Source of the DNA: Dokdonella immobilis
Lineage (GTDB): Bacteria; Pseudomonadota; Gammaproteobacteria; Xanthomonadales; Rhodanobacteraceae
DNA length: 64,000 nucleotides
NCBI RefSeq assembly: GCF_900115085.1
Contig: NZ_FOVF01000013.1
Location: 1 to 64,000, forward strand
Reading direction: 5' to 3'
Part shown: positions 1 through 64,000 of the stretch, in pieces
Numbering within the stretch: the first letter of the stretch is position 1
Layout: each line of letters begins with the position of its first letter
Translations under genes and position numbers: made by a program
The notes under the pieces: generated by a model
Databases searched by the model: none
Told to the model about the DNA's origin: nothing
Seen by the model: only the letters and a program-made list of their open reading frames with translations

Positions 1-764
1 CTACGGGGGTTCGCTGACAGCACCTCCGTGTGCTGGCAGCGAACTGGGCGCGATCCCTCGCGCCCACCCTGCGGGCCTTTCCTTCGCCCGGCCGCCACCG
101 CTTACGGGGCCCGGGTAGCGCGCATCCTGCGCGCCAGAGCGAAAAGCAAACGCGACAGCCAAAGCCAAAGCCCCTCATCCGCCTGCGGCACCTTCTCCCG
201 CACGGCGGGAGAAGGAAGATCAGGAGCCAAAGCGAAGAGCGAGCTGCAGGTTTGCGGAACGCTGCTTCGTCTTGGCTGCGCAGGAGGCGCAGTCACTGGG
301 GCCCCTATGCAGTGGCGCAGTGGCGGAGAAAAGGCCCGCAGGGCGGCTCGCAGGGATGCGAGCCAGTTGGCTGCCAGTCCATGGAGGGACTGTCAGCCAA
401 CCCCGGAGCCGCTGCGCGGAGTCGCAGCGCAGGATGCCCGGAGACCGCTGCATCGGGGTGCTCTTTCTTTTGGTTACTTCCTTGACTTCGGGCTACCTGC
501 CCTTCGCCCTTCGGGCCAGCTGCGCCGTTCGCGCCGCTCCTGCGGCGCAGTGAGCACGCAAAGAAAAGTAACTCGCTCGCCGAAGGCGAGTGAAAGCGTC
601 GCAATCCATTTGTTCGCCCGTCGCAAAGGCTCAGTAGTAAGGAGTTTCTCGGACTGTCAGCGGCGGACTAAACATGGGGAAGCGTCGGCCTTTCGGTTCC
701 CGAAACATGCCAGCCAAGCGGGCTTGCCCACATCGCCAATGATGACAATACCCGGAGCCTCCCC
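1..764. repeat. Mosaic intergenic repeat, no gene
   Basis: This stretch holds no convincing gene. Positions 1 to about 330 match 4422-4885 in direct orientation, with near identity over the first 145 bases. Positions 330-610 read as a diverged inverted copy of 4310-4512, so the block is largely a giant inverted repeat. Many frames stay open here only because the sequence is GC-rich. The end of the stretch supplies the GGAG ribosome binding site of the RND gene at 765. The repeat runs off the left edge of the window. Confidence 0.8.
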
Positions 765-3700
765 ATGACCCTCGCCGAACTCAGCCTGAAGCGCCCGGTC
801 ACGGCGGTCATGTTCTTCGTTTCGATGACCGTCATCGGTCTCCTCGCGGCGTTTCGCCTGCCGCTCGAATACATGCCCGACATCCAGGCGCCGTTCCTGT
901 TCATCGACGTGCCGTATCCGGGGTCGACGCCGGCCGAGATCGAGCGGACCATCGCGCGACCGATCGAGGAGGCGCTGTCCACGCTGACCGGCATCCAGTC
1001 GATGAATTCGAGTTCGCGTGCCGACGGTGCGCAATTGTTCCTCGAGTTCAAGTGGGGGCAGGACGTTTCATCGAAGGCGGTCGAGGCGCGCGACAAGATC
1101 GATGCGATCCGCGCCGATCTTCCCGACGACCTGCAGCGCTTCTTCGTGTTCAAGTTCTCGACCTCGGACCAGCCGGTTCTGCAATTGCGCATATCGAGCG
1201 ACGGCGATCTGTCCAACTCCTATGAATTGCTCGATCGCAAGCTCAAGCGCCCGCTCGAGCGCCTGCCCGGGGTGGCCAAGGTCACCATCCAGGGCGTGGC
1301 GCCGCCGGAGGTGCAGATCGAGCTGTCCTCGGATCGCCTGAGCGCCCACAACATCAACCTCAATGATCTGGCCAAGTCGCTGCGCGAGGCCAACTTCTCG
1401 ACGTCGGCGGGATTGATCCACGACGGTGGCATGCGCTATCGCGTGCAGCCGCAAGGTGAGTGGCGGTCGCTGGACGAAGTGCGCAATCTGGTCATCAACG
1501 ATACCGGCCTGCGCCTGGGTGACATCGCCGACGTTCAACTGCGACCAGCGCGACTCGACTACCAGCGGCGGCTCGACCAGAGGCCGGCGGTCGCCATCGA
1601 CATCAGCCGCGAGCGCAGCGCCAACCTCGTCGAGGTTGGCCGGGCCGTGCTCGCCGAGGTGGCGCGGGCGTCGAAGGAGCCCGAGCTGAAGGGTCTGACC
1701 CTCTACTTCCTGCAGAACCAGGCCAAGGGGGTCACCGATTCGCTGCGCGAACTCGGCAAGGCAGGCATCGAGGGCACGGTGCTGTCTGTCCTCGTGCTGT
1801 TCTTCTTCCTGCGCGACTGGCGGGCAACGGCCATGGTCTCGCTGGCCATACCGGTCTGTTTCGTGATTACCCTGGGCTGCATGTACTTTTTCGGCATCAG
1901 TCTCAATATCCTGTCGATGATGGGTCTGCTGTTGGCCGTGGGCATGCTGGTCGACAACGCCGTGGTCGCCGTCGAGAGCATCTACCAGTATCGCGAGCGC
2001 TATCCCGACAAGCCCTGGTACAGCGCGGTGGAGGGCACGCGCGCGGTCGGCACGGCGATCACTGCCGGTACCCTGACCAGCATCATCGTGTTCCTGCCGA
2101 ACGTGTTCGGCGAGCGCACCCCGATTGCCATCTACCTGACCCAGGTGGCCATCTCGATGGCGATCGCGCACATCGCCTCGTGGCTGGTGGCGGTCAGCCT
2201 GATTCCGATGCTCGCCGCCAAGCTGCCGCCACCCAAGTTCATCGGCCGCGAGAACGCGATCACACGCCTGCAGCATCGCTATGGACGACTGGTCGACTGG
2301 TCGCTGCAGAACCGCGGCAAGACCATGCTCGGCCTGTTGTGCCTGCTGCTGCTGAGCTTCGTGCCGATGTCGCAGACCAAGTCCGACATGTTCCCGGCAG
2401 GGGACACGCGCGAAATGCAGTTGCGCTACGAGCTCAACGGCAACTACCGCCTGCCGCAGCTTGAACAGTCGGTCAGCAAGATCGAGCAGTACCTGACCGA
2501 GCACAAGAAAGAATTCGAGATCCGCAACATCTACAGCTATTTCGATGAGCGCGGCAATGCGCAGACCAACATCCTGCTCACCGAAGACGACGATGCGATC
2601 CGGCCGGCCAGCGAGATCATCGACGACATACGCAAGGGATTGCCCAAGCTGGCCATTGGCTCGGTCAGTTTCGATGGCAATGGTGGCGGCAACAGCAACG
2701 GCATCAAGCTGTCGCTGGTCGGCGACTCGACGGACACATTGCGCGAACAATCGGAATCCGTGATGGCCGTCCTGAGCCGCGTTCCCGGACTGCACGATGT
2801 TCGTCTTGTCGAGAATTCCGAAGAGCGTGAAATCGCCGTGCGTATCGATCGCGAACGCGCCCGCTACTACGGATTCAGCGCCGCGGACGTCGCGCAATAC
2901 GTCTCGATCGCACTGCGCGGGGCGCAGCTCAAGGATTTCCGTCGCGGCGATACGCAGATTCCGACCTGGGTACGCTTCCAGAATGCCGATGCGCAGAGCA
3001 TCAACGACATGTCCGATTACAAGCTGCGTGCGCCGGACGGCAGCCAGATTCCGCTGATGGCGATGGTCGAGGTGCGTACGCAAGGCGCGGCCTCGACGAT
3101 CCAGCGCGAGAACCGCCAGACTTCGTTGCAGATTCAGACCAATCTCGACAGTGACACCACCTCCGACGAGGCGCGCAAGCGCATCGAGACGGCAATGGCC
3201 AACGTGTCCCTGCCGGCCGGCTACCGCTGGACTTTCGGCACCTCGTTCCGCGAAGCGGACGAGACGGGGCAGCGCATGATGTTCAACATCATCATCGCCC
3301 TGGTTCTGGTCTACGTGGTCATGTGCGCGATGTTCGAGTCACTGATCTATCCGGCCGCGATCATGACGACGTTCGTGTTCTCCGTGTTCGGCGTGTTCTG
3401 GCTGTTCTGGATAACCGGCACCACGTTTTCGTTCATGGCGATGATCGGAATACTGATATTGATGGGCGTGGTCGTGAACAACGGCATTGTCATGCTCATG
3501 CACATCAACCAGCTCAGGCATGAGGGCCTGTTGCGAACCGAAGCGTTGGTGCGCGGCAGCAAGGATCGCCTGCGACCGGTACTGATGACCATGGGTACGG
3601 CGATCCTGGCGATGGTGCCGCTGTGCATCGGCACCGTGCAGGTCGGTGGCGATGGTCCACCGTACTTCCCGATGGCGCGCGCGATCGTCGGCGGCCTGAT

Positions 3701-3836
3701 GTTCTCGACCATCGTCACCCTGATGGCGTTGCCTGTGATCTATTCGTTGCTCGACGATGCACGCCTCTGGGTGCGCAAGGTTGGCAGTGATGGCCGCGCC
3801 GGCAGGATCCTTCGGCAGCGGCCGGCGGCATCGTGA
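765..3836 (+). CDS. RND-family efflux transporter, inner membrane pump
   Basis: 1023-residue AcrB/MdtB-type pump, the usual length for the hydrophobe/amphiphile exporter branch. The N-terminus (LSLKRPVTAVMFFVS) is the first membrane helix, followed by the periplasmic porter domain. Helices 2-6 begin near residue 335, and a second set lies after about residue 850. The helix-4 proton relay reads GMLVDNAVVAVE, so the second Asp of the AcrB pair is Asn, a common variant. GGAG lies 8 bases before the ATG. It would export small molecules in a tripartite complex, but no membrane-fusion or outer-membrane partner gene lies downstream, and upstream there is only repeat DNA within the window. The substrate cannot be told. 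Confidence 0.93.
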   Translation: MTLAELSLKRPVTAVMFFVSMTVIGLLAAFRLPLEYMPDIQAPFLFIDVPYPGSTPAEIERTIARPIEEALSTLTGIQSMNSSSRADGAQLFLEFKWGQDVSSKAVEARDKIDAIRADLPDDLQRFFVFKFSTSDQPVLQLRISSDGDLSNSYELLDRKLKRPLERLPGVAKVTIQGVAPPEVQIELSSDRLSAHNINLNDLAKSLREANFSTSAGLIHDGGMRYRVQPQGEWRSLDEVRNLVINDTGLRLGDIADVQLRPARLDYQRRLDQRPAVAIDISRERSANLVEVGRAVLAEVARASKEPELKGLTLYFLQNQAKGVTDSLRELGKAGIEGTVLSVLVLFFFLRDWRATAMVSLAIPVCFVITLGCMYFFGISLNILSMMGLLLAVGMLVDNAVVAVESIYQYRERYPDKPWYSAVEGTRAVGTAITAGTLTSIIVFLPNVFGERTPIAIYLTQVAISMAIAHIASWLVAVSLIPMLAAKLPPPKFIGRENAITRLQHRYGRLVDWSLQNRGKTMLGLLCLLLLSFVPMSQTKSDMFPAGDTREMQLRYELNGNYRLPQLEQSVSKIEQYLTEHKKEFEIRNIYSYFDERGNAQTNILLTEDDDAIRPASEIIDDIRKGLPKLAIGSVSFDGNGGGNSNGIKLSLVGDSTDTLREQSESVMAVLSRVPGLHDVRLVENSEEREIAVRIDRERARYYGFSAADVAQYVSIALRGAQLKDFRRGDTQIPTWVRFQNADAQSINDMSDYKLRAPDGSQIPLMAMVEVRTQGAASTIQRENRQTSLQIQTNLDSDTTSDEARKRIETAMANVSLPAGYRWTFGTSFREADETGQRMMFNIIIALVLVYVVMCAMFESLIYPAAIMTTFVFSVFGVFWLFWITGTTFSFMAMIGILILMGVVVNNGIVMLMHINQLRHEGLLRTEALVRGSKDRLRPVLMTMGTAILAMVPLCIGTVQVGGDGPPYFPMARAIVGGLMFSTIVTLMALPVIYSLLDDARLWVRKVGSDGRAGRILRQRPAAS

Positions 3837-4150
3837 TGTGGACAACCATGGGTCTTGTCGACGCTGTGTGAGCAGGCGCGCGGGAAGTTTCCTGTCCTTC
3901 GCATGAAGTGCCTGCGCAGACAACCGTGCCGCGGATTTGCGTGCGGCCACTGTTCGCTGGCGGTCTCGGCATCAGTGTGCATCGACTGAGGTCCTTCGTC
4001 CCAGCCCTTCGACAGGCTCAGGACTGGGCGGACTTCGTGCGGGCATGGACCCGTTGACTCGGCTTCTTCTGTTCGTGCACCGCTGCGCGGCGCAGCCTTG
4101 GTGGCAACGGCTTTCACTCGCCTCCGGCGTGCGAGTCACTTCGCTTCCAC

Positions 4151-4180
4151 TGTAGGAGCGCCTTCAGGCGCGATGCGCTT
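4151..4180. repeat. REP-like hairpin element
   Basis: The motif TGTAGGAGCGCC followed by TTCA and GGCGC forms a short hairpin (4158-4171). This 'TGTAGGAGCG...' form resembles the REP sequences scattered through Xanthomonadales and Pseudomonas genomes. Only one clear copy was seen in this window, so the assignment rests on resemblance. Confidence 0.55.
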
Positions 4181-4309
4181 TCTGAACGATTCAACCTTGT
4201 AGGCTGTCGTCCCTGCTCAGGCAGGGACCCAGTGACTGTGCTTGTCGCTCTGCTCGACATCGCTACGCGGCGCGAGATATGTCGATCCAATCCAGAGCTT
4301 TCACTCGCC

Positions 4310-4885
4310 TGCGGCGAGCGACCCACTTTCTCTTGCGTGGCCAAGAGAAAGTAGGCAAAGAGAAGGCCACCCCAAAGCGGTGGTCTGCGGGCATCCTGCC
4401 CTGCGACTTCGCGGCCGGGCTGCGGGGGTTCGCTGACAGCACCTCCGTGTGCTGGCAGCGAACTGGGCGCAATCCCTTGCGCCCACCCTGCGGGCCTTTC
4501 CTTCGCCCGGCCGCCACCGCTTACGGGGCCCGGGTAGCGCGCATCCTGCGCGCCAGAGCGGAGAGCAATGGCAACAGCCAAAGCCCAAAGCCCAAAGCCC
4601 AAAGCCCAAAGCCCAAAGCCCAAAGCCCAAAGCCCAAAGCCCAAAGCCCAAAGCCCAAAGCCCAAAGCCCAAAGCCCAAAGCCCAAAGCCCAAAGCCCAA
4701 AGCCCCTCATCCGCCCTGCGGGCACCTTCTCCCGCGTGGCGAGAGAAGGAAGAGCAGGCGCCGCGGTGATGGGCAAGCGGCATGCTTGCGGGAGTCGGCT
4801 TCGTCCTGGCTGCGCGGGATGGGCAGTGAATGCGGCCCCTATGCAGTGCTGCAGTGGCCATGCAAGGAGAAGAAACTGGCTCGCC
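4310..4885. repeat. Mosaic intergenic repeat, second copy
   Basis: 4422-4563 is almost identical to 1-143, and 4704-4885 is alignable with 172-340. The two copies differ mainly in the middle: here the CCAAAGC heptamer is present 18 times, while the left copy has about two units. Positions 4310-4512 also match the inverted part of the left copy. The repeats flank the RND gene on both sides. Confidence 0.85.
4578..4703. repeat. Heptamer tandem array (CCAAAGC)18
   Basis: The unit CCAAAGC is repeated 18 times without a mismatch over exactly 126 bases. Because 7 is not a multiple of 3, all three forward frames read through with the same seven-residue periodicity, giving false protein calls. The homologous position at about 158-172 has only about two units, so copy number has changed between the two repeat copies, most simply by strand slippage. 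Confidence 0.95.
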
Positions 4886-4981
4886 GCGAGTGAGTGAAAG
4901 CAGGGACAGATGATGCCGGATGAAGGGGGGTGCTTCATCTCGCGCTGCACCTCGCGGCGGCCAGCGCGTTCAATGAGAACC

Positions 4982-5998
4982 CTATTGCTTCGATGCGTCC
5001 TCGTCTGCGTAGATCGCGACATGCGCAATGCCGTCGGCGCCGACCCAGGCGCGGAACATGCCGTCGGTGTTGAACGGCATCGCCATGCTGCCGTCCGCAC
5101 CGAGCACGATGGCGCCACCGTCGCCGCCGAGTTTCGGGATGTCCTTGTTGATGACCTGTTCGGCGGCCTTGGCCAGCGGTTGGCCGAGGAGGCCGACGCG
5201 CATGCAGATCGAATGTGCGGCGACCGTACGCAGGTAGAACTCGCCCCAGCCGGTGGCCGAAACCGCGCAGTTCGCGTCGGCGTAGGTGCCGGCACCGATC
5301 ACCGGCGAGTCGCCTATGCGGCCGAATCGTTTGTCGGTCATGCCGCCGGTCGAGGTTCCTGCCGCGAGATGTCCGTTGCGATCGAGGGCGACCGCTCCGA
5401 CCGTGCCGAAATGCTTCGCCGTTTCCAGATCGGCGTGAGCCGTGCCGGCCTTGTCTTCGGTCAGCGCCTTCTGCAACTGCTGCCAGCGGCGCTCGGTGCG
5501 GAAGTAGGCGGGATCGACGAGGGTGATGCCGTTTTCCCTGGCAAAGGTTTCGGCACCCGGGCCGGCCAGCATGACGTGCGGCGATTTTTCCATCACCGCT
5601 CGGGCGAGCAGGATGGGGTTGCGCACGGAGCGCACGCCGGCCACTGCGCCGGCCTTGAGGCTGGCGCCATCCATGACCGCCGAGTCGAGTTCGTTGTGGC
5701 CGTCATGGGTGAACACGGCTCCCTTGCCGGCATTGAAGTTGGGGTCGTCCTCGAGCACGGTGATCGCGGCGGTGACGGCATCCAGGGCGGGTTTTCCTGC
5801 CTTCAGTTCGGCATAGCCGCGGTTGACGGCTTCGAGCAGGGTCGCCCGCACTGCTTTCTCGATTTCGGGCGTCATGCTGGCGCGGATGACACCGGCACCT
5901 CCGTGGATCACGAGTGCAGGTGGGTGCGGCGTCTCGGCGCGGGCATACGCGCAGAGCAGGAGCAGCACCGACAGGCCGGGCCGGTTCATTCGATTCAT
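4982..5998 (-). CDS. iaaA: Isoaspartyl peptidase / L-asparaginase, exported
   Basis: 338 residues, the plant-type asparaginase family of N-terminal-nucleophile hydrolases. It removes isoaspartyl residues from dipeptides and also hydrolyses asparagine. The precursor is cleaved just before Thr199 (HFG|TVGAVALD), which becomes the nucleophile. Conserved VIHGGAG (about residue 30) and NFNAGKGAVFT (about 88-97) are present, as is the C-terminal GGDGGAIVLG. A signal peptide (about 20 residues, ending AYARA) predicts export to the periplasm. GGAGGA precedes the ATG by 7 bases. It lies 40 bases after a dipeptidase gene on the same strand, so the two are probably one transcript for degrading peptides. 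Confidence 0.93.
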   Translation of the reverse strand: MNRMNRPGLSVLLLLCAYARAETPHPPALVIHGGAGVIRASMTPEIEKAVRATLLEAVNRGYAELKAGKPALDAVTAAITVLEDDPNFNAGKGAVFTHDGHNELDSAVMDGASLKAGAVAGVRSVRNPILLARAVMEKSPHVMLAGPGAETFARENGITLVDPAYFRTERRWQQLQKALTEDKAGTAHADLETAKHFGTVGAVALDRNGHLAAGTSTGGMTDKRFGRIGDSPVIGAGTYADANCAVSATGWGEFYLRTVAAHSICMRVGLLGQPLAKAAEQVINKDIPKLGGDGGAIVLGADGSMAMPFNTDGMFRAWVGADGIAHVAIYADEDASKQ

Positions 5999-6038
5999 CG
6001 CAATTCCTCCGTATTCATGGCAAGGCAGCCCGGGCTGT

Positions 6039-7262
6039 TCACGGTTGCCTGGCCGCCTCGACCGCGCGCATCACGCGCAGCAGGTTGCCACCGAGCACGC
6101 CCTTGATCTGCGCCTCGCTGTAGCCCTCGCGAAGCAGGCGCTCGGTGATCTTCGGCAGGCTGGCGACATCGATCATGCCGCTGACCCCGCCGCCGCCGTC
6201 CCAGTCGGCGCCGAGGCCGACATGCTCGGGTCCGGCCACTTCGAGGATGTGCAGCATGTGTTTCATGTAGTCCTCGAATGTCGCCTGTGGCGCCGGATAT
6301 TTCGCTTCGATCTCGCGGTACAGCCGCATGGCCTGCTTGCGCTTCTCGACGGTCAGTGCCGCGCCGTCTTCGATGATCGCGAAGAAGCGGTCGAACTCGG
6401 CATCGCGCTCGCCGTTTTTCGGCACCTTGATGAGAAACTGGTTGACCGAATTGACCTGGATCACGCCACCCGTCGCGGCCAGCTTGCGCAGTCGCGCATC
6501 GTCGATGTTGCGTGGATGGGCGTTGAGCGCGGCCGATGCGGTATGCGAGAGCACCACCGGCGTCTTCGAGAGCTCGACGACCTGGTCGAATACGGCGTCG
6601 CTGGCATGCGAAAGGTCGATGATCAGGCCGAGCCGGTTCGCTTCGGCGACCAGGGCCCGGCCCTTGTCGCTCAGTCCGTTGAATTCGGGGCCGCCTGGAT
6701 TGGTCGAGGAATCGGCGAAGTCGTCGTTGGCAGAGTGGACCAGGCCGAGCATGCGCAAGCCCAGCGCGTAGTAGGCGCTGAGCAGGCTCGGGTCGCTCGC
6801 CAGCGGCGACGCATTTTCCATGCTGATATAGACGATGCGCTTGCCGGCCTTCTTGATGCGTGCCGCATCGTCGGCGCTCAGGGCGATCTCGAAGCGGTCG
6901 GCATTCGCTGCGACCATCTCGCGGATCTCGACCAGGCGCTTCAGGCCGAAGTCCCGCGCCGCCCGGTTGCCGGCGACGGTGCGTTCGCCCTGTGGCGTGT
7001 AGATCACCCAGAAGCCGCCATCGAGTCCGCCTTCGAGCATGCGCGGATAGTCGACCTGGGAGAAATCCGCGTCGAAGCTGTGGCGGTCGCCGATGCGCCA
7101 ATCGGGACGCGCGAACAGCATCGGTGTATCCAGGTGGGTATCGAGCACGATAGCGCTCTGGTGCAGGGTTGCAGCGCGTTGCTCGAGGGTGTCGGCTGGC
7201 GCAGCCAGAGCGGGCCTGGCCAGGCCAGTGCAGACGAGCAGGAGGATGGCGATCGATTTCAT
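6039..7262 (-). CDS. Membrane dipeptidase (peptidase M19), exported
   Basis: 407 residues from the chosen ATG, which begins a clear signal peptide (MKSIAILLLVCTGLARPALA). An upstream in-frame ATG at 7322 would bury that signal, so it was rejected. It belongs to the renal-dipeptidase zinc family: the HxD metal motif is in LDTHLDTP, and later conserved segments are DLSHASD, SHTAS and HVGLGADWDG. The enzyme splits dipeptides in the periplasm. It is first in a two-gene operon with the isoaspartyl peptidase 40 bases downstream, a combination suited to using protein fragments as an amino-acid source. Confidence 0.92.
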   Translation of the reverse strand: MKSIAILLLVCTGLARPALAAPADTLEQRAATLHQSAIVLDTHLDTPMLFARPDWRIGDRHSFDADFSQVDYPRMLEGGLDGGFWVIYTPQGERTVAGNRAARDFGLKRLVEIREMVAANADRFEIALSADDAARIKKAGKRIVYISMENASPLASDPSLLSAYYALGLRMLGLVHSANDDFADSSTNPGGPEFNGLSDKGRALVAEANRLGLIIDLSHASDAVFDQVVELSKTPVVLSHTASAALNAHPRNIDDARLRKLAATGGVIQVNSVNQFLIKVPKNGERDAEFDRFFAIIEDGAALTVEKRKQAMRLYREIEAKYPAPQATFEDYMKHMLHILEVAGPEHVGLGADWDGGGGVSGMIDVASLPKITERLLREGYSEAQIKGVLGGNLLRVMRAVEAARQP

Positions 7263-7387
7263 GGGCAGGATGGCTTCGCGGCCTCGGTACCCGATCACAC
7301 CACAGCAGGCAGGCATCGGCAATGCGCAGGGAAGGCTTGTACCTTGGTCCCGATGACAGGCTGGTCGACAGTTGCTACGGTGATGGC

Positions 7388-9229
7388 ATGAACAGAACAG
7401 TCATTCACGGTTGCGGCGTCCTCGCCGCGTTGCTTCTTGGCGCGTGCGCGAGCACGCCGCGGGGTTCGGAGAAACCGGTCATGTCCGATGGGCTCGTCAG
7501 CGAGATCAGGGTCACTCGACACGAGGGAGCCGACGACCTGCTCAGCGCCGGCCTCGGTCTTTCCGGCCTGCGCGGGTCGGTGCCGGCGTTCGCCGACGCG
7601 CAGGCGCCGACGCCGGCCGAGTTGCGTCGTCGGGCAATCTATACGAGCTGGCGGGGCATCGCCGATCTGGGACCGCTCGGCAGCTATGGCGAAATCTACG
7701 GCAGCGTTCCGCTGGTTACCGGTCGCGAGTTCAGCGCATTTGCGAAACTGCCGGAAGCGCGCTCGCCGCATCGCGTCCTGCTGCAGGTGCCCGACCTGTT
7801 CGATCGCGACAAGCGCTGCGTGATCGTCGCGGCCTCATCGGGATCGCGCGGGGTCTATGGCGCGATCTCGCTGGCCGGTGCCTGGGGCCTGCCGCGCGGC
7901 TGCGCGGTGGCCTATACCGACAAGGGCACCGGCAGCGGTTATTTCGACGTGGCCAGCAATACCGGCGTTCGCCTCGACGGTACGCGTACCGAGCGCGGCG
8001 TCGAGATGCTCGAATTCGCGCCCGATGGCGATGAAACGCCCGGCCCGCTCAACGCCGTGCTGGTCAAGCATGCGCATTCCGGCGACAACCCCGAGGCCTC
8101 GTGGGGGCGGCACGTCATCCAGGCCGCACGGTTCGCCCTGCACGCGCTCGACCAGGCCTTTCCGGACCAGGCGCCATTCACTGCCGGGAACACGCGCATC
8201 ATCGCCGCCAGCCTTTCCAACGGCGGCGGTGCCGTTTTGCGCGCCGCCGAGAACGATGCCAACCTGCTCGACGGCGTGGTCGCAGTGGAGCCCAACATCC
8301 TCGCGGGCGACGGTGGGCGCGCCCTCTACGACTACGTCACTGAAGCGGCCCTGCTGACGCCCTGCGCGTTGCTCGAGCCGCGCTTCGACGACACGCCGTT
8401 CGCGCGCGTCAATGGCGCGCATCCACCGGCCTGGGTCACGCGCTGCGCCACCTTGCACGAACGCGGCGAGTTGACCGCGGACGATCTGCAGACCCAGGCC
8501 GCTGAGGCGCTGGCCCGTCTGCACGTTTCCGGCTGGACCGATGCCGCGCTGCGCAATGTCGCGGCGAGCACGGCCCTTGATCTCTGGCGCGCGGTCGCGG
8601 TGACCTATGCGGCGGCGTACACGCGCACGGCGGCGGGTCCGATGCCGTGCGGTTATGGTCTGGCCGGCATGGATCCCGGCACGGCCCCGCGACTCGCGAC
8701 GCCCGCCGAGCGTGCGGCCTGGTGGTCCGATGCCTCGGGCATTCCGCCCGGCGCCGGGGTAGGCATCGTCGATGACATGGCGACCGGCGACGATGCGAGC
8801 TGGCCCGGTGTCGAGTGCCTTCGCCAGTTGTGGGGCACGCAGGATGCGCTAGGGCAGCGCCTTGCCGCGGGTGTCGAGGCAACCCGGGCTGCGCTGCCGC
8901 GCGCCGACCTGCCGATCATCATCGTGCATGGCCAGGCCGATGGCCTGGTGCCGATAGCCTTCAGTTCCGATCCATACGTCCGCTGGCTCGAGGCCAACGA
9001 GCGTCACCCTGTCCTGTGGCGGGTCGAGCATGCCCAGCACTTCGATGCCTTCCTGGCCTTTCCGGGGTTCGGCGATCGGCATGTACCGCTGATGCCGTTC
9101 GCGTATGCGGCCCTGGACCGGATGTGGGCGCATCTGTTTGCCGGTGAGGCCCTGCCGCCGAGCCGCGATATCGCGACCACGCCACGTGGAAGTGGCCCGC
9201 TCGGCGCGGTTCAACTGGGCGTTCCCTGA
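7388..9229 (+). CDS. D-(-)-3-hydroxybutyrate oligomer hydrolase, lipoprotein
   Basis: 613 residues. It cleaves 3-hydroxybutyrate dimers and oligomers released during polyhydroxybutyrate breakdown. The family is recognised from the segment VLLQVPDLFDRDKRCVIVAA and SGSRGVYGAI, followed by the alpha/beta-hydrolase nucleophile region AASLSNGGGAV. A lipoprotein signal (ALLLGAC with Cys about residue 18) makes membrane anchoring likely. This ATG was chosen because it starts the lipoprotein signal; an open extension back to 7169 has no protein-like character. It lies 150 bases before phaE-phaC on the same strand, so synthesis and mobilisation genes for the same polymer sit together. Confidence 0.88.
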   Translation: MNRTVIHGCGVLAALLLGACASTPRGSEKPVMSDGLVSEIRVTRHEGADDLLSAGLGLSGLRGSVPAFADAQAPTPAELRRRAIYTSWRGIADLGPLGSYGEIYGSVPLVTGREFSAFAKLPEARSPHRVLLQVPDLFDRDKRCVIVAASSGSRGVYGAISLAGAWGLPRGCAVAYTDKGTGSGYFDVASNTGVRLDGTRTERGVEMLEFAPDGDETPGPLNAVLVKHAHSGDNPEASWGRHVIQAARFALHALDQAFPDQAPFTAGNTRIIAASLSNGGGAVLRAAENDANLLDGVVAVEPNILAGDGGRALYDYVTEAALLTPCALLEPRFDDTPFARVNGAHPPAWVTRCATLHERGELTADDLQTQAAEALARLHVSGWTDAALRNVAASTALDLWRAVAVTYAAAYTRTAAGPMPCGYGLAGMDPGTAPRLATPAERAAWWSDASGIPPGAGVGIVDDMATGDDASWPGVECLRQLWGTQDALGQRLAAGVEATRAALPRADLPIIIVHGQADGLVPIAFSSDPYVRWLEANERHPVLWRVEHAQHFDAFLAFPGFGDRHVPLMPFAYAALDRMWAHLFAGEALPPSRDIATTPRGSGPLGAVQLGVP

Positions 9230-9378
9230 GTCGCGGGTTCCTGCGCGGCGCATGTGCGTGCGGTACCGGAGTCCGGGCCGGCGCCAGCGCGCCGATTCGC
9301 CGCTGTAACGCGCGCACCGCTATCATGTGCGACATGCGGCGCCCGCGCCGCCCGCTGACTCGAATCGGAGATCGCGCC

Positions 9379-10854
9379 ATGAGCGAATCGCTGGATATAG
9401 CCCAATGGGCAAAGAACTGGGAGGCGATGGCGCGTCAAGCGCAAGCCGCCCTCGGCGCAAACACGGGCCAGGTCCCGTGGGGCGCCGGCACTGCGAACGC
9501 CGGCTGGGCCGACGTGCTGGGCAAGGCCAATCCGTTTGCCGACGGCAAGCAGCAGAACGAGGCCGTGGAGCGCATGCTCAGTGGCGCCCAGGGCTATCTC
9601 GGCATGCTGCAAAGCCTGGCCGCGGCCGCGGTCGGCCAGACCGGGGGCGCTGGCGACAACCTGGCCGATGCATTCCGCAACGGCATGTTTTCCGGTGCAT
9701 TTTCGTCCCCGGCGATCGGTAATCCGATGGCCACCGCGATGCGCGGGCTCGCCGGCTCGGGAGCGCGAGGCTTCGACCAGATGATGGAGCAGTTCGCCGC
9801 AGCGGCAGGGCCGATGTTCGACAAGACACGCGGCGCCCTGCACCAGCCGGCTTTCGGATTCCTGCGCGAAAAGCAGGAAAACCTGCAAAAGACGGCGCAG
9901 GTCTTCATAGACTATCAGGAGCAGAGCGCGCGCTACGATCGCCTCATGCTCAAGGTCGGCGAGCAGAGCTTCGCCCGCTTTCAGCTCAAGCTGGCCGAAC
10001 GCGAGGAACCCGGTCGCCAGATCGAGTCGGCGCGCGCCCTGTACGACCTCTGGATCGACGCGGCCGAGGAAGCCTATGCGGAGATCGCCCTGTCCGAGGA
10101 ATTCCGCGAGGTGTATGCCGCCGTGGTCGATGCGCAGATGCGCGTGCGCCAGCAGGTGCAGGGCGAGATCGAGCGTTACTGCAACGAGCTCGGCATGCCG
10201 ACGCGCAGCGAAGTCGACAGCATCGGCCAGCGTTTGCAGGCACTGCGCCGCGAATTCCGCAACCAGCAGGGAGGCGAGGCCGGACATCAGGCGCTGCTGG
10301 CCGAGATCGGGGTCTTGCGCAACGAGGTAGCGGCACTCAAGTCGCAACCGGACGCGCGAACAGGCAGCGCTGCGACCGCAAAACCGGCACGTGCAGCCAG
10401 GGCCAGCACGCCCAGGACGTCGAAAATGGCAAAGCCGGCCGCCGCCAGGGCTACGCAAGCCAAGACCTCTGGCAGCAAGGCCGAAGCAGCGCCGGCGGGC
10501 GACGCCGACACCGGCGCTGGCAAGGGCAAGCGCACGCAGGTCGTGCAGTCCGTGAGCCGGGCAGTTACCGGGGCAGCGAAAACCCCATCGTCCAAGGCGA
10601 AGCCGCGGCGCAAAACCGCTGCCAGCTCGAGCGCCAAGCGCCGGCCCAAGCGAAGCCGCTCGGAAGCCGGAAAATCAGTCGCCGCGGTCGGCGCTGCAGT
10701 GAAATCGACGGGGCAGGGAAGCAAGGGCAAGCCGAAAGGCAACAGCTTCGCCGCCAGCATCGCCCGTTTCGCACGCAAGTCGAAGACGGCGACCGCGAGC
10801 CGTGCGCCGCAGACCCGCACGTCCGCATCCGGCAAGCGCGGAGGTGACCGCTGA
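9379..10854 (+). CDS. phaE: Class III PHA synthase subunit PhaE with long basic tail
   Basis: 491 residues. The first roughly 320 match PhaE, the non-catalytic partner that activates PhaC in class III polyhydroxyalkanoate synthases: WAKNWEAMARQ at the start, the central FIDYQEQSARYDRLMLKVGEQSF segment, and a heptad-rich region before residue 320. The remaining roughly 165 residues are Lys/Ala/Ser/Arg-rich (AARASTPRTSKMAKPAAA, KAKPRRKTAASSSAKRRPK), like histone H1 or the nucleoid-binding part of PhaM. PhaE proteins are usually about 350 residues, so the tail is an addition. GGAG lies 8 bases before the ATG. The stop overlaps the phaC start (TGATG), indicating coupled translation. Confidence 0.92.
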   Translation: MSESLDIAQWAKNWEAMARQAQAALGANTGQVPWGAGTANAGWADVLGKANPFADGKQQNEAVERMLSGAQGYLGMLQSLAAAAVGQTGGAGDNLADAFRNGMFSGAFSSPAIGNPMATAMRGLAGSGARGFDQMMEQFAAAAGPMFDKTRGALHQPAFGFLREKQENLQKTAQVFIDYQEQSARYDRLMLKVGEQSFARFQLKLAEREEPGRQIESARALYDLWIDAAEEAYAEIALSEEFREVYAAVVDAQMRVRQQVQGEIERYCNELGMPTRSEVDSIGQRLQALRREFRNQQGGEAGHQALLAEIGVLRNEVAALKSQPDARTGSAATAKPARAARASTPRTSKMAKPAAARATQAKTSGSKAEAAPAGDADTGAGKGKRTQVVQSVSRAVTGAAKTPSSKAKPRRKTAASSSAKRRPKRSRSEAGKSVAAVGAAVKSTGQGSKGKPKGNSFAASIARFARKSKTATASRAPQTRTSASGKRGGDR

Positions 10855-11918
10855 TGGGCCCGCTCAATATTGCGCCGTCGGAACTGTTCGAGGAAGCGGT
10901 CCGCTTCCAGAAGAAAATGAGTCGCGGCAGCGAAGTGCTGCGCACGCTCGACGACGTCGATTTCGGCGTGACGCCGAAGGACGTCGTCTACCGCGAGGAC
11001 AAGCTCGTCGTCTACCGTTTCCGCGGCGACAGGAAGCCGACCGCGAAGACACCGATCCTGATCGTCTATGCGCTGGTCAACCGGCCCTACATGGTCGACC
11101 TGCAGGCGGACAAGTCGCTGGTTCGCAACCTGCTGGCCCAGGGCGAGGATGTCTATCTGATCGACTGGGGCTACCCGGATCGCGCCGATCGCTGGCTGAC
11201 CCTGGACGACTACATCAACGGCTACATCCGGCGCAGCGTCGATGCGGTGGCGAAGAACGCCGGCGTGGCCAAGATCAACCTGCTCGGCATTTGCCAGGGC
11301 GGTGCGTTCTCGCTGTGCTTCACGGCCATGCATCCGCACAAGGTCAAGAACCTGATCACCATGGTGACCCCGGTGGATTTCCACACCCCGGACAACATGC
11401 TGTCGAACTGGACCCGCAACATGGATGCCGACCTGTTCGTCGACACGATCGGCAACGTGCCGGCCGACCTGATGAACTGGTGCTACCTGATGCTCAAGCC
11501 GATGCGCCTGCTGCAGCAGAAGTACGTCGGCATGGTCGATATCCTCGACAACAAGGAGGAACTCGAGAATTTCCTGCGCATGGAGAAGTGGATCTTCGAT
11601 TCGCCCGACCAGGCCGGCGAGGCCTTCCGTGAATTCATGCGGGATTTCTACCAGGGCAACAAGCTGGTCAGGGGTGGTCTGACCATCGGCGACCGCACCG
11701 TGGACCTGGGCAGGATCACGATGCCGGTGCTCAACATCTTCGCCGAACAGGATCATCTGGTCCCGCCCGATTCCTCGCGGGCGCTGCAGGCCGCCGTCGG
11801 CAGCAAGGACTATACCCAGATCGCCTTCAAGGGCGGGCATATCGGCATCTACGTGTCCGGCCGCGCCCAGCGTGAGGTGCCTCCGGCGATCCACGACTGG
11901 CTCAAGGCGCGCAGCTGA
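10854..11918 (+). CDS. phaC: Class III poly(R)-hydroxyalkanoate synthase, PhaC
   Basis: 354 residues, the normal class III length. It polymerises (R)-3-hydroxyacyl-CoA into storage polyester on granules. The alpha/beta-hydrolase fold carries the Cys nucleophile in GICQGG (Cys147), the acidic residue in AEQDHLVPP and the His in FKGGHIGIYV. The ATG shares one base with the phaE stop. Downstream, about 160 bases without a gene separate it from the next membrane protein. All catalytic residues are intact, so activity is expected when paired with PhaE. Confidence 0.96.
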   Translation: MGPLNIAPSELFEEAVRFQKKMSRGSEVLRTLDDVDFGVTPKDVVYREDKLVVYRFRGDRKPTAKTPILIVYALVNRPYMVDLQADKSLVRNLLAQGEDVYLIDWGYPDRADRWLTLDDYINGYIRRSVDAVAKNAGVAKINLLGICQGGAFSLCFTAMHPHKVKNLITMVTPVDFHTPDNMLSNWTRNMDADLFVDTIGNVPADLMNWCYLMLKPMRLLQQKYVGMVDILDNKEELENFLRMEKWIFDSPDQAGEAFREFMRDFYQGNKLVRGGLTIGDRTVDLGRITMPVLNIFAEQDHLVPPDSSRALQAAVGSKDYTQIAFKGGHIGIYVSGRAQREVPPAIHDWLKARS

Positions 11919-12078
11919 TCGATTCCGTAGGCAGGCGCCAGCCGGCCGCCTGCCTCGGCTTGCTTGCATAATCCGGCTCGCGCGCAAGCGTCGGTGACGG
12001 GGCACATGTCGATCCGGCCCGGGCCAGAGGCCTCGGCAGGATAGAATGCGTCACCCCCTCACCTGGTGTCGCAGCGCA

Positions 12079-12387
12079 ATGAACGAAGTCCTGTTCAACA
12101 TCCACAGCATCGGCGTCACGCCCTGGAAGCTGATTGGCTACTGCGGCGTCCTGCTCTTCACCAGCCGCTGGTTCGTGCAGATGTACGCGACCAAGAAGCT
12201 GCGCCGCGTGCACATGCCAAGGGCATTCTGGTGGCTGTCCATTCTCGGCAGCCTGATGCTGGTCAGCTATTTCACGTTTGGCAAGAACGACTCGGTCGGC
12301 ATCCTTTCGAACGCATTTCCGGCCTTCGTCTCGATCTACAACCTGGTCGTGGACCTGCGCCACCGCCGGGAATGGGCCGAAAGCTGA
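12079..12387 (+). CDS. LAB_N-domain small membrane protein
   Basis: 102 residues with three predicted membrane segments (ITPWKLIGYCGVLLF-like helix, FWWLSILGSLMLVSYF, and NAFPAFVSIYNLVVDL). It matches the lipid-A-disaccharide synthase N-terminal domain family, a PQ-loop-like membrane domain usually found alone next to sugar or lipid genes. Its function is not established. The ATG at 12079 gives a normal N-terminus (MNEVLFNIHSIG); an in-frame ATG at 12046 with AGGA nearby is an alternative adding 11 residues. Confidence 0.8.
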   Translation: MNEVLFNIHSIGVTPWKLIGYCGVLLFTSRWFVQMYATKKLRRVHMPRAFWWLSILGSLMLVSYFTFGKNDSVGILSNAFPAFVSIYNLVVDLRHRREWAES

Positions 12388-12469
12388 ATGGATGCGCCCG
12401 CGGCGGCTTCATGCCAGAATCCCCCCGGTCAGGCGTCCGCCTGGCGATCATCCTCGGGGAGAGGCAAGC

Positions 12470-12721
12470 ATGGAAAATCGTAGCAGCGCACCGGTCATGT
12501 CGCTCGGCGACTGGATCATCACCTTCATTGTCCTTGCGATTCCGCTGGTCAACATCGTGATGCTGTTCGTCTGGGCTTTCTCGAGCGGAACGAATCCGAA
12601 CAAGTCCAACTTCTGCAAGGCCTATCTGATTCTTGCCCTGGTCGCGATCGTGCTGTTCTTCATTTTTGGCGGCATGGCCTTCATGTCGGCCATGAGCGGC
12701 GCTGGTTCGTCGGGAATGTAG
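12470..12721 (+). CDS. Small two-helix membrane protein, unknown function
   Basis: 83 residues with a cytoplasmic start (MENRSSAPVMSLGDW), two hydrophobic segments (IITFIVLAIPLVNIVMLFVW and AYLILALVAIVLFFIFGG) and a short loop. A strong GGGGAGAGG lies 6 bases before the ATG, and a perfect 26-base palindrome follows the stop. It resembles small hypothetical membrane proteins of Xanthomonadales but no function is recognised. Confidence 0.75.
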   Translation: MENRSSAPVMSLGDWIITFIVLAIPLVNIVMLFVWAFSSGTNPNKSNFCKAYLILALVAIVLFFIFGGMAFMSAMSGAGSSGM

Positions 12722-12728
12722 AGATCGG

Positions 12729-12754
12729 CGCGCCTGCCGGATCCGGCAGGCGCG
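12729..12754. terminator. Palindromic hairpin between convergent genes
   Basis: A perfect 26-base palindrome (CGCGCCTGCCGG and its complement) is followed by TTT on the plus strand. It sits between the small membrane protein gene and the end of metH2, and probably ends transcription in both directions. Confidence 0.75.
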
Positions 12755-12776
12755 TTTCCCCACATGCAGGTTTCCA

Positions 12777-15482
12777 CTACTCCGGATCGTAGTCGAGATT
12801 CGGGGCCAGCCAGCGTTCGGCTTCGGCAATACTCCAGCCCTTGCGCCGGGAATAGTCCTCGACCTGTTCGCGGGATATGCGGCCGACCACGAAGTACTGA
12901 CTTTTCGGATGCGAGAAGTACCAGCCCGAGACGGCCGCCGTCGGCAACATGGCGAAGCTCTCGGTCAGCGAGATGCCGGTGTTCGCGGTCGCATCGAGTA
13001 GTGTAAACAGCGTGGCTTTTTCGCTGTGGTCGGGGCAGGCCGGGTAGCCCGGAGCGGGGCGGATGCCCTGATAGGCCTCGGCGATCAGGCCCTCATTGTC
13101 GATAACCTCGTCCGCGGCGTAACCCCAGTAGTCCCTGCGCACGCGCTGGTGCAGGCATTCGGCGAACGCCTCGGCCAGGCGATCGGCCAGGGCCTTGAGC
13201 AGGATCGCCGAGTAGTCGTCATGGTCCTGTTCGAAGCGGGCCACGTGCGCGTCGATGCCGATGCCGGCGGTCACGGCAAAGCCGCCGATCCAGTCCTCGA
13301 CCCCCGAATCCTTCGGCGCAATGAAGTCGGCCAGGCAGAAATCGGGACGTTCGATCGGCTTGTCGACCTGCTGGCGCAGGAAGTGCAGGATCGAAATCGT
13401 CGAACCGTCCGCGGCGAGTACCTGCACGTCGTCGCCGTTTGCAGTCGCCGGCCACAGACCGAAGGCGCCGCGAGCGACCAGCCATTTCTCCGCAATGACG
13501 CGTTCGAGCATGGCCAGGACATCGTGATGAAGCTCGCGCGCCTGCGCGCCGACCACGGCGTCATCGAGGATTGCCGGATAGCTTCCGGCCAGTTCCCAGG
13601 CGTTGAAGAACGGCGACCAGTCGATGAACGGCACGAGTTCGGCAAGTGGGAAATCATCGAGCACCGTGACCCCGATCCGGCGCGGCTGCACGGGTCGATG
13701 GCTCGTCCAGTCGCCATCGAAGCGTTGCGCACGCGCCTTTTCGAGCGGGACCAGACGCCTGGCGTCGCCGCGGCCCTTGTGGCGTTCGCGGATCTCGGCG
13801 TAGTCGGCGCGGATCTTGTCCATGAAGGCGTCGACCATGTCCTTCGAAATCAGCGACTGGGCGACGCCCACGGCGCGCGAGGCGTCCTTGACCCAGACCG
13901 TCGGTGATCGATAGTGCGGTTCGATCTTCAGCGCCGTGTGCGCGCGCGAGGTCGTGGCGCCGCCGATCAGCAGCGGCAGGTGGAAATCCTGGCGCTGCAT
14001 TTCGCGGGCGACATGGGTCATTTCCTCCAGTGACGGCGTGATCAGCCCCGAGAGTCCGATCATGTCGGCGTTCTCTGCGCGCGCCGTGTCGAGGATCTTC
14101 TGCGCCGGCACCATCACGCCAAGGTCGATGACCTCGAAGTTGTTGCATCGGAGTACGACGCCGACGATGTTCTTGCCAATGTCGTGCACGTCGCCCTTGA
14201 CCGTGGCCATGATGATCTTGCCGTTCGACTTGCCGACATCGCCGGTGCGCAGTTTCTCGGCTTCGATGTGGGGCAGCAGCCAGGCCACGGCCTTCTTCAT
14301 CACGCGCGCCGACTTGACCACCTGCGGCAGGAACATCTTGCCGGCGCCGAACAGGTCGCCGACCACGTTCATGCCATCCATCAGGGGCCCCTCGATCACA
14401 TCCAGCGGTCGCACCGATTCCAGCCGCGCCTCCTCGGTGTCGGTCTCCACATGCGCATCGATGCCATGCACCAGCGCATGCGCCAGTCGCTTCGCTACCG
14501 GCAAGTCGCGCCAGGCGTTCTTGTCTTCGCGAATCCCGAATCCCGAATCCCCAATCCCGCGCTTGTGGCGCTCGGCGATCTCGAGCAGGCGTTCGGTGGC
14601 ATCACTTCGGCGGTTGAGGACCACGTCCTCGACGCGCTCGCGCAGATCGCCATCGAGATCATCGACGATCGGCAACGCGCCGGCGTTGACGATGCCCATG
14701 TCCATGCCGGCCTTGATCGCGTGGTAGAGGAAGACCGCATGGATGGCCGCACGCACCGGCTCGTTGCCGCGGAACGAGAACGAGACGTTGGAGACGCCGC
14801 CGGAGACGTGGCAATGGGGCAGGGTGCGGCGGATGATCCGGGTCGCCTCGATGAAGTCGACCGCGTAGTTGTCGTGCTCCTCGATGCCGGTGGCGATGGC
14901 GAAGATATTGGGGTCGAAGATGATGTCTTCGGGCGGGAAGCCCACTTCATCGACGAGGATCCGGTAGGCGCGCGTGCAGATCGCGACCTTGCGCGCGCAG
15001 GTATCGGCCTGGCCCTCCTCGTCGAAGGCCATGACCACCGCCGCGGCACCGTAGCGCAGCACCGTGCGCGCCTGCTCCCGGAACGCCACCTCGCCTTCCT
15101 TGAGCGAGATCGAATTGACCACGCCCTTGCCCTGCAGGCACTTCAGTCCGGCTTCGATCACCGACCACTTCGACGAATCGACCATGACCGGGATGCGTGC
15201 GATGTCCGGCTCCGAGGCGATCAGATTTAGGAAGCGGACCATCGCCGCTTCCGAATCGATAAGGCCCTCGTCCATGTTGACGTCAAGGATCTGGGCGCCG
15301 TTTTCGACCTGCTGGCGGGCGACCTCGACAGCGTCCTCGAAACGGCCTTCCTTGATCATCTTGCGGAACTGCGCGCTGCCGGTGACGTTGGTGCGCTCGC
15401 CGACGTTGATGAAGTTGAGTTGCGGCGTGATGACCAGCGGTTCGAGGCCGGACAGGACCGTGTGGTGCGAAGTCGCGGTCAT
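12777..15482 (-). CDS. metH: Methionine synthase, folate/cobalamin/activation modules
   Basis: 901 residues corresponding to the C-terminal two thirds of MetH. In order these are the pterin-binding domain (residues about 20-290, [15 protein letters not shown]), the helical cap and cobalamin domain with DVHDIG (about 430), and the SAM-dependent reactivation domain ending in [13 protein letters not shown]. It transfers methyl from methyltetrahydrofolate via B12 to homocysteine, which is bound by the partner encoded just upstream. The two proteins together (about 1260 residues) equal one full MetH. The linker between folate and B12 modules contains a peptide ([12 protein letters not shown]) encoded by a REP-like repeat at 14529-14560. 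The start overlaps the metH1 stop (ATGA). Confidence 0.95.
14529..14560. repeat. REP-like GAATCCC repeat inside metH
   Basis: 32 bases built from GAATCCC-type units, matching 38236-38267 at 30 of 32 positions. The second site is an intergenic hairpin between converging genes. Here the repeat is read in frame as [12 protein letters not shown] in the linker between the folate and cobalamin modules of MetH, where extra residues are likely tolerated. Confidence 0.85.
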
Positions 15483-16558
15483 GCGGCCAGGTCCCTGACC
15501 GGCAGGCGCCGGGGTGCAAGCCCGCGGACAGCCTCGGCAATGGCGTGGATGTGCGCCGGCGTCGTGCCGCAGCAGCCACCGACCAGGTTGAGCAGGCCTG
15601 ATGTGGCGAATTCACGCAGGGTCGAAGCCATCTCCTCGGGTGTCTCGTCGTATTCGCCGAACGCATTCGGCAGGCCGGCATTCGGGTGTGCGCTGACGTA
15701 GGCACGGCTGACCCGGGCCAGGGTTTCGACGTGTTCGCGCAGGTCGGCCGCACCAAGGGCGCAGTTCAGGCCGAACGAAAGTGGACGACTGTGCGCAAGC
15801 GAGGCGTGGAAGGCTTCGGCGGTCTGCCCGGACAGGGTGCGCCCCGAGCGGTCGGTGATCGTGCCCGAGATCATGATCGGCAGGCGGCCGCCGCGTTGCT
15901 CGAAGACCTCGGCGATGGCGAACAGGGCGGCCTTGGCATTCAGCGTGTCGAAGATCGTCTCGACCATGAGCGTGTCCGCACCGCCGTCGATCAGGCCTTC
16001 GGTGGCCTCACGGTAGGTGGCCCGCAGTTCGTCGAAACTGGTGTTGCGAAAGCCCGGATCGTTGACGTCGGGACTGATCGAAGCGGTGCGGCTGGTCGGC
16101 CCGAGCACGCCGATCACGAAACGCGGCTGGTCCGGCGTCTTCGCGCTGTACGCATCGCAGGCGGCGCGGGCCAGCCGCGCGCCCTCGCGATTCAACTCGT
16201 AGACGATGTGTTCGAGGTGATAGTCGGACTGGCTGATTGCGGTGGCGTTGAAGGTATTGGTCTCCACCAGGTCCGCGCCGGCCTCCAGATAGGCTTCGTG
16301 CACGGCGCGGATGATGTCGGGCCGGGTCAGCGAAAGCAGGTCATTGTTGCCCTTGAGGTCGTGCGAACAGCCGTCGCCGTGCGCATGCGCGGAATCATGG
16401 CCATCGACAAAACGCTCGCCCCGGTAATCGGATTCGTCGAGCCGATGGCTCTGGATCATCGTGCCCATGGCGCCGTCGATGACCAGGATGCGCCGGGAGA
16501 GCGCCTGTTCGAGCATCTGCACGCGCTCCGGGTGCAGCCAGGGCAGCGGCGCGCTCAT
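15479..16558 (-). CDS. metH: Methionine synthase, homocysteine-binding module
   Basis: 359 residues forming the homocysteine S-methyltransferase barrel of MetH as a separate polypeptide. It begins near [13 protein letters not shown], and the zinc ligands sit in GLNCALGA and in [12 protein letters not shown] near the end. It should work with the folate/B12 subunit encoded immediately downstream, with which it overlaps by ATGA. The start at 16558 was chosen because it overlaps the stop of the upstream regulator, again by ATGA, and gives [13 protein letters not shown]; an in-frame ATG 69 bases upstream would lie inside the regulator gene. Confidence 0.94.
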
Positions 16559-17481
16559 GGCTTGCGCGCCAGCAGGGTGACCACCTCGAAATGCGGCGCC
16601 TTGCTCTCGCGCGTGATGCGTTCGCATTTGAGCACCTCGAGCCCGGTACTCTCGGCGAAACCGCGCAGGTCGGCCGGCCGGAAGCCAAGGTTGCGATGAT
16701 CGAAGGGTTCCACGGCACCGTGATGCGCGTGCTTGCCGAGCGTGGCGGCCAGCAGGCGACCACCTTTGGCCAGCACGCGCGCGGCCTCGGCGACGACCGT
16801 GGCCGGCTTTTCGCTGTAGGTCAGGGCATGCATGAGCAGGACCAGATCGAAGCGCCTGCGGCCGAGATCAAGGGCATGCATGTCACCGGTGACGACTTCG
16901 ACATTGGCAAAACCCTTGAGCCGCTCGCGAGCAGCGGCGACCACGCGCGGGCTGGCATCGACGCATACGATCGAGCGGGCCCGCGGTGCCAGCAGTTCGG
17001 CGAGAACGCCGTCGCCGGAGGCGATGTCCAGCACGTCACCCGGATCGACCAGCTGGGTCATGGCGCGGGCCAGGGTTTCCCAGGTGCGTCCCGGGGAGTA
17101 ATGGCGCTCCATGTCGCCGGCGACCGTGTCGGCCCAGCCTTCGGCGCGGGCGCGCTTGGCCAGGACGCCGGGAAGCCGATGCTCATCGTCCCTGAGCAGG
17201 GCGTCATCGACGGCTTCCTTGAGGGCATGCAGGAGCGCGCCTTCGCGTGGCGCGAGCTCACCGTTGAACCGGTAGTAGGACGACACGCCGGCGCGACGGT
17301 CGCGGACGAGACCGGCATCCTTGAGCTTGGCCAGGTGGGTCGACACGCGCGGCTGGGCCAGGCGCAGGATCGCCGAGAGCTCGGCCACGGTCAGTTCTTC
17401 GCGTTCGAGCAAGGCCAGCAGGCGCACCCGGGTCGGGTCGGAGAGCAGCCGGAGCAGGGCCGAGGTGGCGGTCAGGTCCAC
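16555..17481 (-). CDS. sahR: SahR-type ArsR regulator with SAM/SAH-binding domain
   Basis: 308 residues. Residues 1-95 are an ArsR winged helix ([36 protein letters not shown]). Residues about 120-308 are a class I methyltransferase fold with the SAM-loop [15 protein letters not shown]. This architecture is that of SahR, a repressor of the SAM cycle in Proteobacteria whose methyltransferase-like domain senses S-adenosylhomocysteine. The gene starts with GTG, preceded by AAAGGA, and its stop overlaps metH1. Position at the head of the metH operon fits autoregulation, and an inverted repeat lies directly upstream. It lacks any sign of arsenic-binding cysteines in the HTH part. Confidence 0.85.
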
Positions 17482-17490
17482 GTATTATCC

Positions 17491-17514
17491 TTTCATCTTG
17501 ATTGAAAGATGGAA
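17491..17514. promoter_or_regulatory. Candidate SahR operator
   Basis: TTTCATCTT, six spacer bases and AAGATGGAA form an inverted repeat with 8 of 9 paired positions, including a perfect CATCTT/AAGATG core. It ends 10 bases before the sahR GTG start and would overlap its promoter or ribosome binding region. The location suits an autoregulatory site for the ArsR-type protein. Binding by SahR is inferred from location only. Confidence 0.55.
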
Positions 17515-17662
17515 GTGCAGCGTAGCCAGACCTTGCGGTGCCGTCAACGTGGATCTGACCGCTGCGCCGAGGTTGGCGCCTGGCGGGATTCCCCCATCGG
17601 CAGGCGGAAAGGCCCCCGACGCGATAAAATCGCCGGCCGCCCCACGCCGCAAAGGATGACCC

Positions 17663-18823
<1,161 letters not shown>

Positions 18824-18904
18824 GATCGCCTCCCGGCTCGCGCGACCGCCGTTTGTTGCCGATGCGCGGCCCGTGCAGGTATCCGGATCACCGCTCCCCC
18901 GTAC

Positions 18905-20722
18905 TCAACCGACCTTGCTGGTGCTGCCGAGACGGGAAACGCTGGCCAGCGAAAGCGGGGTCTTCGACTCGGACTTGGGGTGCAGCACTTCGGCCAGCAT
19001 GGCCTGGTCGCGGCCGCTGTTCTTGGCCAGATAGAGGGCATTGTCGGCGTTGCGCATGAGTTCCTCGGCCGACTTGCCGTGTTCGCCGTAGGTTGCCACG
19101 CCGATGGATACGGTGACCTGGCCGAGCGACAGGTTGCGGTGCTGGACGTCGAGGTTGCGCACCGCGGAGCAGATCTCCTCGGCGCGCTGCAAAGCCTGCT
19201 CCGAATCGGCCTCGGGCATGAGGATGGTGAATTCCTCGCCGCCGTAGCGGCAGCTGACGTCCTCGCTGCGCACGGTGCGAGCAAGCAGGGCGCCGAACTG
19301 GGCGAGCAGGGTATCGCCGGCTTCGTGCCCGTGGGTGTCGTTGAACCGCTTGAAATGATCGACGTCGAGCATCAGCACGCTGAGCGGCAACTGGCGACGT
19401 TCGGCACGCTGGATTTCACGCTCGAACGAGGCCTCGAGATAGCGCCGGTTGAACAGTCCGGTCAGCGCATCGCGCAGCGACTGGGTTCGCAGCGTTTCCT
19501 GCAGGCGCAGGTTGGCCATGGCCAGGGAGATCTGTTCACTGGCCGCGATCGCGATTTCGCGAACCTCCGTGCTGATTTCGGCATCGTCGCTAACGGTGAG
19601 CACGCCCAGCATCTCGCCCTGGGCGACCATCGGCACGCACAAGCGGCAATGACTGCCATGCGCACCCTCGTCGGAATCCGAATGCAGGTGGCGGCAGGTG
19701 AAGGACGGCAGGGTCCCGGAGGCAGGATGCACGTGGCCGCGACGCAGCGCCCAGCAATCGTTTGGAGAAAATACTCCGCTTTCCGCGGCGATGCCCGAAC
19801 CCCAGGTGGCGATCGGCTCGAGCAGGTTTTTCGACGCGTTGATCAGGCTGATCGAGCCCGAGCTGCCGGGAAGCAGATGCGGCAGCGAAATCCGCAAGCT
19901 GTCGGTGGCTTCTTCGATGCTGCGGCAACCCTGCAGCATTTCGCCCAGTTCCGAGAGCTGGCGCAAGGTCCGCGCCAGGTCCTGCGACTTGTTCAGGCTC
20001 GTGGTCAGCTCGACGTTTGCAGACTTGACGCGCGCATCGCTGATCAGGCGCCTGCGTTCTTCGCGCAACAAGGCGACCAGGGCCAGGCTCAGGATGAGCA
20101 GGCAGACCAGGACCGCGCCGGTCGTCAGCAAGGTGGTCAGCCCGGCTTTTTCCTCCATGCGCTTTTCGCGCTGTGCCAGCAACGCTTCTTCGTTGCGCAG
20201 CATGGTTTTGCCGAGGGCATCGATCCGATGGTCCTCCTCCAGCGAGCGGGCGACCTGCAGGGAAGTCCGCACCGCTTCGATGCCGCCCTTGGCGTATTGG
20301 GTGAGGACCGCATTGATGCCATCGATGCGTTGCTGGATCAGGTCGTGCAAGCGGGCAGCGGTCTCCGCCTGTTGCGGGTCGTCGGCCACCAGCGCGGCCA
20401 GGCGCTCACTGTGTTCGCTGGCGCGCGGGAAATCGCGATAGTAGTCCTCGAGCCTCTCCACCTTGCCTGAGATGATGTAGGCGCGCTGGCTGGCCTCGAT
20501 ATCGTGCAGGGAGGCGAGGGTCAGGGTGATCTCCTGCTTGACCTCGAGCGAATGCGTGACCCAGTGGTTGGTCGCGACGAACTCACCCACGGCCCGGTAG
20601 ACCTGGACCGCGACGGCGGCGAGGATGACGGCGAGCACCAGGAACGAGGCGACCAGCCGTTGGCTGTATCTCCGGTTCCAGGCGCTTGCCGCGCCAGAAA
20701 GTGTCGCACCGTGGCCGTTCAT
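18905..20722 (-). CDS. Membrane diguanylate cyclase, CHASE3-GAF-GGDEF
   Basis: 605 residues from the chosen ATG. A first membrane helix (about 17-37) and a second (about 205-230) enclose a CHASE3-type periplasmic domain (VKQEITLTLASLHDIEASQR, AYIISG). A cytoplasmic GAF domain (about 275-430) precedes the GGDEF domain (about 440-600). The active site reads RYGGEEF, and the inhibitory I-site RSED lies five residues before it, so both synthesis of c-di-GMP and product inhibition are expected. In-frame ATGs at 20776 and 20845 are alternatives; 20722 has GAGCGG upstream and keeps the N-terminus short before the first helix. It stands divergent from the glutamate dehydrogenase gene. Confidence 0.9.
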   Translation of the reverse strand: MNGHGATLSGAASAWNRRYSQRLVASFLVLAVILAAVAVQVYRAVGEFVATNHWVTHSLEVKQEITLTLASLHDIEASQRAYIISGKVERLEDYYRDFPRASEHSERLAALVADDPQQAETAARLHDLIQQRIDGINAVLTQYAKGGIEAVRTSLQVARSLEEDHRIDALGKTMLRNEEALLAQREKRMEEKAGLTTLLTTGAVLVCLLILSLALVALLREERRRLISDARVKSANVELTTSLNKSQDLARTLRQLSELGEMLQGCRSIEEATDSLRISLPHLLPGSSGSISLINASKNLLEPIATWGSGIAAESGVFSPNDCWALRRGHVHPASGTLPSFTCRHLHSDSDEGAHGSHCRLCVPMVAQGEMLGVLTVSDDAEISTEVREIAIAASEQISLAMANLRLQETLRTQSLRDALTGLFNRRYLEASFEREIQRAERRQLPLSVLMLDVDHFKRFNDTHGHEAGDTLLAQFGALLARTVRSEDVSCRYGGEEFTILMPEADSEQALQRAEEICSAVRNLDVQHRNLSLGQVTVSIGVATYGEHGKSAEELMRNADNALYLAKNSGRDQAMLAEVLHPKSESKTPLSLASVSRLGSTSKVG

Positions 20723-21124
20723 GATCCGCTCGACTGCAGGGGTATGCGTTGTCCGGGGTTGCAACCCGCGTGCCATCGACGTTCGCCGCTTCCGGATTCT
20801 GCCAACTGGCGCAGATTTCGATGCCAAAAGTCTGACGAAGTTCACAAGTCCGCCAATGGAAACGTCCGACTACCGGTGCTGAGAGCTTCCGGACCGCCAG
20901 CGTCACCGCCTGAACGGGAGGTTCAGCGCCGGATTTGACAAATCGCGCCGATCGGCTGGTCGCTCCCGGTCTCGGCATGTCCCGAAGGAGGGACCCCGGA
21001 CGTGGCCCTTGCGTGGCCCGGAGCGACCCCGCTGCGGGTGCCCGCGCAAAGGCTGGCGCGGTGGATTCCGCCTGGGGTCGAGCGTATCCTCCGCGCCCAC
21101 CGCCCACGAGCCCGAAGAATCGGA
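20723..21124. other. Divergent intergenic region, no gene seen
   Basis: About 400 bases separate the divergent cyclase and glutamate dehydrogenase genes. Promoters for both must lie here. Possible upstream start codons for either gene exist within it (GTG at 21002, ATG at 20776 and 20845), but the encoded extensions lack recognisable character. No operator, RNA gene or strong repeat was identified. Confidence 0.6.
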
Positions 21125-24100
21125 ATGAATGCCCAAAGCGTCGCCAGCGAATCCAAGCGTCTTGAGCCGATCCTGAACCAGATTTCCAGCCAGGGCGGGG
21201 CCTCCCGCCAGCGCGACACGCAGGCCTTTGCCGCCCACTTCTTCCGGCACGTGCCCGCTGACGACATCGGCGGCAGGGACCCCGCCGAATGGGCGCGGAT
21301 CGCCCAGTACATGTTCGAATACCTGCGCCAGCGCACGCCACACACGGCCAAGATCCGGGTATTCAATCCACAGGCAGCCGAAGAGGGCTTCGACAGCGGC
21401 CACACCATGATCGCGATCGCGACCGATGATATGCCGTTCCTGGTCGATTCGGTCTCGATGGCGATCAACCAGGCGAGTCTCGCCACGCACGCGGTCATCC
21501 ATCCAATCTTCTGCGTGGAGCGCGATCCGGGCGGCCACATCCTGGCCTTCGGCGACGAACAGATCGGACGTGGCGCGGCCGAGTCGGTCATGCTGTTCGA
21601 GATCGAGCGGGTCAGCGACGCCAATGAGATCGAGGCCTTGCGCAGGAACATCGCAGCGGCTGTCGAGGACGTGCGCGCGGCGGTCTCCGACTGGCCAAAA
21701 ATGAAGGCGAAAATGCTCGAAATCGCCGACCAGCTGCCGACCCTGAACCTGCCGTTCGACCAGGCCAGCCTCGACGAGGCCCAGGAATTTCTCAAGTGGA
21801 TCGCCGACGATCACTTCACCTTCGTCGGCTACCGTGAATACCGCGTCGTCGAGGAGAACGGCGATGAGGTGCTCAAGCCGATCGAGAACACGGGACTGGG
21901 CATCATGCGTGGCTCCGAGAAGGGCTTTCCGGCGCGTTCGCTGAAGACGCTGGCGGCGAGCGATCTCGAGAAGTCCGGCTCGGTCGGAGCCCTGATCCTC
22001 ACAAAGACCAATTCGCGATCGCGCGTGCATCGCCCCGGCCACATGGACTACCTTTCGGTGCTCGGCTTCGACGCCAGCGGCAAGCCGGTCCTCGAACAGC
22101 GCTTCCTCGGCCTGCTGACATCCTCGGCGTACATGACGCCGCCGCGCCAGGTGCCGCTGCTGCGCAAGAACTACGACACCATCCTGACCCGCTCGGGGCT
22201 CAAGCGCGATTCGCATTCGGGCAAGGCCCTGCGCCACATCCTCGACACCCTGCCGCGCGACGAAGTATTCCAGTGCTCGACCGACGAGCTCTACGAGATC
22301 GCCATGGCCGTGCTCGACCTGCGCGAGCGGGCGCGCACGCGCCTGTTCGTGCGCAGGGACCGTTACGGCCGGTTCTTCTCGATGCTCGCCTACGTGCCGC
22401 GCGACCGGTTCAATACCGAGGTGCGCGAGCGCATCGAGGCCATGCTCAGGGACTATTTCCGCGCCGAACGCATCGACTCGACCGTGCTCCTCGACGAGTC
22501 GCCGCTGGCCCGCGTGCACATGATCGTGCGTCCGGACCCGGGTGAGCGCCCGGACTGGAACGTGGCCGAACTCGAAGCCAACATCGCCGAGATCGTGCGC
22601 AACTGGCACGACGACCTGCGCGAAATCCTCGTCGCCAGCCATGGCGAGGAGCGTGGCAGCAAGCTGGCCAGCCGCTATGGCAAGGCCTTGCCGGCAGGCT
22701 ACATCGAGAAGGTCACGCCGCAGAATGCAGCCTCCGACGTGGAACTGGCGGCCGCCCTGGCCGATGCCGACGACATCCAGCTCAATCTGTATCCGTCGCA
22801 GAAGCAGGATGGCGTGCTGCACTTCAAGGTATTCCGGCTCGGCGCCGACATTACCCTGTCCGAGGTCATCCCGCTGCTCGAAAACCTCGGTCTCAGCGTT
22901 CTGACCGAGAATCTCTACGAGATCAGGAACAGCGGCAACGCGATCACGATCCAGGACATCCTGGTCCGACCAGGGCGACTCGCCTTCGAACTGCCCAGCG
23001 TGCGTGAACTGTTCCAGGTGGCCTTCGAGCGCATCTGGCGTGGCGATGCCGAGAACGACGGCTTCAACAAGCTCGTGCTCGCCGCCCAATTGGACTGGCG
23101 CCAGGTCAGCATCCTGCGCGGCTACTGCAAATACCTGCTGCAGACCGGCGTGCCGTTCTCGCAGGCCTACATGGAGCAGACCCTGGCCAACTATCCGGAC
23201 ATGGCCGGTCTGCTGGTCGAACTGTTCGAAGCGAAGTTCGATCCGCATCGCCTCGACGCCGGCGCAGAGTTCATCGAGGAAGCCCGCAGCCGCCTGCGCG
23301 ACGAGATGGAGACGCTGATCCCGGCGCAGTCGCTGGCCGACAATCCCGGCCTGATCGACGAGCTGATCGCCTGCCGCGACCAGCCGCGCGACACCCAGTG
23401 CCGGGTCATCGCCTCGACCATCAATACCTTGCTGGGACGCGTCGCCAGCCTCGACGAGGACCGCATCCTGCGCAGCTTCAGCGCGGTGATCCGGGCCACC
23501 CTGCGCACCAACTACTACCAGCGCGTCGATGGCAAGGCGCACGAATACACGAGCTTCAAGTTTGATCCTTCGCAACTGAGCGAACTGCCGAAGCCGCGCC
23601 CCTATCGCGAAATCTTCGTCTATTCACCGCGCGTTGAAGGCGTGCACCTGCGCTTCGGCCCGGTTGCGCGTGGCGGCCTGCGCTGGTCGGACCGGCGCGA
23701 GGATTTCCGCACCGAGGTGCTCGGCCTGGTCAAGGCGCAGATGGTCAAGAACACGGTCATCGTGCCGGTCGGTTCGAAAGGCGGGTTCTTCGTCAAGCGA
23801 CCGCCGGCCAGCGGCGAACGCGATGCGGTCCTGGCCGAGGGCGTGGCCTGCTACCGCATGTTCATCAACGGCCTGCTCGATGTCACCGACAATCTCGTCG
23901 AAGGTGACCTCGTCCATCCGCAGGACGTGGTCCGCCACGACGATGCCGACCCCTACCTGGTCGTCGCTGCCGACAAGGGCACGGCGACGTTCTCCGACAT
24001 CGCCAACGCGGTCAGCGCCGAGCACGATTTCTGGCTCGGCGATGCGTTCGCTTCGGGCGGTTCGGTGGGCTACGACCACAAGGGCATGGGCATCACGGCG

Positions 24101-26062
24101 AAGGGTGCCTGGGAATCGGTCAAGCGCCATTTCCGTGCCATGGGGTGCGACAGCCAGAGCGAGGACTTCACCTGCGTCGGCGTCGGCGACATGTCCGGCG
24201 ACGTCTTCGGCAATGGCATGCTGCTGTCCCGGCACATCCGCCTGGTCGCCGCCTTCGACCACCGGCACATCTTCATCGACCCGAACCCGGATGCGGCCAG
24301 CTCGTTCATCGAGCGCGAGCGCATGTTCAAGTTGCCACGGTCGTCCTGGGCCGACTACGACACCAAGCTGATTTCGGCGGGTGGTGGCGTCTATCCGCGC
24401 TCGGCCAAGACCATCGACTTGTCCGCCGAAGCCGCGGCGGCGCTCGGTATCGACGGCGGCGCCCAGAAGCTCACCCCGAACGAACTGCTCACGGCGATCC
24501 TCAAGGCGCCGGTCGACCTGCTCTGGAATGGCGGCATCGGCACGTATGTCAAGTCGGCCAGCGAAACCCACGCTGATGCCGGCGACCGCGCCAACAATGC
24601 GATCCGCATCAACGGCGGCGAGCTGCGCTGCAAGGTGATCGGCGAAGGCGGCAACCTCGGCATGACCCAGCGCGGACGTATCGAGGCGGCCCAGAACGGC
24701 GTGCTGCTCAATACCGACTTCATCGACAACTCGGCCGGTGTGGATACCTCGGATCACGAGGTCAACATCAAGATCCTGCTGAATGATGCAGTACGCCGCG
24801 GCGAGATGAGCGTCGAGCAGCGCAATGCCCTCCTGCGCGAGATGACGGACGAGGTCGAGCGCCTGGTCCTGTTCGACAACTACCGGCAGAACGAAGCGAT
24901 CAGCATCATGGAACGCATGTCGGTCTCGCGGCTCGGCTCCAAGCAGCACCTCGTGCGCACGCTCGAGGCGCAGGGCCTGCTGGACCGCCAGATCGAATTC
25001 CTGCCCAGCGAGAAGGAGTTCGCTGAGCGCAAGGCCCGCGGCGTCGGCCTGACCCGTCCGGAACTCGCGATCCTGCTCTCGTACTCGAAAATCGTGATCT
25101 TCCAGCAACTGCTTGATTCGGACGTGCCGGAAGACCCGTACCTGTCCAAGGAACTGCGTCGCTATTTCCCGGAACCGCTGCGCGAACGCTTCGCCGAGCA
25201 CATGGAGCGGCACCGCCTGAAACGCGAGATCATCGCCACGGCGGTGACCAACTCGATGGTCAACCGCATGGGCGCGACCTTCATGCTGCGCATGCAGGAA
25301 GACACCGGGCAATCGCCCGCGGCCGTGGCCAAGGCCTTCAACATCGCCCGCGAAGTGCTCGATGCGCGCACGCTGTGGGCCGAAATCGAGGAACTCGACG
25401 GCAAGGTCAATGGCAATGCCCAGATCGATGCGAACCTGGCCATCTGGAGCCTGCTGCGCACGATGACGCGCTGGCTGCTCAACCATCCCGGCGAGGTCCA
25501 CGATATCGCCGCGGCGGTCGAGCGCTATGAGCCGCCGATGCGTGAACTGCGGGCCCGGATCGACGCGGTGACCAGCGCTGCCGAAAACGCAGTCTTCGAA
25601 GCCGGGCGCGCGCAGTGGATCGAACAGGGCTTCCCGGAGCAACTGGCCGACCAACTGGCCCACCTGCCGTCGCTGGCTTCGGCCATGGACATCGCCCTGG
25701 TCGCCCAGCAGAGCGGCCACAGCGTCATCGACGTGGCCTCGGTCTTCTTCGCCGTCGGCGAGGCCCTGAACCTGAAGTGGCTGATGGAAAAGATCGAGGA
25801 CCTGCCGGTCGAGACGCGCTGGCATGCGCACGCGCGCGGCTCGTTGCGTGACGAGCTGCTTTCGCACCAGCGTTCGCTGGTCTCGCAGATGCTCGCCTTC
25901 GAATGCGCCGGTGAGGGTGTCCATCGCGTCGCCGCCTGGATCGGTCGCGACGACCCGACCCTGAAGGCACTGCTGAGCACGCTCGCCGACATGCGCAGCC
26001 AGGTCGTCATCGACTATCCGATCGTGTCCGTGGCCGTGCGCCGGCTGGCACAACTGGTGTAG
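21125..26062 (+). CDS. gdhB: NAD-specific glutamate dehydrogenase, large type
   Basis: 1645 residues, matching the unusually long (about 1600-residue) bacterial NAD-GDH class. It deaminates glutamate to 2-oxoglutarate and ammonium, a catabolic step. The N-terminal ACT-like regulatory half (to about residue 830) includes DDMPFLVDSVSMAIN and HPIFCVERDPGGHI. The catalytic part follows, with GPVARGGLRWSDRREDFRTE and the lysine-bearing KAQMVKNTVIVPVGSKGGF. The NAD domain contains VGVGDMSGDVFGNGML and NGGIGTYVK. The ATG at 21125 begins MNAQSVASESKRLEPI, typical of the family. A hairpin follows the stop. Allosteric control by amino acids is known for this family. Confidence 0.95.
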   Translation: MNAQSVASESKRLEPILNQISSQGGASRQRDTQAFAAHFFRHVPADDIGGRDPAEWARIAQYMFEYLRQRTPHTAKIRVFNPQAAEEGFDSGHTMIAIATDDMPFLVDSVSMAINQASLATHAVIHPIFCVERDPGGHILAFGDEQIGRGAAESVMLFEIERVSDANEIEALRRNIAAAVEDVRAAVSDWPKMKAKMLEIADQLPTLNLPFDQASLDEAQEFLKWIADDHFTFVGYREYRVVEENGDEVLKPIENTGLGIMRGSEKGFPARSLKTLAASDLEKSGSVGALILTKTNSRSRVHRPGHMDYLSVLGFDASGKPVLEQRFLGLLTSSAYMTPPRQVPLLRKNYDTILTRSGLKRDSHSGKALRHILDTLPRDEVFQCSTDELYEIAMAVLDLRERARTRLFVRRDRYGRFFSMLAYVPRDRFNTEVRERIEAMLRDYFRAERIDSTVLLDESPLARVHMIVRPDPGERPDWNVAELEANIAEIVRNWHDDLREILVASHGEERGSKLASRYGKALPAGYIEKVTPQNAASDVELAAALADADDIQLNLYPSQKQDGVLHFKVFRLGADITLSEVIPLLENLGLSVLTENLYEIRNSGNAITIQDILVRPGRLAFELPSVRELFQVAFERIWRGDAENDGFNKLVLAAQLDWRQVSILRGYCKYLLQTGVPFSQAYMEQTLANYPDMAGLLVELFEAKFDPHRLDAGAEFIEEARSRLRDEMETLIPAQSLADNPGLIDELIACRDQPRDTQCRVIASTINTLLGRVASLDEDRILRSFSAVIRATLRTNYYQRVDGKAHEYTSFKFDPSQLSELPKPRPYREIFVYSPRVEGVHLRFGPVARGGLRWSDRREDFRTEVLGLVKAQMVKNTVIVPVGSKGGFFVKRPPASGERDAVLAEGVACYRMFINGLLDVTDNLVEGDLVHPQDVVRHDDADPYLVVAADKGTATFSDIANAVSAEHDFWLGDAFASGGSVGYDHKGMGITAKGAWESVKRHFRAMGCDSQSEDFTCVGVGDMSGDVFGNGMLLSRHIRLVAAFDHRHIFIDPNPDAASSFIERERMFKLPRSSWADYDTKLISAGGGVYPRSAKTIDLSAEAAAALGIDGGAQKLTPNELLTAILKAPVDLLWNGGIGTYVKSASETHADAGDRANNAIRINGGELRCKVIGEGGNLGMTQRGRIEAAQNGVLLNTDFIDNSAGVDTSDHEVNIKILLNDAVRRGEMSVEQRNALLREMTDEVERLVLFDNYRQNEAISIMERMSVSRLGSKQHLVRTLEAQGLLDRQIEFLPSEKEFAERKARGVGLTRPELAILLSYSKIVIFQQLLDSDVPEDPYLSKELRRYFPEPLRERFAEHMERHRLKREIIATAVTNSMVNRMGATFMLRMQEDTGQSPAAVAKAFNIAREVLDARTLWAEIEELDGKVNGNAQIDANLAIWSLLRTMTRWLLNHPGEVHDIAAAVERYEPPMRELRARIDAVTSAAENAVFEAGRAQWIEQGFPEQLADQLAHLPSLASAMDIALVAQQSGHSVIDVASVFFAVGEALNLKWLMEKIEDLPVETRWHAHARGSLRDELLSHQRSLVSQMLAFECAGEGVHRVAAWIGRDDPTLKALLSTLADMRSQVVIDYPIVSVAVRRLAQLV

Positions 26063-26070
26063 CGCAGCCT

Positions 26071-26101
26071 GACGGACGGAATCCATCGGGTTCCGTCCGT
26101 C
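26071..26101 (+). terminator. Hairpin after glutamate dehydrogenase
   Basis: GACGGACGGAA, a nine-base loop and TTCCGTCCGTC make an 11-bp perfect stem starting 8 bases after the stop codon. There is no long T-run, so it may act as a weak or Rho-assisted terminator, or as an mRNA-stabilising hairpin. Confidence 0.65.
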
Positions 26102-26155
26102 TGCTAGAGTCGGGGCCTGCTGCGGGACGCAGCGCAAACGACGCGGGGTGACAAC

Positions 26156-26920
26156 GTGAGTCAGCGCATCGCTCTGGTGGCGAGCCATGGCCCCGAGGCC
26201 CAGGCCGAGCTGGCCAAGCTCAAGGAGCGCTACGGCGACCTCGCGCCGGAGGAGGCCGATGTCATCGTGGCGTTGGGCGGCGACGGGTTCATGCTGCGCA
26301 CCCTGCATCGCCATCTGGCCCTCGGCAAGCCGGTCTACGGCATGAAGCTCGGCACGGTCGGATTCCTCCTCAATCCGTTTCACGCCGATGACCTGCCCGA
26401 GCGAATCGCGCGTGCGCAGCCGACGGTCATGCGTCCGCTCGCGATGCATGCCCATTCGGAATCGGGCACCAGCGTCGAGGCGCTGGCCTTCAATGAAGTC
26501 TCCTTGCTGCGCCAGACCAAGCAGGCGGCGCACATCCGCGTGTCGCTGAACGGTATCGTGCGCATCGAGGAACTGATGTGCGATGGCGTCCTCGTGGCGA
26601 CGCCGGCCGGGTCCACGGCCTACAACCTCTCCGCCCATGGGCCAATCCTGCCGATCGGCTCGAAGCTGCTGGCGATGACGCCGATCAGCCCGTTTCGTCC
26701 GCGCCGGTGGCGCGGCGCCGTGCTGCCGGAGACCACCGAGATCAAGTTCGAGATCCTCGATCCGTACAAGCGTCCGGTCAGCGCCACGGCCGACTCGAGC
26801 GAAGTGCGCGACGTCGTCGAGGTGGTCATCCGCGAATCGGCCGACCAGACCATGACCCTTCTGTTCGACCCCGAACTCAATCTGGAGGAACGCATCCTCA
26901 AGGAACAGTTCACGGTCTAG
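26156..26920 (+). CDS. nadK: NAD kinase
   Basis: 254 residues, short but normal for this group. It phosphorylates NAD to NADP. The diagnostic GGDG lies in [12 protein letters not shown] (residues 41-44), and the FNEVSLLR and [19 protein letters not shown] segments (NAD binding) follow. The gene starts with GTG (GTGAGTCAG). It lies 93 bases after the glutamate dehydrogenase, behind a hairpin, and before a 162-base inverted-repeat element. Activity is expected since all core motifs are intact. Confidence 0.94.
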
Positions 26921-26931
26921 GGGCATCCCCG

Positions 26932-27093
26932 GGAGCCTGTCGGACTTTGCCAGACGGGGCTGCGAATCCGTCTGTATGGTTCATATTTCCGCCGCTTTTT
27001 GACCCATGGAACCACTATGGGTCTGCAAATCGTCAAAGATCTCCTCACATACAGCCGAATTCTCGCCTCGACCTGCAAAGTCCGACAGGCTCC
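26932..27093. mobile_element. 162-bp inverted-repeat element (MITE-like)
   Basis: The ends are a perfect 19-base inverted repeat (GGAGCCTGTCGGACTTTGC at 26932-26950 and its complement at 27075-27093). Inside are two further perfect hairpins, CAGACGG/CCGTCTG and GACCCAT/ATGGGTC. No protein is encoded. Its structure suggests a small non-autonomous element or a structured RNA. No clear target-site duplication is visible. It lies between nadK and the subtilase gene, and may also stop transcription from nadK. Confidence 0.75.
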
Positions 27094-27188
27094 TAGGCAG
27101 CGGCGCCAACTTCCCTTAAAGTCCGAAATTGCCCCGCTCTGGCGGGACGTCTGCCCACGGAGCGGGCCAACTCTTGGGGAGTTTGTTG

Positions 27189-28706
27189 ATGACCGTTCCA
27201 TTCCTGCGCGTGGCACCTCTGGCTCTGGCTTGCGCGGCCGCCATGGCACCTGTCGGTGCCGCCGAGATCGAGGCAGGCCTGCGCGCCGAGGCCCAGCGCT
27301 CGGGGAGCGTCGATACCCTGATCGTGCTGTCCGCACGGGCACCGAAGAGCCTTCTTCGCAATGATGGCAACTACCTCGAGCGTCGGCGCAATCTGGTCGA
27401 TACCCTGCGCGCAACGGCGGACGTGACCCAGGCCGGTTTGCGCAACTGGCTCGATGCGCAGGGCATTGCCTATCGCCCGTACTGGATCGTCAACATGATC
27501 CAGGCGTCGTTGACGCCGCGGCAAATAGAGGCGTTGGCGGCTCGTGAGGAGGTCGCCAAGATCGAGTCGAATCGCAGCTACGCGCTGAAGCAGCCTGTCG
27601 AGAACGGCCCGCTGCCCGATCCTTCGTCCGCAACTCAATCGGATGGGTCGGCTCCCGCAGCGCCGCAGGCCATCGAATGGGGCGTCAACAAGGTCCGGGC
27701 GCCACTGGTCTGGGCCGCCGGGTTTACCGGCCAGGACGTGGTGATTGCCGGTCAGGACACCGGCATTCGCTGGACCCATGCTGCGATCAAGGCCAAATAC
27801 CGTGGCTGGAACGGCGTCAGCGCCGACCACAACTACAACTGGCATGATTCCATCCATGTCGCAGGCAGCTCGTGCGGCGCCGATTCGCCGGTCCCCTGCG
27901 ACGACAATGGTCACGGCAGCCACACGATCGGCACCATGGTCGGCGACGACGGCGGCAGCAATCAGGTCGGCGTGGCGCCTGGCGCAAAATGGATCGGGTG
28001 CCGCAACATGAATGCCGGCGACGGCACGCCGGCTCGCTACAACGAGTGTGCGCAGTGGCTGCTCGCACCGACTGACCTGAACGGAGCCAACCCGAATCCG
28101 GATCTGGCACCCGACGTGATCAGCAACTCATGGGGCTGCCCGGCCAGTGAAGGGTGCACGGCGGGTACCGAGATCAAGGAGGCCATCGAAAACCTCGTTG
28201 CGGGTGGCATCGTGTTCGTCGCGGCAGCGGGTAACGGCGGATCCGCCTGTGGCGGCATCATCGACCCGCCCGCCATCTACGACGCGTCGTTCACGATCGG
28301 CTCGATGACGTCCGGCGACGCCATGTCCGGCTTTTCGCTGCGCGGCCCGGGTCTCGGTTCGTCGAGTGTCAAGCCGGACGTCATCGCGCCGGGTTCGAGC
28401 GTCCGCTCGATCAGCAACGGCAGCGACACGAGCTACATGACGATCAGCGGCACCAGCATGGCGACGCCCCATGTGGCCGGCGTGGTCGCGCTACTCATGT
28501 CGGCCAATCCTGCCCTGAAGGGCGATCCGGCGCGGGTCGCGCAGATCCTCAGGGATACCGCGGTTCCGATCAACGATTCACAGGTCTGCGGCGGCATCCC
28601 GGCGACGACATATCCCAACCCGGTGCAGGGTATGGGGCGCGTCGATGCATGGAATGCCTTTCAGCTCGCAACCGACATGATCTTCGTTGACAGTTTCGAG
28701 GATTGA
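27189..28706 (+). CDS. Secreted subtilisin-like serine protease (S8)
   Basis: 505 residues. A signal peptide (to about residue 24, PVGAA) is followed by an I9-type propeptide and the subtilase domain. The catalytic triad is Asp190 (AGQDTGI), His242 (NGHGSHT) and Ser423 (GTSMATPH), with the oxyanion Asn349 (AAAGNGG). Several Cys pairs suggest disulfides in the exported enzyme. The last residues (DMIFVDSFED) match a tail also seen on the DUF1501 and FG-GAP proteins in this window. GGGGAG lies 8 bases before the ATG. It is probably an extracellular protein-degrading enzyme. Confidence 0.94.
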   Translation: MTVPFLRVAPLALACAAAMAPVGAAEIEAGLRAEAQRSGSVDTLIVLSARAPKSLLRNDGNYLERRRNLVDTLRATADVTQAGLRNWLDAQGIAYRPYWIVNMIQASLTPRQIEALAAREEVAKIESNRSYALKQPVENGPLPDPSSATQSDGSAPAAPQAIEWGVNKVRAPLVWAAGFTGQDVVIAGQDTGIRWTHAAIKAKYRGWNGVSADHNYNWHDSIHVAGSSCGADSPVPCDDNGHGSHTIGTMVGDDGGSNQVGVAPGAKWIGCRNMNAGDGTPARYNECAQWLLAPTDLNGANPNPDLAPDVISNSWGCPASEGCTAGTEIKEAIENLVAGGIVFVAAAGNGGSACGGIIDPPAIYDASFTIGSMTSGDAMSGFSLRGPGLGSSSVKPDVIAPGSSVRSISNGSDTSYMTISGTSMATPHVAGVVALLMSANPALKGDPARVAQILRDTAVPINDSQVCGGIPATTYPNPVQGMGRVDAWNAFQLATDMIFVDSFED

Positions 28707-28734
28707 TCCGGGGGCACCCTGTAAGATCCGCGCC

Positions 28735-29673
28735 ATGGGTGCCCGCTTCGAAAAAGACGATATTCCGCCACCGGCGACCAGCGACAAGCTGGTCGTCGCC
28801 ATCTCCTCGCGCGCCCTGTTCGACCTTGGCGACAGCCATGAGCTGTTCGAGCGCGAAGGGCTCGATGCCTACGCGCGCTACCAGATCGCCCACGAAGATG
28901 AACTGCTGCAGCCAGGAATCGCTTTCCCGCTGGTGCAGAAGCTGCTGCGCCTGAATGCGCTGGCCCCGGAGGCGCCACGGGTCGAGGTGATCCTGCTCTC
29001 GCGCAACTCGGCCGACACCGGCCTGCGCATCTTCAACGCGATCGAGCACTACGGACTCGACATCGTGCGCGCGGCATTCACCAACGGCGCGCCGACCGCT
29101 TCTTATGCGCACCCGTTTGGGGCCAACCTGTTCCTCTCGGCCAATGTCGAGGACGTGCGTCGCGCGCTGACCGCTGGCGTGGCCGCGGCGACGATCCTGC
29201 CCTCGAAGGCGCCCGAACTGCCGTCCGAGCAGTTGCGCATCGCCTTCGATGGTGATGCGGTCATCTTCGGCGACGATTCCGAGCGCGTTTCCCATCACGA
29301 AGGCCTCGATGCGTTCCACCGCAACGAAAGGGCAAGGGTCAACGAGCCGCTTGCGGTGGGGCCGTTCCGCACCTTCCTCGAGGCCCTGCATCGCATCCAG
29401 GCGGCGTTCCCGATCGAAACCTCGCCGATCCGCACCGCCCTGGTCACCGCGCGCTCGGCGCCAGCGCACAAGCGCGTGATCCTGACCTTGCGCAGCTGGG
29501 GGATCCGCCTCGACGAAGCGCTGTTCCTCGGCGGGCGTTCGAAGGGCCCGTTTCTCGAGGCCTTTGGCGCCGACATCTTCTTCGACGATTCGATGCTCAA
29601 CGTCGAATCGGCACGCCAGCACGTGGCCACCGGTCACGTGCCGCACGGGGTTCACAACCCATCGTCCGATTGA
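28735..29673 (+). CDS. 5'-nucleotidase (NT5C1-like family)
   Basis: 312 residues of the cytosolic 5'-nucleotidase family found in both bacteria and animals. It removes phosphate from nucleoside monophosphates. Recognisable parts are LVVAISSRALFDL near the start, VILLSRNSADTGLRIFNAIEHYGL, RAAFTNGAPTASY, LRIAFDGDAVIFGDDSE (the Asp-rich metal site), and the C-terminal FFDDSMLNVESA. The ATG at 28735 is chosen; an in-frame TTG at 28687 lies in the end of the protease gene. It follows the protease by 28 bases. Confidence 0.87.
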   Translation: MGARFEKDDIPPPATSDKLVVAISSRALFDLGDSHELFEREGLDAYARYQIAHEDELLQPGIAFPLVQKLLRLNALAPEAPRVEVILLSRNSADTGLRIFNAIEHYGLDIVRAAFTNGAPTASYAHPFGANLFLSANVEDVRRALTAGVAAATILPSKAPELPSEQLRIAFDGDAVIFGDDSERVSHHEGLDAFHRNERARVNEPLAVGPFRTFLEALHRIQAAFPIETSPIRTALVTARSAPAHKRVILTLRSWGIRLDEALFLGGRSKGPFLEAFGADIFFDDSMLNVESARQHVATGHVPHGVHNPSSD

Positions 29674-29740
29674 CGGTTTCGTTCCGGCAAGCCTGCCTGC
29701 TATCGTGCCGCCATCCGGGACCTCCCATTGGCGGAAATTC

Positions 29741-30232
29741 ATGCTTGAAGATTTCATAGTCGTGACCGAAGTGGCCGAGGGACCGGCCGTGGCAGAGCAG
29801 ATCTTCCAGCGCAAGTTCAGGCTTTCGGTTCCCGATTTCCCCCACCACATCGTCACCTTCTTTCGCAAGGACTGGCACTGCCTCGTGCCGTTCTCGTATG
29901 TGCACATACGTCCTCGCGGCGACATCTATCTGGTTGGCGGCGCAGCGACGGATGGTCGGGTATTCGCGATGATGAGCGAGCAACAACGCGAGCTGGTCAC
30001 GGCCGCGGGCGGCGTCTACCTGAATGCCCTGCGTTATGCGTTCGATCGATTTGCCGACAGATGCGAGGCCTATTTCGGCTATTGCGGAGACGCACGGGCC
30101 TGGGAGGTCGACATGCAAGCCGGATTCGAGCCGACCGATCATGAGAAACTGATCGCGCGCTGGCACAAGCCGGTGGAGCACGAGCGCAAACTCCAACTGG
30201 TCGAACAGGCACGCACCTGGATTCCGTTCTGA
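29741..30232 (+). CDS. Conserved protein of unknown function, paralogue A
   Basis: 163 residues, no family recognised. It is clearly homologous to the next gene over its full length: both have an (I/V)TEV start, an RKF motif, GD(I/V)YL(V/S)GG, a central alanine/leucine helix with YAF-(D/R)-(R/K)-(F/Y)-AD, the FG(Y/H)CGD motif, AGF, and a W-H-K-P near the end. The AGF-containing C-terminal part resembles the acetyl-CoA-facing end of GNAT acetyltransferases, which is only a weak hint. A purine-rich GCGGAA precedes the ATG. No signal or membrane segment is seen. Confidence 0.8.
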   Translation: MLEDFIVVTEVAEGPAVAEQIFQRKFRLSVPDFPHHIVTFFRKDWHCLVPFSYVHIRPRGDIYLVGGAATDGRVFAMMSEQQRELVTAAGGVYLNALRYAFDRFADRCEAYFGYCGDARAWEVDMQAGFEPTDHEKLIARWHKPVEHERKLQLVEQARTWIPF

Positions 30233-30309
30233 CACCATGCGCGAAGCAATCCAACGGGGTCCTTGCTGCACCTCCATCGCTTCACGGCGGGCGCAATACG
30301 GAGGTCAAG

Positions 30310-30846
30310 ATGCAGACCGGTGAACTGTTCGATTCGGCAGAGATCCTGCCTGGGTCACTGCGGGATTTCATCGCCATCACGGAAGTCGACCACGCGGATT
30401 TGCTTGTGGCCAACTTGTTCAAGCGCAAATTCGGTCACCCGCCGCCGGCCTATCCGCGCCATCTGGTTGCCTTTTACCGTGACCCCATGGGTGGACTGCA
30501 CCTGGCCGGCTACTCGCACATGATGCCGTTCGGCGACGTGTATCTCTCCGGTGGCTCGTGCACCAACGGCGAGACTGCGCGCCTGATGTCACCCGGCGAG
30601 CGCGACGCGCTGCGCAGTGCCGGCGGCCTCTGGTTCCATCTGCTCAAATATGCGTTCCGCAAGTACGCGGACTGTTGCGACGCCTTCTTCGGCCACTGCG
30701 GCGATCCGCGAGCGCTCGAAGTGGCCCTGGCAGCGGGTTTTGTGCAGACCGAGCACGAGCACGTGATCGTGCATTGGCACAAACCGCTGCACCCGAACAT
30801 CCGGCGCGCCCTGCTGGCCAAGGTCCACGCCCTCGGCGCCTTCTGA
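30310..30846 (+). CDS. Conserved protein of unknown function, paralogue B
   Basis: 178 residues, tandem homologue of the preceding gene 77 bases upstream. Shared landmarks are KRKFGH/QRKF, GDVYLSGGS, LLKYAFRKYADCCDAFFGHCGD and VHWHKPLHP. It has about 15 extra residues at the N-terminus (MQTGELFDSAEILPGSL). GGAGG lies 5 bases before the ATG, a stronger site than that of its partner. The presence of two divergent copies in a row suggests sub-functionalised or interacting products. Role unknown; a GNAT-like fold is possible. Confidence 0.82.
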   Translation: MQTGELFDSAEILPGSLRDFIAITEVDHADLLVANLFKRKFGHPPPAYPRHLVAFYRDPMGGLHLAGYSHMMPFGDVYLSGGSCTNGETARLMSPGERDALRSAGGLWFHLLKYAFRKYADCCDAFFGHCGDPRALEVALAAGFVQTEHEHVIVHWHKPLHPNIRRALLAKVHALGAF

Positions 30847-30864
30847 GGTACCCCTGCGGTAGAG

Positions 30865-31686
30865 TCAGCCAAGCAGTATCTGGCGCAGCGCTTCGGGCGA
30901 TTTCCAGTGCCAGCCGCAAATGTAGCGCGGCAGGTTCCAGCGGTCGCTGTCGGGATGCACAGGTTCCGCGCCGTCGCCCATGGCCGCCAGCATGCCGTGT
31001 TCCTCGCCGAACCTGGGCAGGTATTCGTCGTGGACGTAGTCGGGTACGTGGCTGAACGGGTAGCAGAACAGCGTCGTCCGCTGTGGCGCGATCCGGGCGT
31101 TGATGAAGTCGCTGGCGGCGGCGATCTCGGCCCTGGCCCTGGCGCGGTTGTCGACGCTCAGGAAGGAGCCGCGGGGCATGCCGTCGATGCCGGGCAATGG
31201 CACGGCGGCATGGTTGTGGTCCCAGCTGTGGTTTTCGATCGCGATCAGGCCGGTATCCTGGGCGGCGGGCCACCAGGCATCGTCCATCCATCCCCGTCCG
31301 GCCAGACAGCCCCGGTCAATGTGCGCGCGTGCTTCCGGCGAGGCAATCACAAACGAGGTCAGATGCAGATCGGGTTGGGCGTCCTTGCCGCGCTCGGCGA
31401 TGAAGTCGGTCAGGCAGTGATGGAGACTGCGCTGGCGACCATGGGTCGGATGCTCGATGTCCTCGAAATCGAAATTCGAACCATCGTCGCAGGTCAGGGC
31501 GACGCAGCGCTCGAGGTCGCGATTGGCGCGACCGAGGAGTTGGTCGACGACCCAGTGCAGCGGAACGATGCGCAGACCGAGGTCGTCGATCAGGCGCAGA
31601 TCGGCGGCGAACGCCCGCGGGTCGTTGCTGGCGTAGTCGTTACCGGAAATGTTGACCGCGTGATAGGCGAGAACGGGGACGCGCAT
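30865..31686 (-). CDS. Polysaccharide deacetylase family protein
   Basis: 273 residues of the NodB-homology family, which removes N- or O-acetyl groups from sugars. The catalytic/metal motifs are TCDDGS (Asp67-Asp68) and HSWDH (His153, His157), and a late segment CYPFSHVPDYV matches the third motif region. The start at 31686 (MRVPVLAYHAVN) fits the family N-terminus; the in-frame ATG at 31716 would add ten residues. No signal peptide is obvious, so a cytoplasmic or unconventional substrate is possible. It converges with the paralogue gene 18 bases away. Confidence 0.85.
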   Translation of the reverse strand: MRVPVLAYHAVNISGNDYASNDPRAFAADLRLIDDLGLRIVPLHWVVDQLLGRANRDLERCVALTCDDGSNFDFEDIEHPTHGRQRSLHHCLTDFIAERGKDAQPDLHLTSFVIASPEARAHIDRGCLAGRGWMDDAWWPAAQDTGLIAIENHSWDHNHAAVPLPGIDGMPRGSFLSVDNRARARAEIAAASDFINARIAPQRTTLFCYPFSHVPDYVHDEYLPRFGEEHGMLAAMGDGAEPVHPDSDRWNLPRYICGWHWKSPEALRQILLG

Positions 31687-31856
31687 GGGCAGACGGCAGA
31701 ATCGGGCGGCCAGCATAGGGTCCCGGCAGCAATCCGCCAAGGGCACGTCGCCCGGGTCTGATCAGTCGCCACGGCAGGCGCGACAAAGTAGCGGTGTTCC
31801 GGCTTGCGCAGGCCGTTTACAATAGCCTGCTTTGCCAACCCTTCCGGAACACAGCC

Positions 31857-33029
31857 ATGGCCGCCACCCCGCTCAATCCCGTTGATCTGTACGACGTCCG
31901 CTCCCTGCTCAGCGAAGAGGAGCAGGCGGTTCAGGATACGGTGGCGCGCTTCACCGATGAACGCGTGATTCCAATCATCGGCGATTGTTTCGACAAGGGC
32001 GTGTTCCCGAAGGAACTGATCCCGGAGATGGCCGAACTCGGCCTGCTCGGCTCGAGCCTGCCGACCGAATACGGTTGCGCGGGCCTGAATGGCGTCAGCT
32101 ATGGCCTGATCTGCCAGGAACTCGAGCGCGGTGATTCCGGCATCCGCAGCTTCGCCTCGGTACAGTCCTCGCTTTGCATGTACCCGATCTACGCCTACGG
32201 CACCGAGGAGCAGCGCCGGCGCTGGCTGCCGGACATGGCCGCCGGCAAGGTGATCGGCTGCTTTGGCCTGACCGAACCGCAGGGCGGCTCGGATCCGGGC
32301 AGCATGAAGACCCATGCCAAGAAGGACGGTGCCGACTGGATCATCAATGGCTCGAAGATGTGGATCACCAACGGCAACCTGGCCGATATCGCGATCGTCT
32401 GGGCAATGACCGACGAGGGCATCCAGGGCTTCGTGATCGAGAAGGACTTCCCCGGCTTCAAGGCCCAGGAAATCCACAAGAAGATGAGCCTGCGCGCTTC
32501 GGTCACCTCGGCCCTGTTCTTCGACAACGTGCGCGTGCCGGAGGCCAACCGCCTGCCCAACGTCAAGGGCCTGAAGGGACCGCTGGGCTGCCTGACCCAG
32601 GCCCGTTACGGCATCACCTGGGGCCCGATTGGCGCGGCCATCGCCTGTTTCACCGAGGTCCTCGAGTATTCGAAGAACCGCATCCTGTTCAAGCAGCCGA
32701 TCGCTTCCCGCCAGGCCGTCCAGCTCAAGCTGGCCGACATGGCCCGCCGAATCACCATGGCCCAGCTGCTCTCGCTCCAGCTCGGCCGTCTCAAGGACGC
32801 CGGCACGATGCAGCCGACCCAGGTATCGCTGGCCAAGTGGAACAACTGCCGCATGGCCATCGATATCGCCCGCGAGGCCCGTGACATCCTTGGCGGGGCC
32901 GGCATCACCACCGAACATTGCCCGATCCGCCACGCCCTCAACCTCGAATCCGTGATCACCTACGAGGGGACCGAAACCGTTCACCAGCTCGTGGTTGGCC
33001 GCGAGGTCACCGGCATCAACGCGTTCTGA
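31857..33029 (+). CDS. gcdH: Glutaryl-CoA dehydrogenase
   Basis: 390 residues. It oxidises and decarboxylates glutaryl-CoA to crotonyl-CoA in lysine and tryptophan breakdown. Assignment to GCDH rather than another acyl-CoA dehydrogenase rests on the N-terminal LLSEEEQAVQDTVARF, the ELERGDSGIRSFASVQSSL segment, GCFGLTEPQGGSDPGSM, and the C-terminal TYEGTETVHQLVVGREVTGINAF carrying the catalytic Glu. The ATG at 31857 gives MAATPLNPVDLYDV. The ALDH7 gene at 45656-47188 acts earlier in lysine degradation, which supports the assignment though the genes are not linked. Confidence 0.92.
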   Translation: MAATPLNPVDLYDVRSLLSEEEQAVQDTVARFTDERVIPIIGDCFDKGVFPKELIPEMAELGLLGSSLPTEYGCAGLNGVSYGLICQELERGDSGIRSFASVQSSLCMYPIYAYGTEEQRRRWLPDMAAGKVIGCFGLTEPQGGSDPGSMKTHAKKDGADWIINGSKMWITNGNLADIAIVWAMTDEGIQGFVIEKDFPGFKAQEIHKKMSLRASVTSALFFDNVRVPEANRLPNVKGLKGPLGCLTQARYGITWGPIGAAIACFTEVLEYSKNRILFKQPIASRQAVQLKLADMARRITMAQLLSLQLGRLKDAGTMQPTQVSLAKWNNCRMAIDIAREARDILGGAGITTEHCPIRHALNLESVITYEGTETVHQLVVGREVTGINAF

Positions 33030-33092
33030 GCAGCGCCGTGCCCGGTGAAGCGGCGGCTGGGTGATTTCGTGGAGTAGCCGAGCCCATTGCGA

Positions 33093-33671
33093 ATGGAAAC
33101 CACCGTCAGGAAAACCGGAATGCGTCATGCGCTCGTGACTTTGCTGGCTTCGTTCTTCGGCGTCCTCATCGCGCTGTTCGCGTTTCATCTCTACACGAAA
33201 TACGAAGCCGACCGCGAACGGGCGGCCGCCGAGGCGGAACAACAGGCGCGGATCGAGCAGGGCCGGCAGCTGGCCGAACGCACCCTGGCCGAGGACCGCG
33301 CGATCCTCGCCATCCGCAATGACACGGTCGCCAGCACGTCGGCGCGCATGGCCGTCACCGAGTTCTACATGAACAGTGGACGCATGCCGGCCTCGAATGC
33401 CGAGGCTGGCCTGCCCGAACCGGGTTCGTACAAGGGCCAGAGCCTGCGCTCGCTCGAAGTCGACGAGGGCGGCGAACTGATCCTGACTTTCGACGCCGAA
33501 TCGGGGGTCGACGGCGGCACGATCGAATGGCTGCCCGATCTGACCGGGATCGAATCGATGGGCCTGCAGTGGCGCTGCCGGACCCGTGACTTTCCGCAGA
33601 TAGTGCGGGCCCTGCCGGATTGCGATTATGTGCCGGCCTCCGCCACCGACGTCGCTACGAAGCGACCCTGA
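33093..33671 (+). CDS. Membrane-anchored pilin-like protein
   Basis: 192 residues. One membrane helix (about residues 13-32, LVTLLASFFGVLIALFAF) is followed by an Ala/Glu/Arg-rich coiled coil (about 38-75) and a globular part. That part (VTEFYMNSGRMPASNAEAGLP, GGELILTFDAESGV, GLQWRCRTRD, PDCDY) resembles the C-terminal half of type IV pilins, including a terminal Cys pair. It lacks the prepilin cleavage motif G-FxxxE. Function is therefore uncertain. The start is unsure: ATG 33093 is used, ATG 33120 has the better SD (AGGAAAA). Confidence 0.65.
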   Translation: METTVRKTGMRHALVTLLASFFGVLIALFAFHLYTKYEADRERAAAEAEQQARIEQGRQLAERTLAEDRAILAIRNDTVASTSARMAVTEFYMNSGRMPASNAEAGLPEPGSYKGQSLRSLEVDEGGELILTFDAESGVDGGTIEWLPDLTGIESMGLQWRCRTRDFPQIVRALPDCDYVPASATDVATKRP

Positions 33672-33678
33672 AGCCGCC

Positions 33679-34227
33679 GTGGACCAATCCTTGCGCCACA
33701 TCGAAACCGATCGCCTGATCCTGCGTCCGACGGCTGCCGAAGATTTCGAGGCCTGGGCACGCTTCGCCGCGGATCCCGAGGTCATGCGCCATCTAGGCGG
33801 TGTGCAGCCCCGATCCACGGCCTGGCGCGGCTTCATCGCGATGGCCGGCGCCTGGCAGATCCAGGGCTTTGCCATGTTTTCGGTCATCGAAAAATCTTCG
33901 GGCCACTGGCTCGGACGTATCGGGCCGTGGATGCCGGAAGGCTGGCCGGGCACCGAGGTCGGCTGGGGCCTGCTTCGCGAGGCATGGGGCAGGGGCTATG
34001 CGGTCGAGGCGGCGACGGCGGCGATCGACTGGTCGTTCCAGCACCTCGGCTGGAGCGAAGTCATTCATACGATATCCCCGGAGAATGCCGGCTCGAAGGG
34101 GGTTGCCGCACGTCTTGGCTCGCGCTACCTGCGCATGGGCCGGTTGCCGGCGCCAATCGAGATTGACGTCGAGGTCTGGGGACAGTCGCGCGAACAATGG
34201 CAATCGAAGCGGAGCGCTGGAAAATGA
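33679..34227 (+). CDS. GNAT-family N-acetyltransferase (RimJ/L-like)
   Basis: 182 residues. It begins with the typical ETDRLILRPTAAEDFEAWARF and contains the acetyl-CoA motif region EVGWGLLREAWGRGYAVEAATAAIDWSF and ISPENAGSKGVAARLG. The usual activity is acetyl transfer to protein N-termini or small molecules; the substrate is unknown. The start is GTG at 33679, 7 bases after the preceding stop. Its stop overlaps the next gene (ATGA), so translation of the two is coupled. Confidence 0.87.
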   Translation: MDQSLRHIETDRLILRPTAAEDFEAWARFAADPEVMRHLGGVQPRSTAWRGFIAMAGAWQIQGFAMFSVIEKSSGHWLGRIGPWMPEGWPGTEVGWGLLREAWGRGYAVEAATAAIDWSFQHLGWSEVIHTISPENAGSKGVAARLGSRYLRMGRLPAPIEIDVEVWGQSREQWQSKRSAGK

Positions 34228-34832
34228 ACCTGCCGACGGTCTACGGAATGGCGATCTCCGGCAACTGCTACAAGATCCAGTTGCTGATGGCCCTGCTCGA
34301 TCGCCCCTACCGCTGGGTCGAGGTCGACAGCGCCCATGGCGGGACCCGGACGCAGGAATTCCTTGCCCGCAACCCGGTCGGCAAGGTGCCGGTCCTCGAA
34401 CTCGAGGACGGCCGTACCCTGGCCGAGTCGAACGCGATTCTCTGCTTCCTGGCGGAGGACAGCCGCTATCTGCCCGAAGACCGTTGGCAGCGCGCCCAGG
34501 TGTTGCAGTGGCTGTTCTTCGAGCAGTACAGCCATGAACCCTATATCGCCGTGGCGCGGTTCATCTGTCTGATGCTCGATCAGGATCACCCCCGCCGCAG
34601 CGAGTTGCCGCGGTTGCTCGAAAGGGGCCATCAGGCCCTGGCCATCCTCGAACAGCAGCTGGCGAACCGGCCGTACCTGGTCGGCAGCACACCGAGCGTT
34701 GCCGACATCGCTCTTTTTGCCTACACCCATGTGGCCGACGACGGCGGCTTCGACCTCTCCCCGTACGCGGCCGTGCGGGATTGGTTGGCGCGTGTGCGTG
34801 GCATACCCGGTTTCGTGCCGCTCGGCGCCTGA
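34224..34832 (+). CDS. Glutathione S-transferase family protein
   Basis: 202 residues. The N-terminal thioredoxin-like domain has MAISGNCYKIQLLMALL and NPVGKVPVLELEDGRTLAESNAIL, where the Val-Pro and Glu-Ser contacts for glutathione are intact. The C-terminal helical domain ends with ADIALFAYTHVADDGGF. The start at 34224 shares ATGA with the preceding acetyltransferase stop; an in-frame ATG at 34197 is less likely. The probable role is conjugation or detoxification; the substrate is not known. Confidence 0.9.
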   Translation: MNLPTVYGMAISGNCYKIQLLMALLDRPYRWVEVDSAHGGTRTQEFLARNPVGKVPVLELEDGRTLAESNAILCFLAEDSRYLPEDRWQRAQVLQWLFFEQYSHEPYIAVARFICLMLDQDHPRRSELPRLLERGHQALAILEQQLANRPYLVGSTPSVADIALFAYTHVADDGGFDLSPYAAVRDWLARVRGIPGFVPLGA

Positions 34833-34947
34833 GTCCAGCGCGATCCCCCGAACTTCGTTCGAGATTCGCCCGGTCGCAGGGATATCCCATCGGCAGCGCG
34901 CCCGGGCCCGGATACAATAGCGGACTACCCGTTTTCCGATCAGCCCC

Positions 34948-37236
34948 ATGTCCGTTGCCGCATCCGCCAAAACCCCCGTCATTGCCGCGCGTCACCGCGG
35001 ACTCAATCGCGCCGATATCTGCGATCAGAACTTCATCGAGTACGTACGCGACTGGGATGGTCCGGTGCGCCCGGCTCCAGCACCCGATCAGGCCGTTCTG
35101 CCGGGCAGCGCCTGCACGGCGGCGGATTTCCTCGAACTGTTCGAGTCGCAACTGGTCTCGCGCCACCTCGACCTGATGGCCCGCGTGCTGCGCGTGCGCA
35201 ATCGCGTGTTCTACACGATCGGATCGAGCGGCCACGAAGGCAACGCGATGGTCGCCCGGCTCACCCGGCATACCGATCCGGCCTTCCTGCACTATCGTTC
35301 CGGCGCCTTCATGGCGGAACGTTTCCGCAAGCTGCCAGGTATGGATCCGATCATGGATTCGGCGCTGTCGTTTGCGGCGAGCAAGGATGATCCGGCGTCG
35401 GGGGGACGCCACAAGGTCTGGGGTTCCAAGCCGCTCTGGGTCCTGCCGCAGACTTCGACCATCGCCTCGCACCTGCCCAAGGCGCTCGGCACGGCGCTGG
35501 CCATCGAACAGTCCCGGCGTATCGGCCACGCACTGCCCGTGCCGGAGGATTCCATTGCGATCTGTTCGTTCGGTGATGCCTCGTCGAACCATGCGACCGC
35601 GCAGACGGCCTTCAATGCGGCCGGCTGGACCGCCTACCAGAAGCTGCCGGCGCCCGTCCTGTTCGTCTGCGAGGACAATGGCATCGGCATCTCGGTGAAG
35701 ACGCCGGGCGGCTGGATCGAGCGCAATTTCAGCGAGCGTCGCGACCTCGACTACTTCTACGCCGACGGCCTCGACTTGGCGGGCGGCTACGCCGATGTCG
35801 AGCGCGCCGTGGCGCACTGCCGGCGCACGCGTCGGCCGACCTTCCTGCACCTGCGTACGACCCGCATCATGGGCCACGCCGGCACCGACTTCGAGATCGA
35901 GTGGCGCAGCATCGAGGAACTGGTCAAGGTCGAGGCCGGCGACCCATTGCTGCGCTCGGCGGCCATTGCCCTTGAATCCGGCCTGCTCGGCAAGGACGAA
36001 GTGCTGGCCCGCTATGAAACGATCCGTGCGCGCTGCTTCGCCGCCGCCGATGAGGCGGACCGCCGGCCGAAACTGACCGGACTGGCCGAAATCGTCGCGC
36101 CGCTGGCGCCGTATACGCCAGCGGCGGTCAAGGCCGAGGCCGAACGCAGCGATTATGCCGAGAAGCGTCTCGACATCTTCGGTGGCGAGAGCAAGCTGCC
36201 GGAGAACCTGCCGCCGCGGCACCTCGCCATCCAGATCAACCAGGCCCTGCACGACCTGTTCTGCAAGTACCCGCAGGCCCTGCTGTTCGGCGAGGACGTG
36301 GCCCAGAAAGGCGGTGTCTATACCGTGACCAAGGGCCTGCACAAGGCCTTTCGCAATGCGCGCGTCTTCAACACCTTGCTCGACGAGACGATCATCCTCG
36401 GCCTGGCCCAGGGCTACGCCAACATGGGCCTGCTGCCAATTCCCGAGATCCAGTACCTGGCCTATTTTCACAACGCCTGCGACCAGATCCGCGGCGAAGC
36501 GGCCTCGCTGCAGTTCTTCTCGAACGACCAGTACCGAAATCCGATGGTCGTGCGCATTGCCGGGCTCGGCTACCAGAAGGGCTTCGGTGGCCACTTCCAC
36601 AACGACAATTCCCTGACCGCACTGCGCGATATCCCCGGCTTGGTCGTCGGCTGCCCGAGCCGCGGCGACGATGCCGCGACCATGCTGCGCACCCTGGCTG
36701 CGCTGGCCCGGGTCGATGGCCGGGTCAGCGTGTTTCTCGAGCCGATCGCGCTGTACATGACCAAGGACCTGCACGAGGCCGGCGACGGCCAGTGGTTGTT
36801 CCCGTATCCGGCGCCAGACCAGGCCATGCCGCTCGGTGAGGGGCGTGTCTATGCGCCGGACGCGTCCGACCTGGTCATCTTCACCTATGGCAACGGCGTG
36901 CCGATGAGCCTGCGCGCCGCCCGCGAAATCGAATCCCGGCGGAAATGGAAGGTCCGCGTGGTCGACCTGCGCTGGCTGGTGCCGCTCAACGAGGCCTACA
37001 TCGCCGAGCAGGCGCGCAGTGCGCGGCGCATCCTCGTGGTCGATGAAGGCCGCCATTCAGCCGGCGTCGGCGAAGGCGTGATCACGGCCATCGTCGAGGC
37101 CGGGTTCGGGGCGACGCCGCTGCAGCGTGTGGTCGGTGCCGATACCTATACGCCGCTGGCCGGCGCTGCGCTGGCGGTCTTGCCGGCCGATTCAGATATC
37201 GTTGCCGCCGCGGATATTCTGGAGCCGCCTCGCTGA
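34948..37236 (+). CDS. 2-oxoacid dehydrogenase E1, alpha-beta fusion
   Basis: 762 residues. The first half is an E1-alpha subunit with the thiamine diphosphate motif GDASSNHATAQTAFN...NGIGIS (residues about 210-250). The second half is an E1-beta subunit (LFGEDVAQKGGVYTVTKGL, AYFHNACDQIRGEAASLQFFS). Such fused E1 proteins decarboxylate branched-chain or related 2-oxoacids and pass the acyl group to E2. No E2 or E3 gene is adjacent. The nearest class is branched-chain 2-oxoisovalerate dehydrogenase, by the overall segment pattern; exact substrate is uncertain. A cyclase-FHA gene follows after only 20 bases. Confidence 0.88.
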   Translation: MSVAASAKTPVIAARHRGLNRADICDQNFIEYVRDWDGPVRPAPAPDQAVLPGSACTAADFLELFESQLVSRHLDLMARVLRVRNRVFYTIGSSGHEGNAMVARLTRHTDPAFLHYRSGAFMAERFRKLPGMDPIMDSALSFAASKDDPASGGRHKVWGSKPLWVLPQTSTIASHLPKALGTALAIEQSRRIGHALPVPEDSIAICSFGDASSNHATAQTAFNAAGWTAYQKLPAPVLFVCEDNGIGISVKTPGGWIERNFSERRDLDYFYADGLDLAGGYADVERAVAHCRRTRRPTFLHLRTTRIMGHAGTDFEIEWRSIEELVKVEAGDPLLRSAAIALESGLLGKDEVLARYETIRARCFAAADEADRRPKLTGLAEIVAPLAPYTPAAVKAEAERSDYAEKRLDIFGGESKLPENLPPRHLAIQINQALHDLFCKYPQALLFGEDVAQKGGVYTVTKGLHKAFRNARVFNTLLDETIILGLAQGYANMGLLPIPEIQYLAYFHNACDQIRGEAASLQFFSNDQYRNPMVVRIAGLGYQKGFGGHFHNDNSLTALRDIPGLVVGCPSRGDDAATMLRTLAALARVDGRVSVFLEPIALYMTKDLHEAGDGQWLFPYPAPDQAMPLGEGRVYAPDASDLVIFTYGNGVPMSLRAAREIESRRKWKVRVVDLRWLVPLNEAYIAEQARSARRILVVDEGRHSAGVGEGVITAIVEAGFGATPLQRVVGADTYTPLAGAALAVLPADSDIVAAADILEPPR

Positions 37237-37256
37237 ATGTCCTATCATCCGATGCA

Positions 37257-38150
37257 ATGGGCGCCACTTCCACGCTGACAATCCTGTTTGCCGACGTTTC
37301 GGGCAGCACCAAGCTGTTCGAGACGCGCGGCAACGTCGCCGCACGCGACATCATCGCGGCCGTGCTCGACGCCCTGATCGAGGTCGCGCATCGGCATGGC
37401 GGCAAGCTGATCAAGACGATCGGCGACGAGATCATGTGCACGTTCCCCGGTGCCGTGCAGGGCCTGCTCGCCTCCACCGACATGCAGCGTCGCATGAAGT
37501 CCGACGCCGCGTTCGTGCAGGAGAACATCGGCATCCGCATCGGCCTGCACCATGGTGAGGCCCTGGTCGAGGAAAAGGACGTCTTCGGCGACGCGGTCAA
37601 TGTCGCCGCGCGCATGGCGGCCATCGCCAAGCGCGACCAGATCGTCGCTACGGCGAGCACCGCGTTGAACATCACCAATGCCGCCGGCGTGCGTGTGCGC
37701 TCGGTCGGCACGGCCCGGGTTGCCGGCAAGCTGCTGCCGATCGAGATCGTCGACGTGATGTGGCAGGAAGATGTCTCGCACGTCACCACGGTGCAGCGCA
37801 TCGTCCAGTTCACCAAGAACAAGCGCGTCGTCCTCAACCTGCGCTACATGGATCGCGAATTCCAGATCGACGAACTCGCCGATCCGTTCACCCTGGGGCG
37901 CGAGGACGGCCACAGCCTGACCATCGAGTCGGACTGGGTCTCGCGCGACCACGCCATGATCGAATGGAAGAAGGGCCACTTCATCCTCTCCGACCGCTCG
38001 ACCAATGGCACCTGGGTCAGGATCGGCAACGAGGAACTGCTGGTCCACCGCGACGCCTTCCACCTGCGCCGCAGCGGCACGATCAGCCTCGGCCAGTCGC
38101 ACGCCGCCGAAGACGGCAATCTCTTGCACTTCGAGTGTAGTGAGGCCTGA
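37257..38150 (+). CDS. Class III adenylate cyclase fused to FHA domain
   Basis: 297 residues. Residues 1-165 form a class III nucleotide cyclase. Metal-binding Asp13 (LFADVSGST) and Asp57 (TIGDEIM) are present, adenine-selecting Lys53 and the Asp of KDVFGDAVN point to ATP, and the transition-state Asn and Arg lie in VNVAAR. Residues about 205-295 are an FHA domain (FTLGREDGHSLTI, SRDHAMIEW, DRSTNGTWVRIG), which binds phosphothreonine peptides. There is no membrane segment. The order cyclase-FHA implies cAMP production steered by a phosphorylated partner. It starts 20 bases after the E1 gene, so the two probably share a transcript. Confidence 0.87.
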   Translation: MGATSTLTILFADVSGSTKLFETRGNVAARDIIAAVLDALIEVAHRHGGKLIKTIGDEIMCTFPGAVQGLLASTDMQRRMKSDAAFVQENIGIRIGLHHGEALVEEKDVFGDAVNVAARMAAIAKRDQIVATASTALNITNAAGVRVRSVGTARVAGKLLPIEIVDVMWQEDVSHVTTVQRIVQFTKNKRVVLNLRYMDREFQIDELADPFTLGREDGHSLTIESDWVSRDHAMIEWKKGHFILSDRSTNGTWVRIGNEELLVHRDAFHLRRSGTISLGQSHAAEDGNLLHFECSEA

Positions 38151-38153
38151 AAG

Positions 38154-38267
38154 CCGGGATTCGGGATTCGAGATTCGGGATTCGTTGGGAGCCGAAGCCA
38201 GAAGCCAATCCAGCGTGAGGCATTCGTCAGCTCTTGCGAATCCCGAATCTCGAATCCCCAATCCCGG
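38154..38267. repeat. GAATCCC-type long hairpin between convergent genes
   Basis: The 32-base arms 38154-38185 and 38236-38267 are inverted copies built of GGATTCG/CGAATCC units with about two mismatches, enclosing 50 bases. The element sits between the ends of the cyclase gene and the DUF1501 gene and may act as a two-way terminator. The right arm is nearly identical to the repeat inside metH at 14529-14560. Confidence 0.85.
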
Positions 38268-38270
38268 CCC

Positions 38271-39683
38271 TTAGTCGAACCCATCCGCAAACACCGCGTC
38301 GAAATCGTCCGGCGGTTGGTCGGCGCCTTGGAAGATGCCCAGGGGCGCATAGCCTGAATAGCCGGGGAAGACGTAGTAGATGTTCGGGTTGCCCATGCGC
38401 CGGATCAGCGCTTCGGAGACGATGCGGCGGTAGTCGGTAGTCACGGCCACGTCGGTGCCCTGGTAGAGCTGCGCGGTAGCGAGGCCGGGAATCGATCCGT
38501 AGACCTGGCCGCCGTTGACCGAGCCGCCAAGTGCCATCATCACGTTGCCGTAGCCATGGTCGGTGCCGCCATCGGCGTTCTCCTGCACGCGCCGGCCGAA
38601 CTCGCTGACCACGATCACGCTGGTTCGCTGCATCAGGTTGCCCGAGGCGCTGCTGGCGAGGTCGGTATAGAACGCGCTGAGCCCACCCGAGAGACTCGAG
38701 ACCTGGTTGCCGAACCAGTCGTAGGACTGGGTCGGGTTGCCCTGGCCGACATGGGTGTCCCAGTTGCCGAGGTCGATCGTGGCCACGCGCAGGCCGAGAT
38801 TGCTCTTGATCAGCTGGGCGACATTGCGCAACTGGTCGCCGAAACCCTGGTTGTAATCGAGCGTGTAGTTCGCGCCGCCGGTCGGCTGGTAGCCGCCGGG
38901 ATTGCTGGTCGCATTGTAGAGGCCGAAATTGATCGGCCGCAGCAGGTCGAGCGAGGCCAGGGTCTCGACGCCGGCCGCCTCGAGCTGGGTCGAATTGCCG
39001 CTCCACAGCGAATGCATGCGCGACACCGCGCCGACCAGACCGTGCGCGCTGTCATCCTCCTGCCACGACCAGTGAAAGCCGTCGAGGCGGAAATCCGAGG
39101 CGCTGTTCATGGTGATCGCGTCGGAGCTGCCAAGCAGGCTGCTGGCCGTGATGCTGCCCATCGAGGTCGCCGGCAGGGCCACCGTGCCGGGCAGGCCGCC
39201 GCTGGCCAGGTGCCGGGTCAGCCAGCCGATGTTGGTACCGGTGCCGCCGCCGAAGCCGAATTCGAGATTGGCCTGGGCATCGAAGTGGCTGCGGATGACC
39301 GGATTCGGCTGGGTCTGGCCGGCCCCGACAATGAAGGCAAGGCGATTCTGGTTGAACAGGGTGCGCAGTCCGGTCGCCCGCGGGTGCAGGGCCCAGTTCG
39401 TGCCGTTCAGCGAAAGTGCTGCGCCGGTGCCCGAGGTCGGGATCCGGGTATTGGTCCGCGCGGCCTCGTAGTCGGCCCGGTAAGGACTGGCCGCGCCGGG
39501 CGGCAGCAGGCTCAGGCCGTCCATCGCGCCGCGCAGGAACACGATCACGAGGGTGTCGTTGGTGGCCGTCGTCGGCACCAAGCCGGGCGCCGAGAAATAG
39601 GCAAAGGCACGGCCGCTGGCGCCGCTGGCCAGGGCTGCCACGCTACAGCCCTTGAGAAAGTCGCGTCGATTGATTCGGGTCAT
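38271..39683 (-). CDS. DUF1501 protein, Tat-exported
   Basis: 470 residues. The N-terminus is a twin-arginine signal (RINRRDFLKGCSVAALASG). The body matches DUF1501, a relative of the alkaline phosphatase/sulfatase superfamily (LVIVFLRGAMDGLSLLPP; DLGNWDTHVGQ; VVSEFGRRVQENADGGTDHGYGN). Function is not established. The partner DUF1800 gene ends 11 bases upstream, and its end carries the GAGGAG ribosome binding site, so the genes are co-expressed. The last residues (DAVFADGFD) match the tail of two other exported proteins here. The chosen start (MTRINRRDF) places the twin Arg normally; an upstream ATG would add 13 residues. Confidence 0.9.
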   Translation of the reverse strand: MTRINRRDFLKGCSVAALASGASGRAFAYFSAPGLVPTTATNDTLVIVFLRGAMDGLSLLPPGAASPYRADYEAARTNTRIPTSGTGAALSLNGTNWALHPRATGLRTLFNQNRLAFIVGAGQTQPNPVIRSHFDAQANLEFGFGGGTGTNIGWLTRHLASGGLPGTVALPATSMGSITASSLLGSSDAITMNSASDFRLDGFHWSWQEDDSAHGLVGAVSRMHSLWSGNSTQLEAAGVETLASLDLLRPINFGLYNATSNPGGYQPTGGANYTLDYNQGFGDQLRNVAQLIKSNLGLRVATIDLGNWDTHVGQGNPTQSYDWFGNQVSSLSGGLSAFYTDLASSASGNLMQRTSVIVVSEFGRRVQENADGGTDHGYGNVMMALGGSVNGGQVYGSIPGLATAQLYQGTDVAVTTDYRRIVSEALIRRMGNPNIYYVFPGYSGYAPLGIFQGADQPPDDFDAVFADGFD

Positions 39684-39694
39684 GGGAGCGCTCC

Positions 39695-41542
39695 TCAACG
39701 ACGCAGGAATTCGGGACTGCACAGGATCAGGCCAACCGCCGTGCGCAGGCGGGCAATCGTGTAGTGCTTGGAAAGGTCATTGAGATTCCAGGTACCGGTA
39801 TGCGCCGGATGCCCGTTGTCGGTGCCATCGGTGACCAGGTCGAGCACCGCGCCGGCAGCGGCGTTCTGGCGCAGAAAATCGACGGCCACGCTGTAAGTCG
39901 GCTCGGGCCGGTAGCCGAGGATGCGATCGCACCAGTAGCCGATGATGTTCGCGGCGGTACGCTGGTTGGCGACGAACGCGGCCAGGGTTTGCGCGTGGAT
40001 GTCGATCAGGAACGGGTAGGCATTGTTGTAGCTTTCGGTCTGATGCATTTCGAGCAGGCGCGGCAACATCCTCAGGGTCATGCCGAGCGTGCCCGTGCTC
40101 GACCAGGCGACGGGATCGTCCGGGTAGCCATTCGGAGCCGGCCAATAGAAGAGGCGTTGCCCCGCGGCCTGCAGGCGGCCCATGAATTCTTCGGTCGGTG
40201 TATAGGTCGTCGAGTTGTCAGGTTTGGGTGTGAAATCGGCGCCAGTAGCCCGCAACGCGCTGACCGCGCAGAGCGCGGGACGCTTCATCGCAGTACCCCA
40301 GCCGCTCTTGAATTCGGCCGATTGCAGGATGACCTGCAGGACCTGGGCGATCTGGTCGCTGGCCTGCCATTGCTGCTGGAACACGCTGGCGGCACTGTCG
40401 ATCAGCGCCGTGGATGGCGCAGAGCCGACGAAGCGCCGACAGATCTTGGTCGCGACATGGCGCGCGGTGGATGGATGACGCGCGAGCATGTCGAACAGGG
40501 TGTTGCCGTCGATCTGTCCCTGCGAGGCGGCGAAGTAGCGGGCGAGGATGCGCTTGACGCCCTGGTCGTGGGTGCTCGAATCGTAGGCGAACTGGCCGAG
40601 CGGCACACCGTTGACCGGCGTATACGGCCAGTTCGCTCCCGAGATCGTCCAGCCAGTGAGAGCGCGGGCGGCTTCGTAGATATCGTCGTCGACATACTTG
40701 AGCCGCTCCTCCTCGCCGTCGGGCGCGGTGTAATGGCCGAGCAGGGTCATGTTGGCGAAGCTGTCCGGGTTCTGCACGATGCCGCCGTAGTGTTCGGCGC
40801 CCATGGTGTGCAGTTCGAACAGTTCGCGCGCGTAGTTCTCGTTCGGATGTGAGGCCTCGCTCGAATACAAATCGAGCATGTACATCATCGAGGCCGATTC
40901 GCCGACCGCCTGCAGCATGGTGCGGAAATTGCCGAATACCTGCGGTCGGATGGCCAGGCGGTCGAAGGCCGGGAACATGGGTCCGCCGTCATAGTCCCAG
41001 CCGAACACACTGAAATGGTCATGCCAGAAGTCGACCATGACTTCCTGGAGCTGGCGCCGGCTGTAGGTCTGGCGGATGACCGTCGCGCACTCGGTCTCGG
41101 AGACCGGCAGCATGCGCAGGTAATAGTTGGTGGTGACCGAGTGATGGTCGTTCCACAACTGGTTGGCGCTCTTGTTGAGTGTCGTGAAGGCGGCGCTGGC
41201 GATGCGCGCATCACAGGCGCTGTCGCTGATCGACGCGGGCGAGAGTTGCTGGTTGAGCCAGGCGGTCCAGCGCGCATCGTCATTGGCTCCCAGGGCATTG
41301 AAGTCGGCGAGTGCCTGAGTCGTGTAGCCGAATGTGCAGCGGGTCAGCCAGCGCGCCGCGGCCGGCGGAAAACTCAGGACGGCGGGACTCTGCGGCAGGT
41401 CGTCCTCGCGGAAGCCGTCGTGTCCGGGGCGGCGCATTGCCAACGACGGATCGATGTCCTCGATACCGGCACTGGAAAACAACGCACCGAACAGGCGTCG
41501 GCGCGACTGGACAAAGGCGGCACTGCTGGGGGCTGCGGCCAT
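39695..41542 (-). CDS. DUF1800 protein
   Basis: 615 residues of the DUF1800 family, always found beside DUF1501. Family marks are AARWLTRCTFGYT (about 60-75), the central WHDHFSVFG and NENYARELFELHTMG motifs, ARALTGWTISG, and the C-terminal ILCSPEFLRR. It is unusually clear that the two genes form a unit. There is no classic signal peptide at the chosen start; export may depend on its Tat-exported partner or on an undetected signal. Function in the literature is undefined; roles in exported polymers have been suggested for related pairs, which cannot be tested here. Confidence 0.88.
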   Translation of the reverse strand: MAAAPSSAAFVQSRRRLFGALFSSAGIEDIDPSLAMRRPGHDGFREDDLPQSPAVLSFPPAAARWLTRCTFGYTTQALADFNALGANDDARWTAWLNQQLSPASISDSACDARIASAAFTTLNKSANQLWNDHHSVTTNYYLRMLPVSETECATVIRQTYSRRQLQEVMVDFWHDHFSVFGWDYDGGPMFPAFDRLAIRPQVFGNFRTMLQAVGESASMMYMLDLYSSEASHPNENYARELFELHTMGAEHYGGIVQNPDSFANMTLLGHYTAPDGEEERLKYVDDDIYEAARALTGWTISGANWPYTPVNGVPLGQFAYDSSTHDQGVKRILARYFAASQGQIDGNTLFDMLARHPSTARHVATKICRRFVGSAPSTALIDSAASVFQQQWQASDQIAQVLQVILQSAEFKSGWGTAMKRPALCAVSALRATGADFTPKPDNSTTYTPTEEFMGRLQAAGQRLFYWPAPNGYPDDPVAWSSTGTLGMTLRMLPRLLEMHQTESYNNAYPFLIDIHAQTLAAFVANQRTAANIIGYWCDRILGYRPEPTYSVAVDFLRQNAAAGAVLDLVTDGTDNGHPAHTGTWNLNDLSKHYTIARLRTAVGLILCSPEFLRR

Positions 41543-42154
41543 GGAACGCACTCCGTTCGGGGTTTTCCGGCGTCGCCCACCAGGCAGTTGCGAGCGGCCT
41601 GGACAGGCGACATGGACAGATCGTCGGACAGTGGATCAGAAATCGGCGCTTTGGGGTGTGACCAAGCTCGCGCGCTGGGCCATCGAGCCGGGGCGCAAGT
41701 TCCCCCGTTTGCGCGTGAATTGTCGAAGGCCAGTGGCGTGGCCTTGCCATGGTGATCGGCGGGCGCGCCTTGCGCCCAGGTCAGCCCCCCATCCGCAAAC
41801 ATCGCCGCAAGCGCCAGGGCGACCTGCGTGCCGACTGTCCCGGGCGCTCGCGGTCGATCGATTGGCGGAAACCTGACGAGGTGCCAGCGCACCAACGGCA
41901 CCTGTACGAGCTGGAGCAACTGGAGAACATGGGCGGCAGTCCCCTCGTCGGCCCCGTGCACCGAGTCGAACATCAGCGCATGACCTGCGACCACCAGCAA
42001 TCCGGTCGGCGACAGGGCAGGGGAATCCAAGCCCCGGATCCTGCAGCAAGCTGAACGGCATTGCCCGTTTCCAGCGGTCCATCGTGGCGCGCGAGGACAG
42101 GCAGGAGATCAGTCCCCTACCCGGGCCGAGGGCATGCGCCCGAATGCGACGACG
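41543..42154. other. 612-base gap, possible small membrane protein remnant
   Basis: No complete gene is supported. On the minus strand near 41840-42030 a frame reads like a protein (HVLQLLQLVQVPLVRWHLVRF, then GTVGTQVALALAAMFADGG), suggesting a short membrane protein or its decayed copy. It has no ATG with a ribosome binding site (the frame opens with TTG at 42030), and the sequence after about 41840 degenerates. The promoter of the DUF1800/DUF1501 pair should lie near 41550-41700. Confidence 0.4.
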
Positions 42155-43219
42155 CTACAGCACCAGGGGTTCGGCTTCCAGATCGACGCCGAAGCGATGG
42201 GTCACCGCGCCGCGGATGCGCTCCGCCAGAGCCCACACTTCGCTCCCCGTCGCGCGGCCACGATTGACGAGGACCAGGGCATGCTGTTCAGAGACGGCTG
42301 CATGACCCTGCTGCAACCCTTTGAATCCGCAGGATTCTATCAACCAGGCTGCCGACAGTTTCACTTGGTTGTCGACGCCGTCCCAGGCTGGCATGCCGGG
42401 GTTCGCCTCGCCCAGCGCGGTTGCTTCTGCGCGCGTCACGACCGGGTTCTTGAAGAAGCTGCCGGCATTGCCTATCAGGGCCGGATTCGGCAGCTTGCGC
42501 GTGCGGATGCGGGCGATCGCCTCGGCGACCGCTGGCGCGGTCGGCGTTTCGATGCCGAGCACGGCCAGTTCCTCGGCGACGCCGGCATAGTCCACGCGCA
42601 ACGGCCGCGAACGGGACAGGGCGAACGTCACCGCCGTGACGATATAGCGGTCGCGCTGATGCTTGAACACCGAGTCGCGATAGCCGAACCGGCATTCCGG
42701 ATTCGACAGTCGCACGAGTTCGCCGGCAGCCCGGTCCCAGGCTTCCACATGGTCGATGAATTCGCTGACCTCGACGCCGTAGGCACCGATGTTCTGGATC
42801 GGCGCGGCACCGACCGTGCCCGGAATCAGGACGAGATTCTCAAGTCCGCAGAACCCTCTCCCGAGCGACCAGCGCACGAAATCGTTCCAGCTTTCGCCGG
42901 CCTCGACGCGGACCAGGGCGCGCTCGCCGTCGTCCTCGCGCACTTCGATGCCGAGCGCCGCGATCGACAGCACGATGCCGGGCCAGTCGCGCGTGAACAG
43001 GATGTTGCTGCCTTCGCCGAGAACCAGCAGGGGTGCGGACTTGAGCATGGCGAAGCCGAACAGTTCGGCCAGGGCCTCGCGCCGGCGCACGTCGATCAGC
43101 ATGCGGGCACGGGCCGGAACGCGAAACGTGTTGCGTCCTTCCAGCGAGGCATTTTCGACGATGGTGTAACCGACGCCCTCGGCGATCGCTGCGTCGACGT
43201 GATAGCGCTTTTCGCTCAC
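42155..43219 (-). CDS. murB: UDP-N-acetylenolpyruvoylglucosamine reductase
   Basis: 354 residues of MurB type I (E. coli class). It reduces enolpyruvyl-UDP-GlcNAc with NADPH using FAD in peptidoglycan precursor synthesis. Evidence includes NTFRVPARA at the start, [11 protein letters not shown] (FAD), [15 protein letters not shown], the type I GYRDSVFK insert, the catalytic Ser in NAGSFFKNP and the C-terminal EPLVL. The start overlaps the pyrD stop by ATGA. The order pyrD-murB is characteristic of Xanthomonadales. Confidence 0.96.
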
Positions 43220-44250
43220 GCGGCGGCCCCGGGACGCAGCGCGCGGATCGCCTCGACGCTCTCGCCGATCAGGCCCGGGCCGCGGTAGACCATGCCGGTA
43301 TAGAACTGCACGAGGCTCGCACCGGCGTCGATCTTGGCCGCCGCGTCAGGGCCGCTGACGATGCCGCCGACGCCGATCAGCGGCATGCACCCGTCGAGTC
43401 GTCCGGCCATGCCGCGCAGCACGGCCGTCGATTTGGCGAATACCGGCTTGCCGGACAGGCCGCCGGCTTCATCGGCATGGCGGTGGCCGGCGACGGCGCT
43501 GCGGTCGATCGTCGTATTGGTGCAGATCAAGCCGTCGATCGCGCTGTTGCGCAAGACCTCGGCGATCGCATCGAGTTCGTTGTCGCTGAGGTCCGGCGCG
43601 ATCTTGAGCAGGATCGGCTTGCGTCGGCCGTGGCGGGACGCATGGCGCTCGCCGGCCTCGCAGATGCCGCCGATGAAGCGGCGCAGGGTCTCCTCCTCCT
43701 GCAGGTCGCGCAGGCCCTGCGTATTCGGCGAGGAGATATTGACCGTGACGTAGCTGGCCCGGGCGTACACGCGCTCCAGGCAAAACAGATAGTCGTCGAT
43801 CGCGCGTTCGTTCGGTGTGTCCTTGTTCTTGCCGATATTGATGCCGAGCACGCCGTCATAGCGCGCGCGCTCGGCATTGGCGACCAGCACGTCGACGCCG
43901 GCATTGTTGAAGCCGAGCCGGTTGATCACCGCCTGATGTTCAGGCAGGCGGAACATGCGTGGTTTCGGATTGCCGGGCTGGGCGCGTGGCGTAGTCGTGC
44001 CGACCTCGATGAATCCGAAGCCTAGCGAGGCGAGCGCATCGATATGCGCGGCATTCTTGTCGAGGCCGGCGGCAAGCCCCACCGGATTGGCGAAGTCGAT
44101 ACCGAACACCTTCGATGGCAGCGAAGCGGGCTTCGATGCAACCAGCGGGTTGAGACCGGTCCGATAGGCGGTCTCGATGGCTCTCAGCGAGAGGTCGTGG
44201 GCGCGTTCCGCATCGAGGCAGAACAGCAGGGAGCGGGCCAGGGCGTACAT
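43216..44250 (-). CDS. pyrD: Dihydroorotate dehydrogenase, quinone type (class 2)
   Basis: 344 residues. It oxidises dihydroorotate to orotate in pyrimidine synthesis and passes electrons to quinones at the inner membrane. The N-terminal amphipathic helices ([23 protein letters not shown]) are the class 2 membrane-binding part. Conserved blocks are [27 protein letters not shown], the catalytic Ser in [11 protein letters not shown], and [13 protein letters not shown]. It lies in an operon of DUF4190, pyrD and murB, with gaps of 3 bases and an ATGA overlap. Confidence 0.96.
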
Positions 44251-44253
44251 CGA

Positions 44254-44535
44254 TCAGTGCATGCCCGATAAGCTGAAGCCGAAAATCAGGATCCCGACGA
44301 ACAACAACAGCCCCAGCAGAAACAGGGCCAGTTGGGCGTAGCCGAGGATCATGCCGGCGATGGCCAGGCCATCGCCGTCGATCTCGCCGGGCGGCATGCG
44401 CCGGATCTCGCCGCGGGCCACGTGACCGCAGATCACGGCAACCAGGGCGCCGATGAACGGCAGGCCGACCCAGGTGATGATGCCGAACACGAGGCTGGCG
44501 ATGGCGGTACCGCTGGTGCGAACGGGTGGATTCAT
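44254..44535 (-). CDS. DUF4190 membrane protein
   Basis: 93 residues with two or three hydrophobic segments (TAIASLVFGIITWVGLPF, LVAVICGHVARGEI, and the C-terminal helix LALFLLGLLLFVGILIFG). The pattern SGTAIASLVFGI, then GHVARGEI and GDGLAIAGMILGY, is that of the DUF4190 family. Function is unknown. A strong AGGAGG precedes the ATG, and pyrD follows 3 bases after its stop. Confidence 0.85.
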   Translation of the reverse strand: MNPPVRTSGTAIASLVFGIITWVGLPFIGALVAVICGHVARGEIRRMPPGEIDGDGLAIAGMILGYAQLALFLLGLLLFVGILIFGFSLSGMH

Positions 44536-44660
44536 GGGCTCCTCCTGTTCGCTAGTTTAACCGGTGCCCGCTTGCACCGCGTTGCCGGCAACCGGCAGTC
44601 GCCGCGCAAACCGGGCGGATGCCAGTCGCCTGCCGTGGCTGACGGGAATCGTTGGCGGCG

Positions 44661-45152
44661 TTACTTTCCAGCGCTGGCCGGCGCTGGCGGCAGGTGCAGG
44701 GAGAATGCCGGCAGCGGTGGGTCGACACCGGGCGGCAGGGCCGCCGGGGCCGGCACGCCGGCCTTGCCCAGTGAGCGCGTGAAAGCCCAGATCGCCTCAA
44801 GATCGTCATCGGTCATGTGGTTGAGCGCCCAGTAGGGCATCGGCGGGCGCAGCACGGCGTTGCGCGCGAAGGTCTTCCAGGTGGCCAGGTCCATCTCGGC
44901 CAGGCGCAGGCGCAGGTTGGCGGCATAGGTCGTGCCCCAGGGGCCCGACCACGACATCGTGTCACCGATCAGCCATTCGCTTTCGGGGACCTTGCCGGAA
45001 CGGGCGATGTAGCCGGCGGTGTGGCAGTCGTTGCAGCCGCTGATGGCGATCAGGTAACGACCCCGCTCGACCGGCGTCGTTGGGGTGGGTTCCGTTGCGG
45101 CCAGCAACGGCGAGACGAAAAGCAGGGACAGGAACAAGGAAGTGATACGCAT
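44661..45152 (-). CDS. Exported c-type cytochrome
   Basis: 163 residues. The signal peptide MRITSLFLSLLFVSPLLAA is followed by a haem-binding CNDCH (Cys40, Cys43, His44) and a probable axial Met in RPPMPYW. It is a single-haem periplasmic cytochrome of about 16 kDa. A proline-rich C-terminus follows. GGAG lies 7 bases before the ATG. No oxidoreductase partner is adjacent, so its electron donor is unknown. Confidence 0.88.
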   Translation of the reverse strand: MRITSLFLSLLFVSPLLAATEPTPTTPVERGRYLIAISGCNDCHTAGYIARSGKVPESEWLIGDTMSWSGPWGTTYAANLRLRLAEMDLATWKTFARNAVLRPPMPYWALNHMTDDDLEAIWAFTRSLGKAGVPAPAALPPGVDPPLPAFSLHLPPAPASAGK

Positions 45153-45177
45153 GGTCTACTCCAACATGGGTTCGCTT

Positions 45178-45463
45178 GGGAGGGTCTGATCAAGTAGCAA
45201 AGTCGTCATGGCGTTCAGAAGGTTCTCCATATGTACTGCGTGGCGAAGTGAAGGCTGGTTGCCTTGACGAGGCGCGCGGTGCATATGGGGAGCCTTCTGG
45301 ACGCCACCTTTTCTGCATCCAATCAATCAGTGGGGCGACGCCTGCCTGCGCGCAGATCTTTGTTGCGTCGACTTGAAAGACGGCCAGTCTGTCTGCGTCG
45401 ACGCGTCGCGATCTGCACACAGGCAGGCGTCGTGACGACTTTGCTACTTGATCAGACCCTCCC
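45178..45463. mobile_element. 286-bp MITE with 31-bp perfect terminal inverted repeats
   Basis: The ends (45178-45208 and 45433-45463) are perfect 31-base inverted copies that begin GGGAGGGTCTGATCAAGTAG. The interior contains a second inverted repeat (45209-45234 against 45282-45307, roughly 22 of 25 matching) centred on CATATG, and carries no coherent protein. This fits a non-autonomous derivative of an insertion sequence, whose transposase would act on these ends. No clear target duplication longer than TT is seen. It lies just upstream of the cytochrome c gene and may affect its promoter. Confidence 0.88.
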
Positions 45464-45596
45464 TTGCGCGGGAACGTCTGCTGGTTCATGACGGAATGCG
45501 GCGCCTTTTCCTGTCACGGCCCGCCGAATATTTTGCCAGTGCAGGTCGGAGCAAGCGGCAGCGCACCCCAACAGCGCCCTCTCATGCGTGCGGAGA

Positions 45597-45629
45597 GCAA
45601 AAAAAACCGGCCGCCAAGGCGACCGGTTC
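45597..45629 (-). terminator. Rho-independent terminator of aldehyde dehydrogenase
   Basis: On the minus strand, ACCGGTCGCC-TT-GGCGGCCGGT forms a stem with one mismatch, directly followed by eight T residues. It lies 27 bases after the stop of the aldehyde dehydrogenase gene. This is the clearest intrinsic terminator in the window. Confidence 0.9.
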
Positions 45630-45655
45630 TGGAGTCACGGCAGGCTTCGGTTCGA

Positions 45656-47188
45656 TCAGAACTCGAACTTGATGCCCTGGGCCAGCGGCAGCTCGTCGGA
45701 GTAGTTGATCGTGTTGGTCTGGCGGCGCATGTAGACCTTCCAGGCGTCCGAGCCGGACTCGCGGCCGCCGCCGGTTTCCTTCTCGCCACCGAAGGCGCCG
45801 CCGATCTCGGCACCCGAGGTGCCGATGTTGACGTTGGCGATGCCGCAATCGGATCCGACTGCCGAGAGGTAACGTTCGGCAGCCTTGACGTTCTGCGTGA
45901 AGATCGCCGAGGACAGGCCCTGCGGCACGGCGTTCTGCATGGCGATCGCCTCGTCGAGGGTCTTGAATTTCATGACATAGAGAATCGGCGCGAAGGTTTC
46001 GGTCTGGACCACCTCGTCGCTGTTCCTGAGGCCGGTAACGACGGTCGGCAGGACGAAGTTGCCCTTGCCTTCCTTCGCCGTTCCGCCGGTGGCGATCGTG
46101 CCGCCGGCGGCCTTGGCCTTCTCGATCGCTTCGAGGAAATGCTTGACCGCTTCCGGGCTGTTGAGCGGGCCCATCAGGGTCTTCGCGTCGGTCGGGTCGC
46201 CGATCTTGCCTTCGACCTGCTTGTAGGCCTTGACCACCGAGGCGACCACGTCGTCGTGGATCGACTCGTGCACGAACAGGCGGCGCGTCGTCGTGCAGCG
46301 CTGGCCGGCCGTGCCGACCGCACCGAACACGATCGCCGGCAGGGCCAGCTTCAGGTCGGCGGTATCGTCGACGATCATGGCGTTGTTGCCGCCGAGTTCG
46401 AGCAGGCTTCGGCCCATGCGCTGGGCGACGCGCTCGCCGACCGCGCGGCCGACCTTGGTCGAACCAGTGAAGCTGATCAGCGGGATGCGGCGATCGTCGA
46501 CGAAGGCCTTGGCCAGATCGGTGCCGGCGTCATTGAACAGGAAGAACAGATCCGGGAAGCCGGCGTCCTTGAGCGCTTCGTTGCAGATCTTCATCGTCGC
46601 GATCGCGGTCAGCGGCGTGCGCGGCGACGGCTTCCAGATGCAGATGTCGCCGCAGATCGTGGCGAGGAAGGCGTTCCAGGCCCAGACCGCTACCGGGAAG
46701 TTGAAGGCGCTGATGATGCCGACCAGACCGAGCGGGTGCCACTGGTCGTACATGCGGTGGCCCGGGCGCTCGGAATGCATCGTGTAGCCGTAGAGCATGC
46801 GCGACTGGCCGACCGCGAAATCGGCGATGTCGATCATCTCCTGCACTTCGCCGTCGCCTTCGGGCTTGATCTTGCCCATCTCGAGCGCGACCAGCGAGCC
46901 GAGCGCGTCCTTGTGCTTGCGCAGCGCTTCGCCGCACAGGCGCACCGCTTCTCCGCGACGCGGTGCCGGCGTCGTGCGCCAGATCTCGAATGCTTCCTGG
47001 GCGCGCTTGATGATCGTGTCATAGTCGGCCTGGCTCGAGGCATGGACTTCCGCGATCACTTCGTTGGTGGCTGGATTGACCGACTGCACGACACCGGCAT
47101 TCGTGGTCCTGGACCATTCGCCCTTGCCGAGGTAGGAGCCGGAATTGGACTTGTCGAGGCCGAGGGCCTTGAGAATGTCAGCGGACAT
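45656..47188 (-). CDS. ALDH7-family aminoadipate-semialdehyde dehydrogenase
   Basis: 510 residues of the ALDH7 (antiquitin) family, which oxidises alpha-aminoadipate semialdehyde to alpha-aminoadipate in lysine breakdown. The active-site Cys298 ([13 protein letters not shown]), Glu264 (LLELGGNNA) and Lys186 ([10 protein letters not shown]) are intact. The C-terminal [11 protein letters not shown] is typical. The ATG at 47188 follows GGAG; an upstream open stretch to 47254 is not protein-like. Together with gcdH in this window it suggests a lysine degradation route. Confidence 0.92.
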
Positions 47189-47620
47189 GGAGTCTCCAGA
47201 GTTGATTTGAATGGTCGGGCGTCGGGCCGTCGCGCGGAGATTGGGTTGAATCATTCATTCGCAAGCGACGAGGCCCGGTGTGGGCCTTTTGGGAATACCC
47301 GGTCGCGGGCGTTCCAATGCAATACGCGGCGCAGCAAGCGGGCCCAAAGCCCTGAATGCAGCCGGACAGGATAGAGCAAAAGGGCTCCGGCTGAAACCAT
47401 CGGACCCGGAAATGTCGCCGAGGAAAGTCCATGTCCGCTGCGCATGGCCCGGGGAACCAGCGTTCCTGGCGCCGAACCCGGGCATGCCAATCGGGGTCAT
47501 GGACCATCCAAGGCAGGCCATTGATGAACGGGGGGGCGAACGTGAGCCGGGTGCGAATCTGGAACCTGCATGCAAAATGGGTGTATTCAGACAGGCATGG
47601 CAAGTACGGCACGCGCAGAG
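47189..47620. other. Divergent intergenic region, no gene seen
   Basis: About 430 bases separate the divergent aldehyde dehydrogenase and uracil-DNA-glycosylase-family genes. Promoters for both should lie here. Frames that remain open on either strand do not resemble proteins. In-frame start alternatives for the glycosylase (ATG 47597, 47570) lie at its right edge. Confidence 0.6.
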
Positions 47621-48244
47621 ATGAGTGAACGGAACCGGGCCGACGAACCGCTCGACCAGCTGCTTGCCCAGGTCCGGGCTTGCTGCCATTGCGCGAGCCA
47701 ACTTCCGCACGTGCCGCGCCCGATCGTCCAGGCCGGCGCCGGCTCGCGTCTGCTGATCATCGGGCAGGCCCCCGGCGCACGCGTACATGCCAGTGGCATC
47801 CCCTGGGACGACGCCAGCGGCAATCGCCTGCGCGACTGGCTGCAACTCGACCGTGAGACCTTCTACGACCCGCAGCGCGTCGCCATCATTCCCATGGGCT
47901 ACTGCTATCCCGGCAAGGGCGCCAGCGGAGACCTGCCACCCAGACGCGAATGCGCGGAACTCTGGCTCGACCGGCTGCTGGCGAACCTACCCGCTATCGA
48001 GCTGACCTTGCTGATCGGCCAGTATGCACAGCGGCATATCCTGGGTCCGCGCGCGGCGGGCGGTGTCGGTGCCACCGTGGCCGACTACGCGCGATTCGCG
48101 CCGCGTTACCTGCCCCTGCCGCATCCCTCGCCGCGCAACGTCGCCTGGTTCAAGCGCAATCCGTGGTTCGAAGCCGCGCTCCTGCCCGCATTGCGAAGCC
48201 ATATCGGCAGCTTGTTCGGGAAGCACGCCGGAATGCGACGATGA
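47621..48244 (+). CDS. Uracil-DNA glycosylase superfamily protein
   Basis: 207 residues. The superfamily motif LLIIGQAPGARVHASGIPWDDASG (residues about 44-70) gives the active-site loop, and LPLPHPSPRN near residue 165 is the second. Two Cys near the N-terminus (CCHC) may bind a metal or Fe-S cluster. It belongs to the broad group of UDG-like proteins distinct from Ung; uracil removal from DNA is likely but not proven. Start 47621 (MSERNRADEP) is chosen; ATG 47597 is possible. Its stop overlaps the following DUF488 gene (ATGA). Confidence 0.85.
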   Translation: MSERNRADEPLDQLLAQVRACCHCASQLPHVPRPIVQAGAGSRLLIIGQAPGARVHASGIPWDDASGNRLRDWLQLDRETFYDPQRVAIIPMGYCYPGKGASGDLPPRRECAELWLDRLLANLPAIELTLLIGQYAQRHILGPRAAGGVGATVADYARFAPRYLPLPHPSPRNVAWFKRNPWFEAALLPALRSHIGSLFGKHAGMRR

Positions 48245-48633
48245 CCCGACCAACCCATCGAGACCTGCCCGATATTCGCCTGCAACGCGCCTACGATGAT
48301 CCCGGCGCGAATGATGGCTACCGCGTTCTCGTCGATCGGTTCTGGCCTCGCGGCCGCCGCAGGGACGCGCTGCGACTGGACGAGTGGGCCCGCGATCTCG
48401 CTCCCGAACCGGCCTTGATCCAATGGTTCGGACACAGGCCGGAGCGTTGGGATGAATTCCGCCAGCGCTATGGCGCGTGGCTCGACGAGCCGGCCCAGGC
48501 GCAGCGGCTATCGGAACTGCTTCGGGCGGCCGGTGATGGCGTGCTGACCCTGGTCTATGGGGCGCGAGATGAAACGCAGAACCAGGCGGTCGTCATGCGC
48601 GAGGCACTGATCCGCGCCGCGAAACAACAATGA
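48241..48633 (+). CDS. DUF488 family protein
   Basis: 130 residues. The segment ANDGYRVLVDRFWPRGRRRDALRLDEWARDLAPEPALIQWFGH is characteristic of the DUF488 family, as is LVYGARDETQNQAVVMREAL at the end. The biochemical role is unknown; some members sit next to stress or detoxification genes. The gene overlaps the glycosylase-family gene by four bases, implying joint expression. Confidence 0.88.
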   Translation: MTRPTHRDLPDIRLQRAYDDPGANDGYRVLVDRFWPRGRRRDALRLDEWARDLAPEPALIQWFGHRPERWDEFRQRYGAWLDEPAQAQRLSELLRAAGDGVLTLVYGARDETQNQAVVMREALIRAAKQQ

Positions 48634-48705
48634 CAATGATGTGCAGTCGGCGGAACGGGGCGAGGATCGGTTCGGGCAGTTTTTCGCGGAGGATTCGCCC
48701 GGGTG

Positions 48706-49884
48706 CTAGTCGAAGCTGCCGTTGAAGACGACATCATTGATCAATACGGCGAGGCTGCCCGATTCATAGTCGAGCACGGCGAGATCCGGGCTGCCATCGG
48801 CGTTGAAGTCTGCGGTGGCGATCGTCGAAGGGGACGTTCCGAGCGGAATGATCTGCGGCAGGCCGAAGATTCCGTTCGCGCTGCCGCGGAAGACTTCAAC
48901 CGCGGCCATGCGAAAGTCGGCGACGGCGAGATCGAGGTTGCCGTCGGCGTCGAGATCGACGGCGATGATCGAATTGGGTTCCGAATCGACCCATCCCGCA
49001 CTCGAGAGCGGGTACTCGATGGCGGGCGCAAACGATCCGTCCCCGTATCCCTTGACGACCGAGATCGAGGCGCCCTCGCCATTGGCCACGGCGATGTCGG
49101 CAATTCCATCGTGATTGAAATCGGCGGCGACGAGTGAGCGGGGATTGGCACCCACCGTGTAGTGCGTCGGAGCACCGAACTGCCCGTTTCCTGCGCCGAG
49201 AAGTATGGTCAGGCGTCCGACTCCCCAGCTGACCTGTGCGATGTCCGCGTGGCCATCGCCGTTGAAATCGGCTGAAACATTGGAAATCGGCGAGTCGTCC
49301 GACTCAAACTCGGTTCGTGGCTGAAAAGTCCCGTTGCCGTTTCCGAGCAGCACCGAAATGTTGCTGCCTTCCGAATTTGTCGTGATCAGGTCCAGCCTGC
49401 CATCATGATTGGTGTCGACTGCGACAACGGAGGTCGGACAGGTGCCGACCTGGTGGAGGGTCTGGGCCAGGAATGTTCCATTGCCGACGCCAAGCGCGAC
49501 GGACACATAGAACGGGCCGCCATACTGGCTCGTGACGGCATAGTCGAGGTTGCCATCGCCATTGAAGTCGCCGGTCGCCAGCGGCTGTGGATGGTGAAAA
49601 ATCCGGCCATCAGGGGCCGTGGCATAGCTGACGACCGGCGCGAACCGAGTAGTGCCGGTGCCCAGCAACACGGACGCGGTGGAGAGCTGATCATTCGCGG
49701 CAACAACGTCCAGAAGACCATCGTGATTGAAGTCTGCGACCGCCATGCCAGCGGGCCGGTTGCCTGCGGGCGATGAGCCCGGTTCGAGGAACACGAGGTC
49801 GGCCAGAACCGGACTTGGAATGGCCAGGACGACGCCTGCCGACATGCAGATTGCTGCAATGGAGCGGCTTGCTGAACGACGCAT
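48706..49884 (-). CDS. Exported FG-GAP/VCBS repeat protein
   Basis: 392 residues. A signal peptide (to about residue 28, PVLA) precedes seven repeats, each with a calcium-binding D-x-N/D-x-D-G-x-x-D core: DFNHDGLLD, DFNGDGNLD, DTNHDGRLD, DFNGDGHAD, DFNHDGIAD, DLDADGNLD, DFNADGSPD. Seven such repeats should form one seven-bladed beta-propeller, as in integrin alpha heads. The C-terminus (DVVFNGSFD) matches the tail of two other exported proteins here. GAGGCAGG precedes the ATG. The likely location is the cell surface or outside; ligand unknown. Confidence 0.9.
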   Translation of the reverse strand: MRRSASRSIAAICMSAGVVLAIPSPVLADLVFLEPGSSPAGNRPAGMAVADFNHDGLLDVVAANDQLSTASVLLGTGTTRFAPVVSYATAPDGRIFHHPQPLATGDFNGDGNLDYAVTSQYGGPFYVSVALGVGNGTFLAQTLHQVGTCPTSVVAVDTNHDGRLDLITTNSEGSNISVLLGNGNGTFQPRTEFESDDSPISNVSADFNGDGHADIAQVSWGVGRLTILLGAGNGQFGAPTHYTVGANPRSLVAADFNHDGIADIAVANGEGASISVVKGYGDGSFAPAIEYPLSSAGWVDSEPNSIIAVDLDADGNLDLAVADFRMAAVEVFRGSANGIFGLPQIIPLGTSPSTIATADFNADGSPDLAVLDYESGSLAVLINDVVFNGSFD

Positions 49885-49927
49885 GCGGCCTGCCTCGACG
49901 TTGGCGTGATGTGCATGGTAACCCAAT

Positions 49928-50342
49928 ATGAATTGTTATATATCCACTGCAGCCACTTCGCGTTTCCAATTGTACGGTCTTGCCAGCGATCCTGCCGTGG
50001 TCAGCCGGTGGGTGCAGAATGGGCAGCCGACCGGCATGTCGGTCCCTTCGAGTACGCATCTCTGCGGCCAGGTGGTTTTATGGCAACTGGGTTCATGCGC
50101 GAGATCGCGAGGCCTTCGACGCGCAAATGTGCGGTGGCCACTCGCATGCCGAGATCGCTCGCAGAATCGGCGATCGATTCAATGTCGAACGCTGCGAGTT
50201 CATCGACCGGCCAGGGTGCGCCGTGCCGGTCATCCGGCTCTACTGCAACTTCGAAGCGAGGATTGCCCAGTCCATGGCCGCGATGGGCATTGGCGCTTTC
50301 GTTCCGGAATCAGCGCCGCACGGATCGGCGAAAGGGCAGTGA
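49928..50342 (+). pseudogene. Possible frameshifted gene, unknown
   Basis: A candidate N-terminal portion starting at ATG 49928 and a C-terminal portion ending at the stop at 50342 lie in different frames, the change being near 50040-50100. The C-terminal part is the stronger, with IARRIGDRFNVERCEFIDRP and VIRLYCNFEARIAQSMAA. No homologue is recognised. It may also be a short intact gene starting at ATG 50019. Confidence 0.3.
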
Positions 50343-50400
50343 GAGAGGCTGACAGTTCCCGCGAGCTCCGGGCGGACCGAGTAATGATGCAGCCTGGAAC

Positions 50401-50432
50401 GCAGGAGGCCCCGCGATCGCGGGGCCTCCTGC
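50401..50432. terminator. Perfect 32-base palindrome downstream of csbD
   Basis: GCAGGAGGCCCCGCG-AT-CGCGGGGCCTCCTGC is self-complementary over 32 bases. It lies 21 bases after the csbD stop, so it should stop transcription or protect that mRNA. There is no T-run on either side. Confidence 0.7.
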
Positions 50433-50453
50433 TGCGCTTCCGGACGGGGCGGC

Positions 50454-50651
50454 TCAGATCGAATTTTCGAATTCCCGAACGGCCTTCTTCGCTTCGTCAC
50501 GGGCCATGCCGTAGCGCTCCTGGATCTTGCCTGCCAGGTATTCGGTGTTGCCCTCGGCAACATCGAGGTCGTCGTTGGTCAGCTTGCCCCACTTCTCCTG
50601 GATGCTGCCCTTGAGCTGCTTCCATTTACCCTGGATACGATCTTCGTTCAT
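50454..50651 (-). CDS. CsbD-family stress protein
   Basis: 65 residues matching the CsbD/YjbJ family ([54 protein letters not shown]). Members are small hydrophilic proteins induced in general stress; the biochemical role is undefined. AGGGAGA lies 7 bases before the ATG. Roughly 100 bases upstream a 10-base perfect inverted repeat (TGCATGCAAG) may be a regulatory site. Confidence 0.93.
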
Positions 50652-51041
50652 GGATTTCTCCCTTTGGATTGGATTGTTGCGGAGAGTCGGCAATGCACCC
50701 GATCCGGTCATGCCCGCCGTGCCCCGCTGACGATCACCTTGCCCCAGACTCCATGCATGCAAGATAAATTGGGAATCCTTGCATGCAGTCGCCGTTCATG
50801 CGGCATGTCCGTTCAGGTGCTGATTTTTAATTGCAATTTGTTTACCGATGGCACGACTTGGCATTGCGCTTCCCGGGCAGGTTGATACCCCGGGGATGGC
50901 GTCGGGGTCGCAGGATGGAGGTAGGCGAAGTCATCGGGCCTTCGTCGGCCTTCGGTGAGCGAGGCTTGCTTCACATCCGGGCGAGTGATGAACTCGGCGA
51001 CCAGGGGCATGGCCCGCAGGGTGTCGGTGCAGGGGACGAGC
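50652..51041. other. Divergent intergenic region with inverted repeat
   Basis: About 390 bases between csbD (minus) and a membrane protein gene (plus). At 50754-50787, TGCATGCAAG, 14 bases and CTTGCATGCA form a perfect inverted repeat. An AT-rich stretch near 50815-50845 could hold promoters. No gene is seen. Confidence 0.6.
50754..50787. promoter_or_regulatory. Perfect 10-base inverted repeat upstream of csbD
   Basis: TGCATGCAAG and CTTGCATGCA are separated by 14 bases (ATAAATTGGGAATC). The symmetry and AT-rich spacer are compatible with a dimeric repressor or activator site. It lies 103 bases upstream of the csbD start. No known regulator motif was recognised. Confidence 0.45.
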
Positions 51042-51836
51042 ATGCATTTTCGCGTTATGCACAATTTTCTTCTGGTCCTCGCCTGCCTGCTCGGATCGGC
51101 CAGGGCGGAGACAACCGTACGTGTGCTCGAGACGTGGCCGCCGGGAGACCGGGTGGAATTGGGCAGAAATCAGAGCTTCTACTTGCGTCTGGCCTATGCC
51201 ACGGATGTGCCGGTGCGCATCTGGGTGGCGCCCTATCGGAACGGCGAACGTGTGGACGCGGGCAGCAATCCTTCCGCGATCCATTCCGGCCGTGGTGAGG
51301 CGTTGGGATGGTTCTTCTTCATGCACCCCGGCGCCGAGGTCGACGAAGTCCGCATTACGGCAGGCGATGGCAGCGAGGCCAATACGCGGCTTGTTGCGGT
51401 CTGGAATGGGCGCGTGACAGGGGGCGTCGAACCTGCCGACGACAGTCTGATCGCACCCGGGTGGATAGCCGAATTGACGGCGCTGGCCAGGAAACAACAG
51501 GACGAGGCCAATCGGGCGCGGGAGAGTGCGCCGGTATCCACCGGAGAGGTCGTGCTGTTTGGCGGCTTCATGCTGGGGATGCTCGCTGTCGGGGTGCTTG
51601 GACTGGCCTGGCCGGCCTGGGGCCTCTGGCGCTGGAGGGGTGGCTGGCGCCTGGCTGCGGCGGTCCCGGAAGCATTGATGGTGTTCGTCGTCTTGCGGAT
51701 CGTGACCGGCGTCGCGCGTGATCCCACTTCGCATAATCTCTGGCCATTCGAAATTCTCCAGGCGGGCGCGTTCGGCCTTGCCTGGATGGCGGTCCTGGTC
51801 GCGGCGAGAAGGGTTTTCGGCCAGCGACGTCCATGA
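51042..51836 (+). CDS. Exported/membrane protein of unknown function
   Basis: 264 residues. A signal peptide (MHFRVMHNFLLVLACLLGSARA) is followed by a beta-rich periplasmic domain (about 22-150) and three membrane helices (LFGGFMLGMLAVGVLGLAW, LAAAVPEALMVFVVLRIV, LQAGAFGLAWMAVLVAA). No family was recognised. GGGGACGAG lies 1-8 bases upstream. It precedes a PAS-GGDEF cyclase gene by 141 bases on the same strand, so a sensory partnership is possible but unproven. Confidence 0.75.
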   Translation: MHFRVMHNFLLVLACLLGSARAETTVRVLETWPPGDRVELGRNQSFYLRLAYATDVPVRIWVAPYRNGERVDAGSNPSAIHSGRGEALGWFFFMHPGAEVDEVRITAGDGSEANTRLVAVWNGRVTGGVEPADDSLIAPGWIAELTALARKQQDEANRARESAPVSTGEVVLFGGFMLGMLAVGVLGLAWPAWGLWRWRGGWRLAAAVPEALMVFVVLRIVTGVARDPTSHNLWPFEILQAGAFGLAWMAVLVAARRVFGQRRP

Positions 51837-51977
51837 TGGCAAGGTGGACCGGCACGCCATTCTGATCGGCATTGGTGGTTTTTTGCATCGGCGGCCGGCC
51901 ATGGTCGACCAGAGGAGGCCACGCCGCCATTCTTGCCCACTCTCGGCCCTTGGCGCAGACTGGTTCCGGGGGAAATC

Positions 51978-53552
51978 ATGGTTCTCGATATCCGCACGGT
52001 CGTCATCGTCGCCGCCTTGATCGCGCTGATCATCGGGGTCAGCCTGTGGTTTGCCCTGCGAAATCAAAAGGCCGCGATGGTGTCCAGCATCCGGATCTGG
52101 ATGCTCGGTGTTCTGCTGCTGCCGACGGGCTGGGTCCTGTACGGACTTCGCGGGCTGCTGTCGGACTTCGTGACGATCGTGGTCGCGAACGGTCTGTTGA
52201 GCCTCGGTTTCGCCAAGCTGGTCGAGGCCGTGCGGGATTTCGTCGGTCGTCCGCGAAATCGCGCGCTGATCTACCTGCCGGTGCTTGCCGTCGTTCTGGG
52301 CGAGGCGGTCTTCAGCTATCTCGCGCCGAACCCGCGCGTTCGCGGTGTCCTGGTTGCGGCCATCATCGGCGTGCAACTGGCTTTCGCGGTCTCCGCACTG
52401 ATGGCGCGTGCGATCGCTCGACCGCGCAGCCATCAGCTGACCGCGGCGGCGTTCTTGCTGCTCTCACTGGTGCTGCTCGTTCGTGCTGCACACGAGTTGT
52501 TCCAGCCTCATGCATTGCCCGGCCCGTTTGCGTTCTCGCTGATGCAGTCCATTGCATTTGGACTCGCGGCGGCGTTCCCGATTGCCGCAACGCTGGGATT
52601 TCTGTCGATGTGCAACGACAGGTTGAATCTGGCCCTGGTTCGAAACCAGGCGCATTTCCGCGCCATAACCGACCATATGCCGGCGATTGTGGCGCATATC
52701 GATACGCGCGAGCAGTTCACGTTCGCGAATGCCTATCTGGCTCGATTGCTGGGCGTCGAGCCGGATGATTTCGTGGGTCGCACCCTGCAGGAAGTATTTG
52801 GGCCGGCGGCCTATGCGGAGATTGCTCCGCATGTTCCCGCGGTCCTGCAAGGCACGGCGCCGACATTCGAGATGGCGCACTCCTTTCAGGGCAAGCAGCG
52901 CTTCTTCGAAGCATCCTTCGTCCCTGACCTGGATTCGACTCGAGGCGTGTGTGGTTTCTTCGTGCTCCTCTTCGACATCTCGCGACTCAAGCTCGCGAAA
53001 GAGGAACTGGCCAGGGTGGCGCAGTGCGACAGCCTGACCGGACTGGCCAATCGCAAGGCATTCGGCGAGTCGCTCGACCGCGCATTGGCCCGCCCGGGTC
53101 CGCAGGATCGATTGCTCGGCTTGCTCTACATCGATATCGATCACTTCAAGAGCATCAACGACCGATACGGACATCTGACCGGCGATGGTGTCCTCTGCGA
53201 GTTTTCAGCGCGGCTCAAGCGCTGCATTCGCGAATCGGATCTTGCCGCTCGCCTGGGGGGCGATGAGTTCGCCGTGCTCATCGAGGATGCCGAATCGTCC
53301 GAGGCGATTGAGACGGTCGCGCGCAAGCTTCTCGATATGGTCAGGGTCGACTTCGTCGTCGATGGTCATGCCCTGAGGGTTGGAGTCAGCATCGGAATCG
53401 GCATCTCGCGGTCCGGCGCCGACCCGACTGCCTTGTTGCGCATGGCAGACGAGGCGCTGTATGAGGCAAAGGTGGCCGGGCGCGATGGCTTTTGCATCGC
53501 GCGGGTCGGAATCGATCCGGTACTTTCCGGGCGGGCGGATCCCCTCCGCTGA
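51978..53552 (+). CDS. Membrane diguanylate cyclase, 7TM-PAS-GGDEF
   Basis: 524 residues. About seven membrane helices (residues 5-215) are followed by a PAS domain (about 227-345, FRAITDHMPAIVAHIDTREQ) and a GGDEF domain (about 355-510). The active site RLGGDEF is intact and the inhibitory RESD lies five residues before it, so both c-di-GMP synthesis and feedback inhibition are expected. The ATG at 51978 follows GGGGGA; an upstream ATG at 51933 is not needed. The PAS domain may sense a small ligand or redox state; the signal is unknown. Confidence 0.9.
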   Translation: MVLDIRTVVIVAALIALIIGVSLWFALRNQKAAMVSSIRIWMLGVLLLPTGWVLYGLRGLLSDFVTIVVANGLLSLGFAKLVEAVRDFVGRPRNRALIYLPVLAVVLGEAVFSYLAPNPRVRGVLVAAIIGVQLAFAVSALMARAIARPRSHQLTAAAFLLLSLVLLVRAAHELFQPHALPGPFAFSLMQSIAFGLAAAFPIAATLGFLSMCNDRLNLALVRNQAHFRAITDHMPAIVAHIDTREQFTFANAYLARLLGVEPDDFVGRTLQEVFGPAAYAEIAPHVPAVLQGTAPTFEMAHSFQGKQRFFEASFVPDLDSTRGVCGFFVLLFDISRLKLAKEELARVAQCDSLTGLANRKAFGESLDRALARPGPQDRLLGLLYIDIDHFKSINDRYGHLTGDGVLCEFSARLKRCIRESDLAARLGGDEFAVLIEDAESSEAIETVARKLLDMVRVDFVVDGHALRVGVSIGIGISRSGADPTALLRMADEALYEAKVAGRDGFCIARVGIDPVLSGRADPLR

Positions 53553-53691
53553 ATCCGCTTGCCGGCCCCGGTACGGTTTGCGCCGGTCATTCCAGCGCGC
53601 ATTTCGCTGTCAATGCCGATGTGGCGCGCGCGACGGGCTGCCATCCGCAGAGCGGTCGGCCGATTCGCATTTGGTGTATCGATGGCCCACG

Positions 53692-54609
53692 CTATCGAGG
53701 GGAGGTTCGCCGCCTCGAGCGCACGATGCCCTCGATCGCGAAGATGCCCAGGGCGATCCAGATCAGCGCGAAACCGACCATGCGGTCGCGACCGAACGGT
53801 TCGCCGAAGACCAGGACACCACAGAGCAACTGCAGGGTAGGGGCCATGTATTGCATCAGGCCGACAACCGAGAACGGAATCCGGCGCACGGCTTCGGCAA
53901 AGGCGATCAGCGGAATCGCGGTCAAGGCGCCGCCGAAGACGAGCAGGATGCCGGCCTTGAGGCCCCAGCCTCCTGCGGCTGGGGAAGCAATGAATCCACC
54001 CTGGCCATGGCTTTCGGTCCAGAGCAGGAATACGAGCGCCGGCAGGAACAGGTAGATGCTTTCAACGCCGAGACCGCGCACGGGCGGCACCGCCGCAATC
54101 TTCCGAATCAATCCGTAGAGACCGAACGAACAGGCCAGGGCCAGGGCGATCCAGGGGAAGCTGCCGTAATTGAAGGTCAGCCAGAGCACGCCGGTGGCGG
54201 CGATCGCGACCGAAATCCATTGCGCGCGGTTCAGTCGCTCGCCGAGCAGGAACACGCCGAGCACGACGTTGAGCAGCGGGTTGATGAAGTAGCCGAGGCT
54301 GGTCTCGACCACGTGCCCGGCGTTGACCGCCCAGATGTAGAGGCCCCAGTTGAGGGCGATGAGCGTTCCCGAAAGCGCCAGCATCCAGGCCGCGCGCGGT
54401 TGTCGGAGGGTTTCGCGCAGCCAGCCCCGACCGTGGCGCCAGATCAGCCAGCCACCGACCATCAGCGCGCTCCAGAGGATGCGATGGGTGATGATCTGCA
54501 GCGAAGGCACTGTCTTGAGCAGATGCCAGTACAGCGGCATCAGCCCCCAGATGGCGAACGCAACGGTGGCAGCGGCGAGACCGCGCGGATCGATCGATTG
54601 GGTAGACAG
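53692..54609 (-). CDS. rarD: RarD-type EamA permease, likely CTG start
   Basis: 305 residues from CTG at 54609. The RarD subgroup of drug/metabolite transporters is recognised from GLAAATVAFAIWGLMPLYWHLL, THRILWSALMVGGWL, the WAVNAGHVVETSLGYFINPLLNVVLGV segment, and GLMQYMAPTLQLLCGVLVFGE. About ten membrane helices are present. No ATG, GTG or TTG lies at the expected N-terminus; a CTG preceded by GAGGAG (7-base spacing) does, giving the usual length (about 300). The only in-frame ATG (54753) would add 48 non-protein-like residues. Substrate is unknown. Confidence 0.85.
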   Translation of the reverse strand: MSTQSIDPRGLAAATVAFAIWGLMPLYWHLLKTVPSLQIITHRILWSALMVGGWLIWRHGRGWLRETLRQPRAAWMLALSGTLIALNWGLYIWAVNAGHVVETSLGYFINPLLNVVLGVFLLGERLNRAQWISVAIAATGVLWLTFNYGSFPWIALALACSFGLYGLIRKIAAVPPVRGLGVESIYLFLPALVFLLWTESHGQGGFIASPAAGGWGLKAGILLVFGGALTAIPLIAFAEAVRRIPFSVVGLMQYMAPTLQLLCGVLVFGEPFGRDRMVGFALIWIALGIFAIEGIVRSRRRTSPR

Positions 54610-54872
54610 GGGTGAATCTCCTCGGCCGGACTGCCGGCATCCAGGGTCGTATTGTCCCGGTTTCCTGAGGCGGTGGTCAGGTTTCGCTGTTGCCAGCGCA
54701 CGATCGGCGCCGCAACCGCGTTCCCGTTGCCGTCGACTCTCCACCCGCGCCATCCAGGTTGCGCGAGACCGGGCCTTGGCGCTGTCGGTGCGTTCAGGCA
54801 GGGTCGGCTATACCTCGTCCCCGTCTGCCATTCACGGACACCGCGCCGGCCTTTCCATCGGAGAACATCACT

Positions 54873-55016
54873 ATGAACATCCATATCGCAGCCCAGCCCT
54901 TGATCGCTCTGATCGCCGGCATCCTGATCCTGATCGTTCCGCGCCTGCTCAACTACGTCGTTGCCATCTATCTGATCATCGTGGGCCTGATCGGCCTCCT
55001 GCCTTTGCTGCGCTGA
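54873..55016 (+). CDS. DUF3096 small membrane protein
   Basis: 47 residues, nearly all hydrophobic, matching DUF3096 (AAQPLIALIAGILILIVPRL, then LNYVVAIYLIIVGLIGLLPLL). Two helices are predicted. A GGAG-containing site lies about 9 bases before the ATG. The family is common in Proteobacteria and has no known function. Confidence 0.9.
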   Translation: MNIHIAAQPLIALIAGILILIVPRLLNYVVAIYLIIVGLIGLLPLLR

Positions 55017-55104
55017 TTGCATCAGTCCATGTTTACAGTGATGTTCCGCCGGTCCGATTCGGTTCGGCGGCACCCGGTGACGTGGCTGGCGAGGCGCATT
55101 CCGC

Positions 55105-55140
55105 CTAGTGCGACATTTTTTTCTAGTGCGACATTTTTTG
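55105..55140. repeat. 18-bp tandem duplication with T-runs
   Basis: CTAGTGCGACATTTTTTT at 55105-55122 is followed at once by a second copy with one final base changed. It lies between the DUF3096 and CIA30-family genes. The T-runs give the appearance of terminators but no stem precedes them. Its function is not evident. Confidence 0.8.
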
Positions 55141-55156
55141 TGGAACCCACTCCGAC

Positions 55157-55651
55157 GTGCGCACACTGATGCAGTTCCAGGGAGATCCGGCCGAACCGGC
55201 CTGGGTCGCCGTCAACGATGGCGTCATGGGTGGCCTCTCGCGGGGAGGTGCCGAAATCGTCGATGGCGAACTGCGCTTTTCCGGAATCCTGTCGCTGGCC
55301 AACAGCGGCGGATTTTCCTCGGTACGTGCACGCGGCGTCCGATTCGACCTGGCCCAGGTCCGGCAGGTGGTGCTCAGGGTGCGCGGAGACGGTCGCGACT
55401 ATCAACTCAGGCTGGCCACGGACGCCAACCTCGATGGCAAGCCGGTTTCCTATGCAGCCACCTTCGCCACCAGGGCCGGAGACTGGCAAATCGTCCACGT
55501 TCGACTCGATGCGCTGAGGCCGAGCGTGCGCGGTACGCCCCTGAGTGGTCCGCCCCTCGACGCCTCGAGCGTGCGCGAGATTGGACTGCTGATCGCAGAC
55601 CGCCGCGACGGCCCGTTCTGTCTGGCCGTCGACTGGATCGCCGTCGAGTAG
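55157..55651 (+). CDS. CIA30-family protein
   Basis: 164 residues similar to the complex I intermediate-associated protein 30 family (WVAVNDGVMGGLSRGGAEIVDG, FSGILSLANSGGFSSVRAR, FATRAGDWQIVHVRLD). In bacteria the fold acts as a carbohydrate-binding-like beta sandwich, and its role is unclear. A GTG at 55157 is the likely start; an in-frame ATG at 55169 would remove four residues. Confidence 0.85.
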   Translation: MRTLMQFQGDPAEPAWVAVNDGVMGGLSRGGAEIVDGELRFSGILSLANSGGFSSVRARGVRFDLAQVRQVVLRVRGDGRDYQLRLATDANLDGKPVSYAATFATRAGDWQIVHVRLDALRPSVRGTPLSGPPLDASSVREIGLLIADRRDGPFCLAVDWIAVE

Positions 55652-55802
55652 TCCAACCCCGGACCGGCAAGATGAAGCAGGGCTCCAGACTTTTGCGCAG
55701 GCGCGGGAGTGATTGCGGCCTGCCTTGCTGGATCCCTCGTCGACGGGCCTCGGGGTGGTTATTCTCCGGAATCGAACCCAGCCGGCGTACCCACGGCCTC
55801 AC

Positions 55803-56363
55803 ATGACCTCGATCGTCCTCACCGAATTTGCCAGAACCCGGTTGTTTCCTCGCGTGGCTCGGGCCAACACGATCCAGGACTGCACCGCGCAAGCCTTCGA
55901 GCGCCGTCTCAACGAGGAGCCCCCGCTCAAGGTGCTTGAGGGCTATGCCCCGTTCTGCGCCTTGCATGTCCATCGCAACTGGACATCGACCCGCTGCATC
56001 GTGCTCCCGATCACCGGCGAGAATCGTCATCGGCTGCGATCGGCCTACGAAGCGCGCAGCACGGATGAACTGCCGGTGCTGGTGCGCTGGTTCGAGGGCG
56101 TCCAGGCGCCCGTGGCCGATTTCCTGATACCGATTCTGTACAGCCGTGAACAACTGGCGAAGGAGGGTTCGCCGATCACGGCCGAATGGGGCGTAGTCGG
56201 CTGCCTGTACACCGCCGAGCCCGAGGAAATTCCGATGGCGCCGATCACGATGATGCGCAATGCCCTCGGCGTCGATCAAGGCGGCTCGGGCGTGCCGCTC
56301 GATCGCGCGGCCTATCTGGCCAGCGTGGCGTTCTGGGAAGCGCACGCAAACTGGCGTGGCTGA
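55803..56363 (+). CDS. DUF3228 family protein
   Basis: 186 residues matching DUF3228 over its length (EFARTRLFPRVARANTIQDC, LEGYAPFCALHVHRNWTSTRC, IPILYSREQLAKEGSPI, GVVGCLYTAEPEEIPMAPI, TMMRNALGVDQGGSGVPLDR). Function is unknown. The ATG at 55803 begins MTSIVLTEFARTRLF as in relatives. It is the last chromosomal gene before the island and lies beside the tRNA remnant. Confidence 0.93.
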   Translation: MTSIVLTEFARTRLFPRVARANTIQDCTAQAFERRLNEEPPLKVLEGYAPFCALHVHRNWTSTRCIVLPITGENRHRLRSAYEARSTDELPVLVRWFEGVQAPVADFLIPILYSREQLAKEGSPITAEWGVVGCLYTAEPEEIPMAPITMMRNALGVDQGGSGVPLDRAAYLASVAFWEAHANWRG

Positions 56364-56430
56364 CAGCATGGCAGTGGCGACAGACCTGCCACTTGACCAG
56401 GGTCGCCCCGATTCGGGACGAGGGAACCAG

Positions 56431-56475
56431 TGGCGGCCCCGATACGATTCGAACGTACGACCTTCCCCTTAGGAG
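56431..56475 (-). other. Attachment site: 3' part of a tRNA-Arg(CCU) gene
   Basis: Read on the minus strand, this is the last 45 bases of a tRNA. It has the anticodon loop CTCCTAA (anticodon CCT), a five-base variable region, a T arm with GTACG-TTCGAAT-CGTAT, the acceptor strand CGGGGCC and a terminal GCCA. The 5' half is missing: beyond position 56475 the anticodon stem no longer pairs. This is the usual footprint of an element inserted in a tRNA gene, and the tyrosine integrase starts 93 bases away. The 3' end points toward the chromosome, so an intact tRNA-Arg(CCU) is predicted at the far end of the element, outside the window. Confidence 0.8.
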
Positions 56476-56567
56476 CAGGAAGGAATTCAGCATTATATTG
56501 ATTTAGTTGCTGCACGTGGGAAAAAGCGGGGAAAATAGGCCCGACTCCCTGGCTAACCGGTGCATCG

Positions 56568-57704
56568 ATGACGAAGCGCACGAGTTCCCTGAAAGCAGCC
56601 GGTGTCTATGACCGGGGCAAGGCGTGGCAGGTGAAGATTTCCCGGGCAGATTCGAGGGGCCTGCTCCATCGCATCAATCGCTCTTTCCCCTACGACGCCT
56701 TGGCGCCAGCCTCCCATCCCTACAGTCGAACCTCCCGCTTCCACGAGGCCGCGGCGTTTGCGGCTTCCGAGCGGAATGCGCTGCGTATCGAGAGGCGTTC
56801 ATTGCCCGAGACGAAAGCCGCCCAGACGCTCGGCGTATGGCTCGACCGGTACGAGCGCGAGGAAACACCCAAAAAGAAGAGCGCGAACCGGGAGCGCAGC
56901 ACGCTCTCACAGATTCGGGTCCTCTTTCCCCACTTGCTGAAGCGCCAGGTTGCTGATTTGAGACCTTCCGACTTCGTGGGCCATGAGCCGCACAGTGTCG
57001 AAGGCATCATGCGCAAGGTCTATGCACCCGCGACTATTCGGCGCTATCTGACGACGTTGAGCCACGTCTACACGGTCGCCCGCAGTCGGTGGAATTACGA
57101 GGGCGACCATCCGCTGCGCGGCGTTGAGAAGCCGTCAGCCCACGATGAGCGCACTCGAATCATCAGTGACGAGGAATGGAAGCGAATCGAGGAGGGTTGG
57201 GGAGAAACGAGTCCGGCGGTCGTTGCCGCTATTCGTTGGCTACGCTGGACTGCCGCGCGGCGAGGGGAGGCGGTCGCGTTGTCCTGGTCGGACATCGATT
57301 GGACCTCGGCACCGCCCACTGCGCACCTTCAGAACACCAAGGCAAAGCATGGGACTCCTGCGCAGAGCCGACACATTCCATTGGTCCCTGAGGCAGTCGC
57401 GGCACTGGAGCCACTAAAGAGCGGAAACTGGCCGACATCCGGGAGGGTGTTTGATGGCATCAAGGCCGACTCGATTACCCGGGCTTGGGCCAGGGTCTGT
57501 GTACGGGCGGAGGTGGTTGATGCGCGGATTCACGATCTCAGGCATACCCGCATTACTGAGATGGCGCCTTTCCTTCCTCTTCAAGTTCTAGCGCGTCTGA
57601 CGGGGCATCGAGAGCCGGCGACTCTGATGAGGTACTACAACCCATCGGGGAAAGATGCCGCTGCGGCGGGGAGGGCATTAGTGCCACGCGCAGCATTAAT
57701 TTAG
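56568..57704 (+). CDS. Tyrosine recombinase (integrase)
   Basis: 378 residues. The catalytic domain carries Arg231 (ARRGEAVALSW), His322-x-x-Arg325 (HDLRHT), His347 (LTGHREP) and nucleophile Tyr356 (MRYYNP); a Lys in NTKAKHG fills the remaining position. The N-terminal part (residues about 85-180) is the core-binding domain. Proximity to the tRNA-Arg remnant indicates it moves this element. All active-site residues are intact, so the enzyme should be functional. Confidence 0.95.
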   Translation: MTKRTSSLKAAGVYDRGKAWQVKISRADSRGLLHRINRSFPYDALAPASHPYSRTSRFHEAAAFAASERNALRIERRSLPETKAAQTLGVWLDRYEREETPKKKSANRERSTLSQIRVLFPHLLKRQVADLRPSDFVGHEPHSVEGIMRKVYAPATIRRYLTTLSHVYTVARSRWNYEGDHPLRGVEKPSAHDERTRIISDEEWKRIEEGWGETSPAVVAAIRWLRWTAARRGEAVALSWSDIDWTSAPPTAHLQNTKAKHGTPAQSRHIPLVPEAVAALEPLKSGNWPTSGRVFDGIKADSITRAWARVCVRAEVVDARIHDLRHTRITEMAPFLPLQVLARLTGHREPATLMRYYNPSGKDAAAAGRALVPRAALI

Positions 57705-57920
57705 GCGAAAAAATTGTTGAACTGCTGGTTGGGGGTCGTGGAAGCTAGATATACGCAGCTGAACTGTGTAGTGTGGACACATAACTAATGCACATATCGT
57801 TTTTGCAGCGGCTCTCATATGGTCGACGAGTTGGATTACTTTAGGTAAGATCCGATTCGCGCTTGAACTGCAATAGATATATATATCCAAAAACGTTTTC
57901 TTTGGATCAATGGGGGGCGC

Positions 57921-58112
57921 ATGTGGCAAGAAGTGTCGGATGTGGTCAGGCGAGGTTTGCGCGGACTTCTGGAGGCAATTAAAACCATTCTCGCGTTTTT
58001 CCGAGACTATTTGGTTGGTGGTGGCGGGAATGAGGGAAGCTGGCCCCTCGTACTTATCCTGCTCATCGTCATTTGTATAATAGCCCTCGTAGTCAATCAG
58101 TTGGTCAGTTAG
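57921..58112 (+). CDS. Small membrane protein, unknown
   Basis: 63 residues. An amphipathic N-terminal part (WQEVSDVVRRGLRGLLEAIK) is followed by a Gly-rich turn and one strong helix (WPLVLILLIVICIIALVVNQL). No family was recognised. The ATG lies 11 bases after a weak GGGGGG-like site. It ends 23 bases before a convergent 32-residue gene on the other strand. Confidence 0.55.
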   Translation: MWQEVSDVVRRGLRGLLEAIKTILAFFRDYLVGGGGNEGSWPLVLILLIVICIIALVVNQLVS

Positions 58113-58134
58113 TGCGGTGATGCTTCCAGATCAC

Positions 58135-58233
58135 CTATCTTAAGAAACCAAAATAGATGATATGCGCAGTAAGAGTTCCGACTGCGCCGCACAAATAGCA
58201 CGCAACCATATGTTTGTAGTACTCGCTTTTCAT
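58135..58233 (-). CDS. 32-residue membrane peptide, unknown
   Basis: The minus strand encodes a 32-residue peptide starting MKSEYYKHMVACYLCGAVG and ending FGFLR, with one predicted helix and two Cys. AAGGTGA lies 7 bases before the ATG, a good ribosome binding site for such a short frame. It converges with the 63-residue membrane gene. Short hydrophobic peptides of this kind include type I toxins, but no antisense RNA was identified and no such function is claimed. Confidence 0.4.
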   Translation of the reverse strand: MKSEYYKHMVACYLCGAVGTLTAHIIYFGFLR

Positions 58234-58377
58234 TGGTATTTCACCTTGAGATGGGAGTTCATCCAAGCAGATGTTTCGAGATTGTCAAGGGAGGTTAGCT
58301 AGTGAATTGGTGATCGAATATTCATCGCTAGTTAGTTGTGCTATTTGTATCTAGTCCTACCAAGCCTATAGACGAGG

Positions 58378-58830
58378 TTGAGTATTGCAAACCTTGCTGC
58401 TGTGATGAAAGATGAGATCACCCGACTCGCGCGCAGAGCTCTGAAAACAGAGCTGGATACGCTCCGAAAGGCAGGGGCCGGCTACCGTCATGACATTGCC
58501 GCATTGAAACGCCAGGTCGCTGCGCTAGAGAAGGGCCGGGCGGCGTTGGAGAAGCAAGCGCACAAAAACGCACCAACACCCAGCCCGTCAGTGAATGGCG
58601 AGCCTGCGGGGAAGAGTCTACGGTTCTCAGCGAAGCGACTGAGGGCTCAACGGAAAAATATTGGATTCTCAGCCGAGGACTTCGCTCGGCTTTTGGGCGT
58701 GAGCGCTCAGTCCATTTACAACTGGGAAACCGGGAAAGCCATTCCGCGTCGACAGCAACTGGAGGCGATTGCGGCGCTCCGGGGCATTGGTAAGCGCGAG
58801 GCATCTTCGAGGCTGGAAGCCAACGCGTGA
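58378..58830 (+). CDS. Coiled-coil and helix-turn-helix protein
   Basis: 150 residues. Residues about 11-62 form a Lys/Arg/Ala-rich coiled coil (DEITRLARRALKTELDTLRK, HDIAALKRQVAALEKGRAAL). Residues about 82-140 are a Cro/CI-type HTH (RLRAQRKNIGFSAEDFARLL, GVSAQSIYNWETGKAIPR). It is probably a DNA-binding regulator. The likely start is TTG at 58378 (SIANLAAVMKDEI resembles related proteins); ATG at 58405 is the alternative. It stands upstream of the overlapping nuclease-centred genes on the same strand. Confidence 0.8.
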   Translation: MSIANLAAVMKDEITRLARRALKTELDTLRKAGAGYRHDIAALKRQVAALEKGRAALEKQAHKNAPTPSPSVNGEPAGKSLRFSAKRLRAQRKNIGFSAEDFARLLGVSAQSIYNWETGKAIPRRQQLEAIAALRGIGKREASSRLEANA

Positions 58831-58940
58831 GTCTTGATGGACTTTAACGCTTGGGATGTTGGGTCATCTGAATCCTCAGCAGGAGGTCGTACCAACGAAA
58901 TTGATAGTCTGAACCTAGCAGCCGTGATCAGCATTCCGAT

Positions 58941-59225
58941 GTGTTGATCTGCTTGCCCCGGACTTCGTTCGCCGCCGTACTGGACGCTTTCCCGCCGTCG
59001 AGTGTCGCCCTAGCTCTGGCGCACCTGGCGCCTCGCCGAACCCGTCAGCTTGTGCGAGACTCGTCGCATGTCGACCGATTGGCCAGCACGCTGCAAAAAA
59101 AGGGAGAGGCGGCCACCTGCGGCACCGGCTTGAGCCGGATTGAATTCAAACTACACCAACGTGTGCTTGGTCTCGCACATTCGGGTTTTGATCCAGCATG
59201 GCCCTCAGGAATCCATCGCACATGA
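58941..59225 (+). CDS. Small protein overlapping nuclease-like gene
   Basis: 94 residues, no family recognised (SSVALALAHLAPRRTRQLVRD, SSHVDRLASTLQKKGEA). Support for it being real is the ATGA overlap of its stop with the start of the following nuclease-like gene, and ordinary codon use. The start codon is uncertain: GTG at 58941 has no clear ribosome binding site, and TTG alternatives lie just inside. A frame opened by chance cannot be excluded. Confidence 0.4.
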   Translation: MLICLPRTSFAAVLDAFPPSSVALALAHLAPRRTRQLVRDSSHVDRLASTLQKKGEAATCGTGLSRIEFKLHQRVLGLAHSGFDPAWPSGIHRT

Positions 59226-60253
59226 CAACACCACCGCGCCGCGCAGCGGCTATCGAGGATCGTCGGGAAACCGCTCAAGCGGTGGCGAAGCTTAAAGCGG
59301 CGTTTGAGGAAGGCGCGCAACATTTTTCTGCCTACGGAGTCGGGGGTCTTTGGCAACCCTATCTCGGTCTCGGAATCTGCATATTTCAATACCGACAATC
59401 CGCCAAACGTTGGTGGATTGCCTTGGGGCGAAGCCAAGTTCGGTTCAAAGACAACCTCGTGGTCGAGATCAATCCTCCTGTCGGTGGCATTCGCCGAGAT
59501 TTCCAGGGTGTTGTCGCCCTAGTGAAAGGCAAGCAATGGCTATTGCATCGAGGTCGTATGCAACTGCCTGGCAAGCGCATTTCGGAATCGGACTCGCTGT
59601 CGATCAGCAGTCATCCCACTGCGGAGGTGTCGTTCTCGGACAATAGCACCGCAACCTGCTTGGTCGTAGCGTGCTTGGACGAAGAGCCTGCCCTCATCCG
59701 CAATGCCGTCGCGAAGTTTGTGCGCGAGTGCCAGCGCATTCGCGACCACTATAGCTGGGGAGTCGAGGTCGCCAGCGAAGAAGCGGCTGTCGAGCTGGCA
59801 GAAGCCGGCGAAGAAGACGAGGGCAATCCTGAGTCCGAGGGAACCTATGTCACCCCACCGAGAAGCGCCGTAACGGTCAAGCGCCGACACGGCTCAGTGT
59901 GGAAGACACTGAAACTTGCTCTCGCGAAAGGCGGCGTCAATTCCACCAACAAGCGGGTCGGACGATTTGGTCCGGATCTGAGAACCTTGAAGCCGCAGCG
60001 GATTCTTTTCGAGATAAAGACGACCATCTATGCCGCCGCAGTGCAGCAGGCTTTGGGTCAGTTGCTGCTGTACGAGCAGACTCTGGGAGCGCCTCATATC
60101 AAAATCCTGGTGCTTCCACACGGCCTCTCCATAACGATGCGAGAGGCAATCAAGGCGCTCGACATTCTTGTGGTCGAGTATCGGTGGGTCGGCAAGTCAG
60201 CTGTTCTCGATAAGCAGGCGCTCGACAAGGTGCTTGCCGCCCGGGGTCGGTGA
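59222..60253 (+). CDS. PD-(D/E)XK nuclease-like protein
   Basis: 343 residues. The C-terminal part has the restriction-endonuclease-like signature: Asp252 (FGPDLRTL), Glu264-x-Lys266 (ILFEIKTT), and a glutamine-rich helix (AVQQALGQLLLYEQ) as in motif IV. The N-terminal 200 residues are of unknown type, ending with an acidic stretch (ELAEAGEEDEGNPESEG). It probably cuts DNA or binds it; target unknown. It is coupled by ATGA to a small upstream gene and by GTGA to a downstream frame. ATG 59198 is an alternative start without a ribosome binding site. Confidence 0.7.
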   Translation: MTTPPRRAAAIEDRRETAQAVAKLKAAFEEGAQHFSAYGVGGLWQPYLGLGICIFQYRQSAKRWWIALGRSQVRFKDNLVVEINPPVGGIRRDFQGVVALVKGKQWLLHRGRMQLPGKRISESDSLSISSHPTAEVSFSDNSTATCLVVACLDEEPALIRNAVAKFVRECQRIRDHYSWGVEVASEEAAVELAEAGEEDEGNPESEGTYVTPPRSAVTVKRRHGSVWKTLKLALAKGGVNSTNKRVGRFGPDLRTLKPQRILFEIKTTIYAAAVQQALGQLLLYEQTLGAPHIKILVLPHGLSITMREAIKALDILVVEYRWVGKSAVLDKQALDKVLAARGR

Positions 60254-60621
60254 GACTCAGAAGCGCTACGAAGGGCCGCACTGAAAACAGTGATCCGATT
60301 TACGTCGAGTGGGACGTCCTCATGCTGGCATCAGTAGACGATTTGGTAGAATTGCAAGTCGATGTCGAGCCGGCTTGCCAAATCCCAACTTTACCCATCA
60401 GCTCTTCATGCGCCTTTCAGTTGGACCCTAGCTTCACCCGCGCAGCGCGCAACGGCGTTGCCGTGCTCCACGTTGTTTCGCTCCTTCGGATGCGCTCCGC
60501 ATATTCGGGCTTCGCCGTTCCGGTTCCACCGGCGCACTCCAGTGCCGATGGAGCGAAAACCAATGAACCAGGCAACCCGCGACGTACTAGGCCACTACCA
60601 CCTCAGTGGGCCGCAAACTGA
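60250..60621 (+). CDS. Possible small protein coupled to nuclease gene
   Basis: 123 residues if complete. It starts with GTG overlapping the nuclease stop (GTGA). The first 45 residues (DPIYVEWDVLMLASVDDLVE, LQVDVEPA) look protein-like, but from about 60390 on the frame enters GC-rich, repeat-like sequence and overlaps the radC start by 59 bases. It may be a truncated gene or a chance frame. Confidence 0.3.
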   Translation: MRLRSATKGRTENSDPIYVEWDVLMLASVDDLVELQVDVEPACQIPTLPISSSCAFQLDPSFTRAARNGVAVLHVVSLLRMRSAYSGFAVPVPPAHSSADGAKTNEPGNPRRTRPLPPQWAAN

Positions 60622-61051
60622 AGCCGACATCCTTAGCCTCGCCGAAGGCATCCTTCTTCGCCGGCTCGAACGCCTCGGTTGGCTCACAGACCCAAAGGCA
60701 TCCGCAGACTTCCTTCGCGCACGGCTTGGAAATCTTGAGCATGAAGAATTTCACGCAGTCTGGCTCGACAACCGGCATGGGATACTTGGGGTCCAGCACC
60801 TTTTCACAGGAACTGTAGACGGATGCTCCGTCTATCCGCGCGAAGTCTTGCGCCACGCGCTCCGGATTGGCGCGGCAGCGGTGATATTCGCTCACAACCA
60901 TCCGAGCGGTAGCGTCGAGCCCAGTGCGGCAGATCGGGCAATCACAATCCGCTTACGTGACGCGCTGACATTGGTTGATATTCGCGTTCTTGACCACCTT
61001 GTGGTTGGTGCAAGTGGCACCACGAGCCTGGCGCAGCGAGGATGGATCTGA
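60563..61051 (+). CDS. radC: RadC-family JAB-domain protein
   Basis: 162 residues. The JAMM metal motif is complete: a Glu in EHEEFHAVWLD (about 61-62), His111-x-His113-P-S-G and Asp124 (AHNHPSGSVEPSAADRAI). RadC homologues of this short form are common on islands and plasmids, with disputed roles in repair or antirestriction. The start at 60563 (MNQATRDVLG) follows GAGCG; ATG 60548 is an alternative. It ends with a hairpin region before the convergent mobilisation genes. Confidence 0.92.
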   Translation: MNQATRDVLGHYHLSGPQTEADILSLAEGILLRRLERLGWLTDPKASADFLRARLGNLEHEEFHAVWLDNRHGILGVQHLFTGTVDGCSVYPREVLRHALRIGAAAVIFAHNHPSGSVEPSAADRAITIRLRDALTLVDIRVLDHLVVGASGTTSLAQRGWI

Positions 61052-61119
61052 GTTCAATCGCACAGATGCCTCTGGCGGCCATTCAGCCAAGGGCATCTAT
61101 CAAACATCGGGCGGGCCGG

Positions 61120-61440
61120 CTACGAGCCGGCTTCGCCTCTCTCATGCTCTTGGCCACGCTTTCGTACGGTCATGCGAAGCGTCGGTGACTCGATATAGCG
61201 CACGCGCGCGTCCATCAATAGACCAATCAGGTCGGATTTTTCAATGTCCCCGAGTCCGGTCGATATCACCGTGTCTCCGAGCATCAGTCGTCGCCGCAGG
61301 AGATTGCGTCGATTCTTGTTCTTTTCGCGAGCGGAGACTCGCATCTCATGAAGCAGCTTTCGGGCGCGAAGCTGAGCGACTCGTTGGGTCGCTCGCACAA
61401 GTTGAGCCTCGACACCTTTCCCATCCCTGCCGGCAGTCAA
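61120..61440 (-). CDS. TraD-like small mobilisation protein
   Basis: 106 residues from a TTG that overlaps the upstream stop (TTGA). A Lys/Arg-rich N-terminal half and the segment RRNLLRRRLMLGDTVISTG, followed by DLIGLLMDARVRY, resemble the small conjugal-transfer TraD proteins of Ti-type plasmids, which accompany relaxases. No relaxase is visible in this window. An in-frame ATG (residue 33) is a possible start for a shorter product. Confidence 0.55.
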   Translation of the reverse strand: MTAGRDGKGVEAQLVRATQRVAQLRARKLLHEMRVSAREKNKNRRNLLRRRLMLGDTVISTGLGDIEKSDLIGLLMDARVRYIESPTLRMTVRKRGQEHERGEAGS

Positions 61441-61751
61441 TGAAATGCTCCCGGCCGACGTGGCCCACGAGTCAGAGGCACGAACAGGCTCGAATGCCTC
61501 AAACGTTGCCGTCGAGCATCATCCAAGACGAGGCGAGGCGGTCGAAGTGACATGCGTTGTCGACCCGATGATCTTTTGCTGCCTTTGATGAGGTCCGCGC
61601 CTTTGATGAGGAGGTCGCTCAATCGTGCGAACTCAACCTCAGTTGGTTCGGGTGGGCACTGGATGAAGTGCGCGTCATGAAGGCCAGGAAGGAAAACAAT
61701 GATCTGGTTGAGGTCGATGAGTAGAGAGCGGAGTTCTTTTGATAGATGCAT
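61437..61751 (-). CDS. Unknown protein upstream of TraD-like gene
   Basis: 104 residues, hydrophilic, with LSKELRSLLIDLNQIIVFLP at the start and a basic C-terminus (RRQRLRHSSLFVPLTRGPRR). No family was recognised. GAGGCC precedes the ATG by 7 bases and its stop overlaps the TraD-like gene. It may be a relaxosome accessory protein by position only. Confidence 0.5.
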   Translation of the reverse strand: MHLSKELRSLLIDLNQIIVFLPGLHDAHFIQCPPEPTEVEFARLSDLLIKGADLIKGSKRSSGRQRMSLRPPRLVLDDARRQRLRHSSLFVPLTRGPRRPGAFH

Positions 61752-62403
61752 GAGAGGCCTCGTTGATGTGGATGCAGCGTTCACATCAGAAGTATCATTT
61801 CGAGGCAACAGCACAAGTCCCCAACTACGCGCAACTCTCATCGCACGAAGTGAGCATCCCAATAGATTCGATCGCCCGATAGTGGGTACTTGGCTATGAA
61901 GTTCGCCCTATGGATTCTGAGCCAGATCAGCTCAGCGCTCAATGATGAAATGAGGAGGAAACTCGAAGATTTCCAATGATCGTGAATCGCGCTGATTCAA
62001 GGCGAATGGCGTGACAATCGAGCAGGGCAATAGCGCACTTACGCAAACTACGTTTGCCCGGTACCCTGCGGGCCTCGGAGAGCGCCGGAACTTCGCCCCG
62101 GACCCCGCCACACTACGGCGCAAGGCAAGGTAAACAGCGACAGCCTACTGCTTCTGTTGCTTCTCCATTCAAGCGCGCACGTTCAAAATACAAAGTGACA
62201 CTGGGTCACAACGAACCACTTGGACAGTCTCGCAGGCTCCATAGTTCGCAATTTGAGACAGTGAGCCAATGGGCGCGCAATGGCGATCTGGGCTCTCGAT
62301 GGATCATAGTCGGCGGTCGATCAGGGGTAGAATTATCGCTCAATGAGCCTATGCAAACGACGCGCCGCGTCCATCGACGCCACTCAACGTCAGGAGATGT
62401 TCT
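61752..62403. other. 650-base gap without a supported gene
   Basis: Mostly AT-richer DNA. One 27-codon frame at 61896-61979 (plus, MKFALWILSQISSALNDEM, ending KLEDFQ) has ordinary codon use but only a weak ribosome binding site, and might be a tiny gene or a tail of a decayed one. A GC-rich block near 62050-62110 resembles the repeat debris elsewhere. The AGGAG for the next gene lies at the right edge. Confidence 0.5.
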
Positions 62404-62832
62404 ATGTACGACCCCCAGATACATTCGGTTCAAGTGCCCGCAGACATCGTCTTTGAGCAACTTCTAGTGAAGTTATCGTCGGATCTACGTTCAATCATAG
62501 AGCGAGCATCCGCTAACGGATCGCAATCCCTTCAAGGTCCCGCAATCTCAGAAATGAGAGATGTGACCGTGAAATGCCTAGATGACACTGTTCGCCAAGT
62601 CAGTTCGCTCTATGAACGGGGATTCGCGCGTTTCCCGGTCGGGCCAGGTCTTGACACAAGAAGGATGCTCCAGACCGACGGGCTAGATCATCTCACCGGT
62701 CAGATTGACACCATTGCACAAACCTACGTTGAGTTCGTTGCGCAGCACGGTAGGGCGACGGTGAATGTTGGAAGTGAGGTGGAAAGCAGCAAGAACCGCC
62801 TTAGATTGATGATCGAGAAGATTGCTGGCTAG
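62404..62832 (+). CDS. Unknown cytoplasmic protein
   Basis: 142 residues, mostly helical and mildly acidic (ADIVFEQLLVKLSSDLRSII, EMRDVTVKCLDDTVRQVSSL). No membrane segment and no recognised family. AGGAG lies 7 bases before the ATG, supporting a real gene. Codon use is more AT-rich than the chromosomal genes, as for other genes of the element. Confidence 0.65.
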   Translation: MYDPQIHSVQVPADIVFEQLLVKLSSDLRSIIERASANGSQSLQGPAISEMRDVTVKCLDDTVRQVSSLYERGFARFPVGPGLDTRRMLQTDGLDHLTGQIDTIAQTYVEFVAQHGRATVNVGSEVESSKNRLRLMIEKIAG

Positions 62833-63600
62833 GCGCTAGAAACCTGATATTGATATCCGGTTGCTCGCGCTCGATCTTCCCAAGCGGCCATACTGCGTTT
62901 GCATGCACTATGGCCTTGCGCCTCCCTTTGGCTGCGCCCAATGGCTACCGAACAATAGTTACGACAGTCGAATTCTGCCTCAACTGATGGTTTCTCAGTC
63001 AATCGATGGAGAGCTAGGAGCAGCTAGCGAGTGAGGGCCAGAATAGCCAGCGCGAGCGCATACGGGAAATAGAATAGGACTTCCGTCCCCTAACGATTCC
63101 CATGGATTCCCATGGCGCGAATCACATGGGATCCGTTCATTTCCTTGTCGTCGATTGGTGGAAGGCAGAGTTCACGAGCGGAGCGCGAACTTCGTTGGTT
63201 TCCGTCCGCGCTTTATCCCGCATGACTTCATCGAGCGCATTGGTACGAAAGCGCGCGGAAGGATGCTCAATGCGCACGGTGCAGGATGGATTGCAGTGGC
63301 GATCCCTTAGTATCCACGTACACTGAATATTCGCTCGGCATAAATCATGCCAAGAGGTTGTTTCCTCAATCGTCAAGCTGCCGCTCGCGATTCTGAGAAC
63401 GACTTCACGCAATAGATGCGCGCATGTTGCGTATGTTTGGCGCAGAGTACACATTAAGGCTCTGTGTACTGAAGGCGCTTGTGCAATTACAACGTAACAT
63501 GGAATGGTTATTTAGTATATCGATTCTGACGCGAGCCTGACTCGGCAAGTGTTGGAGATTCGTGAATCTGAGCGTAGAGGCAATCAAGGAGAAATCAATA
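62833..63600. other. 770-base gap with gene debris
   Basis: No complete gene is seen. A frame ending at 63310 (NFVGFRPRFIPHDFIERIGT, then ARGRMLNAHGAGWIAVAIP) looks like the C-terminus of a decayed protein without a start. Near 63095-63115 the ten-base ATTCCCATGG unit occurs twice. At 63446-63470 AGTACAC and GTGTACT form an inverted repeat upstream of the next gene. Confidence 0.5.
63158..63310 (+). pseudogene. C-terminal remnant of an unknown protein
   Basis: About 50 codons with normal GC-rich third positions end in a stop at 63310, with the sequence PRFIPHDFIERIGTKARGRM near the middle. Only a weak GTG/TTG could start it, and sequence before 63158 is not clearly protein-like. Most likely it is the tail of a gene destroyed by rearrangement. 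Confidence 0.25.
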
Positions 63601-64000
63601 GTGAACCGATATTTTCAGGTGGTTTTGGCGATCTTGGCCCTCGCCTACGCAGGCGCTGCGGATGCGGCGTTAACCTACTCCATCGGAGACAAGTGCTACT
63701 TGCCTGGTCCGTATGCTTCAAACCGCTGTTCCGTGAGGTGGGGCTTCTCAGGGAATAGCTCGAACAAGATACTTTGTCTATGGAATGGAGATAACGTCAG
63801 CGACTGCCAAGGCTATTCGAATTACGCTAATACGTACGACTACGGATACTCGGGCAGCAATGCGCTCGAAATTCGCTGGCATACGGTTTGGCCGACGAAT
63901 GATCCGTCTTGGCCAGATACTCATGCGGTCCGCCTTCACGGCACATTGATGTACTCCAAGACGCTAACCGTCGCTTCAACGAGCATCTCAAATCCGGGGT
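63601..64000 (+). CDS. Exported Cys-containing protein, truncated by window edge
   Basis: At least 133 residues, open to the end of the window. GTG at 63601 is preceded by AGGAG with a 9-base gap. The signal peptide (VNRYFQVVLAILALAYAGAADA) predicts export. The mature part has four Cys (KCYL, RCSV, LCLW, DCQG) likely to pair, and is rich in Tyr, Ser, Asn and Trp (NSSNKILCLWNGDNVSD, NTYDYGYSGSN). No family was recognised. It is the only exported protein seen on the element. Confidence 0.7.
   Translation, partial: MNRYFQVVLAILALAYAGAADAALTYSIGDKCYLPGPYASNRCSVRWGFSGNSSNKILCLWNGDNVSDCQGYSNYANTYDYGYSGSNALEIRWHTVWPTNDPSWPDTHAVRLHGTLMYSKTLTVASTSISNPG

Follow-up and report, generated by a model that had tools for sequence, protein, structure and literature searches.

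A candidate stand-alone defense nuclease with an apparently undescribed N-terminal domain on an integrase-bearing island of Dokdonella immobilis

Organization of the locus

The window, a 64,000-nucleotide stretch of the Dokdonella immobilis genome, includes an island region that begins with a tyrosine integrase gene (Table 1). The match to PF00589 sustains the initial annotation of an integrase-bearing mobile element. The GC content is 0.49–0.59 in the island region versus 0.61–0.65 in the flank, and a tRNA-like fragment adjoins the integrase gene. Judged from its sequence, this fragment (56431–56462) is a possible left attachment site; ARAGORN and Rfam call no tRNA there, and within 42 kb no direct repeat was found that would define the island's right end. 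The island continues past the window (contig positions 67676–98211, loci L053 and L054), where it carries MobA/MobL, an IS21 pair, a STAND ATPase, a large UvrD helicase, a JAB protein and a SngC (Shango) helicase. The same continuation contains an unannotated 1431-aa protein at contig positions 83427–87719.

Table 1. Features of the island region in the window, and an additional N-terminal domain of some relatives of the nuclease
Feature	Position	Strand	Remarks
3’ tRNA-like fragment (T arm/acceptor end)	56431–56462	-	Judged from sequence; a single exact copy in the window
Tyrosine integrase	56568–57704	+	PF00589, E 6e-12
Coiled-coil and XRE/HTH_3 regulator	58378–58830	+	PF01381, E 1e-10; neighbor, outside the nuclease system
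94-aa frame	58941–59225	+	Unlikely to be a gene; lies upstream of the nuclease; no homologue; codon score -0.06
Nuclease gene	59222–60253	+	343 aa; ATG at 59222; AGGA ~12 nt upstream
N-terminal domain	59222–59755	+	Residues 1–178; alpha-beta, mostly beta; putative DNA/modification sensor
C-terminal PD-(D/E)XK nuclease domain	59852–60250	+	Residues 211–343; VIA-align fold matches
Catalytic codons	59975–60019	+	Asp252 59975–59977; Glu264 60011–60013; Lys266 60017–60019
123-aa frame	60250–60621	+	Unlikely to be a gene; covers the spacer before radC and runs into the radC start; no homologue; codon score -0.05
RadC-like JAB protein	60563–61051	+	PF04002, E 8e-41; frequent passenger of islands, with no conserved link to the nuclease
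Extra N-terminal domain of relatives	L015 7506–7988; L007 5461–5940; L008 5464–5950		Undescribed

The initial annotation described a module at 58378–60621 in which an HTH protein precedes three overlapping genes. An ORF check places all four frames, and both four-base overlaps, exactly as annotated: the 94-aa frame meets the nuclease frame at ATGA, and the nuclease frame meets the 123-aa frame at GTGA. Homology identifies the HTH, 343-aa and RadC frames as real genes. The status of the two outer frames as genes is not upheld by several searches. First, neither matches anything in 72,556 plasmids (E 0.1), and neither has a counterpart within 6–8 kb of 17 nuclease relatives. Second, profile searches give no significant family match for either. 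Third, their codon scores are low compared with those of the nuclease (0.095) and RadC (0.024), and lie at the bottom of the range of 51 training genes (mean 0.185, minimum -0.063); they exceed the shadow-frame mean (-0.206, 95th percentile 0.078), so that codon scores alone are not decisive for gene status. In addition, the beginning of radC lies within the 123-aa frame, in a different reading frame. Because the outer frames do not hold up as genes, the overlaps with them carry no weight.

The HTH gene is likewise absent beside the 17 nuclease relatives. Its product has matches in 19 of 80 relatives (its own genome included), about ten of them strong (E<=1e-20). A paralogue lies on another contig of the genome, and 27 plasmids carry a match. 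The seven loci of HTH homologues that were checked contain no nuclease and neither outer frame, and radC is present at one of them. The HTH protein is a widespread island and plasmid regulator, and a neighbor rather than a partner of the nuclease. The four-gene module was therefore rejected, the outer frames having no homologue beside any nuclease gene in the flanks examined and the HTH homologues occurring without the nuclease; what had been taken for a module reduces to one gene, 59222–60253. RadC was rejected as a partner as well, as none lies beside the 17 relatives. The spacer at 60254–60562 includes a 108-bp stretch that recurs before another radC gene (G022, 73%) along with short weak matches, on which basis a conserved RNA or other element was rejected; Rfam has no match from 56200 to 62500.

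These observations bear on the suggestion that the locus is a defense, toxin-antitoxin or restriction-like system. A role in defense is plausible, but a toxin-antitoxin arrangement is not supported, as no partner is conserved beside the 17 relatives. An arrangement in which the HTH protein, partnered by the outer frames, represses or neutralizes the nuclease would suit adjacent genes on one strand, yet the absence of all three frames near the 17 relatives and the independent occurrence of HTH homologues make it extremely improbable.

A PD-(D/E)XK nuclease with a conserved N-terminal domain

The product of 59222–60253 belongs to the PD-(D/E)XK nuclease superfamily. An alternative in-frame ATG at 59198 would extend it to 351 aa. 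In a full-length model built from 10 sequences (mean pLDDT 80), the linker at about residues 180–220 is of low confidence, and residues 211–343 match PD-(D/E)XK enzymes in VIA-align: Cdn1 (Z 11.3, rmsd 2.3 over 114), VC1899 (Z 11.2), Can2 (Z 10.8), NucS (Z 10.3) and PspGI (Z 9.8). The fold search thus recovers the core fold around residues 252–266, where the initial annotation had placed it. Asp252, Glu264 and Lys266 are invariant in all 27 aligned family members, which together with these Z scores of 9.8–11.3 confirms the assignment made from the three residues. Gln280 (60059–60061), within a GQLxx(Y/H) motif, is also invariant in 27 of 27, as are Gly279 and Leu281, and Tyr284 is either Tyr or His. 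The window nuclease has no match among Pfam, NCBIfam, PADLOC 2.0 or PHROGs models, and PADLOC has none for two of its relatives (L050 and L079).

The preceding ~178 residues form a conserved domain with the motif VE(I/V)NPP...QG-V-A...W-LH-GR. Modeled alone with AlphaFold2 (residues 1–179), the domain is predicted confidently (pLDDT 86.7, pTM 0.86) as a helix, a run of beta strands and two further helices. This model has no match in the PDB (best Foldseek E 0.14, best VIA-align Z 4.0); PURA, p32, frataxin/CyaY and SigE were rejected as relatives because the nearest structural rows are too weak. Neither Foldseek nor VIA-align gives a CARF-like or PUA-type match in the PDB for the isolated domain; diverged EVE domains can escape such a comparison, and the lack of a CARF match is not decisive. 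By sequence, the domain profile finds just chance-level transthyretin matches in the PDB, and Pfam, NCBIfam and PADLOC have no match for the domain. The N-terminus had been called unfamiliar, and it proves to be so. The predicted structure appears to have no known counterpart, which does not in itself prove a new fold. The domain also appears to be undescribed, in that searches of papers, which cover the literature incompletely, found nothing on it.

Distribution of the nuclease family

The nuclease is patchily distributed. A single-sequence search of 60 relatives and 369 class-sampled genomes found it in its own genome only (1 of the 60), and it occurs in 5 of 299 genomes of the order. Full-length homologues with 30–39% identity are present on plasmids and chromosomes of Alpha- and Gammaproteobacteria. 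A tblastn and degenerate-pattern scan of GTDB contigs identified homologues in Microvirga, Roseomonas, Methylobacterium, Dokdonella, Jiella, Rhizobium and others. Further homologues, from plasmid searches, are in Bosea, Agrobacterium, Polymorphobacter, Polaromonas, Azospirillum and Hymenobacter. Profile searches extend the family to more distant homologues in the order of the host and other Proteobacteria, and distant homologues also occur in Betaproteobacteria and Bacteroidota. Two of six phylum matches (L044 and L045) were discarded as antisense to riboflavin synthase genes, and a weak match in G439 was not accepted as a relative. No relative was found in 50,697 phage records with either the window or the L034 protein as query; one relative (L078) lies on an IMG/VR contig with phage head genes. 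Ahead of the Hymenobacter (Bacteroidota) relative (L082, 5565–6990) lie, in tight succession, a 139-aa gene and one of very large size, which form an operon with it.

Frameshifts or truncation disrupt four relatives (L004 6727–6737, L015 8660–8689, L018 7890–8195 and L006 5146–6594), two of them near the active site; the cause is either the loss of costly genes or errors in sequencing. Such copies raise the question of whether the window gene is itself a decaying or non-functional passenger of the mobile element. This is very unlikely, as the window copy is intact and retains all catalytic residues and a coding signature.

Domain shuffling among relatives

The domain architectures of the relatives provide evidence that the N-terminal domain is, computationally, a separate, conserved and swappable unit. 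First, a relative from the same order (L036, 7224–8201) encodes, in a single 326-aa frame, the N-terminal domain joined to an HNH nuclease rather than a PD-(D/E)XK domain. The homology of its N-terminal domain is indicated by a genome profile match (E 1.1e-7) and by hhalign, with E 2.9e-10 alone and 1.8e-14 for the group. Its HNH domain is closest to that of EcoKMcrA (6ghc, E 2e-21), with further matches to ScoMcrA and TagI, and its best PADLOC model is ‘Type IV methyl-directed restriction enzyme’. Second, a NEco domain is placed ahead of the N-terminal domain in three relatives (L033, L079 and L080), matching 6r64/6t21/6t22 with E 0.004 alone and 6e-7 as a three-sequence profile. NEco is the reader of modified cytosine (5mC) in EcoKMcrA (PMC7145662). 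The window protein itself has neither NEco nor HNH by sequence search. Third, a different N-terminal domain precedes the middle domain in L004, L015 and L016 (in a separate frame in L016), and the same domain is fused directly to the nuclease, with no middle domain, in L007 and L008. This extra domain follows the pattern RLxP...IAIGWS...W-F...GD-V-VP and has no Pfam match in L004, L007, L008 or L015; its sequence perhaps resembles PUA/EVE. Such shuffling of readers and cutters is typical of known modification-dependent enzymes (PMC7641849, PMC7461809, PMC7145662).

The L036 gene lies ~165 bp downstream of an integrase. A small charged protein encoded in the window (61120–61440, minus strand) is 41% identical (E 7e-16) to one at L036 10088–10579, a few kb downstream of the nuclease gene in both cases, and is probably shared island backbone.

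Genomic neighborhoods

Several relatives lie beside genes of known defense systems. GajB (Gabija) is 211 bp upstream in L004, a Mza operon (Z1-MzaD-AIPR) ends 44 bp upstream in L079, MzaD/MzaE are adjacent in L033, and a type I R-M operon with DUF6602 is 13 bp away in L050. The L003 relative has vsr and HNH nuclease genes directly beside it or no more than a few hundred bases away, and a dcm gene is also near. At somewhat greater distance, some 2–3 kb at most, are ThsB (Thoeris) with a DRT-VI reverse transcriptase in L002 and AbiE in L034. About half of the loci, such as L009, L011 and L014, have ordinary neighbors. Enrichment of defense genes around the family is an impression. In L079 (1341–8635) and L033 (6719–11329), the protein composed of NEco, the N-terminal domain and PD-(D/E)XK directly follows the MzaD/MzaE genes, and the NEco-bearing nuclease is possibly an unrecognized extra component of some Mza operons.

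A Pycsar pair (cyclase/TIR) adjoins the relative in L006. This pair, and the ligand-activated nucleases Can2, Card1 and NucC, which with Cdn1 and VC1899 are at the head of the structural matches for the catalytic domain, would be compatible with an N-terminal domain that responds to a small molecule, a nucleotide second messenger or a phage protein by switching on the nuclease in abortive infection. The N-terminal domain, however, is mostly beta and lacks a CARF-like match (which is not exclusive), most members have no adjacent cyclase, and fusion to a McrA-type HNH and to NEco would be unusual for such a sensor. A sensor of this type is rather improbable.

A motif scan for methyltransferases covered 19 loci and recovered both known ones (L003 and L050). 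It detected none within ~8 kb of the window nuclease and one further candidate, 7 kb away in L012; an MTase_II methyltransferase also lies near the relative on the L078 contig. The methyltransferases near L003, L050 and L078 suggest that some relatives could be ordinary restriction partners. For the window gene, the lack of a nearby methyltransferase favors an enzyme that ignores host DNA over one from which the host is protected.

The same data bear on whether the N-terminal domain instead reads unmodified sequence or DNA structure, as in a type II-like or mismatch/damage nuclease whose host lacks the site or is protected by another gene. The best fold matches include NucS/EndoMS and PspGI, and vsr, dcm, a type I methylase or MTase_II is near some members. 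Most members, the window gene included, have no methyltransferase nearby, however; their sporadic occurrence speaks against housekeeping repair; and pairing with a McrA-type HNH and with NEco suggests modified DNA as the target. Recognition of unmodified DNA is given a small share of the probability.

Proposed function and significance

It is likely that 59222–60253 encodes some form of stand-alone defense nuclease. The more specific reading, a stand-alone modification-dependent (type IV-like) restriction nuclease, is favored with somewhat better than even confidence. In such an enzyme, the C-terminal PD-(D/E)XK domain would cut nucleic acid, most likely double-stranded DNA, and the N-terminal domain would serve for recognition and so guide or permit cleavage. 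This domain would most likely bind modified or otherwise foreign DNA, and the outcome would be restriction of phage or plasmid DNA. DNA binding by the N-terminal domain, modification dependence and antiphage action are inferred from the architecture and its relatives.

Bacteria use type IV enzymes to restrict phages whose DNA is disguised by modified bases. To our knowledge, few reader domains are known, SRA, EVE, NEco, SBD and winged helix among them. A bolder proposal, to which slightly less than an even chance is assigned, is that the N-terminal domain has a new fold and acts as a general-purpose reader of a modified base or other chemical mark, plugged onto PD-(D/E)XK and HNH nucleases and stacked with known readers such as NEco, and thus defines a new family of stand-alone restriction enzymes. 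If confirmed, such a domain would add one more reader to the list and a candidate tool to detect DNA modifications. It would also account for ‘hypothetical proteins’ scattered over defense islands in Proteobacteria and in one or more members of the Bacteroidota. The NEco fusion suggests a specific guess for the target, namely modified cytosine.

Comparison with known systems

EcoKMcrA (NEco-HNH, type IV; 6ghc, 6r64) has the sensor-plus-nuclease plan proposed for the window protein, and its components recur within the family, the HNH type in L036 and NEco in L033, L079 and L080. The window protein differs in having neither NEco nor HNH; its N-terminal domain is not detectably NEco-like, and its nuclease is PD-(D/E)XK. 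ScoMcrA and TagI (sensor plus HNH; 5zmm, 6ghs) have the McrA-type HNH in common with L036, but use other sensor domains than the N-terminal domain described here, those of ScoMcrA being SBD and SRA (PMC7461809). Can2, Card1 and Cdn1 (CARF plus PD-(D/E)XK) provide the best fold matches to the catalytic domain (Z 8.9–11.3), whereas the window N-terminal domain has no CARF match and no CRISPR locus was noticed.

The EVE-PD(D/E)XK and EVE-HNH enzymes (PMC7641849; VcaM4I, PMC7897488) also join a small sensor to either nuclease, as proposed here, and occur in defense contexts. Pfam gives no EVE/PUA domain for the window protein, a search that a diverged EVE can escape. CMoRE (PMC12923530), a type IV enzyme encoded by one gene, carries its own sensor, as proposed for the window protein, but its nuclease belongs to the GIY-YIG superfamily and its sensor is C-terminal. 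The proposed sensor-plus-nuclease architecture is of a known kind, and it is the putative sensor itself that appears to be undescribed.
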